Positions 1-64,000 of a stretch of 64,000 bases of DNA are shown one piece after another. The position numbers were made by a program, and so were the translations under genes. Each line of letters begins with the position of its first letter. The stretch's first letter is position 1. Origin of the DNA: Thermoplasmataceae archaeon (GTDB taxonomy: Archaea > Thermoplasmatota > Thermoplasmata > Thermoplasmatales > Thermoplasmataceae); assembly GCA_038729425.1 (NCBI GenBank), contig JAVYSB010000002.1, forward strand, positions 1-64,000, read 5' to 3'. The notes under the pieces are model-generated. The model searched no databases. It saw only the letters and a list, made by a program, of their open reading frames with translations, and was not told the origin of the DNA.

Positions 1-233
<233 letters not shown>

Positions 234-282
234 ATGTTTTTGGCGAGTCACAGGCACAATCTTTCACGTTTTCATTTGCAAA

Positions 283-319
283 GGATTTTATGCGTAAATT
301 CTCTAATGTTTAAGGGAGC
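283..319 (+). promoter_or_regulatory. Promoter and ribosome binding site of the secE-spt5 operon
   Basis: A TATA-like GGATTTTATG lies at 283-292 and a Shine-Dalgarno-like AAGGGAG at 312-318, seven bases before the secE ATG at 326. This suggests that secE has its own promoter just behind the 16S gene rather than depending only on readthrough. Sites were picked by eye. Confidence 0.45.
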
Positions 320-325
320 ATTCTG

Positions 326-547
326 ATGTCAGTTGAAGATAAAGCAGTCGAAATTCAGGACAAAATTGAAAGAAGATTCGGAGGAATAGGCAAGGGAAAG
401 TATGCCAGAATCATCAGAATGGCCAAGAAACCAGGTCGGGACGAGTATTTGAAGGTTCTCTTAATAACTGGTTTTGGGATTGTCCTGCTCGGTCTGGTGG
501 GTTTTCTCATCTATCTCGTAATGGGCGTATACATAAAGATTCCATAG
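326..547 (+). CDS. secE: Preprotein translocase subunit SecE (Sec61 gamma)
   Basis: The 73-aa protein is the small SecE/Sec61-gamma subunit of the SecYEG translocon in the cytoplasmic membrane. It has an amphipathic, charged N-terminal half ending in the family-type segment around RMAKKPGRDEY (about 31-41). One transmembrane helix follows at about 47-68 and a very short outer tail. Length and layout match archaeal SecE, and the next gene is Spt5/NusG, the classic secE-nusG pair. The ATG at 326 has a Shine-Dalgarno site. Ten bases separate its stop from the next ATG, so the two are surely cotranscribed. Confidence 0.93.
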   Translation: MSVEDKAVEIQDKIERRFGGIGKGKYARIIRMAKKPGRDEYLKVLLITGFGIVLLGLVGFLIYLVMGVYIKIP

Positions 548-557
548 GTGTTGTGAC

Positions 558-1436
558 ATGGAAAGCAAAGAAGAATTGCAGAGTTGGGCAACCATTGATG
601 CTGCTGATACGAAGATGGGATGCGGCAAGGAGGTTACCATACCAATTATTGCCAGGAATATCCAAAGTTCGAAAAGGAAGTTCACCCTCAGGATTACGGC
701 TGAATTCAAATCAAAGGACGAGCTTGTGGAATGGTTTGTTTCTCTTGATTATCCGAAGCAGAAGGTCTATACGATTTCCCAGGCTGACAATGAGATCATC
801 CAGGAGGACATTGAAATTGATGGAAAACAATCCAGGAAGATATCACTTCTAATTTCCACCCCAAAAGGTGGGTACATGGGCGATTCCGTCAAATTCAAGG
901 TGTCGCTATTCTCCTCGGACAGCATTAACAGCATGGACAGGGTATTTACCATTGAACTTACTTCTGTGATCGTCGCCGTAAAGACCACAGTGGGGAACGA
1001 GATTCCAGTCTCGATTGATCTTGCAAATAAATCCGATGTGGACCTAGGGGAAAGGAAACAAATGAATCCGGATTCTCTAAGTGAGGTTTTCTCTATAATG
1101 GCACCTCACGAGGTTCGCGGGTATATATTTGTCGAAACAATGCATCCTGACAGGTTGGCAGTGATAGCCAAAGGTATCCGCGGATTCAAGGGAATGGTCG
1201 AAGGGGACATTAAAGCCTCTGAAATTGAACATTACCTCACACCAAAGCCTGCTGTTTCAGGACTAGAGCTTGGGGCTTTCGTTGAACTTATAGATGGACC
1301 ATTCAAGGGGGAGAAGGCAAAGATAATGTCCATAGACGCCGGAAAAGAAGAGGTCACAGTTCAGCTCGTAGAATCAATGGTACCCATACCTGTTACGGTC
1401 AGGGCTGAAGCCATAAGGATGCTGGACAAGAAATAG
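558..1436 (+). CDS. spt5: Transcription elongation factor Spt5 (NusG family) with an N-terminal extension
   Basis: Spt5 binds the RNA polymerase clamp with Spt4 and supports processive elongation. The C-terminal half fits the family: an NGN domain at about 136-228 (VIVAVKTTVGNE, then GYIFVE) and a KOW domain at about 236-290 (VELIDGPFKGEKAKI). Typical archaeal Spt5 is about 150 aa, but this protein has 292. The extra first 130 residues look beta-rich, resembling an Ig/CARDB-like adhesion fold (KEVTIPIIARN; DSVKFKVSLFSS), and carry no obvious signal peptide or membrane helix. The call rests on NGN-KOW and on the secE neighbour; the role of the extension is unknown. Confidence 0.9.
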   Translation: MESKEELQSWATIDAADTKMGCGKEVTIPIIARNIQSSKRKFTLRITAEFKSKDELVEWFVSLDYPKQKVYTISQADNEIIQEDIEIDGKQSRKISLLISTPKGGYMGDSVKFKVSLFSSDSINSMDRVFTIELTSVIVAVKTTVGNEIPVSIDLANKSDVDLGERKQMNPDSLSEVFSIMAPHEVRGYIFVETMHPDRLAVIAKGIRGFKGMVEGDIKASEIEHYLTPKPAVSGLELGAFVELIDGPFKGEKAKIMSIDAGKEEVTVQLVESMVPIPVTVRAEAIRMLDKK

Positions 1437-1441
1437 GTATC

Positions 1442-2857
1442 ATGAAGCTTAAATTCAGATCTAAACGGAAAGAGAAGGAGTTCCTGGGGCATATCGGTTC
1501 CCTGTTCGAGGATCTAGGGTCTATAGTTCCGGATTGCCTTGACAAGGGATTTCTCTGCCCATTTGAATCATATAGAAAGAAGCTTGGATCCATCAGCGGA
1601 ACGGACCGCATAGAGAAGTATCTCCGTTCGTCTGACCAGTTCTTGAGCGCCATAAGTGAGACGCATAAGATTTCAGATTCGGACTCTGCTCCGGTTGTTG
1701 GATTCATAACTACCCCTTATGGAAACGTTGAATACGCGAAACGCGGAAACGCTGATGAAACCGTGCTTGCCGGGGTACAGCATTTTGACGATGAGATCTG
1801 GCGGATGCTTGCTTTTTCCTCACTCTCCAAGACTAAGGGTGCTAGGGTTTATTCTTCAAAGAACTTTTACCTTGGATCATGCAAGGGACACGGGCCCGGG
1901 ATTGAATTCTTCAAGGATGTCCTGACGGAACACAACATAAAGTTCAGGGAAGATGGCGATAAGCTGTTAATAGGAAACATTGGAAAAACTATGGTTATCA
2001 GCCACTTTTCCGGAATTTATATTGAAATATTCGAGGATTCAGAATATTCTACCGCTTTTGCTATACTTAGGCACTTTCTCACCAAGGACATTTCAAGAGA
2101 CTTCAGTATTTCATGTTCTTTCATTGAAGATCGGGTCAATCTGATCCCTCAGGAAGAAATTGCAAGGTATTTTAGTGGCCAGATCGATGACAAGACAGCA
2201 ATCAGGTCAATAGTGGACGCAAGAATAAGGCAGGCAGTTTCAAAGTCCCTGTACATTATTGCTGACAGGTGCTATTCCGACCCAGATGAGTTCCTTGGTG
2301 AATTTCCCAATGATATAGTGAACACATCCATCCTCGCGCCATTTCTGGAATCACTTGGCCACGGGATCTATATGGATAATCCGAGTCTGAGGAAACTTCT
2401 AGAGGTACTCTGGCCGCAGCATGGAAATGAGATTCTAAGGCAGATATTTCCGGATCTTGACGAGAACAAGCTGAAGAGCCTGAAGGGCAATCCACTGGAT
2501 CAGATTGAACGGGCAAGGAAGATCTACAAAATTGAGGACATTGAATCTGCATTCACCATCAACGCCTGGTCAAAGTCATCGGAATTCCTCATTTCCCTTG
2601 TGAAGGACTTTTTTAAGTCAGGGAAATTCGTAGCTATCCGGAATGGAGAGAAAAATATTCAGTCTGACCATGTTAACAAGGCCATATTCTTCGCCTTTCT
2701 GGTGTCACAGGGGGAACTTTCCAATAGGGAGTGGCTCTTCAATGATCAGGACCGGGAACTGGGCAACAAGATGCTCGAACCCATGAGAAAGATACTTGGC
2801 AACGACTATAGCTCAATAAGTGCGAACATAGCCGCAATCAGGCCATTTGTGCCGTGA
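1442..2857 (+). CDS. Uncharacterised 471-aa protein in the secE-spt5 operon
   Basis: I do not recognise this family. The protein is soluble: it has a basic start (KLKFRSKRKEKEF), no signal peptide and no membrane helix. Two Cys lie at about residues 33 and 39, and a Cys-containing GSCKGHGPG stretch occurs at about 147-155. The C-terminal third is helical and charged. It starts five bases after the spt5 stop and is followed at four bases by a PUA-domain gene, so it belongs to a translation/transcription operon. Codon use looks like that of its neighbours, which argues for a resident gene rather than an import. Confidence 0.75.
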   Translation: MKLKFRSKRKEKEFLGHIGSLFEDLGSIVPDCLDKGFLCPFESYRKKLGSISGTDRIEKYLRSSDQFLSAISETHKISDSDSAPVVGFITTPYGNVEYAKRGNADETVLAGVQHFDDEIWRMLAFSSLSKTKGARVYSSKNFYLGSCKGHGPGIEFFKDVLTEHNIKFREDGDKLLIGNIGKTMVISHFSGIYIEIFEDSEYSTAFAILRHFLTKDISRDFSISCSFIEDRVNLIPQEEIARYFSGQIDDKTAIRSIVDARIRQAVSKSLYIIADRCYSDPDEFLGEFPNDIVNTSILAPFLESLGHGIYMDNPSLRKLLEVLWPQHGNEILRQIFPDLDENKLKSLKGNPLDQIERARKIYKIEDIESAFTINAWSKSSEFLISLVKDFFKSGKFVAIRNGEKNIQSDHVNKAIFFAFLVSQGELSNREWLFNDQDRELGNKMLEPMRKILGNDYSSISANIAAIRPFVP

Positions 2858-2861
2858 TAAC

Positions 2862-3329
2862 ATGTCAAGACACGTCGTATCAAAAAGAGAAATGAAGGAC
2901 GTTCGGGCCGCGGTCGATGGAATGGGAATAGGAGCCATCTCCCTCGAAGGGCTGGAAGTCGAGGAGAACAGGGACGAAAAAGTGTATTTTGTTCATGGTA
3001 AGCCTGTATTATACGTAAAGGACTCACTTATTCCAACCCTTTTCTTCATAAACAGCACAAAGCCGTCAATGAGGTGGATCACCGTTGATAACGGGGCGGT
3101 TCCGCACATTATGAACGGGGCAAATGTATTCGCCCAGGGGATCAGGGACATGGATCGGACGGTTTCCAAGGGCGACATGGTTTTTGTAAAGAACCTCGAA
3201 GACGTCTACATAGCAGTTGGAATAGCCGAGCTTTCTGGAGAAGAAATAATGGCAAACCGGAAAGGAGAGGCCATAAGAACAATTCATTATCCCGGAGACA
3301 GGATTTTCAAGGCTTATCAGGAAAAATAG
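2862..3329 (+). CDS. PUA-domain RNA-binding protein (MCT-1-like family)
   Basis: The 155-aa protein has an N-terminal alpha/beta pre-PUA domain (about 1-70) and a C-terminal PUA domain (about 72-150). The PUA pattern is visible as VDNGAVPHIMNGANVFAQGI, then KGDMVFVKN and VAVGIAELS-like strands. Proteins of this shape (archaeal MCT-1/eIF2D-type PUA proteins, also seen in tRNA-guanine transglycosylase tails) bind structured RNA or the ribosome. The ATG at 2862 is preferred over an in-frame TTG at 2847, which would overlap the previous gene. Last gene of the secE operon. The substrate RNA cannot be told from sequence. Confidence 0.8.
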   Translation: MSRHVVSKREMKDVRAAVDGMGIGAISLEGLEVEENRDEKVYFVHGKPVLYVKDSLIPTLFFINSTKPSMRWITVDNGAVPHIMNGANVFAQGIRDMDRTVSKGDMVFVKNLEDVYIAVGIAELSGEEIMANRKGEAIRTIHYPGDRIFKAYQEK

Positions 3330-3371
3330 CCTAAATAATAAACATTATTAGTCAGTACCATATTTTCTCTC

Positions 3372-3824
3372 ATGGAACTAACGGTAGGAATGGAAGCTCC
3401 GGATTTTGTGTCCGCGGATCAGATGGGGAGAGAGGTCAGACTCAGCCAGTTCAAAGGCAAGCCTGTTGTGCTGTACTTTTATCCCAAAGATGACACTCCA
3501 GGCTGCACAGTGGAAGCTTGCAACTTCAGGGACAATAACGAGGAATTTGAGAAGAAAGGGGTCAAGGTTCTTGGCGTGAGTGTGGACACACCGCAATCAC
3601 ACAAAAAATTCCAGGACAAATTTGGGTTGAATTTCACGCTTGTTGCCGATCATTCAAAGGAAATTTCCCAGAAGTACAACGTCCTCAGTGGTTCAACTGC
3701 GAGACGGGTGACTTACATAATTTCCAAGGATGGCAAAGTAGCCCATATATATCCAAAGGTAACCCCGAAAGATCACGCAACTGAGGTAATGTCAAAGCTA
3801 AGAGAGCTGAAACTCATCTCCTAA
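3372..3824 (+). CDS. bcp: Thioredoxin-dependent thiol peroxidase, Bcp/PrxQ family
   Basis: A 150-aa peroxiredoxin that reduces peroxides at a cysteine thiol. The motif YPKDDTPGCTVEAC gives the peroxidatic Cys45 and the resolving Cys50 five residues later, typical of the PrxQ/Bcp subgroup. The conserved Thr42-Pro43 and a C-terminal Arg in the ARRVTYII strand complete the site. Full length for the family and cytoplasmic. The ATG at 3372 follows an AT-rich TATA-like stretch (CTAAATAATAAA at 3331-3342). Electrons could come from thioredoxin or from the disulfide oxidoreductase encoded at 11372-12031 (inference). A second, different peroxiredoxin lies 0.8 kb downstream on the other strand. Confidence 0.95.
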   Translation: MELTVGMEAPDFVSADQMGREVRLSQFKGKPVVLYFYPKDDTPGCTVEACNFRDNNEEFEKKGVKVLGVSVDTPQSHKKFQDKFGLNFTLVADHSKEISQKYNVLSGSTARRVTYIISKDGKVAHIYPKVTPKDHATEVMSKLRELKLIS

Positions 3825-3891
3825 TGACATTTCAGCCTCTTTTAACAATTTTATGTAAAGCTAATATCGTGGCGAGAATTATACATTTAAT

Positions 3892-4593
3892 ATGGATACT
3901 GAAACCTTTTTGAGGAAGAATGGCGTAATTAAGTTACGGTCGCTCTTTCTTTTGTTTTTTGTATTCGAAATGGCATTGTCCGCCATAGTTTCAGCTATTC
4001 CATACAGCAACCCGAGCCTTGTTGCCCAGCTGCAATCGGAGCAGAATTCTGCAGCTTCTCTTGGCCTGGTAGGCACAATATTTTACATCTTCCCTCACAA
4101 CCTGTTAATAGCGACACTTGAGCTGATTCCGCTGTTTGGACAGTTTTTATTCGTTTTTTCAATGGTTGAAACCTCACTTATCCTATCTGCTTCCGCGGCA
4201 TCAGCTAACATTTCCGGTCTGTTCTCATTCCTCATACTGCTTCTGTTACCGGATTCGCTGATCGAACTGCCGTCCTATGCTATATCATCCGCAAACAGCG
4301 TCTATCTTCTGTATATCCTGATCAGGCACACCACGCTACTCAGGTCGAAAATCAGAAAAGTTATGTACATGTATCTTTTCACGGTCCTGGAACTGTTCAT
4401 TGCCGGCACTATTGAATCTGGAATACTAGAAATGGAAAAGACTCTGCCTTCGCCGACTAGCTTTCTGTACGCTCTTCTCCTGTGGATCGTGGCAATTCCA
4501 GTCATATATCTCCTCATAAGGCTCTTCAGGCACATAAACAGGGACGAGTACGGGCCATCTTTCGGCGATATAACGGAACCTTTAAGCGTGTGA
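3892..4593 (+). CDS. Integral membrane protein, SpoIIM/DUF95-like
   Basis: The 233-aa protein has five or six hydrophobic helices (about 16-36, 61-80, 84-104, 110-150 in two parts, 160-175, 188-210) and a charged C-terminus. The segment LPDSLIELPSYAISSANSVY around 119-138 resembles the conserved PHG-x-x-ELPAI motif of SpoIIM/DUF95 membrane proteins, which is the only basis for the name. The ATG at 3892 lies about 40 bases after a TATA-like ATTTTATGTAA. It stands alone, convergent with the peroxiredoxin gene on the minus strand. Function in archaea is not established. Confidence 0.6.
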   Translation: MDTETFLRKNGVIKLRSLFLLFFVFEMALSAIVSAIPYSNPSLVAQLQSEQNSAASLGLVGTIFYIFPHNLLIATLELIPLFGQFLFVFSMVETSLILSASAASANISGLFSFLILLLLPDSLIELPSYAISSANSVYLLYILIRHTTLLRSKIRKVMYMYLFTVLELFIAGTIESGILEMEKTLPSPTSFLYALLLWIVAIPVIYLLIRLFRHINRDEYGPSFGDITEPLSV

Positions 4594-4648
4594 AAAAATA
4601 AATGGAGTTTCCTCCACGGATTGACTGAAATAAATCAAAATGATGATA

Positions 4649-5344
4649 TCATTCTTTTTTTGGTTTTACAAACTTTCGGGCTTCCTTCACTTCCTCTTCA
4701 GGGATTTCCTTGTATGTGAGCCACCAGGCAAACCCCTTGTACTGCTGCATTCTTGTCTTTGAATCCTTCACGTTCCTAGGAGGTGGGTTGATCACGTTCT
4801 CGCCCATTATCTCGTTGCTTGGCCAGTTTGCTGGGATCGCTGCCTTATATTTGTCCGCCATTTGCAAAGCCTTTATCGCCCTCAACAGTTCGTCAACGTT
4901 TCTGCCAATCTCAAGGGGGTAATACATTATGAGTCTGACAATTGAGTTAGGGTCAACAATGAATACAGCTCTTACCGTGGAAGCTGAGGACTCCGCATGA
5001 AGCATGCCCATCCTGGTGGCTACTCTTCCCATGGCATCTCCAATTATGGGAAACGGAACATGTATCTTCAGGTTTGCTTCTATCCAGTTGATCCATTCGA
5101 TGTGACTTATGGTGCTATCCACAGACAGGCCTATGAGCTCAGTGTTCAGTTTCTGGAAATCTTCGTATCTCTTGGAAAAAGAGAAGAATTCCGTGGTGCA
5201 TACAGGTGTGAAGTCTCCGGGGTGGCTGAAAAGCATAAACCACTTTCCCTTGAATGTATCTGGAAGTACCAGCGCACCCTGTGTTGTATCTACATTTAAT
5301 TCCGGGAATTTCTCTCCTATCAGTGGAAACTTGTTTTCATCCAT
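4649..5344 (-). CDS. Peroxiredoxin of the Prx6/AhpC2 type, single-cysteine form
   Basis: This is the large archaeal peroxiredoxin type (about 230 aa) that reduces H2O2 and alkyl peroxides. The peroxidatic centre [14 protein letters not shown] is intact, with Cys50 (numbered from an upstream ATG), Thr47 and Pro48. The C-terminal arm (about 170-232) is present, but where many archaeal homologues have one or two Cys the sequence reads [10 protein letters not shown]. Cys50 is the only cysteine in the protein, so it must work as a 1-Cys enzyme. Two adjacent ATGs occur at 5347 and 5344; the GGTGA Shine-Dalgarno sits one base from the first and four from the second, so 5344 is preferred. Confidence 0.93.
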
Positions 5345-5472
5345 CATTTCACCACTTTGTTATTGCCTTGCGAGATATACGCTTATTGATTTATGGATAA
5401 GGTAATATATCATAGAGAAAGCGCAGGGCGCACTTCAAATGGTCGTCAATAATACCATGCCCCTATTTCTAT

Positions 5473-5551
5473 CTATAAATAAATCAGACCTCAGATATTA
5501 TGGTCATTTTCCTTATGGAGTTGCTGTATAATACAATGGAAAAGGGGTAAT
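5473..5551 (+). promoter_or_regulatory. Promoter and Shine-Dalgarno site of the cyd operon
   Basis: A TATA element CTATAAAT at 5473-5480 is followed about 60 bases later by AAAAGGGGTAAT (5540-5551), a purine-rich ribosome site a few bases before the ATG at 5557. Both sit in front of the small membrane ORF and not in front of cydA, so the small ORF appears to be the first cistron. Confidence 0.45.
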
Positions 5552-5556
5552 GGACA

Positions 5557-5730
5557 ATGCACTGGGAAGCATTGGGGGTAACCGTTGTAATCCTCATAGC
5601 AGTTTCGTTGATTTTTTACGCGAGACGCAGAAATCGGAAATTAATTGGCATAATCCTGCTGTGGGAAGGTTTTGTTGACTTTGCCTCAATTAATAATATG
5701 ATGGGAGTGAAAAAACATGTCAATGGCTGA
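5557..5730 (+). CDS. Small membrane protein overlapping cydA (candidate oxidase small subunit)
   Basis: An ORF of 57 codons starts at the ATG at 5557 and ends with TGA at 5728-5730, overlapping the cydA start (5717) by 14 bases in another frame. It encodes a short lead (MHWEALG), a clear hydrophobic helix (VTVVILIAVSLIFYA, about 8-22), a basic stop-transfer cluster RRRNRK, and a second weakly hydrophobic stretch (LIGIILLWEGFVDFA). The arrangement mirrors bacterial CydX/CydS-type small subunits of bd oxidases, although I see no sequence identity with them. A Shine-Dalgarno site precedes it. It could alternatively be a translational coupling leader for cydA. Confidence 0.55.
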   Translation: MHWEALGVTVVILIAVSLIFYARRRNRKLIGIILLWEGFVDFASINNMMGVKKHVNG

Positions 5731-7078
5731 TTTTGACCGGTTTCTATTTGCCTATACCATAGGGTCACACATAATACTGGTCTCTGCAAGTATAGGCTTG
5801 ATCTTATTGATAGCAATCCTTGAGATAATGAATTCAAGGAAGAAAAATCCAAATTACGATATTCTCCTTGGCAGGCTGAAGAAGATATTCGTTATTTCAT
5901 TTGGAGTAGGAACGGCGAGCGGCATAGTAATGGCCGTGGAACTGATCAACCTCTTTCCTACATTCATGACTCTAGTTTCGGAAACCGGGGTTATAGCTGC
6001 GTTCTATGCCGAGATATTCACGTTCTTCCTGGAGACCATTGCGCTGGTAATGTATGTATACTATGATGGAGTTTTCAAGTGGAAGTATACAAATATTGCG
6101 CTATCACTGACCATTGCAGCAGGGACAATCCTTTCTGCTGTATTCATAACTATGGTCAATGCTTGGATGAACACTCCAAACGGCTTCAATATTACGACAT
6201 ACCTGAGCACCGGAACTGTTACTGGCGTGAACCCGTGGGCTCCATTTGCAACCGTGTCAACGTTTCCTGAGATTGCTCATGTGGTCACAACAACTGTCTT
6301 CGCCGGGATGATGATGCTGGGAGTATTCTTCGCTATCAAGTATCTGAGGGCACGGGAAGCGGGAGAAAAATCCCTGGCCGTCTCGGCGTTGCACATCATC
6401 GGCGTAGTAAGCATCATAGACATTGTTCTCGTTGGGATTTCCGGGAGCCACGAGATGTCTACCGTACTATTACAGCAGCCATTAAAATACGCCGCGTTTG
6501 ATCTCAATTATCTGCCTGGATCAAACATGCCGGAGAGACTTTTTGGATCGCTGGTTAACGGCAACGTGATTGGCGCAATTACCATTCCTTCAGTGCAGAG
6601 CCTTCTGGCTGGGCTCGAAACCAACGTATCCATTTTACCCGGATTAAGCACCTACCCGCAGAGTCTGTGGCCGCCGCTTATGATTCATACAACGTTTGAT
6701 ACAATGGTGGTTGGGGGCCTGCTGATTGGTCTCTACCTCTTCATAATGTTCCTAATGTTTGTGCTGAAGAAGGACCCAATTCAGTACAGAGCCATGATAA
6801 TACTGCAGATAATCGGTGGAATATTTGCCTTCATAATATACGAACTTGGCTGGGTAACGGATGAGGTCGGAAGACAGCCATGGATTGTCTATAATGTGCT
6901 CACGGTAAACAATGCCATAAATCCATCAACGGCCCTGTTGGTGCCTGGATTCTTCATAGTGGCCTTTTACCTGGTCATTGTTCCGGCTACATTCTACTTT
7001 TTCTCAAGGATATACAGCTCGCAGAAGATTCCTAAAAAAGCTGAAAAATCACTGAACCAAGGGGGTGTTAACTATTAA
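5717..7078 (+). CDS. cydA: Cytochrome bd-type quinol oxidase subunit I
   Basis: Subunit I carries the haems and the quinol site of the terminal oxidase in the cytoplasmic membrane. The 453-aa protein has about nine hydrophobic helices. Visible landmarks are the N-terminal His of SHIIL (about residue 16, haem ligand position), the helix with acidic residues FYAEIFTFFLETIAL (about 96-110), the His of FPEIAHVVTTTVF (about 186-198), and the hallmark GWVTDEVGRQPW (about 377-388). A long periplasmic Q-loop lies between. The ATG at 5717 overlaps the preceding small ORF; an ATG at 5723 is an alternative. The stop overlaps cydB. Menaquinol from the mqn pathway in this window is the likely donor. Confidence 0.93.
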   Translation: MSMADFDRFLFAYTIGSHIILVSASIGLILLIAILEIMNSRKKNPNYDILLGRLKKIFVISFGVGTASGIVMAVELINLFPTFMTLVSETGVIAAFYAEIFTFFLETIALVMYVYYDGVFKWKYTNIALSLTIAAGTILSAVFITMVNAWMNTPNGFNITTYLSTGTVTGVNPWAPFATVSTFPEIAHVVTTTVFAGMMMLGVFFAIKYLRAREAGEKSLAVSALHIIGVVSIIDIVLVGISGSHEMSTVLLQQPLKYAAFDLNYLPGSNMPERLFGSLVNGNVIGAITIPSVQSLLAGLETNVSILPGLSTYPQSLWPPLMIHTTFDTMVVGGLLIGLYLFIMFLMFVLKKDPIQYRAMIILQIIGGIFAFIIYELGWVTDEVGRQPWIVYNVLTVNNAINPSTALLVPGFFIVAFYLVIVPATFYFFSRIYSSQKIPKKAEKSLNQGGVNY

Positions 7079-8018
7079 CGGCATATTCTACCTCAATTTC
7101 CTTGTCTTTGGCATATTTGCTGCGCTTCTCTGCACAGAAATCATGGGAGCCGTGGTCCTGATTGTGTGGTGGAACAAATACAGAAAACCCGTCCTGGAGT
7201 ACATTATTCCCATATGGGAAATAACAGGCACTTTTGGTGCGTTCTGGGTGGTACTCTCTGATTTTGCATTTCCTGCCATAATAAACCCTCTTGCTGGGCT
7301 CTATGCAGCCGCGATCATGCTGTTTCTCATTCTCTTCGTTGCTAGAAATGCATCAATAGCCTTCGGGGAGTACATAATAAAGAAGGGCTGGCTTGACGAA
7401 AGGAAACTTTACACAATCTATGCCTTTGTAACACTGCTAATCGGAATTGTGGTTTTGTACATACTTTCCGGGGTTATTGGCGGATATGGCGTTAATATGA
7501 CTGATCTTAACGTGAATCTGGCCGCGTGGTTCTCTCATCCAGCAGATATCCTTTTCATTTTAGGTGCTGTAATCATCTTGCTTGGCCTCGCTCCTGTGTT
7601 TTTTGGGGTGAGGGAACTGGCAAATATGTCTCTGCTATTCACCACTGTCGGCGTTGTGATTTCCGCCATTACTGTATACCTGTTCGAGGGGAGTGGCATA
7701 TCCCTTATGGTCATAATCCCGATAATACTGACACTTGCCCCGGCGATCCTCTTCAGGTATGGCCAGTTGGTTCAATTCTTGACAAATAAACTGTTCTTCA
7801 TAATCTGGCTGACGGTTGACCTGTTCTTCCTGAATTTCATGGTGTACCCCAGGGCATTCGGGCAGTCTCTCGCGGTGGATTCTCTGACTACCAGCGGACC
7901 AATGGTGTACGCCTATTTCATCATCACACTGATAGGTGGAATAATACTTGCCGTTCTAATAGCGCTTTTTTCTGTTGCGGTGTCCAGAAAGAGGAAGATG
8001 CAGAACACATCCAGCTGA
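7065..8018 (+). CDS. cydB: Cytochrome bd-type quinol oxidase subunit II
   Basis: The 317-aa, almost wholly hydrophobic protein with about eight or nine helices is the structural partner of CydA. The early motif VLIVWWNKYRKPVLEYIIPIWEITGTFGAFWVV resembles CydB N-termini. The start is GTG at 7065, preceded by GGGG as ribosome site and overlapping the cydA end by 14 bases, so the two are translationally coupled. Identification rests mostly on position and topology, because subunit II is poorly conserved. A basic C-terminus (SRKRKMQ) marks the inside. A gene-free stretch of 400 bases follows. Confidence 0.85.
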   Translation: MLTINGIFYLNFLVFGIFAALLCTEIMGAVVLIVWWNKYRKPVLEYIIPIWEITGTFGAFWVVLSDFAFPAIINPLAGLYAAAIMLFLILFVARNASIAFGEYIIKKGWLDERKLYTIYAFVTLLIGIVVLYILSGVIGGYGVNMTDLNVNLAAWFSHPADILFILGAVIILLGLAPVFFGVRELANMSLLFTTVGVVISAITVYLFEGSGISLMVIIPIILTLAPAILFRYGQLVQFLTNKLFFIIWLTVDLFFLNFMVYPRAFGQSLAVDSLTTSGPMVYAYFIITLIGGIILAVLIALFSVAVSRKRKMQNTSS

Positions 8019-8422
8019 TCAATTTTCGGGACCTTCTGGTCAAAATAATCAAATTCTTTCTTTTCTTCAATATTTTCTCACCGCTGGATAGTCTAGATTA
8101 CAGAAGCAGTTTAATATAATATCTATCTGGAGAAGTCAGACGGATACTCGATTTGAATGTATTGGCTGGTGACGTTGCTTAATGAACGGTTCAGACGACT
8201 CATGATGTCGCAATAAATACACGTGTTCGTAATGCTATTTCTTTCTTATATTCACAAAGTTTCTCAAATGCGAGAAATCGAATTCTGGTGCTCTTACAAG
8301 AGATCATGGATACTAATGTTTTCGCGAAAACATTTCTCTAGACATATGCCTAAATTTAGGACTTTTTCTTAATTTTAAGATTAAATTCCTCCAGCGGGTC
8401 AAATCCCACTGTTTCTAACAAA
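8019..8422. other. Gene-free stretch with four palindromes between cydB and tRNA-Thr
   Basis: No convincing ORF on either strand. Between 8260 and 8379 four inverted repeats follow each other: TTTCTC-n6-GAGAAA (8260-8277), a perfect 20-bp palindrome (8315-8334), CCTAAATTTAGG (8349-8360) followed by ACTTTTTCTT, and CTTAATTTTAAG (8368-8379). The third, with its T-run, could end cyd transcription. GCGGGTCAAATCCCACTG at 8394-8411 looks like a tRNA T-arm, but no tRNA body precedes it. Confidence 0.6.
8315..8334. repeat. Perfect 20-bp palindrome
   Basis: AATGTTTTCGCGAAAACATT is self-complementary over all 20 bases, with CGCG at its centre. It could be a dimeric regulator site or a hairpin. It lies about 300 bases behind cydB and about 90 bases beyond the 3' end of tRNA-Thr, in no gene. 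Confidence 0.85.
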
Positions 8423-8494
8423 GCCACTGGAGGGATTTGAACCCCCGACCTGCTGATTACAAGTCAGCTGCTCTACCACCTGAGCTACAGTGGC
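8423..8494 (-). tRNA. tRNA-Thr (anticodon UGU)
   Basis: On the minus strand a complete 72-nt cloverleaf is read: acceptor GCCACTG pairs with CAGTGGC, a D arm with GGTGGTAGA, anticodon arm GCTGA-CTTGTAA-TCAGC with anticodon TGT, and T arm GGGGGTTCAAATCCC. There is no intron, and CCA is not encoded. Stems pair without mismatches, so it should be functional. Assignment to threonine (codon ACA) follows from the anticodon. Confidence 0.95.
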
Positions 8495-8583
8495 AATATT
8501 CCGGACTATGTTTACTATTAAGATAAACGTTTTCTTCACAACTTCCTGCACATACAATGTTGGCGATTCCTGTCGAACGTGAT

Positions 8584-8979
8584 TTAGAGACTATACCAGA
8601 GTATCAGGAACGATATGCCACTCAGGAGAATGAGAATGAAGGCGACAAGCTGCCACGAAATCCTGCGGGGTTCTTTATATGATCCATAGTCTCCCAAATT
8701 GGAATAGTTGGTGGTATCGCCCGCTCGACGTTTTTCTTTAAAGACTGTGCCAGTGTCAGTCGCGGGTTGATCCTGCTGGGAATTATCCTGGCTGTACCCC
8801 GTCACGGGCTTCTTTCTTCTCGATCTTCCTAAAATAGGCAGGATGAAGAGGAAAAATGGAATATAGCCAAACGCTCCCGTTTGAAATCCAAAAAAGGCGG
8901 GCAGGATAAAGAACATCAGTATAAAGACAATCCATACCAGTGCGTCGATGGCTAATATTATTTTGCTTGATCTCCTCAT
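8584..8979 (-). CDS. Small membrane protein, unknown family
   Basis: The 131-aa protein has two N-terminal hydrophobic helices (about 7-30 and 37-51), a basic RSRRKK patch, a polar Gln/Asn/Thr-rich loop of about 60 residues, and a C-terminal helix (about 109-130). I do not recognise it. Its ATG overlaps the stop of the hydroxyacyl-CoA dehydrogenase gene by 3 bases (8976-8978), so it is the third gene of the SCP2-fad operon. A membrane anchor for the soluble beta-oxidation enzymes would fit the context, but nothing in the sequence proves it. Confidence 0.65.
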   Translation of the reverse strand: MRRSSKIILAIDALVWIVFILMFFILPAFFGFQTGAFGYIPFFLFILPILGRSRRKKPVTGYSQDNSQQDQPATDTGTVFKEKRRAGDTTNYSNLGDYGSYKEPRRISWQLVAFILILLSGISFLILWYSL

Positions 8980-10970
8980 CGTCCCTTAAATTCCGGTTTT
9001 CTCTTCTGTATGAAAGCGGATATCCCTTCCTTCAGGTCATCGGTGCCATAAAGCAGACCCATGGAAATTGCCTCCATCTCAAGACCATCATCTATTGATC
9101 CCTCACTTCCCTTGTTTATTAGCCTCTTGCTGAGGGCTGCGGAAACAGGCGCTATCCTTTTGGCCAAATCTTCAGCAAGTTTCAGTGTATCCGTATCTAT
9201 GGATATCCTGTTGTAGAGCTTTGACACTAGTCCAATATCGTTTGCAACTTTGCCGTTAAATCTCTCGGCGGAAAGGATGTAGTACATTGCGCGCGAGATA
9301 CCTACCAGTTTGGCAAGCCTCTGAGATCCTCCCCAGCCAGGGAGCAATCCAAGACTTGTCTCCGGGAAACCGATGATCGTTTCTTCTGTCGCGACCCTGA
9401 TATCACAGGCCAGAGAGAGTTCAAATCCTCCACCCAGGACATATCCCTTCATCTCCGCAATAGTGATCTTTGGTATTTCCGATAGTAACTTGAAGACTCT
9501 TTCGCCCAGCCGTGAGTTCTCCATGAAATCAGATCCGCTGGCAAAAAACTGTGTCAGTTCGGCGCCTGCTGAGAAGACGTCTCCTTTGCCGGTGATTATT
9601 ATCACGTTGATTTCGTGGTTATTCCACATTTCTTTGAGATGTACCTCAAGTTCATGAATCACGTCTATGTTGATCAGGTTGTTCCTTGTATTTGAAACGA
9701 CTAACCTGGCAACCTTCTCTGCGGGATACTCCACCGTTACGAATTTTCCGGTGAGGGATTCACTGGGAGGCTTCGTTTCAGCTGAGGATGGCTTCTTGTC
9801 CCCAGAGATGGGCGCCTTCACGGCTATTATCTCCTTTAGTTTTCCCTCTTTTATTGATCTCACTGGTTCAAAGACGCTGAGTCCAGTGAGGTTCTGAATA
9901 TCCTCAAGCTTCTTCTTTATCTCAGCGTTGGTTAGTCCCTGAGCAACTGATATCGGTCCAAATGGCCGGTTCATCCCCAGCCTCACGCCGGTCTCTATGT
10001 CTTCAGGAATCGAGATGCCTTCCTCTATGACTTTAACTGCCTCATTCACTTCTATGGCGAGGATATCCATCAATTCAACGCGGTTCGTGGGGTCTGCTTT
10101 CGGTACTTCTGCCTTTCCACCGGTCCACTTGTAAAATCCCTGACCGGTCTTAAGTCCGAGCAGGCCACTTTTCATCTTTTCCCTGAAAATAGCGCATTTA
10201 CCGTAGTCAGGTGAAAGTTCTTTCTCGTAATAATCCAAGGAATGGACAACAGTATCTATCCCCACGTAATCCATCAATTCATAGGGCCCCATTGGGAGGC
10301 CCTGTCCTCTCGCGAAAGTATCTATCTCTTCTGGCCTGGCAATCTTCTTATCCAGGAGGGTACAGAAGAACAGGCTCTCCGGAGCGCTGATCCTGTTAAC
10401 CACAAATCCGGCACTATCTTTGTGAACCCTGATAGGTGTTTTACCTATTTTCTTTGCAAGTTCGAATGTGGCCTCGAATACACTGTTATCCGTCCTGTCC
10501 CCCTTAATTATTTCAACCAGTTTCATGATTACTGGCGGGTTGAAGAAATGCATTCCGACCGTTCTTGATCCAAGCGAAGTGCCTTCTGAAAGCGTAGATA
10601 TTCTGATGTTTGAAGTATTTGATGCTATTATCACGTCATTCCTGCAGAGTTTCTCAAGATCTGCAAACAGTTTCTTCTTTACCTCTATAATCTCAGGAAC
10701 GGCTTCAACAACAACATCTGCATCTGAAACAGCAGGCTTCAGATCCCCGTGATATGTTAGTCTCCGGTTAATAGACTCAACGTCTTCCTTCTTGATTTTA
10801 CCGGATCTTGCCAGTTTCTCAAGGCTGACTGCTATGGATTTCTTTGCCTTTTCAAGCGCTTCCGGAAAACTGTCCTCAAGCGATACGTCGTAACCGGCCA
10901 GCGCAAACACTTCAGCTATGCCGTGTCCCATTACGCCGGATCCGATCACGGCTACTTTCCGTATATCCAA
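8976..10970 (-). CDS. 3-hydroxyacyl-CoA dehydrogenase / enoyl-CoA hydratase fusion
   Basis: A 664-aa bifunctional enzyme for the middle two steps of fatty-acid beta-oxidation (hydration of enoyl-CoA, then NAD-dependent oxidation). The N-terminal Rossmann domain starts with AVIGSGVMGHGIAE (about 8-21). The dehydrogenase C-terminal domain is at about 185-285 (SAGFVVNRI) and a second partial copy at about 300-380. The hydratase domain fills about 415-660, with GGGFELSLACD and FPETSLGLLPGWGG carrying both expected catalytic Glu residues. The domain order is dehydrogenase first, the reverse of bacterial FadB, and is known in archaeal and some bacterial enzymes. It lies five bases behind the SCP2 gene. 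Confidence 0.93.
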   Translation of the reverse strand: MDIRKVAVIGSGVMGHGIAEVFALAGYDVSLEDSFPEALEKAKKSIAVSLEKLARSGKIKKEDVESINRRLTYHGDLKPAVSDADVVVEAVPEIIEVKKKLFADLEKLCRNDVIIASNTSNIRISTLSEGTSLGSRTVGMHFFNPPVIMKLVEIIKGDRTDNSVFEATFELAKKIGKTPIRVHKDSAGFVVNRISAPESLFFCTLLDKKIARPEEIDTFARGQGLPMGPYELMDYVGIDTVVHSLDYYEKELSPDYGKCAIFREKMKSGLLGLKTGQGFYKWTGGKAEVPKADPTNRVELMDILAIEVNEAVKVIEEGISIPEDIETGVRLGMNRPFGPISVAQGLTNAEIKKKLEDIQNLTGLSVFEPVRSIKEGKLKEIIAVKAPISGDKKPSSAETKPPSESLTGKFVTVEYPAEKVARLVVSNTRNNLINIDVIHELEVHLKEMWNNHEINVIIITGKGDVFSAGAELTQFFASGSDFMENSRLGERVFKLLSEIPKITIAEMKGYVLGGGFELSLACDIRVATEETIIGFPETSLGLLPGWGGSQRLAKLVGISRAMYYILSAERFNGKVANDIGLVSKLYNRISIDTDTLKLAEDLAKRIAPVSAALSKRLINKGSEGSIDDGLEMEAISMGLLYGTDDLKEGISAFIQKRKPEFKGR

Positions 10971-10974
10971 GGAA

Positions 10975-11310
10975 TCACTTCCTGTACTTGCTGATTATTC
11001 CTGTGAGTTTCTGGGCACCAAAAATATCACCGGAGATCTTGACCTTCCCCTGAAGGAACGCTTTTACGGGGTCCGTAGCGCCGGTGAAAATTTCTGTCAA
11101 GACTGCATCCGCAGCGGATATTGTTGCTGCAGCGGGGACCTTTTCCCCGTCAGAAAGAGTAAATTTGCCGCCGGAGATTTGCAGATAATAAGATGAGGCA
11201 TCAGGCAGCTTGAACTGTATGACCTTGTCCCATGTTGCTAGCTCCTTTGCTATTTCTGCCTTGCTGTTCACACCTTCCACAATAACGTTTAGAATCTCCT
11301 TGGAACTCAT
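10975..11310 (-). CDS. SCP2 sterol-carrier-like lipid-binding protein
   Basis: The 111-aa protein has the SCP2 fold signature: an alternating strand region YYLQISGGKFTLSDGEKVPAAATISAADAVL (about 42-72) and the C-terminal ATDPVKAFLQGKVKISGD (about 79-96). Such proteins bind acyl-CoA or other lipids in the cytoplasm. It is the first gene of the operon with the beta-oxidation fusion enzyme, which points to acyl-CoA delivery. A TATA-like AAAATATAAAG lies on the minus strand at about 11329-11339, some 20 bases upstream of the ATG, which suggests a nearly leaderless mRNA. Confidence 0.88.
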   Translation of the reverse strand: MSSKEILNVIVEGVNSKAEIAKELATWDKVIQFKLPDASSYYLQISGGKFTLSDGEKVPAAATISAADAVLTEIFTGATDPVKAFLQGKVKISGDIFGAQKLTGIISKYRK

Positions 11311-11371
11311 GGATTACTTTAGGTGTCAACTCTTTATATTTTTTGTCATCAAAAAAGAGAAAATGGTGAAT

Positions 11372-12031
11372 TTATGCGTGTTTGTAAGCTTCAAGAACAT
11401 ATTCGGCAAACTGGTCGTCCGGGTACGCTCCAACAAACTGTACATCATTGTTGATGACAATGTGAGGAACACTTGAAACACCAGCTTCTTCGGCTTCTTT
11501 CTCGAATTCCATGGATTCCACCATCTCACCGGTTATGTGCTTGTTCCTGACTGCGAACTTATGGGCCGTAGTGACCGCCTTGGGGCAATATGGGCATGTA
11601 GGAGTAACAAAAACCTGTATCTTTACCGGCTTGTCGATCTGTGAGATTATCTCCATGGCCCTTGAGGAAACGTCAGCTTCTCCGCTTGAAACGATCTTTA
11701 AGTCTTCAATGAGGGAACCAAATTCATATCCAGATGGTATACCATAGTACCTGACCCTTCCGGTCTCATGTCCGTGCTTCTCTATTATTGTGGCAGGGTA
11801 TTTCTCAATGCCAAAGCTTTTTGCCTTTTCCTTATCTTCATCAAAATTATAGACGATCAGGTGGATTCTGCTGTCAATTGCGGATACCTCAGTTGCAAGT
11901 TCAAGTGTTTCCTTGCAGTACTTGCAATCCGAGTCGTTTGACGTGAAAACAACAAGGTCAACATCTTCTTTCAGGTGTTTTTCAAATTCTGATTTTAGAT
12001 ATTCTTGATCTTCCTTTCTGATTAGTGCCAT
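11372..12031 (-). CDS. Protein disulfide oxidoreductase (PDO, double thioredoxin fold)
   Basis: The 219-aa protein consists of two thioredoxin-fold units, each with a CxxC site: CKYC at residues 36-39 and CPYC at 146-149. This is the archaeal PDO/glutaredoxin-like family that forms, reduces or isomerises disulfides in the cytoplasm and can serve as thioredoxin for peroxiredoxins. Cis-Pro positions are visible (KYPATII, VSSVPHIVI). Upstream on the minus strand are a TATA-like CTTTAAATAC (about 12061-12070) and the ribosome site GGTGACTT directly before the ATG. It is a single gene and may feed the Bcp and single-Cys peroxiredoxins of this window (inference). Confidence 0.93.
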   Translation of the reverse strand: MALIRKEDQEYLKSEFEKHLKEDVDLVVFTSNDSDCKYCKETLELATEVSAIDSRIHLIVYNFDEDKEKAKSFGIEKYPATIIEKHGHETGRVRYYGIPSGYEFGSLIEDLKIVSSGEADVSSRAMEIISQIDKPVKIQVFVTPTCPYCPKAVTTAHKFAVRNKHITGEMVESMEFEKEAEEAGVSSVPHIVINNDVQFVGAYPDDQFAEYVLEAYKHA

Positions 12032-12152
12032 TAAGTCACCTGCTCATAATTTACGCACAGTATTTAAAGATTACTACTCATATATGATTATTCAATTTTC
12101 GGTGGGAAGAACTCAGCTTCGACATTCAATCATGCAAAAAGAATACGAAGGG

Positions 12153-13574
12153 TCAAACAAACCCTTGTTCTGATAGCCTCGTGACTATTTTACCCCATCT
12201 TCTACCTCTCCTGATCAGGTAGAACGAGAGGGAACCCATTGCTATCAGAGATGCCGCAAGGAAAGGAAAGTAGTACGTGGCAGCTACAGATACGGCGAAG
12301 AAGATCACTCCCGGTATCAGGACAATGAAATTCCGGCCGATCACGTTTCCGCTGAGCGCTCCCCCCTGCAGATCCTGATATGAGATCTTCTCGGAGAAGA
12401 AATAGAACGTGATAACCAGCACTGATGGTACCATGAACATCAATACGAGGGCGGAATTGAAAGCGTATGGAACACCATAGAATGCAAGAACGAAATTAGC
12501 AGCTATGAATGGCGCAAGCAGGATTAACTCGGAAACGCATTTCGACAGAATTGATGTGACAAAATAGTCGCTGCCCTTCATGGTTAAGAATGATGTCCAG
12601 AGGCGCTCATTGTTCAGCAGGTTCGGGGTATTTGTTACTATGAGCAGTACGGCGTAAAAGGTAACATAGACAATGATATAAAGTGAAGTTCCAGCACCGA
12701 ATGAGTTCTGGTAGAAATAAAGCACATAAAAGTACACGATCGCGAAGAGGCTTGTGATAATTAACCCTGTCCTGGTCCTGAGTCTGAAAGACGGGGCGAA
12801 ATTTGAATATCCTCTCCTCCTCATATTTGTAGAGACAAATGTGGTATGGAACTTCAATATGGCGCGTTTCTGCGTCAGTCCAGCGAAAGTGGACAGCTTT
12901 CTGGCTTCTCTCCTCGTGCTTCCCCTCTCCACCGAGAACTTCTCAATGCCAAGGTCAACAGTGACAATCATGGAGATGATAACAGGTATGGCTAGAAAGG
13001 CCAGCGAAAGCGATACTCCATATAGCAGAGAGGATGTCGCTAGAGTTATGAGGGCGAGGGGAGAACCAATGATCTCAATGGCAGCCCATGCCACAACAAT
13101 GATGGACACAAGTACCCTGTAAACCTGCCTTATGGTCATCATCGTGATGCCAATGAACGTGGTTCCGACAGATATGGCAACAGCAGCAAGCAGAGACTGA
13201 AGAACCGTGGTGCCGGAAGATCTGTAAACTGAGGAAATATCAAATACCAGCGCCAGGAGCAGGGTTCCCGTGGAATAAAACTTGAACGCCACCAGGGGGA
13301 TTATCAGGTCCCTCTTGTCTACAGGAAGGACGAAATAGAAATCCCTGTCAGACTTCATGGAGGAGACGCTTCCGGTATAAACAGACAGGAAGAGTGCCAC
13401 CAGCATGAAAGTGAAGAGTTCATAGAAGAATACCGATGGGGATGTCACTGGCGGAAGGATATAATAATAGAGGAAGCCAGGTGCAAGAAGGAAAGCGTAG
13501 AATATCGCACTGAAAAGCAGAGTTCCCCGTGGGAGACGCGTACGGAAATAGAACCTCAGGAGCTTACCGATCAT
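12153..13574 (-). CDS. ABC-2 type exporter permease
   Basis: The 473-aa membrane protein has about ten to twelve hydrophobic helices in two blocks, separated by a basic cytoplasmic loop (about 212-262, rich in Arg/Ser). It overlaps by 11 bases the end of the ATPase gene at 13564-14274, with which it must form one transporter. There is no extracellular binding-protein gene, which fits an exporter. Substrate unknown. The N-terminal FRTRLPRG segment and the absence of a cleavable signal agree with an ABC-2 permease. No motif identifies the cargo. Confidence 0.8.
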   Translation of the reverse strand: MIGKLLRFYFRTRLPRGTLLFSAIFYAFLLAPGFLYYYILPPVTSPSVFFYELFTFMLVALFLSVYTGSVSSMKSDRDFYFVLPVDKRDLIIPLVAFKFYSTGTLLLALVFDISSVYRSSGTTVLQSLLAAVAISVGTTFIGITMMTIRQVYRVLVSIIVVAWAAIEIIGSPLALITLATSSLLYGVSLSLAFLAIPVIISMIVTVDLGIEKFSVERGSTRREARKLSTFAGLTQKRAILKFHTTFVSTNMRRRGYSNFAPSFRLRTRTGLIITSLFAIVYFYVLYFYQNSFGAGTSLYIIVYVTFYAVLLIVTNTPNLLNNERLWTSFLTMKGSDYFVTSILSKCVSELILLAPFIAANFVLAFYGVPYAFNSALVLMFMVPSVLVITFYFFSEKISYQDLQGGALSGNVIGRNFIVLIPGVIFFAVSVAATYYFPFLAASLIAMGSLSFYLIRRGRRWGKIVTRLSEQGFV

Positions 13575-14274
13575 TCTGCATCATCCTTGAAACCGTTGCT
13601 TCCAGGCTTTCTTCTCCAGATGACATCCCTTCCAGATCCCTGATTGTTCCCTGCCATCTGATAGCCCCCTTTGAAATCATAAGGACGCGTTCAGTCATCC
13701 TTCTGGCTATGGAAAGTATGTGCGTAGAAACAAAGTAGGTTGCGTGGAATGAGTCAAGGAATTTAATCACGCTCTCCTGGGTTGGTATATCGAGATAGTT
13801 CAGGGGCTCATCCATAAGCATGATCTTCGGGGAATGCATCATAGCTATTCCTATGGACACACGCTGTACGTTCCCTCTTGACAGGGCAGATATCCTGGTC
13901 TTTTCCAGGTCCCCAAGGCCAAGGTACTCAATAATTAGGTCTGCCCTGTCTTTTACATTCTCGACGTTCCTGAGAGCTGCTATGTATTCGAGGTTTTCCC
14001 TCACCGTCAGGACACGGTACGGCTGCGCATCTTCAGGAAGATAGCCGATAATAGACCTGGCTTCTATTGAACTTGGGGGGTTTCCATCTATTGAAATGCT
14101 ACCAGAATCTGGAGTAAGGAGACCAACAAGCAGTTTCATGATGGTAGTCTTACCTGCGCCATTCGGTCCAAGTATTGTAACTCGCTCACCCTGGCCGATG
14201 GAAAATGAGACGTTCCTGAGCGCTTCAAAACTTCCGAAACTCTTTGACACTTCCTGAACGTCTATAAGAGGCAT
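13564..14274 (-). CDS. ABC transporter ATP-binding protein
   Basis: The 236-aa nucleotide-binding subunit shows a Walker A GPNGAGKTT (about 37-45), Q-loop in GYLPEDAQ, a signature ALSRGNVQRVSIGIA (about 130-144), Walker B IMLMDEP (about 151-157) and the switch His in VSTHIL. The signature LSRGN deviates from the usual LSGGQ, and D/E of Walker B is intact. First gene of a two-gene exporter operon; start ATG at 14274. It is divergent from the aminopeptidase gene and shares a 100-bp intergenic promoter region with it. Confidence 0.9.
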   Translation of the reverse strand: MPLIDVQEVSKSFGSFEALRNVSFSIGQGERVTILGPNGAGKTTIMKLLVGLLTPDSGSISIDGNPPSSIEARSIIGYLPEDAQPYRVLTVRENLEYIAALRNVENVKDRADLIIEYLGLGDLEKTRISALSRGNVQRVSIGIAMMHSPKIMLMDEPLNYLDIPTQESVIKFLDSFHATYFVSTHILSIARRMTERVLMISKGAIRWQGTIRDLEGMSSGEESLEATVSRMMQNDR

Positions 14275-14377
14275 GCGTCCATAAAATTAACTTCCGATAT
14301 TAAGGTTGGCAGGAATATGGACCATTCTGGCAATCCACATAACTAATATTCATATAACAACTCGAAATAGCCAAGCC

Positions 14378-16768
14378 ATGGAAATACACTGCTATGATCT
14401 TGAGTTGGACATCAACTACGAGAAGATGACGTACACAGGAAGGGAGAAGATATCACTGACACTTGAGAATGAACCTCTTGTGATAAATGCCCTTGATCTG
14501 TCGGTATCGAAAGTGACCATAGGCGGCAAAGGTGTTAAATTTACCCATGATAACAGTAAGGAGGAACTGAGGATAGAGGGGACTTCAAAGGGCCTTAATG
14601 AAGTCAACATTGAGTTTTCAGCAAAAGTGAACGATGCACTGGTCGGGTTATACAAAGCAAAGGCAAAGTCGGGCATAATGCTAACAACCCAGTTCGAGTC
14701 GACCGGTGCCAGAAGAATGTTTCCCTGCCTCGACAACCCTGGTTATAAAGCAGAATTCAACCTTTCTGTGAAAATAGACAGGGCTCTTGACGCAATTTCG
14801 AATATGCCTATTGAATCTGAGGATAATGACGGAAAGAAGAAGACCATAAAGTTCAGGAAAACTCCCAGGATGTCAACATATCTGCTTTATCTTGGAGTCG
14901 GGAAGTTTGACAACATGACCAGGAAGAGCGGCGATGTTGAATACATACTCACGGCACCGAAAGGACACCTTAAATCAACGGAATTCCCTCTGGAAGTCGC
15001 CATAAAGTCCGTAGAGTTCTATGAGAAATATTTCAACATCAAGTACGTGCTTCCTAAGATGCACCTCATAGCAGTTCCTGAATTTGCGGCAGGAGCAATG
15101 GAAAACTGGGGTGCTATAACGTTCAGGGAATCAGTGCTTCTGGTGAATGAATCGACCAGCTCGGCAGTTAAGAAGAGAGTGGCAGAGGTAATAGCCCATG
15201 AGATAGCGCACCAGTGGTTCGGCGATCTCGTAACGATGAAGTGGTGGAACGATCTCTGGCTCAATGAAAGTTTTGCCACATTCATGGCCTTCAAGACTGT
15301 GGACAACCTATTCCCGAAGTGGGAAATGACTGGCGACTTCGTGATATCGGAAACAGAAGGAGCACTTACTGGCGATTCCTTGCATAATTCGCATCCCATA
15401 GATGTGGACGTTAAGGATCCGAACGAGGTTGCCATGATCTTCGATGAGATCAGCTACGGAAAGGGTGGAAGCATCCTCAGGATGATTGAATCATATGTTG
15501 GGCAAGACAACTTCAGGGACGGTATCCGGGAATATCTCAAGGAAAAGTCCTTTTCCAACGCCAGAGGAAATGACCTCTGGCTATCCATAGAAAAGACCTC
15601 AAAGATGCCCGTTACAAAGGTAATGGAAGCGTGGATCAAAACAATGGGATACCCAGTTATAAAGGCCACCAAGAGGGGAAGCAATATTGCCTTGAGACAG
15701 GAGCAGTTCTTCATGAACGGAGCAACTTCTAACACGATCTGGCCCGTACCACTCACAGTCGCAAGGGAAAACGGCACGGAATCAATACTGTTCGACAAGA
15801 GGGAAATGGAAATACCATCGAAAGGGTTCCTTAGACTTAACCAGGATCAGACTGGTTTTTACAGGGTCCTTTACAGTGACGATCTTTTCAGGGAAGTTCT
15901 TTCCAGATCCAGTACTTTTTCAAACCTGGACAGATGGGGCATCGTGAACAGCCAGTATTCGTTCCTCATGGCGGGACTGATAAATATTGAGGAGTATACA
16001 ACGCGCATCAGGGAATTTTTCAAGAACACAGACCATCTGACGGTCGACGAGATCAGCAATGACCTGAACCTGCTGTACCTCATAATACCCAAGAGCGAAA
16101 AGATACGTGCGTTAGCATCAGAATATACATCATACCACGTCGAGAGGCTGGGCATGAAGAGGGAGGGAGAACCTGATGTGATATCTTCGCTCAGAGGGAA
16201 GCTCTGGCAGAGGCTCTCCATGGTGAACCAGGATTGGGCAAAGAAAACCTCCACAATGTTTGGGAAGTATGCCCAGGTTGATCCAGATCTGAGACTTGGC
16301 GTTGCTCTTTCGGAAGCACAGACAGAAAACGACGTCTCGAAAATTGAATCCGTGTTCAGGAAGGTGGACAGCGATGAGGACAGAACCAAACTAATATCCG
16401 CAATGGGATTTCTTTCAGGAAGAGACAATAATCTTGCAGTTGTGAAAATGATTGAAAACGGTGAAATCAAGAAACAGGATACAATCAGGTTTTACATTGC
16501 GGCGGCAATGAACCCTGCAAACCGCAAATTCATGCTTGAACACCTGCCAAATGCAGTGGATGAAATGAAAAAGATATTTTCCGGTACAATGTACACATCG
16601 AGAATGGTGGAAGGCGTCACCCCGCTAATCGGGGTTGAGTATGAGAAAGAGGTAAAAAACCTCCTGGAAAAGATCAGGAGCCCGGAAATTGAAACTGGAA
16701 TAAAGAAGGGAACTGAGTACCTGCAAGCATACACTTCACTGATCAACAAGAACAGGAACTTTTATTGA
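14378..16768 (+). CDS. M1 family aminopeptidase, tricorn interacting factor F2/F3 type
   Basis: A zinc aminopeptidase of 796 aa that trims peptides, in Thermoplasma acting behind the proteasome and tricorn protease. The substrate motif GAMEN is at 239-243. The zinc site HEIAH is at 274-278, with the third ligand Glu297 19 residues after the second His, and a helical ERAP-like C-terminal domain fills about 450-790. The start ATG at 14378 is preferred because the protein then begins MEIHCYDLELD as in the family. The longer reading from 14306 runs through the TATA-like AATATTCATATAA just upstream. Single gene, followed by a hairpin terminator. Confidence 0.95.
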   Translation: MEIHCYDLELDINYEKMTYTGREKISLTLENEPLVINALDLSVSKVTIGGKGVKFTHDNSKEELRIEGTSKGLNEVNIEFSAKVNDALVGLYKAKAKSGIMLTTQFESTGARRMFPCLDNPGYKAEFNLSVKIDRALDAISNMPIESEDNDGKKKTIKFRKTPRMSTYLLYLGVGKFDNMTRKSGDVEYILTAPKGHLKSTEFPLEVAIKSVEFYEKYFNIKYVLPKMHLIAVPEFAAGAMENWGAITFRESVLLVNESTSSAVKKRVAEVIAHEIAHQWFGDLVTMKWWNDLWLNESFATFMAFKTVDNLFPKWEMTGDFVISETEGALTGDSLHNSHPIDVDVKDPNEVAMIFDEISYGKGGSILRMIESYVGQDNFRDGIREYLKEKSFSNARGNDLWLSIEKTSKMPVTKVMEAWIKTMGYPVIKATKRGSNIALRQEQFFMNGATSNTIWPVPLTVARENGTESILFDKREMEIPSKGFLRLNQDQTGFYRVLYSDDLFREVLSRSSTFSNLDRWGIVNSQYSFLMAGLINIEEYTTRIREFFKNTDHLTVDEISNDLNLLYLIIPKSEKIRALASEYTSYHVERLGMKREGEPDVISSLRGKLWQRLSMVNQDWAKKTSTMFGKYAQVDPDLRLGVALSEAQTENDVSKIESVFRKVDSDEDRTKLISAMGFLSGRDNNLAVVKMIENGEIKKQDTIRFYIAAAMNPANRKFMLEHLPNAVDEMKKIFSGTMYTSRMVEGVTPLIGVEYEKEVKNLLEKIRSPEIETGIKKGTEYLQAYTSLINKNRNFY

Positions 16769-16773
16769 TTAAC

Positions 16774-16800
16774 CCCGGAATTTCCGGGTAACCCTTTTTA
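16774..16800 (+). terminator. Hairpin terminator behind the aminopeptidase gene
   Basis: CCCGG-AATTT-CCGGG (16774-16788) forms a five-base-pair GC stem; AACCCTTTTTA follows. It stands a few bases behind the stop codon. Archaeal termination mainly needs the T-run, so the stem may also protect the 3' end. Confidence 0.6.
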
Positions 16801-16921
16801 TCGAATAATTTAAGCAACCTATGTGACGCTGAGGCTGAATTTATAGTGTAGAACATGGCGGGCCTGTTTTCACTTTATGTGTTAAATGTGTGAGTAAGGG
16901 CATCGTTTACCCTCTTCTCAC

Positions 16922-17746
16922 TCAGTCCCTTATCTCCTTTTCGACGAGATATGCTGTGAGTAGCAACAGTCCGGCCGCAAGCACCGCAAGTGCACCGAGC
17001 CACTGTCCTTCCTGGCTCCACTGTGAAGCGGAGAGGCTCCCGTTGATAATGACCGTCCTGATTGCCTGGGCAGACCAGGATACGGGATTGTACTGAGCCA
17101 CATTAGAGAGCCATCCCGCCATCATCGTCGAAGGAAACATTGCGTAGCTCATGAACATAAGGGGGAGGTTGACAAGGTTCACAATTCCGAATATTGAATT
17201 CATGTTGGTCATCCTTGTAGCAATGACGCTGAAAATGGATGAGAAAATGAATGCAATTAGGATTATGGCCGTTGCTAGCACAAGAACATCCAGAAGCGTA
17301 AAACCATGTTGAAAAATCAGACCGTTAGGAATAAGGAGGGCAGCTATTATGAGAATCACCACCTGCGGAATGATCCTGATTACGGAAGATATTATTTTTG
17401 AGAAAACAATGGAGCTTCTCCTGATAGGCGATGAAAGGAATCTTCCCATTGGACCCAGCCTCCTGTCGAATATTATCTGGGTGCCTGCAAACATGGCCGT
17501 AAATAACCCCATTGTTGTTAGCACACCACCAACCAGGAACGTTATGTAATTGGGGGCTCCGTCCAGAACATAGGCCGTAGCAACGCCAACGCCTGCGGAA
17601 GAGGACGACAGCAGTTTGGTAATATCCAACGCACTACCGAACAGGGCTATCCAGAATATTGGCTGTATCAACCCTGTGAATAGAAATGTCGGGTTTCTGA
17701 TCCACTTCTTCAGTTCCCTAACAGTAAGGGGCCACAGTCCGCTCAT
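16922..17746 (-). CDS. ABC-2 type exporter permease (drug-resistance type)
   Basis: The 274-aa protein has six helices: about 22-40, 67-92, 113-133, 145-172, 178-200 and 245-265. The N-terminal TVRELKKWIRNPTFLFTGLIQPIFWIALFG is the classic start of DrrB/ABC-2 permeases, and GPMGRFLSSPIRRSSIVFSKI is the conserved cytoplasmic loop. It overlaps its ATPase gene by four bases (ATGA), and the PadR regulator begins the operon. A multidrug or lipid exporter is the likely role; the substrate is unknown. Confidence 0.88.
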   Translation of the reverse strand: MSGLWPLTVRELKKWIRNPTFLFTGLIQPIFWIALFGSALDITKLLSSSSAGVGVATAYVLDGAPNYITFLVGGVLTTMGLFTAMFAGTQIIFDRRLGPMGRFLSSPIRRSSIVFSKIISSVIRIIPQVVILIIAALLIPNGLIFQHGFTLLDVLVLATAIILIAFIFSSIFSVIATRMTNMNSIFGIVNLVNLPLMFMSYAMFPSTMMAGWLSNVAQYNPVSWSAQAIRTVIINGSLSASQWSQEGQWLGALAVLAAGLLLLTAYLVEKEIRD

Positions 17747-18741
17747 TGTCTCGCTCTCCTCATGTTCATTGCCAGTCTTCTAGCATCCGTTCCCCCATCT
17801 TCTTCTCTTATGGATCTTCCGGTGTACTCCAGAAACACCTCATCGAGAGTAGGTTTTTCCACGGTCAGCTTCACGGTTGAGAGTTCGTGTTCAGAAATGA
17901 AGTTGATAATTTTAGGAAGGGATTTGTCAACATTGGCAACCTTTATTCTGACGCTGTTCGCTCCTGAATCTGTTACTTCCAGTGCTTCGGGAACTGATTT
18001 CATCATATCTGCGCTCTTCTGATCTGACAATGTCAGGTTGACGATATCACCTCTCAGTGACTCTTTCAGCTCCAAAGGAGAACCTGTGATCAGAACTTTC
18101 CCGTGATCTATTATTGACACCCTTGACGCCAGTTCATCTATCTCCTCAAGGTAATGTGAGGTCAGGATTATTGTCACGTTGAGTCTGCCTTGGATTTCCT
18201 TAACATAATTCCACATCTGGGTCCTCGTCTGGACATCAAGTCCAAGAGTAGGTTCATCGAGGAACAGTATTCTTGGTTCATGGACAAGTCCTATGATCAG
18301 TTCAAGCCTCTTTCTCATTCCTCCGGAGTATGTTTTCACCAGCCGATCAGCAGCGTCTTCAAGTTCCACCAGCTTCAGCAGTGCTTTGCATGTTTCCTGT
18401 GCTTTAATCTTGGGCACATCGTAAAACTGGGAAACCATAAGCATGTTTTCTCTGCCCGTAAGATCCTCATCCGCTGTAAAATCCTGAGGTACTACGCCGA
18501 TCACTTTTCTCACATCAAGTGAATTCTTCGATATGTCAAAGCCGTTGACTATAGCAGTGCCGGAAGTTGGAGCAATTCTGGTCACCAGCATATTTATGGT
18601 TGTCGTTTTACCTGCTCCGTTCGGGCCGGCAAGACCATATATTTCCCCCTCGTTTATCGATATGTTCAGGTTATCTACAGCTTTTATACTACCCTTATAA
18701 ATTTTTGTCAGGTTTTTTGTCTCTATCATTGTTCCACTCAT
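17743..18741 (-). CDS. ABC transporter ATP-binding protein (DrrA type)
   Basis: The 332-aa ATPase has Walker A GPNGAGKTTT (about 40-49), Q-loop VVPQDFT, signature YSGGMRKRLEL (about 138-148), Walker B RILFLDEPTLGLD (about 157-169) and switch His in LTSHYL. The tail beyond 230 (about 100 residues) is the DrrA-type regulatory domain, ending KPTLDEVFLEYTG, a hallmark of drug/antibiotic exporter ATPases. It overlaps the PadR gene upstream and the permease downstream by ATGA in both cases, so the three proteins are translationally coupled. Confidence 0.93.
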   Translation of the reverse strand: MSGTMIETKNLTKIYKGSIKAVDNLNISINEGEIYGLAGPNGAGKTTTINMLVTRIAPTSGTAIVNGFDISKNSLDVRKVIGVVPQDFTADEDLTGRENMLMVSQFYDVPKIKAQETCKALLKLVELEDAADRLVKTYSGGMRKRLELIIGLVHEPRILFLDEPTLGLDVQTRTQMWNYVKEIQGRLNVTIILTSHYLEEIDELASRVSIIDHGKVLITGSPLELKESLRGDIVNLTLSDQKSADMMKSVPEALEVTDSGANSVRIKVANVDKSLPKIINFISEHELSTVKLTVEKPTLDEVFLEYTGRSIREEDGGTDARRLAMNMRRARQ

Positions 18742-19277
18742 TGTTTCGCCTCTTGGTTTTCCGTCAGTTCCTTTCTTGCATCCTTCAAAATCTTCAATGC
18801 CCTCTCAAGCTCAAGTTCGTAGGACATAAGAAAAACCTCGTATTCCTTCAGGTTCCCGATGTTTTCACTGATGTTCTTCAGGTTCGTATCCAGATAAGCG
18901 TTCATGTGCTTTGCAGAGCTGATTATAAAGCGTGTCATTTCTTCAGGGTTAAGCATATCGATCCAGAGCTTCCCCATGAGTTTGGCCATAGGGGATCGCT
19001 CGAAATGCCTGTCCTTTATCTTGGAAATCAGGGAAATGCCTTTCTCAGTTATGCTGTACATCACTCTGCCGTTCTCTTCCTGCTTCTCAATGAACCCCCG
19101 ATGCTCCAACCGCTTCAGCGCAGGGTAAATAGATCCCGGGCTCGGTTTCCAGGTCCCATCAGTCCTTTCTGATATGAGATTCGCAATCTGGTTGCCATAC
19201 ACCGGTCCATCTCTGGCCATGGTCAGTATTATGAAGAAGATCGTACCCCTATTCCACCTGCTTTCGCCACGTTCCAT
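18738..19277 (-). CDS. PadR family transcriptional regulator
   Basis: A 179-aa winged-helix repressor of the PadR type: YGNQIANLISERTDGTWKPSPGSIYPALKRLEHRGFI (about 27-63) is the diagnostic DNA-binding segment, with a basic wing (ENGRVMYSITEKG). A long helical C-terminal part (about 90-175) dimerises. It is the first gene of an operon with the exporter at 16922-18741; PadR-exporter pairs are typical of drug-sensing autoregulation. A perfect inverted repeat sits directly in front of its start codon (19280-19298), matching an autorepressed, leaderless promoter. Confidence 0.93.
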   Translation of the reverse strand: MERGESRWNRGTIFFIILTMARDGPVYGNQIANLISERTDGTWKPSPGSIYPALKRLEHRGFIEKQEENGRVMYSITEKGISLISKIKDRHFERSPMAKLMGKLWIDMLNPEEMTRFIISSAKHMNAYLDTNLKNISENIGNLKEYEVFLMSYELELERALKILKDARKELTENQEAKQ

Positions 19278-19279
19278 GC

Positions 19280-19298
19280 TAACTTATTCCGTAAGTTA
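19280..19298 (-). promoter_or_regulatory. Candidate PadR operator at the start of the padR-ABC operon
   Basis: TAACTTA-TTCCG-TAAGTTA is a perfect 7-bp inverted repeat with a 5-base spacer, starting three bases upstream of the padR start codon. On the minus strand a TATA box (TTATATATAG, about 19303-19312) lies just upstream, so the repeat covers the expected transcription start. Binding there would block initiation. Assignment to PadR is inferred from position. Confidence 0.65.
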
Positions 19299-19312
19299 AA
19301 ATCTATATATAA

Positions 19313-19326
19313 CGATATCGATATCG
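19313..19326. repeat. 14-bp palindrome CGATATCGATATCG upstream of padR
   Basis: A perfect palindrome made of overlapping CGATATCG units abuts the upstream side of the TATA box, in the place of the BRE element. It could be a second regulator site or simply a palindromic repeat. The operator at 19280-19298 has a different sequence, so a second regulator would be needed. Confidence 0.6.
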
Positions 19327-19514
19327 ATAACAACAAAGGAAACTATAGTATAAGCGTCGTCGTTGTTATTCTGTTTGAAAAGTTGGCGTCATCTAAAAGC
19401 CGTGAAACAAGGCAATAAATGCCCTGCAGGCTCCCATTTTGGAATTGGGTACTTTTCCGTTTTTCCTGGCGCTGGCTGCTCTTATCTGGTCGCGAAGACA
19501 AAAATAAATAAATT

Positions 19515-20819
19515 TCAGAACGATCTCGAAATATTAACGTCCTTTACCAGTACGTACGGCATCATTGAAGGCTGGATTTCTTCCCACCATTTGGTATTTT
19601 TCATCTCCTTTGACATTTCCACCACATTTTTCAAGACATTTGTTACCGAGTCGCTTATACGTATCCCACTGACGCTTCCGGCGATCTCACCATTTTTTAT
19701 CCTGAAAACTCCGTCCCTCGGAACGGTAGAAAAGATGCCGTTCCTGTAATCCTGGAACCTCGTGTACCACGCATTGTTGATGAACAGGCCATCCTTGATC
19801 TCGGAAAGGATATCACGAAAGCTCCTGTTCCCCGGTTCTATGCGCATCTGCCAGGCACCCGGCGAGATGATGCCGGCATTACCCGTAGACTCTGTTCCGG
19901 ACTTCTTACCGGTGGAATATGACTGCATGTACCTTTTCAGGATTCCATTCTCAATGAAGACGTTCTTTCTTGTTGGAGTGCCTTCTTCATCAAAAGGCCT
20001 GTAGCCGACCCCTGACATGTCAAGAGGATCATCGACCAGGTTGAGAGATTCGCTTGAAACCTTGTACCCAATCTTCCCGGCAAAACAGGACATTCCAGAG
20101 TCTACGGAGTAATAGGAAAGGAACTCTGAACTGCTGGAGATTATGTTGCCAATCAGGTAGGGAGACATCAGTATAGTGAATTTACCCTCTTCACCGGTGG
20201 ACAGGTTATTCCCAGAAACTGCCATTTCTCCTGCTGCCCTTCCTACGGATTCTGCATCGATGCTGCCCGGCCTGAATGATGGTCCGTAATGCACGCTTTC
20301 CTGTCCGGATGTCTCTCCGGAAAATGACCTTATCACAAGCTCAGTACCCCCGCCGGTATACTGCGCCTCGTTGTAGCTTGTTTTCAGTATGTGGGTATAC
20401 CTGACAAGATACGCAAGGCCAGCAGACCTCTTGCTTCCAGCTTCGAGTGACCCGTTGATTGCGCTCTCGCAAAGTCCCTGTATGTCAGTATCCACAATGC
20501 TTCCCGATTCAACATGACCATATGTCTCTTTCTTAGGGTTAATTCCAAAAAAAGAAGGGTTCTCAGGGATCTTTTCTATCATGTTTCTGAGCTCGTCCAG
20601 CCTGCTTTCTATCTCAGCATCGCTTTTCAGGGTGATCTCAGCTATTCTTTTTCCCCGAGCTGCAAAGACAGAATACTCATTTTCGTACCACTGGTTGAGG
20701 AGATCCTTGGAATTCTGTGAGAAACGCAACTGTTCCACATCACTGGAAACTCCATTGATCACTATCTCGTCCATGCCCATTCTAGATAATTTATCGTAAA
20801 TCCTGTCTACTGTTTCCAA
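19515..20819 (-). CDS. tldE: TldE/PmbA family protein (metalloprotease partner)
   Basis: The 434-aa protein is the non-catalytic partner of TldD in a heterodimeric (TldD/E) peptidase that degrades unfolded peptides. Family features are the N-terminal mixed domain (about 1-190) and the C-terminal beta-barrel domain with PYLIGNII, DDPLDMSGVGYRPFDEEGTPTRKNVFIENGILKRYM (about 260-300) and GNAGIISPGAW. The HExxxH metal site of TldD is absent, as expected for TldE. Lies nine bases behind tldD on the same strand. Last gene of the operon. Confidence 0.9.
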   Translation of the reverse strand: METVDRIYDKLSRMGMDEIVINGVSSDVEQLRFSQNSKDLLNQWYENEYSVFAARGKRIAEITLKSDAEIESRLDELRNMIEKIPENPSFFGINPKKETYGHVESGSIVDTDIQGLCESAINGSLEAGSKRSAGLAYLVRYTHILKTSYNEAQYTGGGTELVIRSFSGETSGQESVHYGPSFRPGSIDAESVGRAAGEMAVSGNNLSTGEEGKFTILMSPYLIGNIISSSSEFLSYYSVDSGMSCFAGKIGYKVSSESLNLVDDPLDMSGVGYRPFDEEGTPTRKNVFIENGILKRYMQSYSTGKKSGTESTGNAGIISPGAWQMRIEPGNRSFRDILSEIKDGLFINNAWYTRFQDYRNGIFSTVPRDGVFRIKNGEIAGSVSGIRISDSVTNVLKNVVEMSKEMKNTKWWEEIQPSMMPYVLVKDVNISRSF

Positions 20820-20828
20820 GATATCACC

Positions 20829-22214
20829 CTATTTGAGGTACATATTCCTGAGCCTTGCATGTGGTCCGCCCATCCACACATCGACGCCTTGCATGGGTTC
20901 TCCTTTTCCGCAATTCCCTGCGAAGAAATCAAGATCCTTCGCCACCGCATCTATGGAGCTGTAAAATTTAACAGTATTGGTCTCCAGCGTTGGTCTCCTT
21001 ATCCTTCCTCTGACTTCACCATTCTCTATGAGATAGGATTCCTTTCCCACATATTTCTCGTTGAATCTGATATCATCTATGTTCCATTCGGTGAAGGACT
21101 TCATGTATACTCCTGACCTGATTTCCTCGAAGAGTTCTTCCAGTTCATACTCCCCCGGTTCGATGTACGTAGTGCTCATCCTCGCAAGTGGTTCCATGTT
21201 CCATGATGAGCTTCTCCCGCCACCATTGGGTTCAACACCCAGCATCGCGGCGCTCTCTCTGTTCAGGATAAATTCGTCGGTGAAGCCTTTCCTGTAGAGA
21301 TAGCGTTTCCTTGCCTTGACCCCCTCATCGTCATACTTGTAATGGCCGTAACTCATGTTGAAAGTGGGGTCGTCTATCACGCTTACCGCCTCGGACCCAA
21401 TCCTGTAAGGGAACTGCTTTCCCGTGAGGAAAGATTCTCCTGCGAGTGCGCCCTCCCTTCCGATGATCCTGTCGTATTCGGTCGGGTGCCCGCAGGATTC
21501 GTGTGCCACTATCCCCGAAATTTCTGGTCCAATGACCAGATCGTAGGTGCCAGGTTTCAGTGCTGGGGCGGAAAGATTTTCTTTCATTGCCTTGACCTCA
21601 GACCTCAGGCGTTCCTCAAGATCAAGGGAATCCAGATATTCATAGCCAGACGAAGCTCCGAACTGACCAGTTGATTGCTCGAATTGAGACCCATCAAAGA
21701 CGCCGAATACATAATAGTAGGACACCCTCGAAATCTCAGCATCTATGGAGCATCCGTCGGAGTTTCGGTAGGACTGTACCACTTTCTTGTCCCCGACGTA
21801 ATTCATCCTCACTGCCACACCAAGACTTTCGAGGAGCTTGTCACTTCTCCTAGCGATCTCAATCCTCTCTTCAACGGATATGTCCTCTATTTTTTTCTTC
21901 TGATCCACTTTCCAGGAATCTTTCACGGGATCCGTTTCGCTTATCCTGTTCTTTCCGATCCTTTTGGTCGCAGGCAGCAGCAGATCGATTTTCTCCCTCA
22001 CGGTTTGCCAGTCCTCTGAATCCGTGTATACAAACCCCATGGAGTTGTTCACCAGTCTGATAGCGTACCCGGATGTAGATGAAGACTCCATACCTTCGAA
22101 TTCTCCATTTCTGTACGCAACGCCCTTTGAATTTATGGCCATGAATCTGGCGTCAGAGAACCTCGATATCCCAGACGCATAGTCCACGATCCGATCAATG
22201 AGTTCTCCCGGCAT
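20829..22214 (-). CDS. tldD: TldD family metalloprotease subunit
   Basis: The 461-aa catalytic subunit of the TldD/E protease. The metal-binding motif HESCGH (HExxxH) appears in the segment SGIVAHESCGHPTEYD at about residues 235-250. A further family motif is DDEGVKARKRYLYRKGF (about 292-308), where the bacterial family has DDEG-x-PTQ. Full length for the family and cytoplasmic. It follows the four-CBS gene with no spacing (22214/22215), so a start overlapping that stop codon is likely. TldD/E processes peptides and unfolded proteins in bacteria and archaea; the substrate here is unknown. Confidence 0.93.
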   Translation of the reverse strand: MPGELIDRIVDYASGISRFSDARFMAINSKGVAYRNGEFEGMESSSTSGYAIRLVNNSMGFVYTDSEDWQTVREKIDLLLPATKRIGKNRISETDPVKDSWKVDQKKKIEDISVEERIEIARRSDKLLESLGVAVRMNYVGDKKVVQSYRNSDGCSIDAEISRVSYYYVFGVFDGSQFEQSTGQFGASSGYEYLDSLDLEERLRSEVKAMKENLSAPALKPGTYDLVIGPEISGIVAHESCGHPTEYDRIIGREGALAGESFLTGKQFPYRIGSEAVSVIDDPTFNMSYGHYKYDDEGVKARKRYLYRKGFTDEFILNRESAAMLGVEPNGGGRSSSWNMEPLARMSTTYIEPGEYELEELFEEIRSGVYMKSFTEWNIDDIRFNEKYVGKESYLIENGEVRGRIRRPTLETNTVKFYSSIDAVAKDLDFFAGNCGKGEPMQGVDVWMGGPHARLRNMYLK

Positions 22215-23309
22215 TTACCTCTCCTTGTCTTTCTTTATTCTGATCTCATAACTGTCAAATATCCCAGAAAGGCACTTTCCAAAGTTCCAGTCGGACCCAT
22301 TCTGGTTCATAGAGAGTCTCCCAGACATCAGGCGCGTCCTGATAGAGTATTTTGTCCCGCCAGATTCCTTGTATTTGATCACGTGGATGTTCAGTTTTCC
22401 CATATTATGGCCGGTAATCTTGGAGAATTTTTCTATAAACTTGCTCGCGATGAAATACGTTGTGTCATAGAGATCATCATCATCCGGAGTCAGACCACTC
22501 ACTTCGATGAGCACACCCTCCTTTTCCTCTCCCGGCGAGATGAGGTCCAAGACATCCGAAACATCAACGACACCGACGACGCGCTGGTCGTCCGATACGA
22601 CGGGAACAAGGTGAATATTGTGTTTTGTCATCAGGTCTATTGTTGTCTTCACTGGTTCAAATAGTTTTACAGAGACGGGGGCATCGCTTATGGATCCCAC
22701 GCTAACCTTGACTTTGTCGCTCTGACCTGAGTACTCCCCGTAGCGAACACGATCCTTTCCCTGTCTGGTGGCTGATACTATGCTGTCCATTCTTAAGATT
22801 CCTGACAGCCTGCCGCCTCCATCTACCACTGGGATTTCGGATTCTCCAAGGTCACGCATATGATCTGCAGCAACATCAGTGGTGTCATCTGTCCTTGCCA
22901 CGAGGGGATTATCGGACATTATGTGTGAATTCCTTGCTTCAGTCAGGTCAGCAACTTCGCCTATTCTTTTCAGTATGTCGAGCCTTGACACTATACCTAC
23001 AAGTCTCTTCTTATCGATAACAGGCAGGGCATTTACTCCTGAGTCACGGAGCACACGAACAGCCTCCATTATGTCCATATCGGGAGTACCTGTAGGAGTA
23101 TTTATTATGAAATTTTCTACTTTTGACATCAGCTGGAGGCTCCTTCTCCGGAGGATTTCGGACGAACTTATAACACCAAGATACTCATTTCCGGAAACCA
23201 CAGGTATCTGGTGAATTCTGAGTTCTGACATCTTTGACAGAGCCTCTGCAACCCTTGAATCCCTGCTCAGCACAACGGCGTCTTTTGTCATAACTTCACT
23301 TATTTTCAT
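22215..23309 (-). CDS. Four-CBS-domain protein with a C-terminal alpha/beta tail
   Basis: The 364-aa protein has four CBS motifs in a row: about 1-58 (VMTKDAVVLSRDSRVAEAL), 62-118, 127-185 (ARTDDTTDVAADHM) and 207-262. CBS pairs bind adenine nucleotides. The last 95 residues (about 268-364, with LIEVSGLTPDDDDLYDTT and LNIHVIKYKESGGTKYSIRTRL) form a separate domain that resembles ribosome-hibernation-factor-like folds. Four-CBS proteins with such a tail include the ribosome dimerisation factor described in Pyrococcus; that link is inference. It lies between tldD and the SHMT-like gene with nearly no spacing. Confidence 0.8.
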   Translation of the reverse strand: MKISEVMTKDAVVLSRDSRVAEALSKMSELRIHQIPVVSGNEYLGVISSSEILRRRSLQLMSKVENFIINTPTGTPDMDIMEAVRVLRDSGVNALPVIDKKRLVGIVSRLDILKRIGEVADLTEARNSHIMSDNPLVARTDDTTDVAADHMRDLGESEIPVVDGGGRLSGILRMDSIVSATRQGKDRVRYGEYSGQSDKVKVSVGSISDAPVSVKLFEPVKTTIDLMTKHNIHLVPVVSDDQRVVGVVDVSDVLDLISPGEEKEGVLIEVSGLTPDDDDLYDTTYFIASKFIEKFSKITGHNMGKLNIHVIKYKESGGTKYSIRTRLMSGRLSMNQNGSDWNFGKCLSGIFDSYEIRIKKDKER

Positions 23310-23314
23310 CGTTC

Positions 23315-24490
23315 CTACCTCCAGTATTGTATTTCCCTATGTTCAATTAGCACTTTAACCTGATCTCTGATGTCTTTACCATCAGCAGCATCCTTGATCA
23401 GGCTCGCAACAAGATCAGTATCGTCAATCCCCATTCTTGTCATCTCTGCGGTACCTATTCTCCCTTCCCTGTCCACGATTATGCCATTTTTCTCTAGTTT
23501 CTTGCTGAAGGTAGCTGCACTCATACCCTTCTTCTCAAGCTCTCCCTTATCAACGTGCAGCTGGTGGGACTCAGAAAACCATGGGGAATGCATTACAGGG
23601 ATACTTCTGGAGAAAAGCTTCTCCCCCAGGTCATGTGAATTCTTCACCACCTTCTGCGCGTACTGTTTTCCGTACCTGGACATCTCTTCCAGCGCGACCC
23701 CGAGTCCGGCCACTCTGGCCAAGTGGTAGTTGTCAATGGCTCTCCACGTGAGATTTTTCTCTATGCTTTCGTATATTTCCCGGTTATTGGTCAACATAAT
23801 TGATCCCTGTGGGCCAAAGAAAGATTTATGCGTTGACCCAAACAGGATATCCGAATACTGGAGAGCATCATGCTGAAAGGATCCACCAGCAACAAGCCCT
23901 AAGACGTGCGATGCATCATAAACTATCCTGCAACCGAATGAATCAGCAATGTTTCGGATGTTTCTCAGGTCGTACGGCCTGAGAAAGAACGACTGACCAA
24001 GCAAGATGGCCGCCGGTTGTACATGCTTCATGGATTTCTCAAGTTTGTCAAGGTCCACCGACTGGTTCTCTCCGTCATAGGGTATTTCATAGCTGTGGAG
24101 GGACAGAATGTCCGGAAGAAAACCCTGGGAGTAACCGGTATATCCTCCGTACTTCTCTGCAATGGCCATTATGTTTCCCTTGCGCTTGGTGATTGAGATC
24201 AGTGCCACCATTGCGGCGATGTGACCGCCCATTGGCCTCACCTCTGCAAATTTAGACCGAAAAACATCCTCAGCAAGCTTTGTTGTTGCCTCAAGGATCT
24301 TTTCCGAATACACTGTTCCACCGTAGGCGTTCTCTCCCGTTTCTTCATCAATGAGAGAATACCGTGAATTAAGGTCAGAGGATAGTGCTGATCGGACATC
24401 CGGACTCAAAATATTCTCCGATGCCTGTAGATTGAGAACCTTTTTTCTGTACTCGTCGTGTTTTTTTACATATTCTAGAATATCACTCAT
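23315..24490 (-). CDS. Serine hydroxymethyltransferase-like PLP enzyme
   Basis: The 391-aa fold-type I PLP enzyme resembles SHMT, which interconverts serine and glycine with a one-carbon carrier. Visible features are LNLQASENILSP (about 20-31, equal to LIASENFTS of SHMT), YGGTVYSE, the aspartate-His pair YDASHVLGL (about 190-198) and the PLP lysine in GSTHKSFFGPQGSIM (about 220-234, equal to TTHKTLRGPRGG). It is shorter and more divergent than canonical GlyA, so another aldolase-type activity is possible. First gene of the operon glyA-like/CBS/tldD/tldE; a palindrome sits in its promoter. Confidence 0.8.
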   Translation of the reverse strand: MSDILEYVKKHDEYRKKVLNLQASENILSPDVRSALSSDLNSRYSLIDEETGENAYGGTVYSEKILEATTKLAEDVFRSKFAEVRPMGGHIAAMVALISITKRKGNIMAIAEKYGGYTGYSQGFLPDILSLHSYEIPYDGENQSVDLDKLEKSMKHVQPAAILLGQSFFLRPYDLRNIRNIADSFGCRIVYDASHVLGLVAGGSFQHDALQYSDILFGSTHKSFFGPQGSIMLTNNREIYESIEKNLTWRAIDNYHLARVAGLGVALEEMSRYGKQYAQKVVKNSHDLGEKLFSRSIPVMHSPWFSESHQLHVDKGELEKKGMSAATFSKKLEKNGIIVDREGRIGTAEMTRMGIDDTDLVASLIKDAADGKDIRDQVKVLIEHREIQYWR

Positions 24491-24876
24491 GATAATCCTG
24501 CCTCAGAACATGCCAAATTTCCCCTTTTGCAAGTATAATTTACTGTCGGGAAATGGCATAACATAACCATGGTTATCGTGTTATATAGCTTTTCCCACGT
24601 TTTTAGTGCATAGAATGTTTTAGCCGTTATAAACAGAAAAACAGTGTACAGAATTAGGCTATATTCGACACTTATCAAACCTGACAAGGAACCAGATTTC
24701 TCCAGGCCCAGTGACATAGAAGATATACGTTTACTGAATGTGCGTCCTGTTCATGGAAGATGCTTTGTTTCCTCTCACCTTAAGGGATGAAAAGTCTATA
24801 AAACCTCATAGTATGGTTGGGAAACTAATCTTCTCTGTTACAAAAGACGTAAATAGGCTCACTGGGTATTATTTTA
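24491..24876. other. Intergenic region with the promoter of the SHMT-like operon
   Basis: About 390 bases without a convincing gene. On the minus strand it holds a TATA element (GCTATATAAC, about 24581-24590) and a perfect 14-bp palindrome. On the plus strand GACGTAAATAGG near 24848 may serve the gene at 24877 as a leaderless promoter. A 76-codon minus ORF here runs through the promoter elements and is not accepted. Confidence 0.55.
24563..24576 (-). promoter_or_regulatory. Candidate operator: 14-bp palindrome at the SHMT-like operon promoter
   Basis: ATAACCATGGTTAT is perfectly self-complementary and lies directly downstream (minus strand) of the TATA box at about 24581-24590, where transcription should start. 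A bound dimer would repress. The 5' leader of about 70 bases is unusual next to the many leaderless genes here. Confidence 0.5.
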
Positions 24877-25224
24877 ATGACCAGGCCAGTAAGGGTTACG
24901 TACAGGAAATCGAATCCAAATTCCAATGCTCGTGATCAAGTCGAGGAGCTTGAAGAAAACTTGAGGTTATTAAAGCTTGCTCTTAGGGGTAACAAGGATC
25001 GGCTAGCACAGACAAACCTGGAAAAATATGGCGGCATTTCCAGGAGAGAAGCAAAGGTGCAGATCAAGGTTGTCAAGAAGGCGATCAGGCGCCTGACTGG
25101 TAACACGTGGGAGGCATATTTCAAGGTACAGAATAGGATGTTTATGCACAGGATAGGTCCTTACTTCAGTGGAATCATAGGGTATAATGACAAATCTGAT
25201 GAGGAAAGTGAAAATATTGAATAA
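24877..25224 (+). CDS. Small basic helical protein, unknown family
   Basis: The 115-aa protein is highly charged and rich in Arg/Lys/Glu, with predicted long helices (about 19-50 and 58-85, the first coiled-coil-like: QVEELEENLRLLKLALRG). Ser/Asn-rich and acidic ends flank them. I do not recognise the family; a nucleic-acid-binding or ribosome-associated role is a guess from composition. The ATG at 24877 lies about 25 bases after a TATA-like stretch, so a leaderless message is likely. It stands alone between the divergent SHMT-like operon and asd. Confidence 0.6.
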   Translation: MTRPVRVTYRKSNPNSNARDQVEELEENLRLLKLALRGNKDRLAQTNLEKYGGISRREAKVQIKVVKKAIRRLTGNTWEAYFKVQNRMFMHRIGPYFSGIIGYNDKSDEESENIE

Positions 25225-25350
25225 ATCAGGAACTGTCTAGCGTCCTGACCAATATTTTCAAAATGTCTAAGAGGCATTCCCGAATAAACTTGACGTATTC
25301 GCTTAGGTAATATTATTGTCAATCAAGGATAAATCTTAATAATAATACGG

Positions 25351-26409
25351 ATGCCTGTGAGAAATACACGACGGGATGGCTACACTGTCGCCGTTTTGGG
25401 TGCGACGGGAGTCGTAGGAAGGGCAATGGTACAGACCCTGGAAAGAAGGAATTTCCCCGTGTCCGAGCTCAAACTTTTTGCTACTGAAAAGTCAGCCGGG
25501 ACAAGAATCATATTCCATGGGGAGGAAATACTCGTTCAGGACGCGGGTTCAGGTCATTTTGCTGATACTGACATATTCCTGTTCAGTGCTGGATCTGAAG
25601 CCGCCAGATTGTATGCGAAATCCGCTATGGATTCTGGTGCCGTGGTAATAGACAACAGTAGTGCATTCAGGATGGAAACCTGGGTTCCTCTCGTAGTGCC
25701 CGAGGTGAACCCGGAGGCGATCAGTGACCACAGAGGACTGATTTCTAACCCAAATTGCTCCACAATCCAGCTCACAGTAGCTATAAAACCTCTTCTATCG
25801 CTTGGCATGGAACATGTCTATGTTTCAACATACCAGGCAGCCAGTGGTATGGGGCAGAAGGGAATAACTGGGCTTCTGAACGGCCAAGAAGATGACATGA
25901 CTTTTCCGACAAGGAATAGTTCAAAGCATTATCCCCTTGTTCTTAATGTTCTTCCACAGTGTGACGACTTCACTGCCAATGGTTACACGAAGGAGGAAAT
26001 GAAGATCGTAAACGAATCCCGCAAAATACTAGGAAGAAAGGATTTGAAGATAAGCCCAACCGCTGTCAGGGTACCGGTTGTTTACGGGCACTCCGAATCT
26101 GTGGCCATAAGATTCAACCATCAGGTGTCACTTTCAGAAATCAGAGCAAGACTTTCCAAAGCACCAGGAATCATTATAGCTGATGATCCGGAAAAGGGGG
26201 TAATCCCGCACCCAAAGATGGCGGAAGGCAGTGGGGACGTTTATGTTGGTCGGATCAGAAGGGATATAACCGATCCCAACACGATCATGATGTTTGTTGT
26301 AGCTGATAACATACTCAAGGGAGCTTCATGGAACGCCGTGCAGATCGCTGAAATTCTTGTTAATCGATCATTATTCTGCCAGCATGATCCCACAAAAGTG
26401 GAAGGGTGA
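25351..26409 (+). CDS. asd: Aspartate-semialdehyde dehydrogenase
   Basis: The 352-aa enzyme reduces aspartyl phosphate to the semialdehyde with NADPH for threonine, methionine and lysine. The Rossmann motif VLGATGVVGRAMVQTLERR is at about 14-32. The catalytic Cys is in SNPNCSTIQLTV (about 132-143), and TAVRVPVVYGHSESV near 237-251 carries the substrate-binding Arg and the catalytic His. Length and motifs match the archaeal/fungal ASADH type. Its stop overlaps the aspartokinase start (GTGA at 26406-26409), so both act in one pathway and are translated together. Confidence 0.95.
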   Translation: MPVRNTRRDGYTVAVLGATGVVGRAMVQTLERRNFPVSELKLFATEKSAGTRIIFHGEEILVQDAGSGHFADTDIFLFSAGSEAARLYAKSAMDSGAVVIDNSSAFRMETWVPLVVPEVNPEAISDHRGLISNPNCSTIQLTVAIKPLLSLGMEHVYVSTYQAASGMGQKGITGLLNGQEDDMTFPTRNSSKHYPLVLNVLPQCDDFTANGYTKEEMKIVNESRKILGRKDLKISPTAVRVPVVYGHSESVAIRFNHQVSLSEIRARLSKAPGIIIADDPEKGVIPHPKMAEGSGDVYVGRIRRDITDPNTIMMFVVADNILKGASWNAVQIAEILVNRSLFCQHDPTKVEG

Positions 26410-27218
26410 CAAGGACGGAAAGGATTTCTATCCTCAAATTCGGTGGCACTCCCCTGTCAACCGAGGAGGGGAGGTCGTTCGCTGCTTCCCATGTAATGGA
26501 TTCTGTGAAAGTGGGATATAGAACAGTTGTTGTGGTATCTGCAATGGGAAGATCCGGTGATCCATATTCGACAGATACCCTGATGTCGTTGATAGGAACA
26601 GAATGTTCATTGCAACCTCGTGATCTGGACCTCCTGGTCTCATGCGGCGAAACGATCAGCTCGGTAATATTTTCGGCAAAACTCAATAGGCTTGGCATTA
26701 AGGCAGCTCCACTGACAGGTGGGATGGCCGGAATTATCACCGATTCTAATTTTGGGGACGCTTCCATAGTGAAAATCCGGAAGGCGAGATTGCTGGAATT
26801 TATTAGAAATGGAATCGTCCCTGTTGTTTCTGGATTTCAGGGGACAACGCTTAAGGGGGAGATCACAACACTGGGAAGGGGAGGAAGCGATACCACAGCC
26901 ATAGCTATTGGCTCCGAACTGAAGGCGGATCGGGTCTGCATATACAAGGATGTGGATGGCGTGATGACCTGTGATCCAAAGGTATCAAAGGACGCTAGGC
27001 TTTTAGTTCGAATAAGCGCACAAAGGCTCCTTGAAATGGTAGATTCTGGATCCAGGATAATCCACAGGAAGGCGCTGGAACTAGCCATCGCGAATAAGGT
27101 TGTTTTTATCGTCAGGAATACATTCCCAAGTAGCACGGAAACAGTCGTTTATCCAACAGAAGACCAGGTTTCGCCAGAAAACCATACACCGCTTCCTTCA
27201 GATCCTCCCCACGGCTGA
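26406..27218 (+). CDS. lysC: Aspartate kinase without ACT domain
   Basis: The 270-aa kinase makes aspartyl phosphate, the substrate of the enzyme encoded just upstream. Amino-acid-kinase motifs are KFGGTPLS (about 8-15, where KFGGTS is usual), VVVVSAMG, VVSGFQG and TTLGRGGSDTTA (about 154-165), and DGVMTCDPKV. The protein ends right after the kinase domain: the two C-terminal ACT domains of ordinary aspartokinases (about 150 residues) are missing, and no ACT ORF follows. Allosteric feedback by lysine or threonine is therefore unlikely unless a separate subunit exists. Start GTG at 26406. Confidence 0.9.
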   Translation: MTRTERISILKFGGTPLSTEEGRSFAASHVMDSVKVGYRTVVVVSAMGRSGDPYSTDTLMSLIGTECSLQPRDLDLLVSCGETISSVIFSAKLNRLGIKAAPLTGGMAGIITDSNFGDASIVKIRKARLLEFIRNGIVPVVSGFQGTTLKGEITTLGRGGSDTTAIAIGSELKADRVCIYKDVDGVMTCDPKVSKDARLLVRISAQRLLEMVDSGSRIIHRKALELAIANKVVFIVRNTFPSSTETVVYPTEDQVSPENHTPLPSDPPHG

Positions 27219-27446
27219 GTTATTCCCAACTGCAATTACATTTGACTCAGGTCATTGCAGAAAACTATTGACCCAAGCGAATGCAGGAGTAGCAAAAAAG
27301 TCAGGGAGTTACTTATTTCAAGATACTGCACTAAGGCAAATGCCGAATCAGGCTTAAATGCACAGACACAATCACTTGAGTCTAGGGATAAAGTTGGTTC
27401 CTGAGACAACAAATATAATTATCTCTCGAAATATTACCGGCATAAC

Positions 27447-28673
27447 TTGCCTGAGTCGTATTTTTCGTCTTTAAGAGGTGGTGGAGTCTTCTCAAACCGA
27501 TACGTGAGAGCTATTTCCTCAGCCCAGCTCATAAGGGTGCTCGGGCGTTCGCAAGCGTGGATTTTCATCCCCCTTTATCTTTCCATTGTAAGGCATGTCT
27601 CGTACCCAGTCATTGGATTCCTGTTTTTCATTACTGCCATAATATCCCTTCCATTCTCAATATACGGGGGGAACCTCATTGACAGGTTTGGAAGACGGAA
27701 ATGGGCACTCATAACACCACCGCTGATAATGCTGATCTTCATTGTGATCTCGGTTCTGATTTTCATCGGTTCTTATGTTTACATTATTTACGTGGCATTC
27801 GTGATGGTCGAGCCTTTGATGAGCATACAGGGCATACTGGACAATGTCGTCATAACCGACACTGTGAAAGAATCAGACCGCACGAATGCATTCGGGATCG
27901 TCAGGATAATGGCAAACATTGGATTCTCCGCGGGACCCGCAATCGGAGGATTCCTCTCATACCTGAATTATGGCTATGTGTTCCTCTTTCCGGCCGTGTC
28001 AACTGCTGTTGAATGGGTCATCTACATTCTCTACATTCAGGAGACGCCCCATATCACAAGCCTGTCATCCTCAGGCTTTTCGTTTCCAAGAAAAGACACG
28101 AAGTTTATCGTAATCAGCCTTCTGATAGGATCAATTTTCTTTGTGGCAGGGCAGTGGGGTACAACACTTACGCTTTTCTGGAGCCATGTTGATTTCATAA
28201 CTAACAGAGCCATAGGAATACTGTACACGGTCAACGGGTTCGCTGTGGTTTTCCTGCAGATGCCAACCAATATCCTGTTCCAGAAGGTGCGTGATGGCAC
28301 AAGAATAGCCATAGGCGGCCTTATTTATTCATTCTCTTTCCTCGCTCTGGCATTCTTTTCCGGCACAGTTTTCCTGGTTATTGACGTGATAGCAATAACC
28401 ATGGGCGAGAACGTGATTTCTCCCGTGATATACAGCGTTATCGGCAAAATGTCCCCACCTGACAAACGCGGCCAGTATTTCGGCGCCGCACAGCTGGTTA
28501 TTGGTCTGGTACAGCCAATAGCACCACTCGTTGGCACGGTTATGCTATCATACTTCTATTCAGAACCTTTGCTGATGTGGGGTCCCCTTGCCCTGCTTGG
28601 GATCGCACTCTCATACCTGGTTTACATTTATGCCGGCAGGATTCTGCGTTCCATTCCGCAGGCGAGCTCCTGA
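27447..28673 (+). CDS. Major facilitator superfamily transporter
   Basis: A 408-aa membrane protein with twelve hydrophobic helices. Motif A is present between helices 2 and 3 (YGGNLIDRFGRRKWAL, about 73-88), and the pattern PPDKRGQYFGAAQ in the second half fits MFS proteins. The start is taken as TTG at 27447, since there is no upstream ATG in frame and the first helix begins about 15 residues later. The substrate is not recognisable; drug or metabolite export is possible. Single gene, with a 228-bp gene-free region in front. Confidence 0.85.
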   Translation: MPESYFSSLRGGGVFSNRYVRAISSAQLIRVLGRSQAWIFIPLYLSIVRHVSYPVIGFLFFITAIISLPFSIYGGNLIDRFGRRKWALITPPLIMLIFIVISVLIFIGSYVYIIYVAFVMVEPLMSIQGILDNVVITDTVKESDRTNAFGIVRIMANIGFSAGPAIGGFLSYLNYGYVFLFPAVSTAVEWVIYILYIQETPHITSLSSSGFSFPRKDTKFIVISLLIGSIFFVAGQWGTTLTLFWSHVDFITNRAIGILYTVNGFAVVFLQMPTNILFQKVRDGTRIAIGGLIYSFSFLALAFFSGTVFLVIDVIAITMGENVISPVIYSVIGKMSPPDKRGQYFGAAQLVIGLVQPIAPLVGTVMLSYFYSEPLLMWGPLALLGIALSYLVYIYAGRILRSIPQASS

Positions 28674-28681
28674 ACTGATCT

Positions 28682-29353
28682 TTACTTGCTCTCATACCTC
28701 ACAATCACAGCTGACCCCAGTATAACCTCGATCAAGATCGCAAGTTCTGAAAATACCGGTACTAGGGAAACAACAATCACTAAAACAAAAAAGATGCCCG
28801 TGGTTGATTCGCTGTCATACATCTTCTGCAGGGAATCGGTACCTCTCGAGAGTGTGTCTCGAAACGTTCTGCCCGTAAGCAAACTCAGCATGAGAGCGTA
28901 GGCGGAATATGCGAACCACAGGTTGGAAAGCGATCCTCCAAAGAAAGGAATGAAGTTGATTGCAGCACCGATCAGCGCCATAAAGACCAATATCCAGGCA
29001 TACTTGCTGGTTGATGCAGCAGCGCTTCTGAAGGACGACTCCAGCCCAAACCTGTACCCCTTGCTGCGAACAGAGGCGGCCTCGGACTGCCATATCACGC
29101 CAAATGCCTCGATGAGTATGACAATGAACACTATGGCTGAATCGAAAATGATCGTTCCTAATGGTAGAAGCAGCATGTTATAGCCATTGTCGAAAAAGCC
29201 ATGCAGTGAAAACGCCAGTGACACTGATCCAGCGACTGCTTCGACGATAAGTGCAACAACAAAGCTAAGCAGAAAGGGGAAAATAAGCATAAAATCAGAT
29301 ACAAGCAACTGCAGGCCATGTCTCAGTGAATAGTCCTTCTGCGTCATATACAT
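28682..29353 (-). CDS. Multi-spanning membrane protein, unknown function
   Basis: The 223-aa protein has five or six hydrophobic helices (about 14-36, 44-52, 57-87, 116-138, 141-158, 185-215). A polar cytoplasmic loop around 88-113 contains an Arg/Ser-rich piece (SKGYRFGLESSFRSAAAS). The general pattern resembles glycerophosphodiesterase-type or DUF4013-like membrane domains but I cannot name the family. The start may be the first or third codon (MYM). It is convergent with the MFS gene, eight bases away, so the two genes are not related in expression. Confidence 0.6.
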   Translation of the reverse strand: MYMTQKDYSLRHGLQLLVSDFMLIFPFLLSFVVALIVEAVAGSVSLAFSLHGFFDNGYNMLLLPLGTIIFDSAIVFIVILIEAFGVIWQSEAASVRSKGYRFGLESSFRSAAASTSKYAWILVFMALIGAAINFIPFFGGSLSNLWFAYSAYALMLSLLTGRTFRDTLSRGTDSLQKMYDSESTTGIFFVLVIVVSLVPVFSELAILIEVILGSAVIVRYESK

Positions 29354-29407
29354 CGTTTTCAGTTGCTGTGTAATTTTTACTTAGGATATCTATATTGTGG
29401 AACATCT

Positions 29408-29980
29408 TTAAAGCTTATTCTTCAGAGCAAATGCAATTGTGAGGATCACCCACAGGGATATAGCACAAGTGCCGAAAGTTTCAAGTTCTGCTGACGACGG
29501 CCAATTCACTGCATATGCAAATAATGAGGCCGAGACCGCTATCACCAGTGAATATACCCCGATCAATCTCTTCTTGATTGTAGCCCCTATGCCCCAGATC
29601 AAGATGGCGATGTCTGCCTGTACGAAGAACCACGACGATACAAAGTCGTGAGGATAAGTTCCGCCATGATAAATGCCAATCAACGCAAGAAACATTGCTG
29701 CAACAATGAAGAACGAAGATCCCACTGTCTGGATCGTATTTCTAGAATAGAGAATAAGGCCGGCAGAATAAAAAACAATAAGAATAGAGGTGAACATAAG
29801 ACCCACGTTGTATATCCATGGATCGGTGGCACCAAGTGATCCTAGCGCGCTGAGGGCACCCGTATAAAAATTGAACCAGGGATTTACAAGCCAGGCAGTG
29901 GCTATCCAAAGGAAAATTGAAACAAGCGCTGCAACGCCAAACAACATCAGCTTGACTCTGGCACTTCCAGAATAATGCAT
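29408..29980 (-). CDS. DUF998-type membrane protein
   Basis: The 190-aa protein has six hydrophobic helices. The motif NPWFNFYTGALSALGSLGATDPWIYNVGLM near 32-61 is typical of DUF998 proteins, as is the later GGTYPHD (about 105-111). The family has no established function; membership is common in archaea. A single gene with its ATG at 29980; the adjacent membrane gene at 28682-29353 has the same direction but a 54-bp gap. Confidence 0.75.
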   Translation of the reverse strand: MHYSGSARVKLMLFGVAALVSIFLWIATAWLVNPWFNFYTGALSALGSLGATDPWIYNVGLMFTSILIVFYSAGLILYSRNTIQTVGSSFFIVAAMFLALIGIYHGGTYPHDFVSSWFFVQADIAILIWGIGATIKKRLIGVYSLVIAVSASLFAYAVNWPSSAELETFGTCAISLWVILTIAFALKNKL

Positions 29981-30072
29981 GGATAAGCAACCATGGCGTG
30001 GATATAAATATGACCAGTGGTTAATTTCCTATGAATAGTTCTGTCGAGCTATACTAGGGTACATTATGTTTT

Positions 30073-30963
30073 TCATCCCTGGTTGCGAAACCCGGGCGGC
30101 GTAAAATTTGACCCAAGAAGATCGAAATGGCCAGTCCGATTGCTGGAATTCCTGTTGATCATCCTCGTAGAGGCAACCTTCACGCAGAAAGAATTCACGT
30201 ATAGCGATGAAATCTCCGGTGCCCACGAATTGTTGAATATGACCATGACTCCTCTTTTTCCCATTTCTTCATACTGATCGCGAAGCCTCTCCTGTTCGCT
30301 GTAGGGGAAGCCGACTCTTGAATAAGCTGTAAAGCTTGAAGTGTTAGAAAGAGGGAAATAAGGGGGGTCAATGTAGACAAGATCGCCGGCAGAGGCCATA
30401 TTGCAGGTCTCAGCAAAGTCGATGGCATATATATCAACCAGAGAAAGCATCCTACTGAACTCCATTATATGTTCAGGATTAGGCATAGTAGGGTTTCTAT
30501 ATTTTCCGAAAGGAACGTTGAACTTTCCTGATATGTTTACCCTCCAGAGCCCATTATACCCGTGCCTGTTGAGGTAAATGAATAGGGCCGCGCGCTCAAT
30601 CGTGGAACCTTTATCCCCGAGTATAAGGTTGAATCTTTCCCTGGCTGAGTAATATGAATCTCTGCTATTGCCGTAGGGCAGGCATTCAATCTCGTCAGTT
30701 ATCTTTCCCGGGTTCCGTTTGACTACCCTATAAACATTTATGAGTTCCTCATTGATATCAGAAATGACGGCGTGTGTTATCCTGCGCATATTGTAGAGTT
30801 CAACCAGAAGGGCGCAGCCACCGGCAAAAGGTTCCAGATAGTTTCTGAACCTTGCGGGAATCATCGGCAGGATTGAAGGCATCAATTGTCTTTTCCCTCC
30901 TGCCCACTTCAACAGGGGCTTAAGCATGGTTTTAGGCGTCCCTTTCCCTTCAGCTCTGCACAT
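30073..30963 (-). CDS. DNA adenine-N6 methyltransferase, D12 class (Dam-like), orphan
   Basis: The 296-aa enzyme methylates adenine in DNA. It shows the D12-class layout: LLKWAGGKRQL (about 17-27, motif X), EPFAGGCALL (about 44-53, SAM-binding motif I) and the catalytic DPPY at 199-202. The C-terminal FNNSWAPEISSLY replaces the usual SNSD. No restriction endonuclease lies nearby, so it may be a solitary regulatory or phage-derived methylase. The start at 30963 has a GAGGT site and a TATA-like CGTTTATAGG on the minus strand, about 30 bases upstream. GATC as target is possible for the family but cannot be read from the sequence. Confidence 0.9.
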   Translation of the reverse strand: MCRAEGKGTPKTMLKPLLKWAGGKRQLMPSILPMIPARFRNYLEPFAGGCALLVELYNMRRITHAVISDINEELINVYRVVKRNPGKITDEIECLPYGNSRDSYYSARERFNLILGDKGSTIERAALFIYLNRHGYNGLWRVNISGKFNVPFGKYRNPTMPNPEHIMEFSRMLSLVDIYAIDFAETCNMASAGDLVYIDPPYFPLSNTSSFTAYSRVGFPYSEQERLRDQYEEMGKRGVMVIFNNSWAPEISSLYVNSFCVKVASTRMINRNSSNRTGHFDLLGSNFTPPGFRNQG

Positions 30964-31249
30964 TTGCTGTACCTCAAAGGCAAACCCCTCCTATAAACGC
31001 ATGCCCGCCCAATTGCACAGAATAACTTCCCAGGCGCAGATTCACAGTATCCCGTCTTAAATTGCTTTTACAATCCCATAAGAAGTAAAAACGTCATTAA
31101 TTGTGGTTTTTCAAGCAATCTTGCAAGCAGAAGGATGGTTGACCACGAATTCATTTATTTAACCGGGAAATATATCAATTGTGCACTTAACTCAGGAAGG
31201 GCTTATATATATTCGATCCAAATGCAGCAAGTATGCAGGACATTTCAAA

Positions 31250-31987
31250 TCATTTCCACTGGGTTAGAATCCTTTCCCTGCTGAACGTTACTCTGCTGAG
31301 AAAATACATCAGTACCACTGCAACTAGCAATGCTCCAGAAATTATTAGAAGGTTGGTATCGCTCCCAAGCGATACAATACCTATTTCTCCCAGGACATAA
31401 ATCACAATAAGGGGAAGAAGGGAAAAAACACCTATCTGGTATGCACCCTGAACGCTGTTCACCTTGGACGAGACAAATACACCCGTGCTGGCCCCGTATA
31501 TACTGGCCAGGGGAGTGCCAAGCAGATAAACAATTGCAATGGTCCAGTTCGGGTAATACAGGTATCCAAAACTGGAATCTGTAAGGAGATCAATAAGCAG
31601 CATGTAAACCGTCAGTCCAAGGTAAACTGAGGCTATAGCCGGAAGGAAAGCGCCAATGTATTTGCCTACCAGTATCTCGCCATCGGAGGTGGGCGTGGCA
31701 AGCAGAGGTTCCAGGCTCTTTTCGGTTTTCTCACCAACGATGCTGTAACTGGAAATGTAGAGTGGAATCAAAGCCGAAAGTATGATGAAAAAGAATGGAA
31801 AGGCCCCAAGTAGGGATGAGAGAAGTTCTTCTGTGGCAGACTTCTTGATGATCAGGTATTCAATGAGCAGCGGAAGTCCCACCCCCAGTGCAAGCGGTAA
31901 AACAATCATGGCTATCCCACGGGCTCCTCCATTCCTGAGAATTGCCAGTTCCTTTCTTGCAAGTATCCACGATTTCCAAAGCCTCAT
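31250..31987 (-). CDS. ABC-2 type exporter permease
   Basis: The 245-aa protein has six hydrophobic helices. The N-terminal SWILARKELAILRNGGARGIAMIVLPL and the loop EKTEKSLEPLLATPTSDGEILVGKYIGAFL (about 86-115) are typical of ABC-2 (NatB/CcmB-like) permeases. It follows its ATPase gene by four bases. Substrate unknown. The last helix ends in a basic tail (FSRERILTQWK). A terminator-like or regulatory element was not seen in the 280 bases that follow. Confidence 0.88.
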   Translation of the reverse strand: MRLWKSWILARKELAILRNGGARGIAMIVLPLALGVGLPLLIEYLIIKKSATEELLSSLLGAFPFFFIILSALIPLYISSYSIVGEKTEKSLEPLLATPTSDGEILVGKYIGAFLPAIASVYLGLTVYMLLIDLLTDSSFGYLYYPNWTIAIVYLLGTPLASIYGASTGVFVSSKVNSVQGAYQIGVFSLLPLIVIYVLGEIGIVSLGSDTNLLIISGALLVAVVLMYFLSRVTFSRERILTQWK

Positions 31988-31991
31988 TATC

Positions 31992-32912
31992 TTACTCCCT
32001 CACAAGTTGAAGATATATGTCCTCCAGCGATGCACCAGTCTCATTTACCGATCTGACCCTCCCTCCAGCGGAAACAATAGCGCTTATAATGGAGGGAGTT
32101 TCTTTGTCAGGGTCATTCAGGGATACCAGCAGTTTATTCGCCTCCGCCTCCACGCTTCTTGGGTTCAGACCCTTAACCGATCTGATTATCCTGTCATTCA
32201 TCTCCTCCAGCAGGATCACAGTTTTCCTGCCAGAAGCAATCTTAGAAAGGTTATCCGGGGTATTCACGGCAATCAATTTTGTTTTCAATATCCCTATCCG
32301 GTCACAAATACGCTGAGCCTCGTCCAGGTTGTGGGTATTGAGAAGTATAGTCTTATTCTCCTTTTTCAGATCAAGTATCAAATCCCTGATTGTTTTTGAC
32401 GCTTCAGGATCAAGATTGGCCGTTGGTTCATCCATGAAGAGCAGCTCCGGATCATGTATTAGAGCTCTCGCAAGAGACGCCTTCTGTTTCATTCCTTTGG
32501 AAAAAGATCCTACAGGCGAATTCCTCTTATCCCATAGTTCAAGCATCCTCAGATATTTTTCAATATTCTCCTTAAGTTCCTTTTCAGGAAATTCATACAT
32601 TCTGCCGTAGAACACAAGATTCGCGTAGACACTTAGCGTTTCATAAAGGCCCACGTTGTCAGGAACGAGCCCTATCATCTTTCTTATCTTCATCGCATCG
32701 CCCCTGTCGGATATATCATAGCCATCGATTCTCGCGTCTCCACCGGTTTTTGAGATCAGGCAGCAGAGCATTCTCACTGTTGTCGTCTTACCAGCGCCGT
32801 TCGGACCAAGCAGTCCGAAAATCTCCCCTCTATCAATGCTGAATTTCAATGAATCGACGGCGGTAATATTTCCAAATTTCCTTGTGAGATTGTCAACCTC
32901 TATCATCTTCAT
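31992..32912 (-). CDS. ABC transporter ATP-binding protein
   Basis: The ATPase of the exporter with the permease at 31250. From the chosen start it has 306 residues: Walker A GPNGAGKTTT (about 39-48), signature FSKGMKQKASLA, Walker B ELLFMDEPTANLD and switch His in LNTHNL; the tail after about 220 is a regulatory domain. The frame is open further upstream to 33116, but the ATG at 32912 is preferred. It has a GGTGAT ribosome site eight bases before it, the family sequence begins MIEVDNLTRKFG there, and the longer reading overlaps the promoter of the divergent methyltransferase gene. Confidence 0.9.
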   Translation of the reverse strand: MKMIEVDNLTRKFGNITAVDSLKFSIDRGEIFGLLGPNGAGKTTTVRMLCCLISKTGGDARIDGYDISDRGDAMKIRKMIGLVPDNVGLYETLSVYANLVFYGRMYEFPEKELKENIEKYLRMLELWDKRNSPVGSFSKGMKQKASLARALIHDPELLFMDEPTANLDPEASKTIRDLILDLKKENKTILLNTHNLDEAQRICDRIGILKTKLIAVNTPDNLSKIASGRKTVILLEEMNDRIIRSVKGLNPRSVEAEANKLLVSLNDPDKETPSIISAIVSAGGRVRSVNETGASLEDIYLQLVRE

Positions 32913-33114
32913 TTGGGTATCACCGTCTAATTGGCTATCAGAAGATCGTTGTTTTTGATTACAGTTGAATAGAATGCAGATCAATATAAGGTTATTCTGC
33001 AGCCACATTGCCAGTTCATTCACATCCGGCCGATCAAGGACATTTTTATTGACAGATAAGGTATGTTTAATGGGATCAGTGAAAAGTAATAATAGAGCAT
33101 GTGACTTATTAATC

Positions 33115-33765
33115 ATGCAAAATGAGGCAAAACCCGACTACGGTACATATCACCACTCTTCAAAGAAAGGATCTGATTTAATCAGGGATCACGTGCAACA
33201 GCTTTTCAATCAGGCATTCTCATCTACCAGTATCGCCAGAAGTTCAAATATCAGTATTCTGGACGTCGGTGGTGGGCTAGGATTCATTTCATCAATAGCT
33301 GCAGAGTTCTTCAATGTATCCAGAATAACATGCATTGACACCTTCAAGGATGGCAGCCTGAAGGGATCCAGCATAGAACGTGGGAGAAAGAATATGGAAC
33401 TTCTTGATCTCTCCGGCCGTGTCTCATTTATGGAGCAGGACATATTGCAAATCGATGACAGACTTGGAAAATTTGATCTCGCAGTTTCGAATCTTGTCCT
33501 TCACAACCTCGGCAAGGGCAGGTTTGAAGCTTATAAACGCATTGCCAGAGTCCTGAATGAGGGTGGGGTTTTCATAAACGGAGACTTGTTCTTGCAGAGC
33601 AGAGGAGGGGATCCGTTTCAGAATGATCTCAATAAGATCACAAAATTCTACCGTGTAATCAACCATTTCGCCTCTCCAGAATCAGGTATAGGGAAGCCTT
33701 ACCATGTTATGGTCCTGAAACCTTTGCCTTCTCAGATTAATTCGCGGGAAACAACCAGAATCTAA
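33115..33765 (+). CDS. Class I SAM-dependent methyltransferase
   Basis: The 216-aa protein has SAM-binding motif I ILDVGGGLGFISSIAA (about 47-62), an acidic end of strand 2 (CIDTF) and motif IV FDLAVSNLVLHNLG (about 120-133), followed by RVLNEGGVFINGDLF. This is the pattern of small-molecule or lipid methyltransferases. The ATG at 33115 is chosen over an in-frame start at 32965 because the N-terminal extension is poor in family features and covers the divergent promoter. The substrate is unknown. A 34-codon ORF begins right at its stop codon. Confidence 0.82.
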   Translation: MQNEAKPDYGTYHHSSKKGSDLIRDHVQQLFNQAFSSTSIARSSNISILDVGGGLGFISSIAAEFFNVSRITCIDTFKDGSLKGSSIERGRKNMELLDLSGRVSFMEQDILQIDDRLGKFDLAVSNLVLHNLGKGRFEAYKRIARVLNEGGVFINGDLFLQSRGGDPFQNDLNKITKFYRVINHFASPESGIGKPYHVMVLKPLPSQINSRETTRI

Positions 33766-33870
33766 ATGTCTAAACTTCCTTGGAACGCCTGGAAAATTGA
33801 GAAGAACGGCTTCACACCAGAGGAGCGTTATTCGAAAATACAGTTGCGCACGGGGAAAAATCTATTATAA
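33766..33870 (+). CDS. Candidate 34-aa protein downstream of the methyltransferase
   Basis: An ATG follows the methyltransferase stop directly (TAA-ATG) and opens 34 codons ending in TAA at 33868-33870. The product is MSKLPWNAWKIEKN followed by GFTPEERYSKIQLRTG and a short end. It reads like ordinary protein sequence, perhaps the truncated start of a larger gene. Its end overlaps the TATA-like TATTATAAAATT of the next gene. No homologue is known to me; it may be a remnant. Confidence 0.35.
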   Translation: MSKLPWNAWKIEKNGFTPEERYSKIQLRTGKNLL

Positions 33871-33891
33871 AATTCCAGTTAGGAGATAGCC

Positions 33892-34992
33892 ATGGGAAAC
33901 AAACCTTTATCAGCGGTGTTTATTGATTTCGAGAATTTTTACTTTTCCCTCACTAACCTGTACGAAATGACATACAGGGATGCGGGAGAAGTTGTCATCT
34001 CTTTGATTGCAGATGAGCTTGATAAATTGAGTTCGCAAAAGGGGGAATTCATTATAAGACAGGCTTTTGCGGACTGGAGCACATTTCAAGGACCGAAAAA
34101 GGAGCTTCAGAAGATAGGGATCAGGATAATTGACGTTCTTTCGACCGAGTACAAGAACAGCGCGGATATAGAACTGTCTCTGGCGGTCCTGGAGACCGTG
34201 ATTACACGTGACGATATTGACACGATCGTAATTTTCGCTGGTGACAGAGATTATATGCCGGTAGCCCTGAGAGCAAGGGAGCGTGGTAGAAGTTTATATT
34301 TTGTCGGGTTTGAGAAGAGCCTGTCAGGAGACATAAAGTCGCTGGTAGGCAAATCCAATTACTCTTACGTCACTGTAGAAACTACACCAGAAAGCAAGCA
34401 GCACGAGAAAGATACAGACAGTCTAGACAAACTGGAAACAAAGTTTTCAATTGAAGGGCTTACCCCTAATGAAGTTAAAGCTGCAATTGCAGCAGTTCAA
34501 GCCTTTGACCAGTATGAGGTTAGATTTGGGTGCGTGAAGGTCAGTGTATTCCTTGTGGAGGGGTTGGCTAATGCTCTTCCGGAACTAGAGCATTTTCAGA
34601 GAAAACAAGTTTTTGCGTCTCTGGTCGAAAAGGAAGTCATAAAAACTCAGCAGAGAATGGCAGATTATCCGGATGATCTTGGAAATATTATACCCTACAC
34701 GGTATACATTGTCAATGAGGATAGCAGCGTGGTGAAGGCTGTAAGAGATAATATGAAAAGTAGCGATCAGGTTGCCCGTGCTATCCTTGAGAAAGCCGCG
34801 AAGGATGCGGCAGACAACAAAAACTATGTTCTCGGGGCAAACCTTGGAAATGTGCTCAAGAAGCTTGACCCATCGTTTTCCCCTATTAAGTACGGATTCG
34901 GAAATCTTACAGAATTTATAGAGAGATACCCAGATATTCTTGTCTTTGAGGGTAAGTCCGGCGGAGATAAAAAATATAAGTTGACAACCTAA
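33892..34992 (+). CDS. NYN-domain nuclease-like protein with C-terminal LOTUS (OST-HTH) domain
   Basis: The 366-aa protein starts with a NYN (LabA/DUF88, PIN-like) domain. It has VFIDFENFYFS with acidic Asp12 and Glu14, then NSADIELSLAVLE (about 90-102) and VIFAGDRDYMPVA (about 113-125), which supply the acidic cluster expected for a metal-dependent RNase. The last 60 residues (LGANLGNVLKKLDPSFSPIKYGFGNLTEFI) match the LOTUS/OST-HTH fold that binds RNA (G-quadruplex or tRNA-like). A middle segment of about 150 residues is unassigned. The ATG at 33892 has GGAGAT before it. RNA cleavage or RNA-guided defence/regulation is plausible but unproven. Confidence 0.85.
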   Translation: MGNKPLSAVFIDFENFYFSLTNLYEMTYRDAGEVVISLIADELDKLSSQKGEFIIRQAFADWSTFQGPKKELQKIGIRIIDVLSTEYKNSADIELSLAVLETVITRDDIDTIVIFAGDRDYMPVALRARERGRSLYFVGFEKSLSGDIKSLVGKSNYSYVTVETTPESKQHEKDTDSLDKLETKFSIEGLTPNEVKAAIAAVQAFDQYEVRFGCVKVSVFLVEGLANALPELEHFQRKQVFASLVEKEVIKTQQRMADYPDDLGNIIPYTVYIVNEDSSVVKAVRDNMKSSDQVARAILEKAAKDAADNKNYVLGANLGNVLKKLDPSFSPIKYGFGNLTEFIERYPDILVFEGKSGGDKKYKLTT

Positions 34993-35253
34993 GTGAAAAG
35001 TGTAATCTTTTATGTCTATATTGCTATACGACCTGCAAAAATATGAACTTGGATATGACCAGAAGATCGTAACAGTGCGGCGGTCTCCGGGGCATTCACT
35101 TTACGGGCATCCCGTCAGCGTTTATCCAAAAGTGCAACAAATTTCAATCGGACGTTGAAGAGCCAATTTCCAGCATACCAGAAATGATGTAAGCTTGATT
35201 AAGATCAATGTTAATCAATTTATTTCAAGGCCAGACCAGCGTCCATTAAGTTG

Positions 35254-35343
35254 CATATTTATAAAGGGTACTTCTTCTAAAACATTTCTCTGATTTCGTC
35301 CATGCATATATGGGATCTCCCAGGGGACTCGAAAGGCTATTTC
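35254..35343 (+). other. Possible promoter with a broken short reading frame
   Basis: A TATA-like ATTTATAAAGG lies at about 35257-35267, and a short frame follows from about 35302 (MHIWDLPGDSKGYF) that is stopped after 14 codons. With the decayed gene behind it, this could be the old promoter region of a lost gene. Otherwise the 34993-35481 stretch shows nothing recognisable. Confidence 0.25.
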
Positions 35344-35481
35344 TAATTAATTTCAGCCACTCCAAGATGCTGTGATATGTGTTCAAAATAAACCGTTCTT
35401 CTTTATAATATTATTATCAGAGCGTCTGAGCTCTGTGATGGATCGAGTCAGTATCGCCTACCAAAATTTGAGGAAACATTA

Positions 35482-36241
35482 ATGCAAACTGCCGTATGCT
35501 ATTTTATGTTAGATAGTAGAAGTTATTCTATGACTCTAGATAGGCTTAGATTGCTATTGTCTAAGGTAAACCGGAATTCTGACATAAATTCATCCATAAA
35601 ATTAGTTTTAGGAAGAACTCAATCAATTTTTTCCATTCACAAGCTCTTCCCCTAAGCAAAGATGAATTAGAAGAATTCTTGCATTTTAGAGACAATCATT
35701 GCTGGGAAGGTCTAGACGCACAAACCAAAAATCCAGTCGCAGGCCACGGTAATCTTAGACAATAGCCATTTCCTACAACAGATGAGTCAATTCCCATTGA
35801 CAAAAGTCTAGACAAGATTTCTAATGTCAGGGGCTCGGGGCCTGGTATTTTGACTCCTATGCTTAGGATACCTAATGAAAAAGAATACGGGCGTGGGACT
35901 ACAGGACTGCTAAATTTTCTAACGATTTTAATTTGGCTTCAAATAGGCAAAAGAATTTTCGCGAACTGTATGTGGAGGCTAACTCAATATTACATAGTTT
36001 TGCCAAGGATCTTAAATTGGGCCATGGGAGTTCTTTTCAGGATACCATTGATCTCTTGTAGCTTGTTATGTACGTCACGACTGCTGATCAGTGTCATTAG
36101 GTAGATATTTACATTACTATTAACAGAGTTCACGTAGAGGAAACCGCAGAGGTCACAATTGAGGAAATGTATGGTCTTTTTGAGAGGAGAGGCCCAAAAT
36201 CGGATCTGGAGCGGAAGTGTATTGCCGAAAAAGTTTCTTAG
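35482..36241 (+). pseudogene. Decayed protein gene with two frameshifts and three TAG stops
   Basis: Coherent protein sequence can be followed across three frames. Frame A (35482-35642) begins MQTAVCYFMLDSRSYS. Frame B (35643 to about 35914) reads LPLSKDELEEFLHFRDNH then, past a TAG at 35763, SNVRGSGPGILTPMLRIP. Frame C (35915-36241) reads YVEANSILHSFAKDLKLG, with TAGs at 36059 and 36098. A single intact protein of about 250 residues is implied. From memory, the blocks FRDNH-x-WEGL, RG-x-GPGILTPML and ANSIL-x2-FAKDL resemble a domain found next to AAA+/restriction-type genes, but this is weak. The fragment lies in an AT-rich accessory stretch. Confidence 0.6.
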
Positions 36242-36307
36242 CCGAAAGTTCGATTCTGCAACAACACGAGACAAGAAATAGTATCCCACACTTTCCTGAA
36301 CAATAAT

Positions 36308-36317
36308 ACTTAAATAA
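36308..36317 (+). promoter_or_regulatory. TATA box of the AT-rich zinc-finger gene
   Basis: ACTTAAATAA is centred about 27 bases upstream of the TTG at 36340. That is the distance expected between an archaeal TATA box and the first base of a leaderless message, and it supports the TTG as the true start. Confidence 0.45.
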
Positions 36318-36339
36318 CTAAAATAGATTAAATATTTCA

Positions 36340-37137
36340 TTGGACAATATCAGAGATGTACTCCAAGAATTTGTGGAAAATAATCCATTTTATTTAGGAT
36401 TATTTAAAGATAAACTCAAGTTAATAGATAAAAGTAAAAATGCTGTGGTCTATATTAAAAGAGTTGTCAAAGATTCGACATTTTTATTTACAAGGGCTGA
36501 TGGGTCTTTTTTTAGAAATTTACTTCTTGTAAATGACGTAAAGAACATTGAAATTATTGAAAATAACAATAATAGATGGAAAGACTTGATAATAAAAATA
36601 AATAAAAAGAAATTTAAATTGATCTCTTATAGAATAATTTCTTCATTCAACGATGATACAAGATTTAATAAAGATGCCCCCTTCCTACCAATTGATTACA
36701 ATGGTAAGTTTACCGAGAAACCGAAACATTTAGAGGTCCCCATATCAGAAATGGGACAATTTATTGAGGAACGCTGTCGTTTCTGTGGGGGAAATGGAAC
36801 CAAGAAAATTAAAGAAGAAGAATACTACGATGTAGACTACAGGATTCCTGGTGATGAAGATAACAGAATATATAAAAAAACTAAGACTAGGACGGTAGAA
36901 AGAAACGTAACATGTGATGAGTGCAAAGGAAGGGGGAAGTTCCTTCGTTATTTTACCGATCTTGTTCCTCAATATAATTCACAGTCGGATGAATATTACT
37001 TAGAAGTTCAGGAACTGCTCAATAGGTACAAACCGAAAATAGATGCTTTTAATAATTATATAACCCCACTTTATAAAAATCTGATTTATATCAATGATAT
37101 GATCAATAAGATGAGGGCTATAAATACCAGTAATTGA
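36340..37137 (+). CDS. AT-rich orphan gene with a DnaJ-type double cysteine motif
   Basis: The 265-aa protein has no recognised N-terminal domain (about 1-140). Then come two CxxCxGxG units: CRFCGGNG at 146-153 and CDECKGRG at 192-199, separated by 38 mostly charged residues, and a helical tail. Four Cys in this spacing form one zinc site in DnaJ-type zinc fingers and in RNA/protein-binding relatives. There is no J domain. The DNA is far richer in A/T than its neighbours (only 11 G/C in 36541-36600), Lys/Asn/Ile dominate, and the start is TTG, so recent transfer is likely. It lies between a decayed gene and tRNA-Trp. Confidence 0.7.
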   Translation: MDNIRDVLQEFVENNPFYLGLFKDKLKLIDKSKNAVVYIKRVVKDSTFLFTRADGSFFRNLLLVNDVKNIEIIENNNNRWKDLIIKINKKKFKLISYRIISSFNDDTRFNKDAPFLPIDYNGKFTEKPKHLEVPISEMGQFIEERCRFCGGNGTKKIKEEEYYDVDYRIPGDEDNRIYKKTKTRTVERNVTCDECKGRGKFLRYFTDLVPQYNSQSDEYYLEVQELLNRYKPKIDAFNNYITPLYKNLIYINDMINKMRAINTSN

Positions 37138-37656
37138 CTATGCCGGTAATTTCTGTTTTTATTAGATCTCTTTAAATGTTTGGACCTAAAATGAGATCAA
37201 AATGAAATTGTTAGATATACATAGTATTATCTGACTTGTGTCCACCGCAGTCAAGGATCAAGATTTACGGCCTTGAAAGGCAATAGATCATGAGCGAGAT
37301 ACCGGATGGGGAACGGAACTGATAATAGATTTGAAAATCGATCTTGGCATATCACGTAAAAAGGTTTGAGTCAAGGTTTCAATGACCACGAAACCCATAA
37401 GGGCGATCTCTCCGATCCTGAGGATCGTGATGAAAATGTGGCGAGGACATGAGAAAGGTCCAGGTGTACTTGGTTCACAAATAAACAAAACACGTAGAAC
37501 TATATGCACCTTCTCGGCAGTGACGTCCAGAGCAAGATCTATGACCCCCTACGGCAGGTTTTGGGTTCATGATTTTTTTCGAAAATGAGGAAGCAATCTC
37601 TCTATGACCGAAAGGACATACAATTTTGAAAATAATCAAATTGCGTTTGTTACAGG
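37138..37656. other. Gene-free stretch before tRNA-Trp
   Basis: About 520 bases with only short, unconvincing frames on both strands. A small hairpin sequence GATCCTGAGGATC occurs near 37415. The stretch may hold further remnants of the accessory region, but I could not identify any protein family or a copy of the tRNA 3' end that would mark an attachment site. Confidence 0.5.
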
Positions 37657-37797
37657 TGGGCGCACTGGGATTTGAACCCAGATCTACGGGTCTCTTCCCG
37701 GTTCATAGTTCCAGTCACTCATCATAAGATCAGTTGACCCATAGCTAATCACACCCTGACTGGAGCCCGTTAGGATACCTGACTACCCCATGCGCCC
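37657..37797 (-). tRNA. tRNA-Trp (anticodon CCA) with a 68-nt intron
   Basis: Exon 1 is 37760-37797 and exon 2 is 37657-37691 on the minus strand; the intron 37692-37759 sits at the canonical place after G37. The joined tRNA has 73 nt: acceptor GGGCGCA pairs with TGCGCCC, the anticodon arm is ACGGG-CTCCAGA-CCCGT, the T arm TGGGTTCAAATCCCA. The D stem is weak with a G-U pair, as often in tRNA-Trp. CCA is not encoded. Splicing by the endonuclease encoded at 51704-52633 is expected; the bulge-helix-bulge I can draw has one mismatch. The intron itself reads as a box C/D guide RNA. Confidence 0.93.
37703..37752 (-). ncRNA. Box C/D guide RNA inside the tRNA-Trp intron (targets C34 and C39)
   Basis: Reading the intron 5'-3' on the minus strand: box C GTGATTA (one mismatch, 37746-37752), box D' CTGA (37730-37733), box C' ATGATGA (perfect, 37719-37725) and box D ATGA (one mismatch, 37703-37706). 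The guide before D' (CTATGGGT) pairs with exon 2 ACCCGTAG and puts C39 at the fifth base upstream of D'. The guide before D (TGACTGGA) pairs with TCCAGTCA across the exon-intron border and puts C34 at the fifth base upstream of D. Methylation of 34 and 39 by intron guides is known for tRNA-Trp of Haloferax and Pyrococcus. Confidence 0.8.
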
Positions 37798-37865
37798 TAC
37801 ATCTTGTTGGCCTTTCGTGCTCTCTTTAGTCTTCTGATTCTTTTCTTTCGCCATTTCCAACGCAT
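37797..37865 (-). CDS. rpl41e: Ribosomal protein eL41
   Basis: A 22-codon ORF, too small for ordinary gene finders, encodes [18 protein letters not shown] plus four residues. This matches the Trp/Lys/Arg-only pattern of eL41, the smallest ribosomal protein (25 residues in humans, beginning MRAKWRKKRMRRLKRK). It lies on the surface between the subunits. The stop codon TAG (37797-37799) covers the first base of tRNA-Trp. The frame is open 30 codons further upstream to an ATG at about 37955, but the inner ATG fits the family and has GGTAAT just before it. Cotranscription with tRNA-Trp is likely. Confidence 0.85.
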
Positions 37866-38104
37866 ATTACCGCGTTTTTTCCAGTCCCTTGAACTTCTCT
37901 TCAATATTTCACCCCAGGCTTGATTCCGAAGAATCGAACATGGTCTAAGCTTCATTTGAAATAAAGCGTGCCTCCATATTGCCTATGATTATTTATAACT
38001 ATTTTTTAAGTCAAACGGTTTCAATAGTAAATCCAGTTTGCACATAATCCATACGACACAACCTGTTCGCCAAAGTTTATTTACCCTGTTATTCTAATTG
38101 GAAC

Positions 38105-38446
38105 GTGAAGGAAGAGGTTGACCAGTACATCAAGAAGTTCCTCAGTACAATGCCATCTGAGGACCTGTATTTCGATGCCATACGTGAAATAATGAAAGAC
38201 ATCATCAAGGAATACATCAAGAAAAAGATCAATGAAAGCGAAGGGCTGAAGAAAGAAATCCAGGAAGTGCTCAGGGAATACTTGGAGGCCAGGCTCAAGG
38301 AGTATGATTCCATGGCCAAGATGGCGAGAGTAACAGCCAAGATAGGCGTGGCAACAGCTCCGCAGTCCATAAAGGATGAAGCAATGACAGATTTCCTTTC
38401 ATCTTTTCAGAAAGAGATCGAAGAGATTATCCGAAGGACACTCTAG
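38105..38446 (+). CDS. Helical protein of unknown function, convergent with DP1 gene
   Basis: The 113-aa protein is almost entirely helical and highly charged (long Lys/Glu runs such as EIMKDIIKEYIKKKINESEG, coiled-coil-like at about 25-68). A slightly hydrophobic stretch around 75-90 (ARVTAKIGVATAPQS) and a last helix follow. I do not recognise the family. Start GTG at 38105, with the stop overlapping the stop of the DP1 gene by a few bases. A partner or regulator role is guesswork. Confidence 0.6.
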   Translation: MKEEVDQYIKKFLSTMPSEDLYFDAIREIMKDIIKEYIKKKINESEGLKKEIQEVLREYLEARLKEYDSMAKMARVTAKIGVATAPQSIKDEAMTDFLSSFQKEIEEIIRRTL

Positions 38447-39852
38447 TCTTCGCCAAATTTTTTCACAATCGTGGTCCTGGAATAAAGATCAAACATCGTC
38501 AGCCTGGATGGGTTGGGGCTGAAATTCATCATTTTCTGGTATTCAGTCTGCGATTGCCACGTGGACGAGTTCACGTACCTTACGCCACGGTAATTGCCGA
38601 GCGCATGGGAATGCACGTGTCCGGTTATGAATATATCCGGGACCTCTTCTATCACGTGGTAGTCAATCGGACTGGGTATTAGTGGTGTTTTACCACCATA
38701 TTTAGGAGCGAGATGCCTTCTCTTTAGGATTTCCTCTATTGCCTTGCCAATCGTCTCGAAATTCGCACCTGGGACAAGCTCAACCATGTCGTTCAGCGAC
38801 ATGCCATGGTATACGAGCACATTTTTTCCCTCCATATGTAGGGTTGTTGGATTTGGAATCAAGTTGACATTTCGGCCGAGCGAGCTTGCTATTTTCTGCG
38901 AGAATACAGGCTGTGGCTCAGCCAGTCTCACGCTATCATGGTTTCCAGGCATAACGAATACCGAGATGTCTTCTGGGATTTCAGAAAGATATTCTCCAAG
39001 TTTGGCGTACTGCTCAAAAGGGTTCATTATTTCAAGGTCATCTTCCTGGGATGGGTAGACGCCTATGCCATCCACCACGTCTCCGCTGAGTATGAGGTAC
39101 TTCAGGTTTGCAGCTTCGCCGGAAGAGCTCTTTATCCAGGAGATCATTCTCCTGAAGTCATCTTTCCTGAATGTCTTGCTTCCCACGTGAATATCTGAAA
39201 GTGAGGCGACATATAGCGGTTCCCTTGAGGTTTCATCAATCATCCTGAATGGGATATCGGGTCTTATGATCTCATTTGCGAAGATTACGGGGTCACCCAT
39301 TCCGTTAGAAAGGTTTCCCACTATACCAATGACTTCATCCTGCAGTATCAGTTCGTCCGCCAGGTTCTTCCCTTTCATAAGGATTACGCTTATACTGTCC
39401 TCCAGGTCCTCCACCACAATTCTCTTGTGGCCATTCCTTGTCCTGTCAACAGATGATACCATTCCTACAAACTTTACTTCGCCTGCAGCCTTCTTAACGC
39501 TCCTTATGTCAGTGGTACCCCTCATAGAGCTGGAGGTGGCAATGATCTTGCTCAACTTGGTGTACTTGCTGACAAAATGGGTCCTGAAATCGTCAACCGA
39601 ACTGTTGACTTTCAGATCGGGTATCGACACCTCAAAGTCAGATGGCGGTGGTTTTATAGCACCAGTCATTATTCTCTTCACAGCTTTCTCATCGACATAT
39701 CCGACGCTAACAATATCTTCTGATATAAGCCTGGGTATTAGATCACCAAGGCTCCTGCTCAGGATCATGTCAAGGGCTTCTGGCGAGACAAGCAGTCCAT
39801 GCTTGGCGAAGTACTCAAGAATTGAAACCCTGTCCTGAAAAAGCAAACCCAA
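38443..39852 (-). CDS. polB: DNA polymerase D small subunit DP1 (PolD exonuclease subunit)
   Basis: The 469-aa protein is the proofreading subunit of the euryarchaeal replicative polymerase PolD. An OB-fold region (about 110-195) precedes the metallophosphatase domain with SDIHVGSKTF (about 215-224), ILSGDVVDGIGVYP, VMPGNHDSVRLAE (about 296-308), YHGMS and TGHVHSHALG (about 430-439). These supply the Mn-binding residues of the 3'-5' exonuclease, and all appear intact. Full length. The large subunit gene DP2 is not in the window. The single gene is read towards the left. Confidence 0.95.
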   Translation of the reverse strand: MGLLFQDRVSILEYFAKHGLLVSPEALDMILSRSLGDLIPRLISEDIVSVGYVDEKAVKRIMTGAIKPPPSDFEVSIPDLKVNSSVDDFRTHFVSKYTKLSKIIATSSSMRGTTDIRSVKKAAGEVKFVGMVSSVDRTRNGHKRIVVEDLEDSISVILMKGKNLADELILQDEVIGIVGNLSNGMGDPVIFANEIIRPDIPFRMIDETSREPLYVASLSDIHVGSKTFRKDDFRRMISWIKSSSGEAANLKYLILSGDVVDGIGVYPSQEDDLEIMNPFEQYAKLGEYLSEIPEDISVFVMPGNHDSVRLAEPQPVFSQKIASSLGRNVNLIPNPTTLHMEGKNVLVYHGMSLNDMVELVPGANFETIGKAIEEILKRRHLAPKYGGKTPLIPSPIDYHVIEEVPDIFITGHVHSHALGNYRGVRYVNSSTWQSQTEYQKMMNFSPNPSRLTMFDLYSRTTIVKKFGED

Positions 39853-39992
39853 TCAGGACATTAACGCCCGCGAATTTAAAAGCGTGTTGATTTGTGTGGA
39901 GCTATTTCACATTTAATATCAAGACTTGGCAAAATACAGCGCAATGACATCAGACCAGCGACAGCGATGAAACAGAAATGTGAAATATACAA

Positions 39993-40895
39993 GTGAGATT
40001 TGCTCCGGTGCTCAAGGCTTCTGACATTATGGGTTTTCTGGCCATGTCTTCCTTCTGGGGGCTGAATTATATAATGGTTAAGATAGCCCTGGGTTATGAA
40101 CCCCCGCTTTTCTTTCTTCTCTTCCGGGTCATGTTCGCAGCTGCCTTCTCCTTGGTTCTCCTCAGGGGCAGATTTGAATTTCCCAAAGATCTTCAGACAA
40201 ACGTGAGGTTGGTCATACTCTCAGCACTGAACATCACCGTATTTATGGGGCTATGGTTCCTTGGTGAAGGCACAGAAACCGCCTCCATATCATCTATCCT
40301 GGTATACACCTACCCCATATTCTCGATCATATTTTCCACCATATTCCTGTCCGAAAAGATTAGGCCCATGACCATCGCCGGTTCCATCTTTGGATTTGCA
40401 GGCATTATTCTGATCTTCGTTGATCAGTTAGCCATAAAACCGGGAATCGGGCTTGTTCTTCTCCTGGCATCGGCGATAAGCTGGGCTGGCGGAACCATAT
40501 TCTACAAGAAATATGTGCACACCACGCATCCCGCAATGGTGAATTCTATGCAGTATCTCTATGCTTTACCTTTCATTCTGATATGGGCTTTTTCAACAGA
40601 GAGCTTCAATGTCAGCGGCATTACCTGGCAGTTCATTCTCATAAGCCTGTACGTCGGCATATTTGGAACCGCAATTGCGTATTTCATATACCTGAGGCTA
40701 TACAGGCAGCATTCGGTGTCCTCAATCTCCTCATATTTCTTCACGGTACCGGCCCTTTCCATACTGTTCAGCTATCTCATTCTCGGGCAGACGGAAACAC
40801 TGTTCACGTACATTGGTTTCGCATCTGTGGCCGCTGGAATATTCCTCACTTCCAGAAGCGAAAATCGTAACGAGGCAGTGGGCAACAACCAGTAA
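39993..40895 (+). CDS. EamA/DMT family transporter
   Basis: The 300-aa membrane protein has ten hydrophobic helices in two EamA repeats (about 12-135 and 145-280). Landmarks are FLAMSSFWGLNYIMVKIALGY at the start, FLGEGTETASISSILVYTYPIF and AIAYFIYLRLYRQHSVSSISSYFFTVPALSILFSYLILGQ near the end. Such transporters export or import metabolites or drugs; the substrate is unknown. Start GTG at 39993. It ends ten bases before the uracil-DNA glycosylase gene; shared transcription is likely but the functions are unrelated. Confidence 0.88.
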   Translation: MRFAPVLKASDIMGFLAMSSFWGLNYIMVKIALGYEPPLFFLLFRVMFAAAFSLVLLRGRFEFPKDLQTNVRLVILSALNITVFMGLWFLGEGTETASISSILVYTYPIFSIIFSTIFLSEKIRPMTIAGSIFGFAGIILIFVDQLAIKPGIGLVLLLASAISWAGGTIFYKKYVHTTHPAMVNSMQYLYALPFILIWAFSTESFNVSGITWQFILISLYVGIFGTAIAYFIYLRLYRQHSVSSISSYFFTVPALSILFSYLILGQTETLFTYIGFASVAAGIFLTSRSENRNEAVGNNQ

Positions 40896-40904
40896 AACTA
40901 TAAT

Positions 40905-41543
40905 ATGGAACGTTTATTTCCATCAATGAAGAGCCTTTCCGAACTTTGCAATGAAATCAAGAATTGCAAAAAATGTGATCTACAGTTTTCGAGGAAATGG
41001 CCAGTATGTGGTCTCGGAGGTTCACAGTCATCCATAATGATCGTTGGCGAAGCTCCAGGGGCAAAAGAAGATGAAATGGGCAAACCGTTTGTGGGTAGGA
41101 GCGGGAAGCTGCTCGATGAAACTCTCATGTCGGCAAAGATACCGAAGATCAAGGTTTATTTGACCAATTCCGTGAGGTGCAGACCGAAGGTTGGTGAAAC
41201 GCCAAAGAGATCTGAGATCAGGGCATGCTCTCAATATCTTGCGGCTGAAATAGAGTCTGTGAGACCAAGGCTCATAGTACCCATGGGAAACTCAGCACTA
41301 AATGCTGTGGGAGAAATTCTGAGAAACAATTTCGGCAAAGTTACTGAGGTTTCAGGAACTATTTACTACTGCAGAAAGTCCTTTATCGTTCCACAGTTTC
41401 ATCCTGCCGCGATCCTCAGGAATCCAAAAAGGAAGGTGAAGTTCACAGAAAACTTCGAGAAAATAGCTCATCTTTCACAGGACTTGGAGATAGACCCGCT
41501 TGATGATGTTGTAAGGAGATATGATGTCAAGATCATATCGTAA
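40905..41543 (+). CDS. Uracil-DNA glycosylase, family 4 ([4Fe-4S])
   Basis: The 212-aa enzyme removes uracil (from cytosine deamination) from DNA, starting base excision repair. Motif 1 VGEAPGAKEDEMGKPFVGRSGKLLDE (about 45-70) is diagnostic for family 4. The cluster Cys residues are CKKC (about 21-24), then SVRCRPK (about 86) and RACSQYL (about 103). The catalytic/recognition motif FHPAAILRNP (about 166-175) is intact. Length is usual. High temperature and acid make such a repair enzyme useful. Start ATG at 40905. Confidence 0.95.
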   Translation: MERLFPSMKSLSELCNEIKNCKKCDLQFSRKWPVCGLGGSQSSIMIVGEAPGAKEDEMGKPFVGRSGKLLDETLMSAKIPKIKVYLTNSVRCRPKVGETPKRSEIRACSQYLAAEIESVRPRLIVPMGNSALNAVGEILRNNFGKVTEVSGTIYYCRKSFIVPQFHPAAILRNPKRKVKFTENFEKIAHLSQDLEIDPLDDVVRRYDVKIIS

Positions 41544-41573
41544 GATGAGTCCGGGATACTATCCTATGCATAC

Positions 41574-43046
41574 CTAAATCTGATAATTCTGGTAGTTAGG
41601 CGGTTCTGTGAGGACCCTTATGTCATGTGGATGGCTTTCTCTCAGTCCGCTTGATGTGATTTTTATAAAGCGGGAGTTTTTCCTGAGATCGTCAATATCC
41701 TTCGCTCCAGAGTAACCCATCCCGGATTTTAATCCACCCACAAGCTGGAAAAGAACTTCATGCACTTTCCCTCTGTACGGAACGGCACCCTCGACGCCTT
41801 CGGCAACGAACTTGTTCTGGCCCAGCTTTCCGTATCTGTCAGATGCCCCTTTCTGTATAGCCCCTATGGAACCCATGCCCCTGTAAGATTTGTATTTCCT
41901 TCCATTGATTATCATTTCTGCTCCCGGGCTTTCATCGGTTCCAGCGAAAAGCGATCCGATCATGACTGAATTTGCCCCAGAGGCAAAGGCCTTGACTATG
42001 TCTCCTGAGTATCTGATTCCACCGTCGGAGATTACTGGCACTCCATGCTTTTCAGCCACATCAGCTACTTCCGATACTGCAGTCAACTGGGGAACTCCGA
42101 TTCCAGCTATTATCCTGGTTGTACAAATTGATCCAGGCCCAATCCCGACCCTGAGACCATCCACATTTAGGGAAATCAGGTCTTCTGCTGCTGTTCCCGT
42201 TGCTATATTTCCCGCAACCAGATCAACGTCGATGCTCTTTCTCATCTTCTTTACACTTTCAAGTACATTTTGATTGTGGGCGTGAGCAGTATCCACGACG
42301 ATCATGTCCACGCCCTCCTTCTCAAGGTTTATCGCACGGTCAATATCAAATGGCCCCACAGACGCAGCAACCATCAGTTTTCCCTCTTCGTCTCTTGTCG
42401 CATCCGGGAATCTCTCTCGTGTGAAAATGTCTTTTGCGGTTATAAGGCCAACAAGCCTTCCCTTGGCGTCTATGAGAGGAAGCTTCTCGATGCGGTTCTT
42501 GAAAAGGATCTCAGTGGCTTCCTTGATTGAAATGTTGTCATGGGCGGAGATAACCTTGCTCACCATGATATCTGACACACTCTTCTTACTCGAATCGGCG
42601 AACTCAATATCCCTCTTGGTCACAATTCCAACCAGTTTTTCTCCACTGACTACGGGAAGGCCCCCGATGTGTTTATTCCTCATTATGCTCCTTACGACCT
42701 CAAGAGGCGTATCAGGATCGACTGTGTGGACGTCCCTGATAATAATAGATTCTTCCCGCTTAACCTGCCTTACCAGTAGAATCTGTTCGTTTGTTGACAT
42801 GTTCCTGTGGATCACGCCGATACCGCCGTATCTTGCCATTGCAATAGCCATCTCAGCCTCCGTTACGGTATCCATTGGAGAACTTAATATCGGGACTTTG
42901 AGCTTTATGTTTCTGGTCAGTTGAGATGATACATCAACATCCCTGGGTTCAACAAAAGCTTTGGATGGTATCAGCAAAACGTCGTCGAAAGTGAAACCTT
43001 CTTTCACCTTCTGGAACTTTTCCTCAAACATGTTACCGTTAGGCAA
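41574..43046 (-). CDS. guaB: Inosine-5'-monophosphate dehydrogenase
   Basis: The 490-aa enzyme oxidises IMP to XMP, the first step to GMP. The (beta/alpha)8 barrel starts FTFDDVLLIPSKA. Two CBS motifs (about 95-215) are inserted, the active-site Cys loop is GPGSICTTRIIAG (about 305-317), and the phosphate/flap region is GMGSIGAIQKG and KFVAEGVEGAVPYRG. Complete and typical. It is read in the same direction as mqnA but with a 26-bp gap and no functional link. Confidence 0.96.
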   Translation of the reverse strand: MPNGNMFEEKFQKVKEGFTFDDVLLIPSKAFVEPRDVDVSSQLTRNIKLKVPILSSPMDTVTEAEMAIAMARYGGIGVIHRNMSTNEQILLVRQVKREESIIIRDVHTVDPDTPLEVVRSIMRNKHIGGLPVVSGEKLVGIVTKRDIEFADSSKKSVSDIMVSKVISAHDNISIKEATEILFKNRIEKLPLIDAKGRLVGLITAKDIFTRERFPDATRDEEGKLMVAASVGPFDIDRAINLEKEGVDMIVVDTAHAHNQNVLESVKKMRKSIDVDLVAGNIATGTAAEDLISLNVDGLRVGIGPGSICTTRIIAGIGVPQLTAVSEVADVAEKHGVPVISDGGIRYSGDIVKAFASGANSVMIGSLFAGTDESPGAEMIINGRKYKSYRGMGSIGAIQKGASDRYGKLGQNKFVAEGVEGAVPYRGKVHEVLFQLVGGLKSGMGYSGAKDIDDLRKNSRFIKITSSGLRESHPHDIRVLTEPPNYQNYQI

Positions 43047-43072
43047 AAGTGATAAATAAAAGTGACGTAAAA

Positions 43073-43810
43073 TCAGCTTTTACCTAAAACGTTCCTGCTC
43101 ACGTAATCTATGGTGTCCCTCACAGATCTGTTGAAATCATATCTTATATACCGGTAATAAGCTTCTACAATACCAGTGGATACGCCAAGAGCCTCTACGG
43201 TTTCTGATACGGAAACTTTCCGGGATTCCGGTGCCCTCCTGACACTGTCCTGCAGGACTTCAAAGTCTTCCGCCGGAAAATCACGATCCTTCCTGTATAC
43301 AGACACCGCATAAACCGGCGGCTTTGAATACAGCCTTGAGAACTCATATCCTACGTCGAGAAGTATCCGGTCTGTTCCTGAAAACACCCTAATGGCTTCG
43401 TCACCTATGATAAGCGCGTGATCCGCCTCGGAAAGAAGATCAGCGGCCGTGGTCTTTGATGACGCCATTTGGCTGTATGAAAACCCGAGTTTTTCAAGAA
43501 CCCGCTCAAGATAAAATTCTGTTGTCCTCGTGTGGGATGTGACAGCGATCTTCATGCCATTGTAAAGACCACCACCATTGGATATCAGAAGAGTTGAAAG
43601 TGTGTTCGAAAGTGAATGAATATTCGCGGTTTCCATAATTCCAAGTTCACGGTTGTTTTCGAGATATGAAACAAGTGATACCATTCCGCAATCCAATCTT
43701 CCATCCAGCACCTGTGAAAGAATGGCTTTGGGATGATCTCTAATGAAACTGCCGCTCTTAAGGGATCTGGCGAGAGGGTCAGAATGTCTGAAATTGATGA
43801 GTCCTATCAT
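43073..43810 (-). CDS. mqnA: Chorismate dehydratase of the futalosine menaquinone pathway
   Basis: The 245-aa enzyme dehydrates chorismate to 3-enolpyruvylbenzoate, the first step of the futalosine route. It is a periplasmic-binding-protein-like fold without signal peptide. MIGLINFRHSDPLARSL is the strand-1 pattern, LDCGMVSLVSYLEN (about 57-70) and LLSEADHALIIGDEAIR (about 124-140) are family motifs, and the SSKTTAADLL pattern fits. It follows mqnE by 25 bases on the same strand. With mqnC across the divergent promoter it forms a menaquinone cluster, whose quinol would serve the cyd oxidase. Confidence 0.9.
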   Translation of the reverse strand: MIGLINFRHSDPLARSLKSGSFIRDHPKAILSQVLDGRLDCGMVSLVSYLENNRELGIMETANIHSLSNTLSTLLISNGGGLYNGMKIAVTSHTRTTEFYLERVLEKLGFSYSQMASSKTTAADLLSEADHALIIGDEAIRVFSGTDRILLDVGYEFSRLYSKPPVYAVSVYRKDRDFPAEDFEVLQDSVRRAPESRKVSVSETVEALGVSTGIVEAYYRYIRYDFNRSVRDTIDYVSRNVLGKS

Positions 43811-43835
43811 CTTGATTTATCACCGTTCCGCAGTA

Positions 43836-44951
43836 TCAGGAATATCTCATGATGTTGTAGAACGTATCTCTCTGTGCCGGAATTTTGCCTGCCTCCCTGA
43901 TGAGATGATCGAGTTCCTCTGACGTAGTAACCTCACGGCGGTCAGTTGCGCCGAATATCTTCTCACTGTACGCGGTGCCAACAAGATCGCTGCCGCCGCC
44001 GTTAAGCGCGACCTGGGCCAGCTCTTTCCCTATGGAGACCCAATAAACGCTAATATTCCTGATGTAAGCGCCAGCGATTATGCGAGCCATTGCAATAACC
44101 TTGAGATCTAGCTCCCCGGATGCAGGCATCTTCACCTTACCCATCTTCTGCAGGGGCGTATTGTCCGGGCTGAATTTTAGGGGAACAATTGAGAGAAATC
44201 CTGGCTGGGAAATCTGGCTGTCACGCAATTTCACGAGGTGGTCAATGATGTTGCCAAATGTTTCCACATGGCCATATGTGATGGTCGAGTTACCCATGAT
44301 GCCCATGCTATGAATGATCTGGGCATCCTCGAGCCATTTCTCTCCGGATATCTTCTCCTTCGTGGTTACAACCTTCCTCACTTCAGGATCAAATATCTCC
44401 GCTCCACCTCCAGTGTGAGCGTCCATTCCAGCTTCATGTAACCTTGAGACAAGTTCCCTGATGGAAAGCCCGTGGATCCTCGCTATGTAGTCGATCTCCG
44501 GTATGGTCAGGGCTTTTAATGTGATTTCCGGCATCTCATGCTTGACCGTTCTGAAAATACCTTCGTAATATTCAACGGGAAGGTATGGATTGAATCCCCC
44601 GACAATGTGGATCTCAGTGGCACCTATGCCCTTGGCTTTCTGCATTTCTTTTCTGACATCCTCGAGGCTCAGTTCATAACCTCTGTCTGTTTTCCCCCTG
44701 AGCTTCGCTGGGACATAGAAAGCACAGATTGGGCATGATGCGGCGCAATAGTTTGAATAATTGATATTGTAGGAAATGGCGTAAGAGACAACATCCCCCA
44801 CCTGCGCAGTAGTTAACGAATTGGCAAGCGTCATCAGGTCATATAGGGAAAGGTCTTCCATCAGGCGCCCGCATTCCTTTGGTGAAATGAGTGGATCGTT
44901 TCTGAGTGTTTCTTCCCAGTACCTGTAGCGATATGCCTGGACCGTTTCCAT
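43836..44951 (-). CDS. mqnE: Aminodeoxyfutalosine synthase (radical SAM)
   Basis: A 371-aa radical SAM enzyme joining 3-enolpyruvylbenzoate derivatives and SAM. The 4Fe-4S motif is C-x3-C-x2-C at Cys69, 73 and 76 in NYCAASCPICAF. MqnE rather than MqnC is indicated by EIHIVGGFNP (VHIVGG pattern), ITYGHVET and the C-terminal SVYWVSIGKELAQVALNGGG. Upstream of mqnA on the same strand; ATG at 44951. The start is separated from mqnC by a 139-bp divergent promoter region. Confidence 0.9.
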   Translation of the reverse strand: METVQAYRYRYWEETLRNDPLISPKECGRLMEDLSLYDLMTLANSLTTAQVGDVVSYAISYNINYSNYCAASCPICAFYVPAKLRGKTDRGYELSLEDVRKEMQKAKGIGATEIHIVGGFNPYLPVEYYEGIFRTVKHEMPEITLKALTIPEIDYIARIHGLSIRELVSRLHEAGMDAHTGGGAEIFDPEVRKVVTTKEKISGEKWLEDAQIIHSMGIMGNSTITYGHVETFGNIIDHLVKLRDSQISQPGFLSIVPLKFSPDNTPLQKMGKVKMPASGELDLKVIAMARIIAGAYIRNISVYWVSIGKELAQVALNGGGSDLVGTAYSEKIFGATDRREVTTSEELDHLIREAGKIPAQRDTFYNIMRYS

Positions 44952-45090
44952 GTCTCCAAAATTGGCTATTAAGTATTAACTGTTTCCATTTCCTCCCACT
45001 TTGCTGGAAGTTTCCGGCGTGTATATTATGAAGATTAGGGGCTGTCTCAACTAAGAAATTGTTAATAGCGCGTTTAAACTGAAGGATCAT

Positions 45091-46197
45091 ATGATATCTT
45101 CCCCACAGACGCTGAATCAAATAGCGGAGAAAGTCAAAAACGGTGAAGATCTGGACCGTGAAGACATAATCTTCATGTACGACGAAGCGGACCTCAACAT
45201 GCTCGGGAAGCTGGCCAGATCCATAACTGATGGAATAAGCGGCAGGAAAGTTTCCTTTGTTTCCAACATGATACTGAATTATACTAACATATGCAACGTG
45301 AGGTGCAATTTCTGTGCATTCTACAGGACCGGAAAGGAAAGTGATTCATACATCCTTACAAAGGAGCAGGTGATTGAAAGGATCAGGCCCCTATACGAAG
45401 ACGTCGGCATTACGCAACTCCTGATCCAGGGAGGGGTTAATCCCGATCTAGATCTTGATTACTACACGAAAATGTTCGACCTGATTCACCGAACCTATCC
45501 AAGGCTGGGCATACACGGGCTTTCGACCTCGGAGATAGCGTTTATCTCTAGGAAGTCAAAGATGAGTGTCAGCGATCTCCTAAAAGTGCTTGTCAAGAGC
45601 GGCATGGAAAGCATCCCGGGAGCCGGGGCAGAAATTTTCTCGGACGAAGTCCGCAAGGTTCTCGGCAGGCCACTTGGCAGCGGCAACCAGTGGCTTTCCA
45701 TAATGGAAGAAGCACACAAGTTAGGCATCAGGACCTCCTCAACCATGATGTTCGGGCATGTGGAGGAGAGCAGGCACAAGGCGGATCACCTTCTTTCCAT
45801 ACTGGCATTGCAGAAGAAATATCATGGGTTCCTCTCCTTTACCCCCTGGAATTTCGAGCCGGGAAACACGAAACTCCAGGAAACTGCTGGCATAAGGTAC
45901 AGGGTCGGAGGAATGGACGTCCTGCGTAACATCGCTATAGCGAGGATAGTCTTCAACAGAGACCTTCCTGTTATACAGAGCTCCTGGCTCACGAATGGGA
46001 TTCAGATGGGACAGATGGCTATTCTGTTCGGTGCAAACGACTGGGGAGGAACAATATACGATGAAAAGGTTATACCGGCAACTGGAAAGCCTGTGGGAAA
46101 CCTAAGGAAGGACATAATTATTAACAGCATAAAACAGATAGGCATGATACCGGTAGAGCGAGACAATATGTACCGCAACATTGCTGCCGGCGACTGA
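45091..46197 (+). CDS. mqnC: Cyclic dehypoxanthinylfutalosine synthase (radical SAM)
   Basis: The 368-aa radical SAM enzyme cyclises dehypoxanthine futalosine later in the pathway. The cluster motif is ICNVRCNFCAF (Cys68, 72, 75). MqnC is indicated by TQLLIQGGVNPDLDLDYY, MMFGHVEE and the later VIQSSWLTNGIQMGQMAILFGANDWGGT. Divergent from mqnE-mqnA, so one 139-bp region may control both directions. The hydrolase step (MqnB/MqnX) and MqnD are not in this window. It ends six bases before truD. Confidence 0.9.
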   Translation: MISSPQTLNQIAEKVKNGEDLDREDIIFMYDEADLNMLGKLARSITDGISGRKVSFVSNMILNYTNICNVRCNFCAFYRTGKESDSYILTKEQVIERIRPLYEDVGITQLLIQGGVNPDLDLDYYTKMFDLIHRTYPRLGIHGLSTSEIAFISRKSKMSVSDLLKVLVKSGMESIPGAGAEIFSDEVRKVLGRPLGSGNQWLSIMEEAHKLGIRTSSTMMFGHVEESRHKADHLLSILALQKKYHGFLSFTPWNFEPGNTKLQETAGIRYRVGGMDVLRNIAIARIVFNRDLPVIQSSWLTNGIQMGQMAILFGANDWGGTIYDEKVIPATGKPVGNLRKDIIINSIKQIGMIPVERDNMYRNIAAGD

Positions 46198-46203
46198 AAT
46201 TAG

Positions 46204-47439
46204 ATGGATGAGAAGTATGGCGTAGAAGGCTTTGTCTCAGACCTGCCATGCATAGATGGCCGAATTAAGGATTCACCTGAAGATTTCATAGTAGAAGAAA
46301 TACCGGTTGAAATGCAGAGGGCGGACCCAGGGAAATTCCTGATACTCAAAGTAAGGCTTCGCGAGTGGGATACGAATCGGTTTCTTATAGAGCTGTCAAG
46401 GCAGCTGGGCGTAAGCCGCAAGAGGATAACTTACGCAGGAACAAAGGACAAATTTGCCGTTACAACACAGTATTTCTGCATAAATACTGAGAGCAAAGCA
46501 GAAACATTCAAGGCAGCCGATGCTGAGATACTGGACTCTTTCAGGTCTGATCACATGATCAGGCTCGGAGACCTGAGAGGCAACAGATTCACGATAAGGA
46601 TATCGGGAGAAAACGAACCAAGCGATCTTTCAGACGCCATAATGCCAGTTTACGAACAGGTGAATGCTAGGGGAGGTTTTCCCAACTTTTTCGGGCCACA
46701 GAGGTTTGGATCAATAAGATCAAATACCCATACCATAGGAAAGCTGCTCGTGAAAGGCGAATACGAATCCGCGGTCCGAAGGTACATTTACGACCCGGAT
46801 TATGATACAGATGATTTTCGCGTCCAGTTCAACATTCACAACGATCCTGTGCAGGCGTTGAAGGAGTTCCCGTTGCATCTCCATTACGAACGTTCTCTTC
46901 TGGGGTACATGGCAGAACATGGTGGTGCAGAAGGCGCATTTTCAAATCTCCCCAAGAATCTGTCTATCATGTTTGTTCATGCCTATCAGTCGTATCTGTT
47001 CAATCGCATGCTTTCCATGAGGCTGGGGATGTTGGGTAATCTTGCCACAGCCGTTGAGGGGGATTTTGTGTTGCCTGTAGACCGCCTTTTCAATCCTGCG
47101 GGAGACCCGGTAAAGGTCACTCGCTTTAACATCGATAAATTGAATTCAATGGCAGTCCAAGGGAGAGTGAGGCCTCTCATGCAGCTTTTCGGCTACCATA
47201 GCGAGTTTACAGGGGGCGAGACTGGGGAGATTGAGCATAAAGTTCTGGAGCTGGAGGGGGTTGACCCGAGCGAATTCTTCATAAAGGGGCACCCTGAACT
47301 CTCCTCCACAGGGTCCAAGCGCGTAACGTCATTCATGCCTGCCGATTTCTCTATTTCCTCTGGCAGAACCCTGACTTTCTCACTGGGAAGGGGAATATAT
47401 GCCACTTCCCTCACTAGGGAAATATTGAAAAAATTCTAG
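46204..47439 (+). CDS. truD: tRNA pseudouridine(13) synthase TruD
   Basis: The 411-aa enzyme converts U13 in the tRNA D-loop to pseudouridine. Catalytic Asp is in TYAGTKDKFAVTTQYF (about 78-93); further motifs are NRFTIRI (about 128-134), NFFGPQRFGSIRSNTHTIGK (about 160-179) and the C-terminal FSISSGRTLTFSL. Length is as in archaeal TruD, with the inserted TRUD domain in the middle. Its stop codon overlaps the end of the convergent TBP gene by a few bases. Start ATG at 46204. Confidence 0.95.
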   Translation: MDEKYGVEGFVSDLPCIDGRIKDSPEDFIVEEIPVEMQRADPGKFLILKVRLREWDTNRFLIELSRQLGVSRKRITYAGTKDKFAVTTQYFCINTESKAETFKAADAEILDSFRSDHMIRLGDLRGNRFTIRISGENEPSDLSDAIMPVYEQVNARGGFPNFFGPQRFGSIRSNTHTIGKLLVKGEYESAVRRYIYDPDYDTDDFRVQFNIHNDPVQALKEFPLHLHYERSLLGYMAEHGGAEGAFSNLPKNLSIMFVHAYQSYLFNRMLSMRLGMLGNLATAVEGDFVLPVDRLFNPAGDPVKVTRFNIDKLNSMAVQGRVRPLMQLFGYHSEFTGGETGEIEHKVLELEGVDPSEFFIKGHPELSSTGSKRVTSFMPADFSISSGRTLTFSLGRGIYATSLTREILKKF

Positions 47440-47990
47440 ATTAATCCAACCTTTTGCAGTTCCTTCTTTACCTTGATGACTGCCTGCTCAATCTCACTCT
47501 CTTCCTTTGCGCCTGTGCAGACAACCTTTCCGGAACCGAAGAGAAGGAGGACGACCTTTGGCTCCTCAACTCTGTACACAAGGCCAGGGAACTGCTCAGG
47601 TTCATATTCGACGTTTTCAAGCCCGAGGGACATTGCTATATCCGTCAGGTTAAGGTCTGCCTCGAGATCGTAAACTGCCACTATATTTTGCACGACTATC
47701 TCAGGATCATCATATACCTCAATGCCAGCTTTCTTGAGCCTCTGTATTATTGTGTGGATAGTCAGTTGAACATTGGCCAGATTCTTTGCGCCCGTGCAGT
47801 TTACTTTCCCGCTTCTAAATATGAGAACCGCTGTCTTTGGTTCCTGTAGTCTGTAAATTAATCCTGGAAACTGTTCTGGTTCGTACTCAGATCCGTCAAG
47901 TGCAAGCGCAATCCTGCTGAGGTCAAGATGCTCCGCCAGAGAAGTTGATGCGACAATATTTTCAATTGTAATCTTTTCTCTCTCACTCAT
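47436..47990 (-). CDS. tbp: TATA-box-binding protein TBP
   Basis: The 184-aa general transcription factor binds TATA boxes and with TFB recruits RNA polymerase. It is made of two repeats: IENIVASTSLAEHLDLSRIALAL...EYEPEQFPGLIYRL (about 7-52) and VQNIVAVYDLEADLNLTDIAMSL...EYEPEQFPGLVYRVEEPK (about 97-146). Each ends in a strand with LIFRSGKVNCTGAK or LLFGSGKVVCTGAK. The ATG at 47990 is preferred, since the longer frame to 48038 adds 16 residues that lack family match and cover the AT-rich promoter. Confidence 0.97.
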   Translation of the reverse strand: MSEREKITIENIVASTSLAEHLDLSRIALALDGSEYEPEQFPGLIYRLQEPKTAVLIFRSGKVNCTGAKNLANVQLTIHTIIQRLKKAGIEVYDDPEIVVQNIVAVYDLEADLNLTDIAMSLGLENVEYEPEQFPGLVYRVEEPKVVLLLFGSGKVVCTGAKEESEIEQAVIKVKKELQKVGLI

Positions 47991-48086
47991 AAAATCACTA
48001 CCGAGCTTATTTAAAGTATATATATAAAGGTGTTTCACCCTGATTTGTTTTATCCTGGAATTCAGTTATACAGAAATCCAGCGCAA

Positions 48087-48398
48087 TTACATATTCAGGG
48101 CTTCCCTGGCTTCATCAGACATCATGCTTGGGTTCCATACCGGTTCCCAGACAAGTTCAACATCTGCCGCCTCAACTCCCTCTATGTTTTCGACAACTCT
48201 CTGTGCTTCTGCCAGGATCCATGGAGTAACAGGGCAGGTGGGTGCAGTCATGGTCATTTTTATGTAGACACGATCACCGTTTACTTGAACATCGTAGACA
48301 AGTCCGAGATTAACTATATCCATACCTATCTCAGGATCAGATACCACCTTGAGCTCCTGCAGTATCTCTTCCTTTGTTACCATATTTTTCTCACTCAC
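48087..48398 (-). CDS. MIP18/SufT-type iron-sulfur assembly protein (DUF59)
   Basis: The 103-aa protein belongs to the DUF59/MIP18/PaaD family involved in maturation of Fe-S proteins. It shows LKVVSDPEIGMDIVNLGLVYDVQV (about 16-39) and the conserved Cys in TAPTCPVTPW (about 51-60), with IEGVEAADVELVWEPVW near the end. A single gene on the minus strand, just downstream (in reading direction) of the CoaD fusion gene with a 33-bp gap. Fe-S clients in the window are MqnC, MqnE and the uracil-DNA glycosylase. Confidence 0.88.
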   Translation of the reverse strand: MSEKNMVTKEEILQELKVVSDPEIGMDIVNLGLVYDVQVNGDRVYIKMTMTAPTCPVTPWILAEAQRVVENIEGVEAADVELVWEPVWNPSMMSDEAREALNM

Positions 48399-48431
48399 CG
48401 ATTAATAAATTTCCCGTACTTAACCATTATC

Positions 48432-49418
48432 TCACAGTCGAGAAAATAATTCAGGGTAATAGTCCGGGGAGAATCTCGGTACAAAAGCATTTCTCACACT
48501 CTCTCTGATAAGCTCTTTCCTAGTCAGCCTGTCTGCGGATATCTTTCCCACAATACCTCCGGCTTTTCCAATGTCTGGCGTTACGTAAAGTCTGGAAAAA
48601 GCTCCGGATTCTGTCTCTCCGCGTTTGACCAGATCAACCACGTTGTCAGGAACCTGGAAACCGCTGCTTGATCCAACAGTGATTCGGCTGAATCTGTCAA
48701 CTACCGCACACATGTGCACGTCGATGTAGGTCGAGTTTATCCTGTCATATAGAAGACCGGATTCAATACCAATGGAGTAATCAAAATCGTATAATCCATC
48801 TATTGCGCGCTTAGTCGCCATTCTTGCAGTATCATCACCAAAGGGCTGTTGCGTCGGCAATGTATATTCCGTGTATTTTCTGACAGTGACTTTACCCATA
48901 AAGGAGGAAAGGTAATCCCTCACAGTATCTGCTTTTAGATCGTTTTCAGTGGTCACCGATATCCTGACGGGGGAAATTCTATGGCCTCCAGTATTAATCT
49001 CCCCTGCATGAATTCGCGAAGAACTGATTGGAAAAAGATCATCGGCGAGAACATAGGGGACCACAATTATCCTCATTGGCAATAGACCGTTTCTCTTTCT
49101 TCGGGTATTTATATCAATCGCGGATCTCTCTGTCTCTTTCGACACTACGATACAATCGTATTCCTTAACTGTATCCGCGTTGCCTCTCCTCGAATCTAGC
49201 GGCAGAATCTCGTAGTTGTCTGTCATTTTTTTCATAAAGGCATCAAGGATAGCCATGCGTCTTGTAAACGAAGGTGTTTTGTACTCCTTATTTCCGGCAG
49301 TGTATTTATCCGTGGTGAGACCGATAATGACCTTTTCCCCAGTCCCTATAGCAGTTTTAAGAAGAAGCTTATGACCTTTATGCATCCTGCTGAATGTACC
49401 ACCGACAAGCGTTACCAT
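48432..49418 (-). CDS. Fusion of phosphopantetheine adenylyltransferase and DUF84/XTP-ITP phosphatase-like domain
   Basis: A 328-aa two-domain protein. The N-terminal half (about 1-155) is an archaeal CoaD-type nucleotidyltransferase: GGTFSRMHKGHK with the H-x-G-H motif (His13, His16), GLTTDKY, and ISSSRIHAGEI as the second nucleotide motif. It would make dephospho-CoA. The C-terminal half (about 163-328) starts SVTTENDLKADTVRDYLSSF and contains QPFGDDTARMATKRA and YSIGIESGLL. This is the DUF84 family (YjjX-like phosphatase for non-canonical purine triphosphates). Both halves keep their motifs. The meaning of the fusion is unknown. Confidence 0.85.
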   Translation of the reverse strand: MVTLVGGTFSRMHKGHKLLLKTAIGTGEKVIIGLTTDKYTAGNKEYKTPSFTRRMAILDAFMKKMTDNYEILPLDSRRGNADTVKEYDCIVVSKETERSAIDINTRRKRNGLLPMRIIVVPYVLADDLFPISSSRIHAGEINTGGHRISPVRISVTTENDLKADTVRDYLSSFMGKVTVRKYTEYTLPTQQPFGDDTARMATKRAIDGLYDFDYSIGIESGLLYDRINSTYIDVHMCAVVDRFSRITVGSSSGFQVPDNVVDLVKRGETESGAFSRLYVTPDIGKAGGIVGKISADRLTRKELIRESVRNAFVPRFSPDYYPELFSRL

Positions 49419-49617
49419 TCAGCACATAATCGGATGTTTGACATTAATCCTTCGCAAAGGAAAAGCTCTGGCGTATCCACGTCATCTCATTCTTAAGCCA
49501 TCTCCCACATTGACCGAGAAATCGGATCGATGGTCAGCGCGACGCGGAAATTTTTCGCTCTCTGAAACATGGATCGAAAGATTAAATTAATACCGCTCAT
49601 TTTTAGTTGCGTAAAAA

Positions 49618-49839
49618 ATGAGTCTCAGAAGCCAGATGAAAGTGAATAGGAGAATGATTTCAGCATTCCTGACCGGACAGGCGCATGATCTTTACGGTCT
49701 AGTTGGTATCGCACTGTTCGCCATGGTAATATTCTTCTTAACATATGGAAATATTGCGATAAGTGTTCTTTCTATATTGATAGTCGGATTCTCATTTGGA
49801 ATACTCGTGGACCTTTGGGCCCACGGGTTCACGCATTAG
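49618..49839 (+). CDS. Small two-helix membrane protein
   Basis: The 73-aa protein has a basic N-terminus (SLRSQMKVNRRM) and two hydrophobic helices (about 28-45 and 49-67). It ends in a short polar tail with His residues (WAHGFTH). It is not recognised. A TATA-like TTAAATTAATACC lies about 35 bases upstream. Convergent with the aminotransferase gene, whose stop is one base away. Small membrane proteins of this size are common in the window (5557-5730, 60766-60945), but these three do not share sequence. Confidence 0.55.
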   Translation: MSLRSQMKVNRRMISAFLTGQAHDLYGLVGIALFAMVIFFLTYGNIAISVLSILIVGFSFGILVDLWAHGFTH

Positions 49840-49840
49840 G

Positions 49841-51055
49841 TTATTTTGCTTCTACGAGGCTTTCTTCTTCACGTATTACTCTGGCCAGCCTTTCTATTGC
49901 AACCCTTATCTGTTCATCCTCAGGATATGTGAAGTTCAGCCTCATGTTGTTTTTCTTCTCTCCCTTGGGGTAGAATCCTGAGCCACTCACGTATGCAACG
50001 TTGTTCTTTATTGCTTTCGCTACCATGGCCGTTGTATCTATGTTCTCGCTTACCGTAGCCCACACAAACATTCCACCATCCGGTTTGGACCAGGTTGATC
50101 CCTCCGGAAAGTATTCGTCAAGCGCCTTGAGCATAACGTCAAGTTTTCGCCTGTAAAGTTTCACAGTCTTTGGTACCTGCTTAAATATTATCCCACGTTT
50201 TACGTACTCGTATGCAATGTACTGCGAGAAAGTGCTTGTGGAAAGATCAAGGGCCTGCTTCAGGAGGTTCAATTTTTCGTATATCTCGATAGGTGAGATC
50301 GTGTATCCAAGCCTGAGCCCAGGGCACATAACCTTGGAGAACGTGCCGAGGTAGGTCACATTTCCGTCTTTGTCCAGGCTTTTGACGCTAGGAATTTTCT
50401 CACCCCTGTATCTTAGTTCGCCATAAGGGTTATCTTCTATTATGGGGATGCCGTATTCATTGGAAATCTCGATCAGTCTCTTTCTCCTGTCCAGGGACAT
50501 CGTGTACCCGGCAGGGTTCTGGAAGTTCGGGATCGTGTAGATGAATTTTGGTCTGATTCCTTTGGCTTTGAGGCTCTTGACTTCCTTTTCCAGAATATCT
50601 ATCCTCATCCCGTTTTCATCCATAGGTATCCCATGCATGTCCACACCGTTTGCGTTAAATGCAGATATCGCCCCGACGTAGGTAGGGGCCTCAGTTATAG
50701 CGACCTCTCCAGGCGTAACAAGCACCTTTCCAAGGGCATACAGAGCCTGCTGTGATCCTGAAGTTACAATGATACCTTTCTCATCCGAATCGATGTTCTC
50801 GGTGGTCTTTACCAGTTTTTTTATCTCCGTCCTCAGTTCATTCAGGCCGCCGGTATTTCCATACTGCAGGGCGTATTTCCCGAAGTTCTTCAAAACATCA
50901 TCAGTGATTTCTTGTATTTCAGCAATTGGAAACGTTTCGGGGTTTGGCATTCCTCCGCCCAGTGAAATAAGATCAGGCGATGACGCGTACTTCAAAAGTT
51001 CTCTTATCTCTGAGGGTTTCATGTATTTGACAATCTCAGAAAATCTGAAATCCAT
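49841..51055 (-). CDS. Class I/II PLP aminotransferase (2-aminoadipate/aromatic type)
   Basis: The 404-aa aminotransferase of fold type I belongs to the LysN/aromatic aminotransferase group. It shows LISLGGGMPNPETFP (about 30-44), GSQQALYALGKVLVTPGE (about 97-114), YTIPNFQNPAGYTMSLDRR and the Schiff-base Lys in TFSKVMCPGLRLGYTI (about 233-248). The likely donor/acceptor pair involves glutamate, but the exact substrate (2-aminoadipate, aromatic or branched-chain amino acids) is not decided by sequence. The start MDFRFSE at 51055 is preferred to an upstream hydrophobic extension that overlaps the promoter. Confidence 0.9.
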   Translation of the reverse strand: MDFRFSEIVKYMKPSEIRELLKYASSPDLISLGGGMPNPETFPIAEIQEITDDVLKNFGKYALQYGNTGGLNELRTEIKKLVKTTENIDSDEKGIIVTSGSQQALYALGKVLVTPGEVAITEAPTYVGAISAFNANGVDMHGIPMDENGMRIDILEKEVKSLKAKGIRPKFIYTIPNFQNPAGYTMSLDRRKRLIEISNEYGIPIIEDNPYGELRYRGEKIPSVKSLDKDGNVTYLGTFSKVMCPGLRLGYTISPIEIYEKLNLLKQALDLSTSTFSQYIAYEYVKRGIIFKQVPKTVKLYRRKLDVMLKALDEYFPEGSTWSKPDGGMFVWATVSENIDTTAMVAKAIKNNVAYVSGSGFYPKGEKKNNMRLNFTYPEDEQIRVAIERLARVIREEESLVEAK

Positions 51056-51180
51056 GATTATCAATCCGGATATTGCCAATGCTCTAATAAACATACCTTC
51101 CTGTAGAATATATACAATTATGCAGATCATCTGAAGTATTCAATGAAAAAGTATTTTATAATGCTCAGAATCAAACCCAG

Positions 51181-51711
51181 ATGGAAGCGGATCGAGTCAC
51201 CTGGAAAATAAGCATAATCGGACCACTTGGAGTGGGAAAGAGTTCGCTTATCTCTAGGATTGTTTACGATTCTGATCTGTCAATTGGCAACAGGAAGCAG
51301 GTTGCCAGGAAGAAGCTATCCCTGGACTATGACGGACATAGGGTCAATGCTGACCTGCTTTTCATTGAAACTGAGGAAGGCAGCGAGATGGAAAAACTCG
51401 TATCCGGATCCAATGCGATCATTGCTGCAGTGGACATAACAGACAGGAAAACGCTTCCGCAGGTGGAGACTATTCTCAGGGAGCTTAATGGCGCGAGCTC
51501 AGGGGCATTAAAGGTCGTAGTGGGGACAAAACTTGACAGGAAATATGAAGCCGTCCTCTGGGAAGACGATCTTCAGAGACTAGGAGACAAATATAGCACA
51601 AAATTTTTCCTGGTATCCGCCAAAGACCCTGTTTCAGTGAAGGGAATGATGTCGTACATCCTCAACGAGCTTCTTCAAAGGTTTTATTCAAAGAGGAAGA
51701 AGAATGCCTAA
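51181..51711 (+). CDS. Ras-superfamily small GTPase-like protein
   Basis: The 176-aa protein has the G1/P-loop GPLGVGKSS (about 14-22), the G4-like TKLD (about 118-121, in place of NKxD) and a G5-like SAK (about 144-146). The G3 DxxG that should bind the gamma-phosphate Mg site is replaced by IETEEGSE, so GTP hydrolysis may be absent or altered. The C-terminus is basic (SKRKKNA). It overlaps endA by 8 bases, so the two are translationally coupled, a link to tRNA processing. Function unknown; archaeal Ras-like proteins of this kind are poorly studied. Confidence 0.75.
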   Translation: MEADRVTWKISIIGPLGVGKSSLISRIVYDSDLSIGNRKQVARKKLSLDYDGHRVNADLLFIETEEGSEMEKLVSGSNAIIAAVDITDRKTLPQVETILRELNGASSGALKVVVGTKLDRKYEAVLWEDDLQRLGDKYSTKFFLVSAKDPVSVKGMMSYILNELLQRFYSKRKKNA

Positions 51712-52633
51712 GGCAGTCTGCAGTCCTCTCACGTTCAAGATAAATATGAACCGGAGTGCTACTTATATCAACAGCAGGTACGGCGTTGGCAAGATTCTCC
51801 ACGATTCTCTCTTTCTGGAACCATATGAGGCATTATTCCTCTATTTCACGGGCAGAATAGTTCCTGAGAATTCTCGCTTTGACGACACCAAACAGATAAT
51901 CGAGACCTATATAACGGATCGGGATGATTTTGATCTCTTCAGGGCATACCTTTATCTTAAATCAAAGGGCATGATCGTACGGAAGGATTCTGATCGGTTA
52001 CTGATAAGGAGGAAGAGCGGAAAAGCTCCTTCGGTCTCAGTACATGTAAAGAATGAAAGCTCAAGGATTACGTTTCGCGAACTTGTTTGCACTGCCCCAA
52101 CTCTTTACCTGACAATCGATGACGAGGGCGACATCACTCTTTTCAGAACTAGCTTGGCAGATCCTGTGGGAGAGGTCGCCATGACATGGCCTGGTGCTGA
52201 AGAAATATTTGAAGCGGGTGGCAGGTTTTATCTGAATAATCCAGCAGAACGTACATGGCTGGGATCCGGGTTTGGAGAAAAGCGAATCCTTACCGACATG
52301 GAGGCTAGATTCATCCTGAAACAGGGGAAGAATGATATCCCGGGATCGTTAGAAACGGCATATGTTGTATACGAGGATCTGGTTAAGAGAAACCTGATAG
52401 TAAAAACTGGGTTTAAGTATGGGGCAAATTTTCGGGCATACCGGAAGAGTATGTCAGATCACGCCGAATTCCTTATCCATGTCATAGAAGACAGCGATCA
52501 GTGGTACAAGATCAGCCGTGCAGTCAGAATTTCTCACGGCGTCAGGAAATCAATGATCTTCGCAGGTATTGGAGACGGAAAGGTGCAGTACGTAATGGTG
52601 TCAAGAACCCTTGAATTCTTTGATTCGGATTAA
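51704..52633 (+). CDS. endA: tRNA-splicing endonuclease EndA
   Basis: The 309-aa enzyme cuts introns from tRNAs at bulge-helix-bulge motifs. The size implies the tandem form in which an inactive N-terminal unit (about 20-155) and a catalytic C-terminal unit (about 180-305) are fused. In the second unit VVYEDLVKRNLIVKTGFKYGANFRAY (about 223-248) gives the catalytic Tyr, DHAEFLIHVI the catalytic His, and HGVRKSMIFAG the catalytic Lys. All three are present. It should process the intron of tRNA-Trp at 37657-37797. Overlaps the GTPase gene upstream. Confidence 0.93.
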   Translation: MPKAVCSPLTFKINMNRSATYINSRYGVGKILHDSLFLEPYEALFLYFTGRIVPENSRFDDTKQIIETYITDRDDFDLFRAYLYLKSKGMIVRKDSDRLLIRRKSGKAPSVSVHVKNESSRITFRELVCTAPTLYLTIDDEGDITLFRTSLADPVGEVAMTWPGAEEIFEAGGRFYLNNPAERTWLGSGFGEKRILTDMEARFILKQGKNDIPGSLETAYVVYEDLVKRNLIVKTGFKYGANFRAYRKSMSDHAEFLIHVIEDSDQWYKISRAVRISHGVRKSMIFAGIGDGKVQYVMVSRTLEFFDSD

Positions 52634-52683
52634 AATTTTAAAAAAGTGGTAGGATAAATATGTCCCTGCACCAGAGGAGTCGA

Positions 52684-53286
52684 TCAGATCTGTGCTTCGA
52701 AGTCATCTATGGTATATTTGAAGTCTGCGTAAGTTGATATCTCTCCTCTATTTTTCAGGATCTCCCTCGCCAGAAGCCAGTAAATTACTGCAAGCGATCT
52801 CCTTCCCTTGTTGTTCGTCGGGATTACGAGGTCAACAAAATCTGTTTTGTTGTTCGCGTCGCACAGGGCTATAATAGGTACGCCTATTTTCTTTGCCTCC
52901 TTTACTGCCTGTGTGTCCGCAAGCGGGTCTGTCGCTATGATGACCTTTGCTTCCTTGTAGCTGTCTAGCTGGGGGTTTGTAAGGGTTCCAGGGATGAATC
53001 TTCCAATTATACTCGATGATTTCACGACTTCTGAGAACTTTGAAACCGGCCTGAACGCATACTGTCTCTGCGCTACGACTAGAATGTCAGAAGGGTTAAA
53101 CCTGGCCAGCATCTTGCCAGCGGTGATCAGGACGCTGTTTGTCATCTTTATATTCAGTATATAAAGCCCGTCGTCTCTGATCTTGAAAATGTAATTCTTC
53201 ATATCGTTGGATTTTACCTGGGTCCCTATGTGGACTCCCGATTTCTGGTATTCCTCTTCTGGAATCAACAACTCTTCTGAATTCAT
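52684..53286 (-). CDS. rps2: 30S ribosomal protein uS2
   Basis: The 200-aa ribosomal protein shows the S2 pattern: GVHIGTQVKSNDMKNYIFKIRDDGLYILNI (about 18-47), FIPGTLTNPQLDSYKEAKVIIATDPLADTQAVKEAKKIGVPIIALCDANN (about 96-145) and LVIPTNNKGRRSLAVIYWLLAREIL (about 152-176). Length matches archaeal uS2. It is a single gene, read divergently from the S9 peptidase gene. The upstream stretch of about 300 bases holds AT-rich promoter sequence for both directions. Confidence 0.96.
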   Translation of the reverse strand: MNSEELLIPEEEYQKSGVHIGTQVKSNDMKNYIFKIRDDGLYILNIKMTNSVLITAGKMLARFNPSDILVVAQRQYAFRPVSKFSEVVKSSSIIGRFIPGTLTNPQLDSYKEAKVIIATDPLADTQAVKEAKKIGVPIIALCDANNKTDFVDLVIPTNNKGRRSLAVIYWLLAREILKNRGEISTYADFKYTIDDFEAQI

Positions 53287-53581
53287 TGAAGCACCTTTGG
53301 ATACTACTAAACTGGTGATATTCCGATCATATATATTGGTTCTCTTTGTGAGTTCAGAAAGTGCATAATGGCTGTTAACGTGGGATATTCAAAAACCGAA
53401 AGACAATTTGAACTAATTAGACTGTAAATAGTGTCAAGCAATACGAAATTTCCAGTACTTAAAAACTGCTAGTTACTCAGGATGAACCAATGCCGAACAA
53501 CTGCTTTAACCGAAAGCCAGTTGAACACGGGGTTTTCCAATTTCCTGAAAACGTAAAATATTAGGCAGCATTGTCTGAATA
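53287..53581. other. Divergent promoter region of rps2 and the S9 peptidase gene
   Basis: About 295 bases without a gene. CGTAAAATATTAGG at about 53552-53565 is a TATA-like element about 25 bases before the ATG of the S9 peptidase, suggesting a leaderless message. The opposite side near 53310-53345 is AT-rich and may promote rps2. Nothing else is seen. Confidence 0.4.
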
Positions 53582-55426
53582 ATGTCAAGGGATCATACTA
53601 TAGAAGACTATCTGGCGTACAGGACCATCTCAGATACCGGATTGACCGGTGACAATTCGGTCCTGTTTTTCTCCACTTCGCGTACCTTCAAAGAGAAAGG
53701 AAAGACCATGGAAGGCTCGGTGGTAGTCCAGTCTCTGAAAGATTCATCCATACAGGTGGAACTTCAGGAATCCGGAACAAAAAATTATAGCCCATCGGTA
53801 AACCCTGCCGGGAAACGTCTTGCTTACCTGCAGGAAAAGGACAAACAGCACAACCTTGTTATCTGTAATCTGGACGGCGGTAACGCTGAGCGCATCTTAC
53901 TTGAGGGCATTGCAAGAAGAGCTTCATGGGTAGATGATAGCAGGTTAATGATCCTCATGTCTGATCCGGAAGATGAGGCGGCGAAGAAAGAGAGAGAGGC
54001 TGGTAATGATGGTTATTTCTTCGAGGAGGATCTAAAATATTCTTCACTATTCATTTACACACCCGGATATGGTTTCAGGAGAATCACCGATGGAATACAG
54101 GTCTGGGAATATGATCTGGTCGGAGAAACAGTGGCATTAGTCGGTTCGGAAAACCCGATGGAAAGTTCATGGTATCATTCTAAAATCTATATACAGGGTA
54201 TTGATGGAGGATCGCGCAGGGAATTGTATTCCTCATCATGGCGGTCAGTGGCGAAACCAAGGATATCCCGTGATGGAGAGAAAGTGGCTTTTTTGGAATC
54301 TCTCTGGAGCGACCGTGGCGTTACATCGGGCGATATTATTGTTGCGAATATTGGAGACGGGAAGATCACAAACATCACGGAGCGTCACGACAGGAGTTAT
54401 TGTGACATGCATTGGTCTCCCGATGGCAGGATCGTGGCACTGTGGACCAAAGAAGGATTGGCTGGCTTCAGCACCTATCTTGAGAACTGGAAGGATATAT
54501 GGTCTTCGCCAGGAACCGTGTTCCCCGTCTCGTCTCCGGAATTCTGGCTTTCCGGAACCAGAATGGTCTTTTCATTCACCGACCCTGAGACACCGCTAGA
54601 AGTCTTCATGCATGATTCTGGGCATATGGAGAAGCTCACAGGTATAAACTCAAGCCTGCAGGAACTGACCAGTTACAGTACCGAGATAGTCAAGTGGAAG
54701 TCCATAGATGGGCTTGAAATGTATGGAATTCTGAGGTACAAAAAAATCATTGATCCCCTGATTGTCAATGTACATGGAGGTCCTACTGGTTTTTCCCCCC
54801 TTACTTTCATGGATCGCAGTACCCCATTCATTCCAAAGGGGTATTCGATTTTCTATCCAAATTACAGAGGGAGCATAGGAAAGGGCAGATCCTTTGCTGA
54901 GGCAAACAGGGGAGACATGGGAGGAATGGACTTTCAGGATATACTGTCCGGGATCGAATATCTCAGGAATTCCGGAAAGGCAAACACGGAGTCGGTATTC
55001 ATCACTGGCGGTTCATATGGTGGCTTCATGACGTCATGGGCAGTTACCCAGACTGATATCTTCAGTGCAGCAGTTGGCCTGTTTGGCATCACAGACTGGA
55101 TAAGTTTTCATGGAGTTACCAACATACCTGACTGGGATGCGATACACTACAACCAGAGCCCGTACTCAAAAGACCTATTCGAGAAGTTCTCTCCCATGAA
55201 TTATCTGGAAAATGTGAAAACTCCAATTCTCCTTCAGCATGGGATTGAGGATCCATGTGTCCCCGTGGGGCAGTATTTCCAGTTTTACCGCGGTCTCAAA
55301 GACCATGGCAAGACCGTGCGGCTGCTTCTCTATCCGAGAGAAGGCCACGGATTCCTTGAAAGGAAGCATATTGAAATGCAGTTTGAAGAATCACTCAAAT
55401 GGTTCGATAAGTACAGGAACAGGTGA
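53582..55426 (+). CDS. S9 family peptidase (acylaminoacyl peptidase/prolyl oligopeptidase type)
   Basis: The 614-aa serine peptidase has an N-terminal seven-bladed beta-propeller (about 30-350) and a C-terminal alpha/beta-hydrolase domain (about 370-610). The nucleophile Ser is in TGGSYGGFM (about 476-484). The acid Asp is in GIEDPCVPVGQ (about 555-565) and the His in REGHGFLE (about 586-593); NVHGGPTGF forms the oxyanion part. Such enzymes release acylated or terminal residues from peptides and complete the protein turnover begun by proteasome and aminopeptidase. Full length; cytoplasmic. Confidence 0.94.
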   Translation: MSRDHTIEDYLAYRTISDTGLTGDNSVLFFSTSRTFKEKGKTMEGSVVVQSLKDSSIQVELQESGTKNYSPSVNPAGKRLAYLQEKDKQHNLVICNLDGGNAERILLEGIARRASWVDDSRLMILMSDPEDEAAKKEREAGNDGYFFEEDLKYSSLFIYTPGYGFRRITDGIQVWEYDLVGETVALVGSENPMESSWYHSKIYIQGIDGGSRRELYSSSWRSVAKPRISRDGEKVAFLESLWSDRGVTSGDIIVANIGDGKITNITERHDRSYCDMHWSPDGRIVALWTKEGLAGFSTYLENWKDIWSSPGTVFPVSSPEFWLSGTRMVFSFTDPETPLEVFMHDSGHMEKLTGINSSLQELTSYSTEIVKWKSIDGLEMYGILRYKKIIDPLIVNVHGGPTGFSPLTFMDRSTPFIPKGYSIFYPNYRGSIGKGRSFAEANRGDMGGMDFQDILSGIEYLRNSGKANTESVFITGGSYGGFMTSWAVTQTDIFSAAVGLFGITDWISFHGVTNIPDWDAIHYNQSPYSKDLFEKFSPMNYLENVKTPILLQHGIEDPCVPVGQYFQFYRGLKDHGKTVRLLLYPREGHGFLERKHIEMQFEESLKWFDKYRNR

Positions 55427-55557
55427 TTGATCATAGTAAACGAATCCGATAAGATATGGGGCATTCTATCAAGTGAATGTGAGATAAATTTATATTTCTG
55501 GATTCGGTATTTAAAAGAGCACAAAGATTGTGTTGAAAACTTGAGGCTGCAGGTTGT

Positions 55558-56712
55558 ATGAAAACGCTGATACTTAATGTGGACCGGGACAACGATTTCG
55601 GTGAGAAAATTGGAGTTGAGGGTCCGCTTATCGGCCGTCAGGAGTGCTTTCGAGCTGCCTCAAAGCTTATCCTCCAGGACCCGGAAGATTCTGACGCCAA
55701 CGCTCTTTTTGGCGCAATAAAACATTATGACGATCTCCATAATGAGGGAATGGACGTTGAAATTGCACTTATAACCGGTGATGTTGAGGTTGGGCGCAAG
55801 TCAGACGAGAAATTAGGGAGGGATCTTGACATCCTTCTTTCTTATCCAAGGATATATGGCGACGTGATACTTGTGTCCGACGGCGCTGAAGACGATTATA
55901 TAACCCCACTCATCACGTCAAGAACCAAGATCCGTTACGTAAAACACATAATAGTGCGGCACAACCAGAACATCGAGTCCCTTTATTATTATATTGTAAA
56001 GGGGCTGAAAGACAAGAAACTGATGAGCAAGGTGCTGATCCCAGTAGGGTTGGTTCTTCTTGCCTATGGTATTTCCACGGTAGCTTTTATATCATATTCC
56101 TCCTTTATATCTGGCCTGCTGAGCGTGAATCCGAATCAGGGCGCAATAACTGTTGTTACCGTTGTGCTAGGTGCTTATCTCGTTGAGCGTGGATTTGAAA
56201 TAGGTAAGAAGATTAGATGGGCCATACGCAGCGCCCAGCAATATGCAAACGATACCAGGATAACTTTCATTACCTATCTGGTTACCGCACTGATCATACT
56301 TACTGGGCTTGGATTTACGTATTCCAGTGTCAGAACGATCAAAGATCCGATACTGGACGTCGTGCTGCTGTTTTTCTCCTTAATGGTGTGGTGGGTATAC
56401 GCAGCCATATTCGCTAGAATAATGGGAATCGTCATACAGTCGTTTCTGGGACGGACAGGAGGCATAGCAAGGACATGGTCTGCAGCGTTCTTCGTATTTG
56501 CCGTGGCTCTAATATCGTACGGCGTTATAAATTACGTCAGGTATATCTTTTCCTTTATTAGTTTTGACGGGGCGTTATTCAACATAGGTATCATCATTGC
56601 TGGCGTACTTCTGGCCATACTTGCTTCTCTCATACACAGGCATTTTTCTGCCGCGGAATCAGCTGGACATACCCCGAGAGCGCCGGGAGTAGCTGATGAA
56701 CAGGTGCGATAA
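55558..56712 (+). CDS. DUF373 family membrane protein
   Basis: The 384-aa protein has a soluble N-terminal domain with the DUF373 start MKTLILNVDRDNDFGEKIGVEGPLIGR and the motifs DPEDSDANALFGAIKHYDDL and LVSDGAEDDYITPLI (about 100-114). It is followed by six hydrophobic helices (about 160-355) and a polar tail. The family is restricted to archaea and some relatives and has no proven function; the D-rich N-domain suggests metal or nucleotide binding. It stands between the S9 peptidase and the MptE-like gene and is read in the same direction as both. Confidence 0.85.
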   Translation: MKTLILNVDRDNDFGEKIGVEGPLIGRQECFRAASKLILQDPEDSDANALFGAIKHYDDLHNEGMDVEIALITGDVEVGRKSDEKLGRDLDILLSYPRIYGDVILVSDGAEDDYITPLITSRTKIRYVKHIIVRHNQNIESLYYYIVKGLKDKKLMSKVLIPVGLVLLAYGISTVAFISYSSFISGLLSVNPNQGAITVVTVVLGAYLVERGFEIGKKIRWAIRSAQQYANDTRITFITYLVTALIILTGLGFTYSSVRTIKDPILDVVLLFFSLMVWWVYAAIFARIMGIVIQSFLGRTGGIARTWSAAFFVFAVALISYGVINYVRYIFSFISFDGALFNIGIIIAGVLLAILASLIHRHFSAAESAGHTPRAPGVADEQVR

Positions 56713-56785
56713 TTCAACGTTTCAGTCCATTGTGGTTAAACGCCGTGAAACCACAATAACAAATTCGCTGGACGTGATCTGAAAT

Positions 56786-57463
56786 ATGGAGTACAGTGAG
56801 TGGCTCCATTGGTATCAAGAAATCTGCAGGCATTTTGGTTATGACCCGGAGAAGGACTACCAGTCATCCATACTCCTGGACCGTTTGGCAAAGCAGAAGT
56901 TGCTGGATGTCCAGTTCTCTAGGTTATTCCGTTCCAAGGATATTTCCGTGATCGGCAACGGCCCAAAACTTAAGGAAATTCTTGATACGTACAGTGTAAA
57001 GGTTCCGTTTGTTGCGGATTCTGCTCTTCCTGTATTTTACCTAAAGGTCGGCATACCAAATGTCATAATCACTGATCTTGACGGGGAATCTCCCCTATTG
57101 CTCAAGTGCGAAGAAGAAGGATCAATGCTTGTGGTACACGCCCATGGAGACAACATGGTTGCGCTGGAAAATATAGTCCCAAGAATTGGGACGGAAATCC
57201 TCTGCACGACACAGAACGTTCCATTTGGAAACATTTATAACTTTGGTGGTTTCACCGATGGCGACAGGTCCGCGTTCCTAGCCGACCATATCCAGCCAAG
57301 GTCCATAGAGTTGGTTGGATTCGACTTTAATAATCCTGTTAGCAAACCGGGGTCAAAGATCAGTGTGAAGAAAGAAAAACTAAATTACGCCAGGGGTCTG
57401 CTTCAGGAACTTGCCGCAGAAAGGGGAAAAGTATGGAGAGAGGGAGAAATTATTCAGGTCTGA
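56786..57463 (+). CDS. 6-hydroxymethylpterin diphosphokinase-like protein (MptE/DUF115)
   Basis: The 225-aa protein is the archaeal MptE family, which diphosphorylates 6-hydroxymethyl-dihydropterin in pterin (folate or methanopterin) biosynthesis. It shows VIGNGPKLKEIL (about 55-66), VADSALPVFYL, VIITDLDGESP (about 92-102), VVHAHGDNM (about 114-122), FGGFTDGDRSAFLA (about 152-165) and LVGFDFN. It converges with and overlaps the ComB-like gene by 14 bases. A pterin cofactor would serve the SHMT-like enzyme at 23315 (inference). Confidence 0.87.
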   Translation: MEYSEWLHWYQEICRHFGYDPEKDYQSSILLDRLAKQKLLDVQFSRLFRSKDISVIGNGPKLKEILDTYSVKVPFVADSALPVFYLKVGIPNVIITDLDGESPLLLKCEEEGSMLVVHAHGDNMVALENIVPRIGTEILCTTQNVPFGNIYNFGGFTDGDRSAFLADHIQPRSIELVGFDFNNPVSKPGSKISVKKEKLNYARGLLQELAAERGKVWREGEIIQV

Positions 57464-58103
57464 ATATCCTGCCGTCGCGGTAAATCAGTGGAAAATCCAC
57501 CGAATCTGCCTTGAGTGAATACCCAATATCCTCTTTTGCCCCCAAGAGTCTGAGCCTTCTTGCACCTTTAGAAGCCTTAACTTTTGAAATATAATCTTCA
57601 ACACTGCTTTCTTTCCCAAGAAGTCTCTCCCTAAGATGTTCAGCGAAAAAAAGGTCTTCATCAGCTATCCCATCTGGTCTTCCGGAAACCACAATTGATA
57701 CATATTGTTCATTCGAAAGTGCGGAGACGATGGCCGATATATTGATGAATGACCCAACATATATTTCACCTCGACCCTTTATTTTTTCCAGAACTTTCGT
57801 GCCGTTTGTGCTCGTGAAGATTATGATCTTATCTGTGAAGTCCTTGCTCCATACCTCGTACGGAGAATTACCATAATCAAAGCGTGGGACCCTCTTTCCC
57901 AAACGCTCCCCAGCAAGAATATATTCAGGGTGCTCTCTTCTGATAGATCGGGCTTCCTTTACTGTTTTTGTTGGAATAATGTACTTTGCCCCGTTTCTTA
58001 TCATGATTGGCATCGTGGAAGTGGAACGGAAAATATCAACAAGAACCTTGGTTGACTCTGGAAATTTCTCAGTTTTCCTGCCTTCGATGATATCTACTTT
58101 CAA
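57450..58103 (-). CDS. 2-phosphosulfolactate phosphatase-like protein (ComB family)
   Basis: The 217-aa protein shows the ComB pattern: VLVDIFRSTSTMPIMIRNGAKYIIPTKTVKEA (about 21-52), LAGERLGKRVPRFDYGNSPYE (about 62-82) and IIFTSTNGTKVLEK (about 93-106), with metal- and phosphate-binding Asp, Ser/Thr and Gly positions. In methanogens ComB removes phosphate from 2-phosphosulfolactate in coenzyme M synthesis. This organism has no visible methanogenesis gene here, so the true substrate may be another phosphate ester. Start ATG at 58103. Confidence 0.85.
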   Translation of the reverse strand: MKVDIIEGRKTEKFPESTKVLVDIFRSTSTMPIMIRNGAKYIIPTKTVKEARSIRREHPEYILAGERLGKRVPRFDYGNSPYEVWSKDFTDKIIIFTSTNGTKVLEKIKGRGEIYVGSFINISAIVSALSNEQYVSIVVSGRPDGIADEDLFFAEHLRERLLGKESSVEDYISKVKASKGARRLRLLGAKEDIGYSLKADSVDFPLIYRDGRIFRPE

Positions 58104-58311
58104 TTAATCTTCACAGTAGTTATGGCATTCAGATAAAATAAACCTTGCAGGTCATGCATGACTGAATGCTTGGGTTTCAAATTCTCGATTCATTACAAAT
58201 GGGATAGATTTTCTGCTTCAGACGCTACATGTCCAAAAATGGAATGGTTGTCTGCAATCACAAAGTTAAAAAACAGTCTGGCTATAAGGCGTGGCAAACA
58301 GAGGATAAATT

Positions 58312-58788
58312 ATGGCTCAGTCAGTAAGCACAATGGTGGAGGGCGGAAAGGCAACAACAGGTCCACCTCTTGGACCGGCTCTTGGACCACTCGGATTAAA
58401 TCTCGGTCAGATAATAAAGGAAATCAATGACAGAACGAAGGCATTCGCAGGAATGCAAGTTCCTATAAAGATAACAGTAATTGATCCAGCAACCAAGAAA
58501 TATGAAATAACTGTTGGAATCCCACCGACTTCAGCACTCATCAAGAAGGAGATGGGCATTGAGAAAGGTGCATCTAAGAGGAAAGAGGCAGTTGCAGGAA
58601 ATGCCACCCTACAGCAGATAACAAATGTTGCGAAAGCTAAGATGGAGGGCATGCTCGCAAATGACTTGAAGGCAGCGGTTATGGAAGTTCTTGGCACATG
58701 CGTTTCCCTCGGTGTTAATGTAGATGGTAAGGATCCAATGGAAATCCAAAAACTTATTAGCAAAGGAGAAATCGCGATAAACCCGTAG
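58312..58788 (+). CDS. rpl11: 50S ribosomal protein uL11
   Basis: The 158-aa protein forms the base of the GTPase-associated centre. It has VEGGKATTGPPLGPALGPLGLNLGQIIKEINDRT (about 9-42), MQVPIKITV and the C-terminal rRNA-binding part LGTCVSLGVNVDGKDPMEIQKLI. Usual length. It starts the stalk operon L11-L1-L10-L12; the ATG at 58312 lies in an AT-rich segment. Spacing to rpl1 is about 37 bases. Confidence 0.97.
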   Translation: MAQSVSTMVEGGKATTGPPLGPALGPLGLNLGQIIKEINDRTKAFAGMQVPIKITVIDPATKKYEITVGIPPTSALIKKEMGIEKGASKRKEAVAGNATLQQITNVAKAKMEGMLANDLKAAVMEVLGTCVSLGVNVDGKDPMEIQKLISKGEIAINP

Positions 58789-58825
58789 AAGAGTTAATCT
58801 CGTATTACTACGGTTGGTGATTTTA

Positions 58826-59479
58826 TTGGCAACTGACGGATTGTCTAAAATAGTCGAGGAAGCCGTTAAATCGGCAAAAGAGCGCAAGTTTAAGGAAAGC
58901 ATAGAGCTTGCCATTAATATGCGCGAAGTGGATCTTTCAGATCCAAAGAACAGGGTTAATGAGGAAATCCCATTACCCAAGGGAAGGGGAAAAGATATCA
59001 AGGTCGCCATCTTCGGATCAGAAGAGATGAAGTCCAAAGCAAAGGGTTCAGCAGATTACTTTTTTGGAGCTGAGGATATTTCGAAATTTCAGGAAAATAA
59101 AAAAGATTTTAAGAAGATCGTCAACAGTGTTGATTATTTTATTGCAGAATCAAACCTGATGGCTGGTATAGGTAAGTCACTTGGTCAGGTTCTGGGCCCA
59201 AGGGGGAAAATACCTAGACCTTTGCCTCCTGGGCAGGACCCGAACGCACTCATTACATCGTTGAAAAGAACAGTAAGGGCCAGAAGCAAGGATAAGAGAA
59301 CATTTCATGTTCCTGTAGGCACCCGTGACATGTCTCCAGCTGACGTGGCTGAAAACATCAGCGCTGTGATAAAACGAATTACCGGTAAACTTGAAAAGGG
59401 AATGAACAACATCGATTCGCTATACGTCAAGACAACCATGGGCAAAGCAGTGAAAATAGAGGCAGGTGATATTAAGTGA
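58826..59479 (+). CDS. rpl1: 50S ribosomal protein uL1
   Basis: The 217-residue protein is the L1-stalk protein, which can also bind its own mRNA. It shows the family parts LAINMREVDLSDPKNRVNEEIPLPKGRG (about 32-59), GIGKSLGQVLGPRGKIPRPLPPGQDPN (about 116-142) and HVPVGTRDM. The TTG at 58826 is chosen because the GGTGAT ribosome site (58816-58821) precedes it by four bases; two earlier in-frame starts (58814, 58817) would overlap that site. The stop overlaps the start of the L10 gene. Confidence 0.95.
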   Translation: MATDGLSKIVEEAVKSAKERKFKESIELAINMREVDLSDPKNRVNEEIPLPKGRGKDIKVAIFGSEEMKSKAKGSADYFFGAEDISKFQENKKDFKKIVNSVDYFIAESNLMAGIGKSLGQVLGPRGKIPRPLPPGQDPNALITSLKRTVRARSKDKRTFHVPVGTRDMSPADVAENISAVIKRITGKLEKGMNNIDSLYVKTTMGKAVKIEAGDIK

Positions 59480-60426
59480 GTACAGCGAGACACCCAGCGT
59501 CGTGGAAGGTAGACCTTGTTAATTCTCTAGCTCGCGATATGGAAGGTAATGAGATTAGTGCCATCGCAAGCATAAAGGGGATAAGAAATGCCCAGCTTCA
59601 GAAAATCCGGCGCGATCTATCAGAACATCTTAAAATGAAGGTTGTTAGAAAGAGACTTCTCATAAAGGCAATTGACCAGTCCAAGGACGAGAATCTTCAG
59701 GATTTCAAAAAATATGCGCAGGGTCAAATAGCAATCATTACGACGGACCTCCAGCCGTCCAAACTCTACCAGGTTCTGGAAAGGACCAAGCAAAAAGCTG
59801 CCGCCAGAGGCGGTGAGGTTGCTCCGGATGACATTGTCATCGAAGCGAAGGAAACCCAGTTTCCACCAGGACCCATGATAAGCGAATTCCAGAAAGCCGG
59901 TCTTACCACTGCCATAGAAAAAGGCAAGATCGTAATTAAAAAGGAGACCCTTTTTGTAAAGAAGGGCGAAGTTATATCAAAAGAGAAGGCAAAACTACTG
60001 GCGCTGCTGGATATAAAACCAATCACTGTCGGACTCGAGATACAGAGCGCATACAGTCATGGCCTGGTATACAGCAAGGATGTCCTATCCATCTCCGAAG
60101 AGGCCATAATTGCAGACATAATTAGAGGATTCAGTGCTGCAAAGACAATAGCCATTGATGCGGGGTATCTAATTCCGGAGATCATTCCAGATCTCATAGT
60201 GAAAGCTACCATAAATGCAGAGCAACTTGCTCTGGACGCAGGATATGTTTCTGAAGGCAACGTAGAGTTATTTATACTGAAAGCCATTAAGGAAGCCAAA
60301 GCGATCAGCCAGTCTCTGGAAGGAGACAAGAAGCAAGAGGAAGCTAAAAAGGAAGAGAAAAAGGAAGAAACCCAGGAAGATACAAGTGAAAATGTGTCTG
60401 CAGGGCTAGAATCCTTATTCGGATGA
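59476..60426 (+). CDS. rplp0: 50S ribosomal protein uL10 (stalk protein P0)
   Basis: The 316-aa archaeal P0/L10 anchors the L12 dimers. It has the rRNA-binding N-domain (SIKGIRNAQLQKIRRDLSEHLKMKVVRKRLL, about 32-62), the archaeal insertion (FPPGPMISEFQKAGLTTAIEKGKIVIKK), an L12-binding helix and a Lys/Glu-rich linker. It ends in the factor-binding tail GLESLFG shared with L12. Start GTG at 59476 overlapping the rpl1 stop; 12 bases separate it from rpl12. Confidence 0.97.
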   Translation: MSTARHPASWKVDLVNSLARDMEGNEISAIASIKGIRNAQLQKIRRDLSEHLKMKVVRKRLLIKAIDQSKDENLQDFKKYAQGQIAIITTDLQPSKLYQVLERTKQKAAARGGEVAPDDIVIEAKETQFPPGPMISEFQKAGLTTAIEKGKIVIKKETLFVKKGEVISKEKAKLLALLDIKPITVGLEIQSAYSHGLVYSKDVLSISEEAIIADIIRGFSAAKTIAIDAGYLIPEIIPDLIVKATINAEQLALDAGYVSEGNVELFILKAIKEAKAISQSLEGDKKQEEAKKEEKKEETQEDTSENVSAGLESLFG

Positions 60427-60438
60427 GGTGAAGAAAAT

Positions 60439-60756
60439 ATGGAATATATATATGGTGCGCTTCTGCTGCACTCAGCAGGGCAGGAAATAGACGAAGAGAA
60501 ATTGAAAAAGGTACTCAGTGGGGCGGGGGTAAAAGCTGACGAGACAAGGCTCAAGTCACTCGTATCGAGCCTAAAGGAAATCAAGATAGAAGATGTGCTT
60601 AAGACAGCAGCCAGCGCGACGGTAGCTGCTCCGGCTCCAGCTGCTGAGAAACACGCTGAAAAGAAAGAGGAGAAGAAGAAAGAGGAGAAGAAGGAAGAGA
60701 AAAGCGAAGCTTCCGAAGAAGATGCAATGGCTGGACTCAGCTCACTGTTTGGATGA
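60439..60756 (+). CDS. rpl12: 50S ribosomal protein P1/L12
   Basis: The 105-aa acidic stalk protein recruits translation factors. The N-domain [38 protein letters not shown] dimerises and binds P0. A flexible Ala/Pro linker and a Lys/Glu-rich run follow, and the conserved tail AGLSSLFG ends it. Complete. A small membrane ORF follows nine bases later. Confidence 0.97.
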
Positions 60757-60765
60757 GTTTCTGAT

Positions 60766-60945
60766 ATGGAATTCTCCGACTATTTCTGGGGAGTAATTAA
60801 ATACATTTTCCCCGCAATTTTATTTATTCTTTCGGTTACCATTACTCCGAGCTTTATTTTGACTCTTATATCTCTGATATGGATATTCTCATCCCTGCTC
60901 ATCTACGCTCTTTCCATGGAGCCTGAGAAAAGACAGGGATACTAG
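60766..60945 (+). CDS. 59-aa two-helix membrane protein behind rpl12
   Basis: An ORF of 59 codons starts nine bases after the rpl12 stop and ends with TAG at 60943-60945. The product has a short aromatic N-terminus (MEFSDYFWGVIKY), two hydrophobic helices (about 13-29 and 32-51) with a TPS turn, and a charged end (SMEPEKRQGY). A CTGAT stands just before the ATG, with no strong Shine-Dalgarno site. The clean helix-turn-helix design and operon spacing argue for a real gene. I do not recognise the family; cotranscription with the stalk operon is likely. Confidence 0.6.
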   Translation: MEFSDYFWGVIKYIFPAILFILSVTITPSFILTLISLIWIFSSLLIYALSMEPEKRQGY

Positions 60946-61090
60946 GTCACAAATTTTTTTCAATGCGTAAACCTTGCAGTTTCTCCAAGGTGGACGAGTT
61001 GCATATAACCTAAATTAATTCGTAGCAATCAGTTCTTCCCAGATTTATGTAACTTCTAAATAGGGATTCTGTCTTATTACCAGGAGAAAG

Positions 61091-62020
61091 ATGAAAGCAC
61101 TGGTTTTTGGGGGAACGGGTTTTATAGGTAGACGACTCGTGGAAAATCTTCTTAGGGAAAACTGGGACGTAACGATTGCCACTTCTGGGAAGTCGCAGAA
61201 TCCATTTGGAGATACTGTATCTACTGTGGTTGTTAACAGGTACGAAGAAACAAGCATCGAGGAGAAATTATCGTCACCTCCTTATTTCGACATTGTATTT
61301 GACCAGATAGGTTTCTGCCCGAACGATATGAAGTTGATGGTTGACTTTTTTCACAAACGTATCGGCAGTTACGTTTTTGTTTCCAGCGCTGCCGTGTATG
61401 CTGATAAGCGTGGAACCGTGCGGGAATCAGATTTCGATCCCATGGCACTTCACATAAGAAATGAGCCGGCTTCGGCGCTGGGTTATAATGAAGGCAAGAG
61501 GAATGCTGAGGCATACCTTTTCCAGAATGCCACATTTCCCGTCTCTGCAGCAAGGTTTCCAAACGTTATAGGATATGATGACAGCACAACCAGGTTCCAG
61601 AAGGAGGTTTTTCGAATTAGGGACAGAAAACGTTTCAATATCAGAAAGAGAGGAGTTCTCCGAAACTACGTATGGGTGGAAGACGCAGGCAGGTTTTTGT
61701 TCTGGCTTGGAACGAACAGGAAAAGCGGATCATACAATGCAGCATCTCCAGACTCGATAAGCGCAGAATCTCTCCTGTCGGAAATAGGAAAGTCACTGGG
61801 AATAGAACCACAAATTTCCATAGATCCTGGCATGGATAGCAGCACTCCATATTACAGGGATGAGGAACTGGTATTGTCGACAAAAAAAGCGGAATCCGAG
61901 GGCTTCAATTTCACTCCAACAAATGAGTGGTTGGATTCGGAGGTGAAGAAGGTCATTGAAAACAATGGACAGACTGGAAATTCAACAGAACATATGAAAT
62001 GGATATTTGGGAAAAGATGA
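61091..62020 (+). CDS. NAD-dependent epimerase/dehydratase (extended SDR family)
   Basis: The 309-aa protein has an N-terminal Rossmann motif FGGTGFIGRRL (about 6-16) and a VFVSSAAVYAD strand (about 93-103). The catalytic YxxxK is in GYNEGKRNAE (about 137-146, Tyr138 and Lys142 by my count). The C-terminal part has the substrate-binding arrangement of sugar-nucleotide or isoflavone-reductase-like SDRs. The real substrate is unknown; nucleotide-sugar modification for cell-surface glycans is the usual role. A single gene with a 145-bp gap upstream. Confidence 0.85.
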   Translation: MKALVFGGTGFIGRRLVENLLRENWDVTIATSGKSQNPFGDTVSTVVVNRYEETSIEEKLSSPPYFDIVFDQIGFCPNDMKLMVDFFHKRIGSYVFVSSAAVYADKRGTVRESDFDPMALHIRNEPASALGYNEGKRNAEAYLFQNATFPVSAARFPNVIGYDDSTTRFQKEVFRIRDRKRFNIRKRGVLRNYVWVEDAGRFLFWLGTNRKSGSYNAASPDSISAESLLSEIGKSLGIEPQISIDPGMDSSTPYYRDEELVLSTKKAESEGFNFTPTNEWLDSEVKKVIENNGQTGNSTEHMKWIFGKR

Positions 62021-62084
62021 GGCGGCGAATACACCAAGTATCTTTCTGCGGTACACTAATCAAAACTGTTAGGCTGATCTCCGC

Positions 62085-63902
62085 TCATTTTATGTTTCCG
62101 CCGAATAGCCCTGGGGATAATTCTGCTGGAGTCTCAGACTGGATTTTATTTGTTTTTTCCTCGGTCTTCATCTCGGGTGAATGTTCGTTGAGTTCATAGA
62201 TGAATGTCTTTCCCCTGAATGCAGAAAACAGAGCAGCCAATCCTGCCATTATCGCTCCGAAATAAAATGCTTCACGAAGGGCATTCATCACAGATGGCGC
62301 AATTGCAGTTGGGAACCAGGTTGGACCGTCGATGGCCAGCCATGCCTGGTAAAATGATCCAGAATGCGTGCCTATGCTAAGATAGATAGAATTAGCAACT
62401 GGCAGATACGGGGCGAGCTGCATTATTAGTGTCCTGACAGGATCATAGCCCAGAAATGCTGAAAACAGGGCTGATGTTGGAGGCGTTAGGGCGAAACCTT
62501 GGGCAAGAGAAGCAGCCTGTTGGGATGTAAGGCCGGTAATCCCTGACATTGCATTTGAAAAAGCGCTTCCAAATCCGGAAGCCATTGAAACTATGATTAT
62601 TGTAAAGAATATTCCCATGCTCGCTGTCTGACCAGTGTTTTGCATGGTAGCTCTCATACCAGACCCAGCGCCTCTCTGCTGGGCAGGAAGTGAATTCATA
62701 ACAGCAGTTGAGTTCGGAGCCGCAAATAGGCCATTTCCCATTCCAAGGAAGAATATTGTAATTGCAAAGGGGACATAATTGAAGTTATACGCGAATGTTG
62801 ATAAAACGAGGAAAGAGAATGCAACCAAGATCATGCCAAGTGTTGCCAACACCCTTGCACCAAATCTATCAGTAAGGGCCCCACCTATTGGTCCCATAAC
62901 CAGGAACCCAACCATCATTGGTATCATGTAGACACCGGCCCAGAAAGGTACGGACGAATATGAATAGCCATGCAACGGAAGCCAGATCCCCTGAAGCAGG
63001 ATAATCAACATGAACATTGCACCGCCGTAGCCAATCATCCCGAGTAGTGCGGAATAGTTCCCAAAAGCAAATGCTCTATTTTTGAAAAGACTCACGTCAA
63101 ACATTGGTTGCTCTATGTGACTTTCTGCAAATGGGAAAGCTACGATCAACGCTGCGCCTATGACAAGCGTGACGATAACAAACGGGCTCATCCATCCCAT
63201 ATTGCTGCTTCCATAGGGTATCAGGCCATAGGTGATCCCTACTAGGAATATGGTCAGGCCACCACCAAGCAGAAAGGTTCCTATATAATCCAGTTTCTGG
63301 TCCTTATGACGAACAGAATTATCTCTGAGTTTCAGAACAGACCAGATGCTGCCAAAAATTCCAACAGGCACGCTAACCAGGAAGACGTATCTCCAGTTGA
63401 GCACAGAAAGTATTCCTCCAAGGATAAGACCTATGAGAGATCCGGCCATTCCAGCAATCATGTTAATTCCAATAGCTTTCCCCCTTTCGCTATATGAGAA
63501 AGCGTCGGTTAATATTGCTGTGCTGTTTGAGAACAGGAAAGCTGCCCCCGCACCCTGGATAAGCCTGAATGCAATCAGCTCCATTGCGCCAAGATTACCT
63601 TTGTTCGGGGTTATAGACAGCAAAATAGATCCTATGGTGAATATTATGAAACCCATGGTGTAGAGCTTCGTCCTCCCAAAGATATCCGAAAGTCGTCCGA
63701 ATGTCACAAGAAGGACGGCAGTGATAATCATGTAACCCATTAGAATCCAGAGGAGATAGGCAAATGACCCCGGAGCCAGCGGGTTGATATCTATCCCATT
63801 GAATATGGCGGGCAGGGAGATCATAACTATTGTAGCATTGATAGTAGCCATCAAGACACCAAGGGTGGTGTTAGATAGTGCTATCCACTTGTATTGTACC
63901 AT
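62085..63902 (-). CDS. MFS drug exporter, 14-TM DHA2 (EmrB/QacA) type
   Basis: The 605-aa membrane protein has about 14 helices. Motif [19 protein letters not shown] (about 68-85), motif [23 protein letters not shown] (about 112-133) and motif C around [24 protein letters not shown] (about 156-179) are intact, the pattern of EmrB/QacA drug:proton antiporters. A long extra-cytoplasmic loop of about 90 residues lies between the last helices. The C-terminal tail is polar, with Glu/Lys. Single gene; the start at 63902 has AT-rich sequence before it (63910-63950). Confidence 0.92.
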
Positions 63903-64000
63903 TTTTAGACTTTTCCGTCATTAAATATTGGGATAAATAGTTTAGGAGTAAATTTTTGAAGGTCTCAGGTAATTGGGCATTTTTGAGAGGCTTCACCAGG

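Follow-up and report, generated by a model that had tools for sequence, protein, structure and literature searches.

To our knowledge, little has been described of third subunits or assembly factors for the bd oxidases of archaea. In bacteria, the third subunit of the enzyme (CydX, CydS or AppX) is a single-helix protein, and the roles of CydX and CydS have been reviewed (PMC8951039). A further subunit, CydH/CydY of E. coli bd-I, is a 3-kDa single helix of Proteobacteria (PMC8951039); in E. coli it is encoded away from the cyd operon. In excerpts from the papers on Mia14 (PMC5498576) and on Cuniculiplasma, the two large subunits are the sole components given for the bd oxidase. In this study, we analysed a small membrane ORF at the 5' end of cydA in a Thermoplasmataceae archaeon (assembly GCA_038729425.1); the window is the stretch of 64,000 nucleotides at the start of contig JAVYSB010000002.1. 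We found that the ORF is a derivative of a gene for a seven-helix membrane protein, here called f7, and not a functional full member of that family. The locus comprises the following features:

4649–5347, minus strand: gene for an AhpC/1-Cys peroxiredoxin (PF00578, PF10417), divergent from the cyd genes
5474–5483, plus strand: putative archaeal TATA box, TATAAATAAA, proposed from sequence only
5544–5548, plus strand: Shine-Dalgarno-like sequence GGGGT, 8 nt 5' of the ATG of the small ORF
5557–5730, plus strand: ORF of 57 codons, derived by shortening from the cyd-linked seven-helix gene f7 (block homology)
5703–5709, plus strand: Shine-Dalgarno-like sequence GGGAGTG of cydA, within the small ORF
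5717–7078, plus strand: cydA, bd oxidase subunit I, 453 aa, with the motif GRQPW (PF01654, E=2e-81)
7065–8018, plus strand: cydB, bd oxidase subunit II, 317 aa, divergent in sequence (PF02322, E=0.003, under the curated cut-off)

The small ORF starts with ATG and encodes 57 aa (MHWEALGVTVVILIAVSLIFYARRRNRKLIGIILLWEGFVDFASINNMMGVKKHVNG). Its 3' end overlaps cydA (ATG at 5717) by 14 bases, the same length as the overlap between cydA and cydB. Residues 4–22 are strongly hydrophobic (mean Kyte-Doolittle value 2.3), and a weaker hydrophobic segment follows at residues 29–45 (1.85 over 17 residues). Sequence and hydropathy therefore bear out the preliminary description: the ORF is preceded by a Shine-Dalgarno-like site, encodes a single strong transmembrane segment and runs 14 nt into cydA. 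An AF2 prediction on the 57-aa sequence alone (single sequence, no partner chain) gave one continuous helix at residues 3–55 with a pLDDT of 82. No Rfam match was found in 5300–5800, and the sigma-70/terminator scan uses a model unsuited to archaea. Very probably, the small ORF belongs to the cyd operon. This operon classifies as a cytochrome bd quinol oxidase, with a CydA that carries PF01654 and GRQPW and an adjoining CydB, and its cydA is the sole copy in the genome. The CydB of the window is 53% identical to the products of cydA-adjoining genes in two other loci (L063 and L064); the Pfam subunit II model misses its cut-off for this protein although cydA-adjoining relatives are more than 50% identical. 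At the position of GGGAGTG, relatives carry GGGGGTG or GGAGGT. As for the surroundings, two peroxiredoxin genes lie by the operon, a Bcp-like ORF (3372–3824) and the AhpC/1-Cys type gene (4649–5347), which makes this an oxygen-stress neighbourhood, and a tRNA-Thr gene (tgt; 8422–8494, minus strand) is located downstream of cydB.

The preliminary description had proposed that the 5' flanks of cydA in other Thermoplasmatales be searched for a conserved ORF in this frame. We compared cydA and the sequence 5' of it at 30 loci, of which 29 belong to related genomes. At nine of these (L002, L004, L006, L007, L009, L018, L027, L028 and L030) the same frame is open for 222–225 codons and stops 14–20 nt inside cydA. 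In two further genomes, the same-frame upstream ORF stops 14 nt (L063/L072) and 8 nt (L064/L074) inside cydA, and no full-length f7 was found upstream of cydA in L003, L005 and L008. Hence, the frame is kept in about ten Thermoplasmatales; its stop lies 14 nt inside cydA in the window and 8–20 nt inside it in those Thermoplasmatales relatives whose f7 is upstream. Conservation of the frame, the check first proposed, and the membrane nature of its product were confirmed, but the small size was not: the version in relatives is a protein of about 222 aa with seven helices, ending in ...AEFIGILLLWxGFVDF....

A profile of the full-length proteins of the relatives matched the small ORF with E=5.5e-12 when searched as a single target. 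The match consists of two collinear domains, residues 10–33 on the end of TM5 and residues 29–57 on the end of TM7 plus the tail. All 57 codons of the window ORF align to the 222 codons of L002 with two gaps only, of 135 and 30 codons, both in frame (222-135-30 = 57); 165 of the 222 f7 codons are missing from the window copy. The ORF is thus a collinear derivative of f7, in the same frame and in the same place relative to cydA, and is made of three blocks:

5557–5601, plus strand: block 1 (aa 1–15), f7 start codon with the first half of TM1, placed by register-fixed score
5590–5640, plus strand: block 2 (aa 12–28), second half of TM5 (f7 residues 147–163) plus a basic stretch, placed by hmmsearch; its border with block 1 is uncertain by a few residues
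5641–5727, plus strand: block 3 (aa 29–57), latter half of TM7 with the C-terminal tail (f7 residues 194–222), placed by hmmsearch

Block 1 reached a register-fixed score of 13.75, against -3.9 +/- 3.8 for shuffled sequences, and none of 20000 shuffles reached it. Control N-termini that scored above block 1 were all from f7 proteins, the best non-family control scoring 9.25. Moreover, V8, T9, I14 and A15 in this block are common to the window ORF and its sister L002. Block 2 was recovered by hmmsearch with a domain E-value of 6.7e-6; residues 12–28 scored 33 at the TM5 register, against 9.0 +/- 3.7 for shuffles (maximum 20.6), and the whole-genome profile match over this block spans 5581–5655. 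The ends of TM1 and TM5 are alike within f7 (VLISLSYL and LVISALSYL in L002, for example), and the TM1 end was considered as another origin of residues 12–28; it is less likely, with an offset score of 10.8 versus 33 for TM5. Block 3 (domain E=2.2e-10) retains all six of the family-invariant residues G196, L200, W201 and G203 and the near-invariant I197 and F204. Rare residues common to the window ORF and L002 are V8, A15, L194 and the tail GV[RK]KHV[HN]G. Direct DNA alignment of the ORF to relatives gave no information outside the last ~90 nt. Altogether, block homology and the whole-genome profile search described below rule out a chance ORF.

Of the seven helices of f7, the window ORF keeps only parts of TM1, TM5 and TM7, and the conserved residues E52, Y68, Y181 and E193 were lost with the deleted stretches. 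The first half of TM1 now runs directly into the latter half of TM5; each ends in basic residues, and from these charges the two would form a single helix in the original direction. In addition, a new Glu occupies f7 position 202 in the window ORF, in the middle of the old TM7. No charged residue is present there in any of 75 relatives, which points to relaxed constraint on that segment.

When a 75-sequence f7 profile was run against the whole 1.45-Mb genome, only two matches were obtained. Both are collinear segments of the small ORF, weak when taken singly (E 0.35 and 0.5), and no full-length f7 was found by this search of the assembly. The cydA tree pairs the window gene, as sister, with that of L002, which has full-length f7 (support 100/99), within a clade of seven loci with full-length upstream f7, one without, and the window. 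According to this tree, the shortening is derived and not ancestral. In the TM7 core that was kept, most differences from relatives are synonymous, a pattern that largely predates the deletion; dN/dS on the remnant has to be read with synonymous sites near saturation and a short form known from one genome only. Three congeneric genomes carry another cydA type, in a different clade and with about 49% identity to the window gene, and have no f7. The different clade suggests that the cyd operon was replaced or transferred within the family.

Neither Pfam nor NCBIfam gives a name to the intact f7. Its structure is confidently predicted to have seven helices (2–30, 33–56, 62–84, 90–113, 131–159, 163–182 and 186–204) with a pLDDT of 83. 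Two weak profile matches, to DUF7521 (2e-5 in 3 of 75 members) and to an ECF transporter (1e-3 in 13 of 75), were not accepted as its identity, and PDB sequence and fold searches returned nothing significant (Foldseek best E=0.033). A seven-helix bundle, as predicted for f7, is also found in GPCRs, microbial rhodopsins, 7TMR-DISM and HisKA_7TM; matches to such bundles were weak only (for 7TMR-DISM, E=2e-4 at best, among 3 of 75 members). None of the sequence or fold matches is significant, and nothing supports a receptor or light-driven function. The invariant columns of f7 contain no strongly conserved histidine or cysteine, which makes haem binding by f7 itself unlikely. No description of f7 was found in the literature searched, a set that excludes the key study of archaeal bd oxidases (Murali 2021); the family is new in the sense of not found rather than proven.

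A scan of 84,980 species located f7 in archaea of several phyla, largely in MAGs of acidophiles. Carriers include Thermoplasmatota (with Ferroplasma acidarmanus and Cuniculiplasma), Micrarchaeota and Nitrososphaerota, as well as MAGs labelled Parvarchaeota, Nanoarchaeota and Marsarchaeota; among sampled Thermoplasmatota genomes, 31 of 293 have it. At 31 of 80 f7 loci, from Thermoplasmatota, Micrarchaeota and Nitrososphaerota, cydB lies at most two genes away. Here f7 is upstream in 16, directly downstream in 11, convergent in two and otherwise arranged in two, and the genes often overlap or are separated by a few bases. These gene orders differ and are scattered on the cydA tree, which argues for repeated linkage. 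One Thermoplasmata MAG has a pyridine nucleotide-disulphide oxidoreductase, possibly a quinone reductase, between cydAB and f7 (L078; L070:5603–6844). The second commonest neighbour is a bc-type cytochrome b (8 of 80 loci, gaps of -4 to 71 nt), with PF13631 in all six tested (best E 1.6e-16). In these eight loci (L089, L092, L102, L123, L125, L137, L147 and L081), all from MAGs labelled Micrarchaeota, f7 adjoins a ~490-aa cytochrome b of the bc1/b6 type and not cydAB. About half of the f7 genes adjoin neither cyd nor cytochrome b, and in this they resemble the gene of CydH/CydY; compared by description, f7 differs from that protein in having seven helices and being archaeal.

Among 61 relatives, f7 occurs only where cydA occurs (20 of 20; Fisher p=1.8e-8, and p=3e-5 for genomes at least 90% complete alone), although these p-values overstate the co-occurrence because the loci include near-duplicates and the genomes are related. 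On the other hand, full-length f7 is missing from 11 of the 31 cydA genomes among the relatives, the window included, and bd oxidase thus does not strictly require it. The linkage to two different quinol-oxidising b-type cytochromes suggests a role in a shared need, such as quinol or haem b handling or membrane assembly, and the location beside cytochrome b hints that f7 may serve b-type cytochromes in general. Judging from this genetic linkage, f7 most likely serves quinol-oxidising b-type cytochromes as an accessory subunit or in their assembly, and it is a good candidate for such a factor.

These observations can be brought together as follows. The ancestral operon would have had three genes, f7-cydA-cydB, with f7 in first position and tied to bd oxidase and, in Micrarchaeota, to bc-type cytochrome b. 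In the lineage of the window, most of f7 was lost through two deletions of about 135 and 30 codons, both in frame; what is left comprises the start, one composite transmembrane helix and a stop codon 14 nt inside cydA. The seven-helix function is thereby gone from this genome, and the remnant would most likely be translated as a leader whose terminating ribosomes feed the cydA start. Taken as a whole, it is probable that the ORF is an f7 remnant kept as a leader cistron coupled to cydA, f7 itself being most likely an accessory or assembly factor of the oxidase. The data show the homology of the ORF to f7, its collinearity, the derived nature of the shortening, the lack of a full copy in the assembly and the genetic tie of the family to cydAB; we infer the help that f7 gives to oxidases, the translation of the remnant and the coupling that keeps it. 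Coupling is preferred because the remnant retains what a leader cistron needs, namely a start site, a short frame and a stop in the cydA start. However, the Shine-Dalgarno site of cydA is itself good and coupling may not be needed; the short form occurs in one genome only, so that selection on it and its translation are presumed; and the kept frame and the six retained TM7 residues are also compatible with deletion at a very recent date or with a mini-protein that functions, the new Glu at f7 position 202 speaking to the contrary.

Both a one-helix subunit and simple decay are close rivals of the coupled leader. The seven-helix partner may have been reduced to a single-helix peptide that binds CydA, resembling CydX or CydS by convergence and not by homology. 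We hold this to be unlikely, though it draws on the retained start, Shine-Dalgarno site, frame and one complete helix, on two deletions that are both multiples of three, on the intact set of six invariant or near-invariant residues in the TM7 half, on the continuous helix predicted by AF2 (residues 3–55, pLDDT 82, single sequence) and on the mostly synonymous divergence of the TM7 core. This last pattern was largely inherited from before the deletion and says nothing on the time since. The loss of the conserved E52, Y68, Y181 and E193, the charged Glu in the old TM7, the occurrence in one genome only and the lack of a CydX/CydS profile match also weigh against a mini-subunit. Scarcely better or worse placed is plain decay, in which recent deletions would have left a pseudogene with no present function as a protein or in coupling. 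Most of the gene is indeed lost, and f7 loss is common, since the gene is absent from the three other genomes of the genus and from upstream of cydA in L003, L005 and L008; yet 57 codons persist with neither stop nor frameshift, and two independent events would both be in frame by chance in about 1 case in 9. Also improbable is the combined reading that f7 is a genuine undescribed partner of bd oxidase and bc-type cytochrome b and was also reduced in place to a CydX-like peptide serving CydA, by convergence.

Homology to CydX or CydS is a different matter. The preliminary description had drawn the parallel with these subunits, and the window ORF does share with CydX, CydS and AppX its small size (57 aa), one strong helix and a place in the cyd operon, overlapping cydA; if it were a subunit, it would sit beside CydA as they do. 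Unlike them, it lies upstream of cydA, derives from a seven-helix protein and has no sequence match: Pfam and NCBIfam gave no match for the ORF, and the CydX model used as the CydX/CydS profile test, PF08173 (YbgT_YccB), had no match above cut-off in the whole genome, its best (E=0.67) being elsewhere than the ORF. Its intact relatives, the 222-aa seven-helix proteins of the f7 family, are several times larger than CydX, CydS or AppX, and the ORF differs from them in no longer having seven helices. An archaeal CydX/CydS homologue is thus scarcely credible. An assembly artefact, with a full-length f7 really present and collapsed by the assembler, is very unlikely. The similarity between the TM1 and TM5 ends could mislead assembly, but the ORF has two separate, precise in-frame joins and the window sits on a 280-kb contig. 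Furthermore, the space 5' of cydA is bounded by the divergent peroxiredoxin gene and measures only 369 bp, into which the 222 codons of f7 would not fit.

The window copy reveals how an f7-type gene can shrink to a small ORF overlapping its neighbour, one that would readily be taken for a new small protein. Through this ORF, the intact f7 was found, and it represents a concrete, testable candidate for a bd oxidase partner common to Thermoplasmatales and their Micrarchaeota partners. According to excerpts from its description, the Micrarchaeote Mia14 has a bd oxidase and no genes for making quinone or haem (PMC5498576). For this reason, f7, a membrane protein with genetic ties to both bd oxidase and cytochrome b, is of interest for the assembly or supply of such enzymes.
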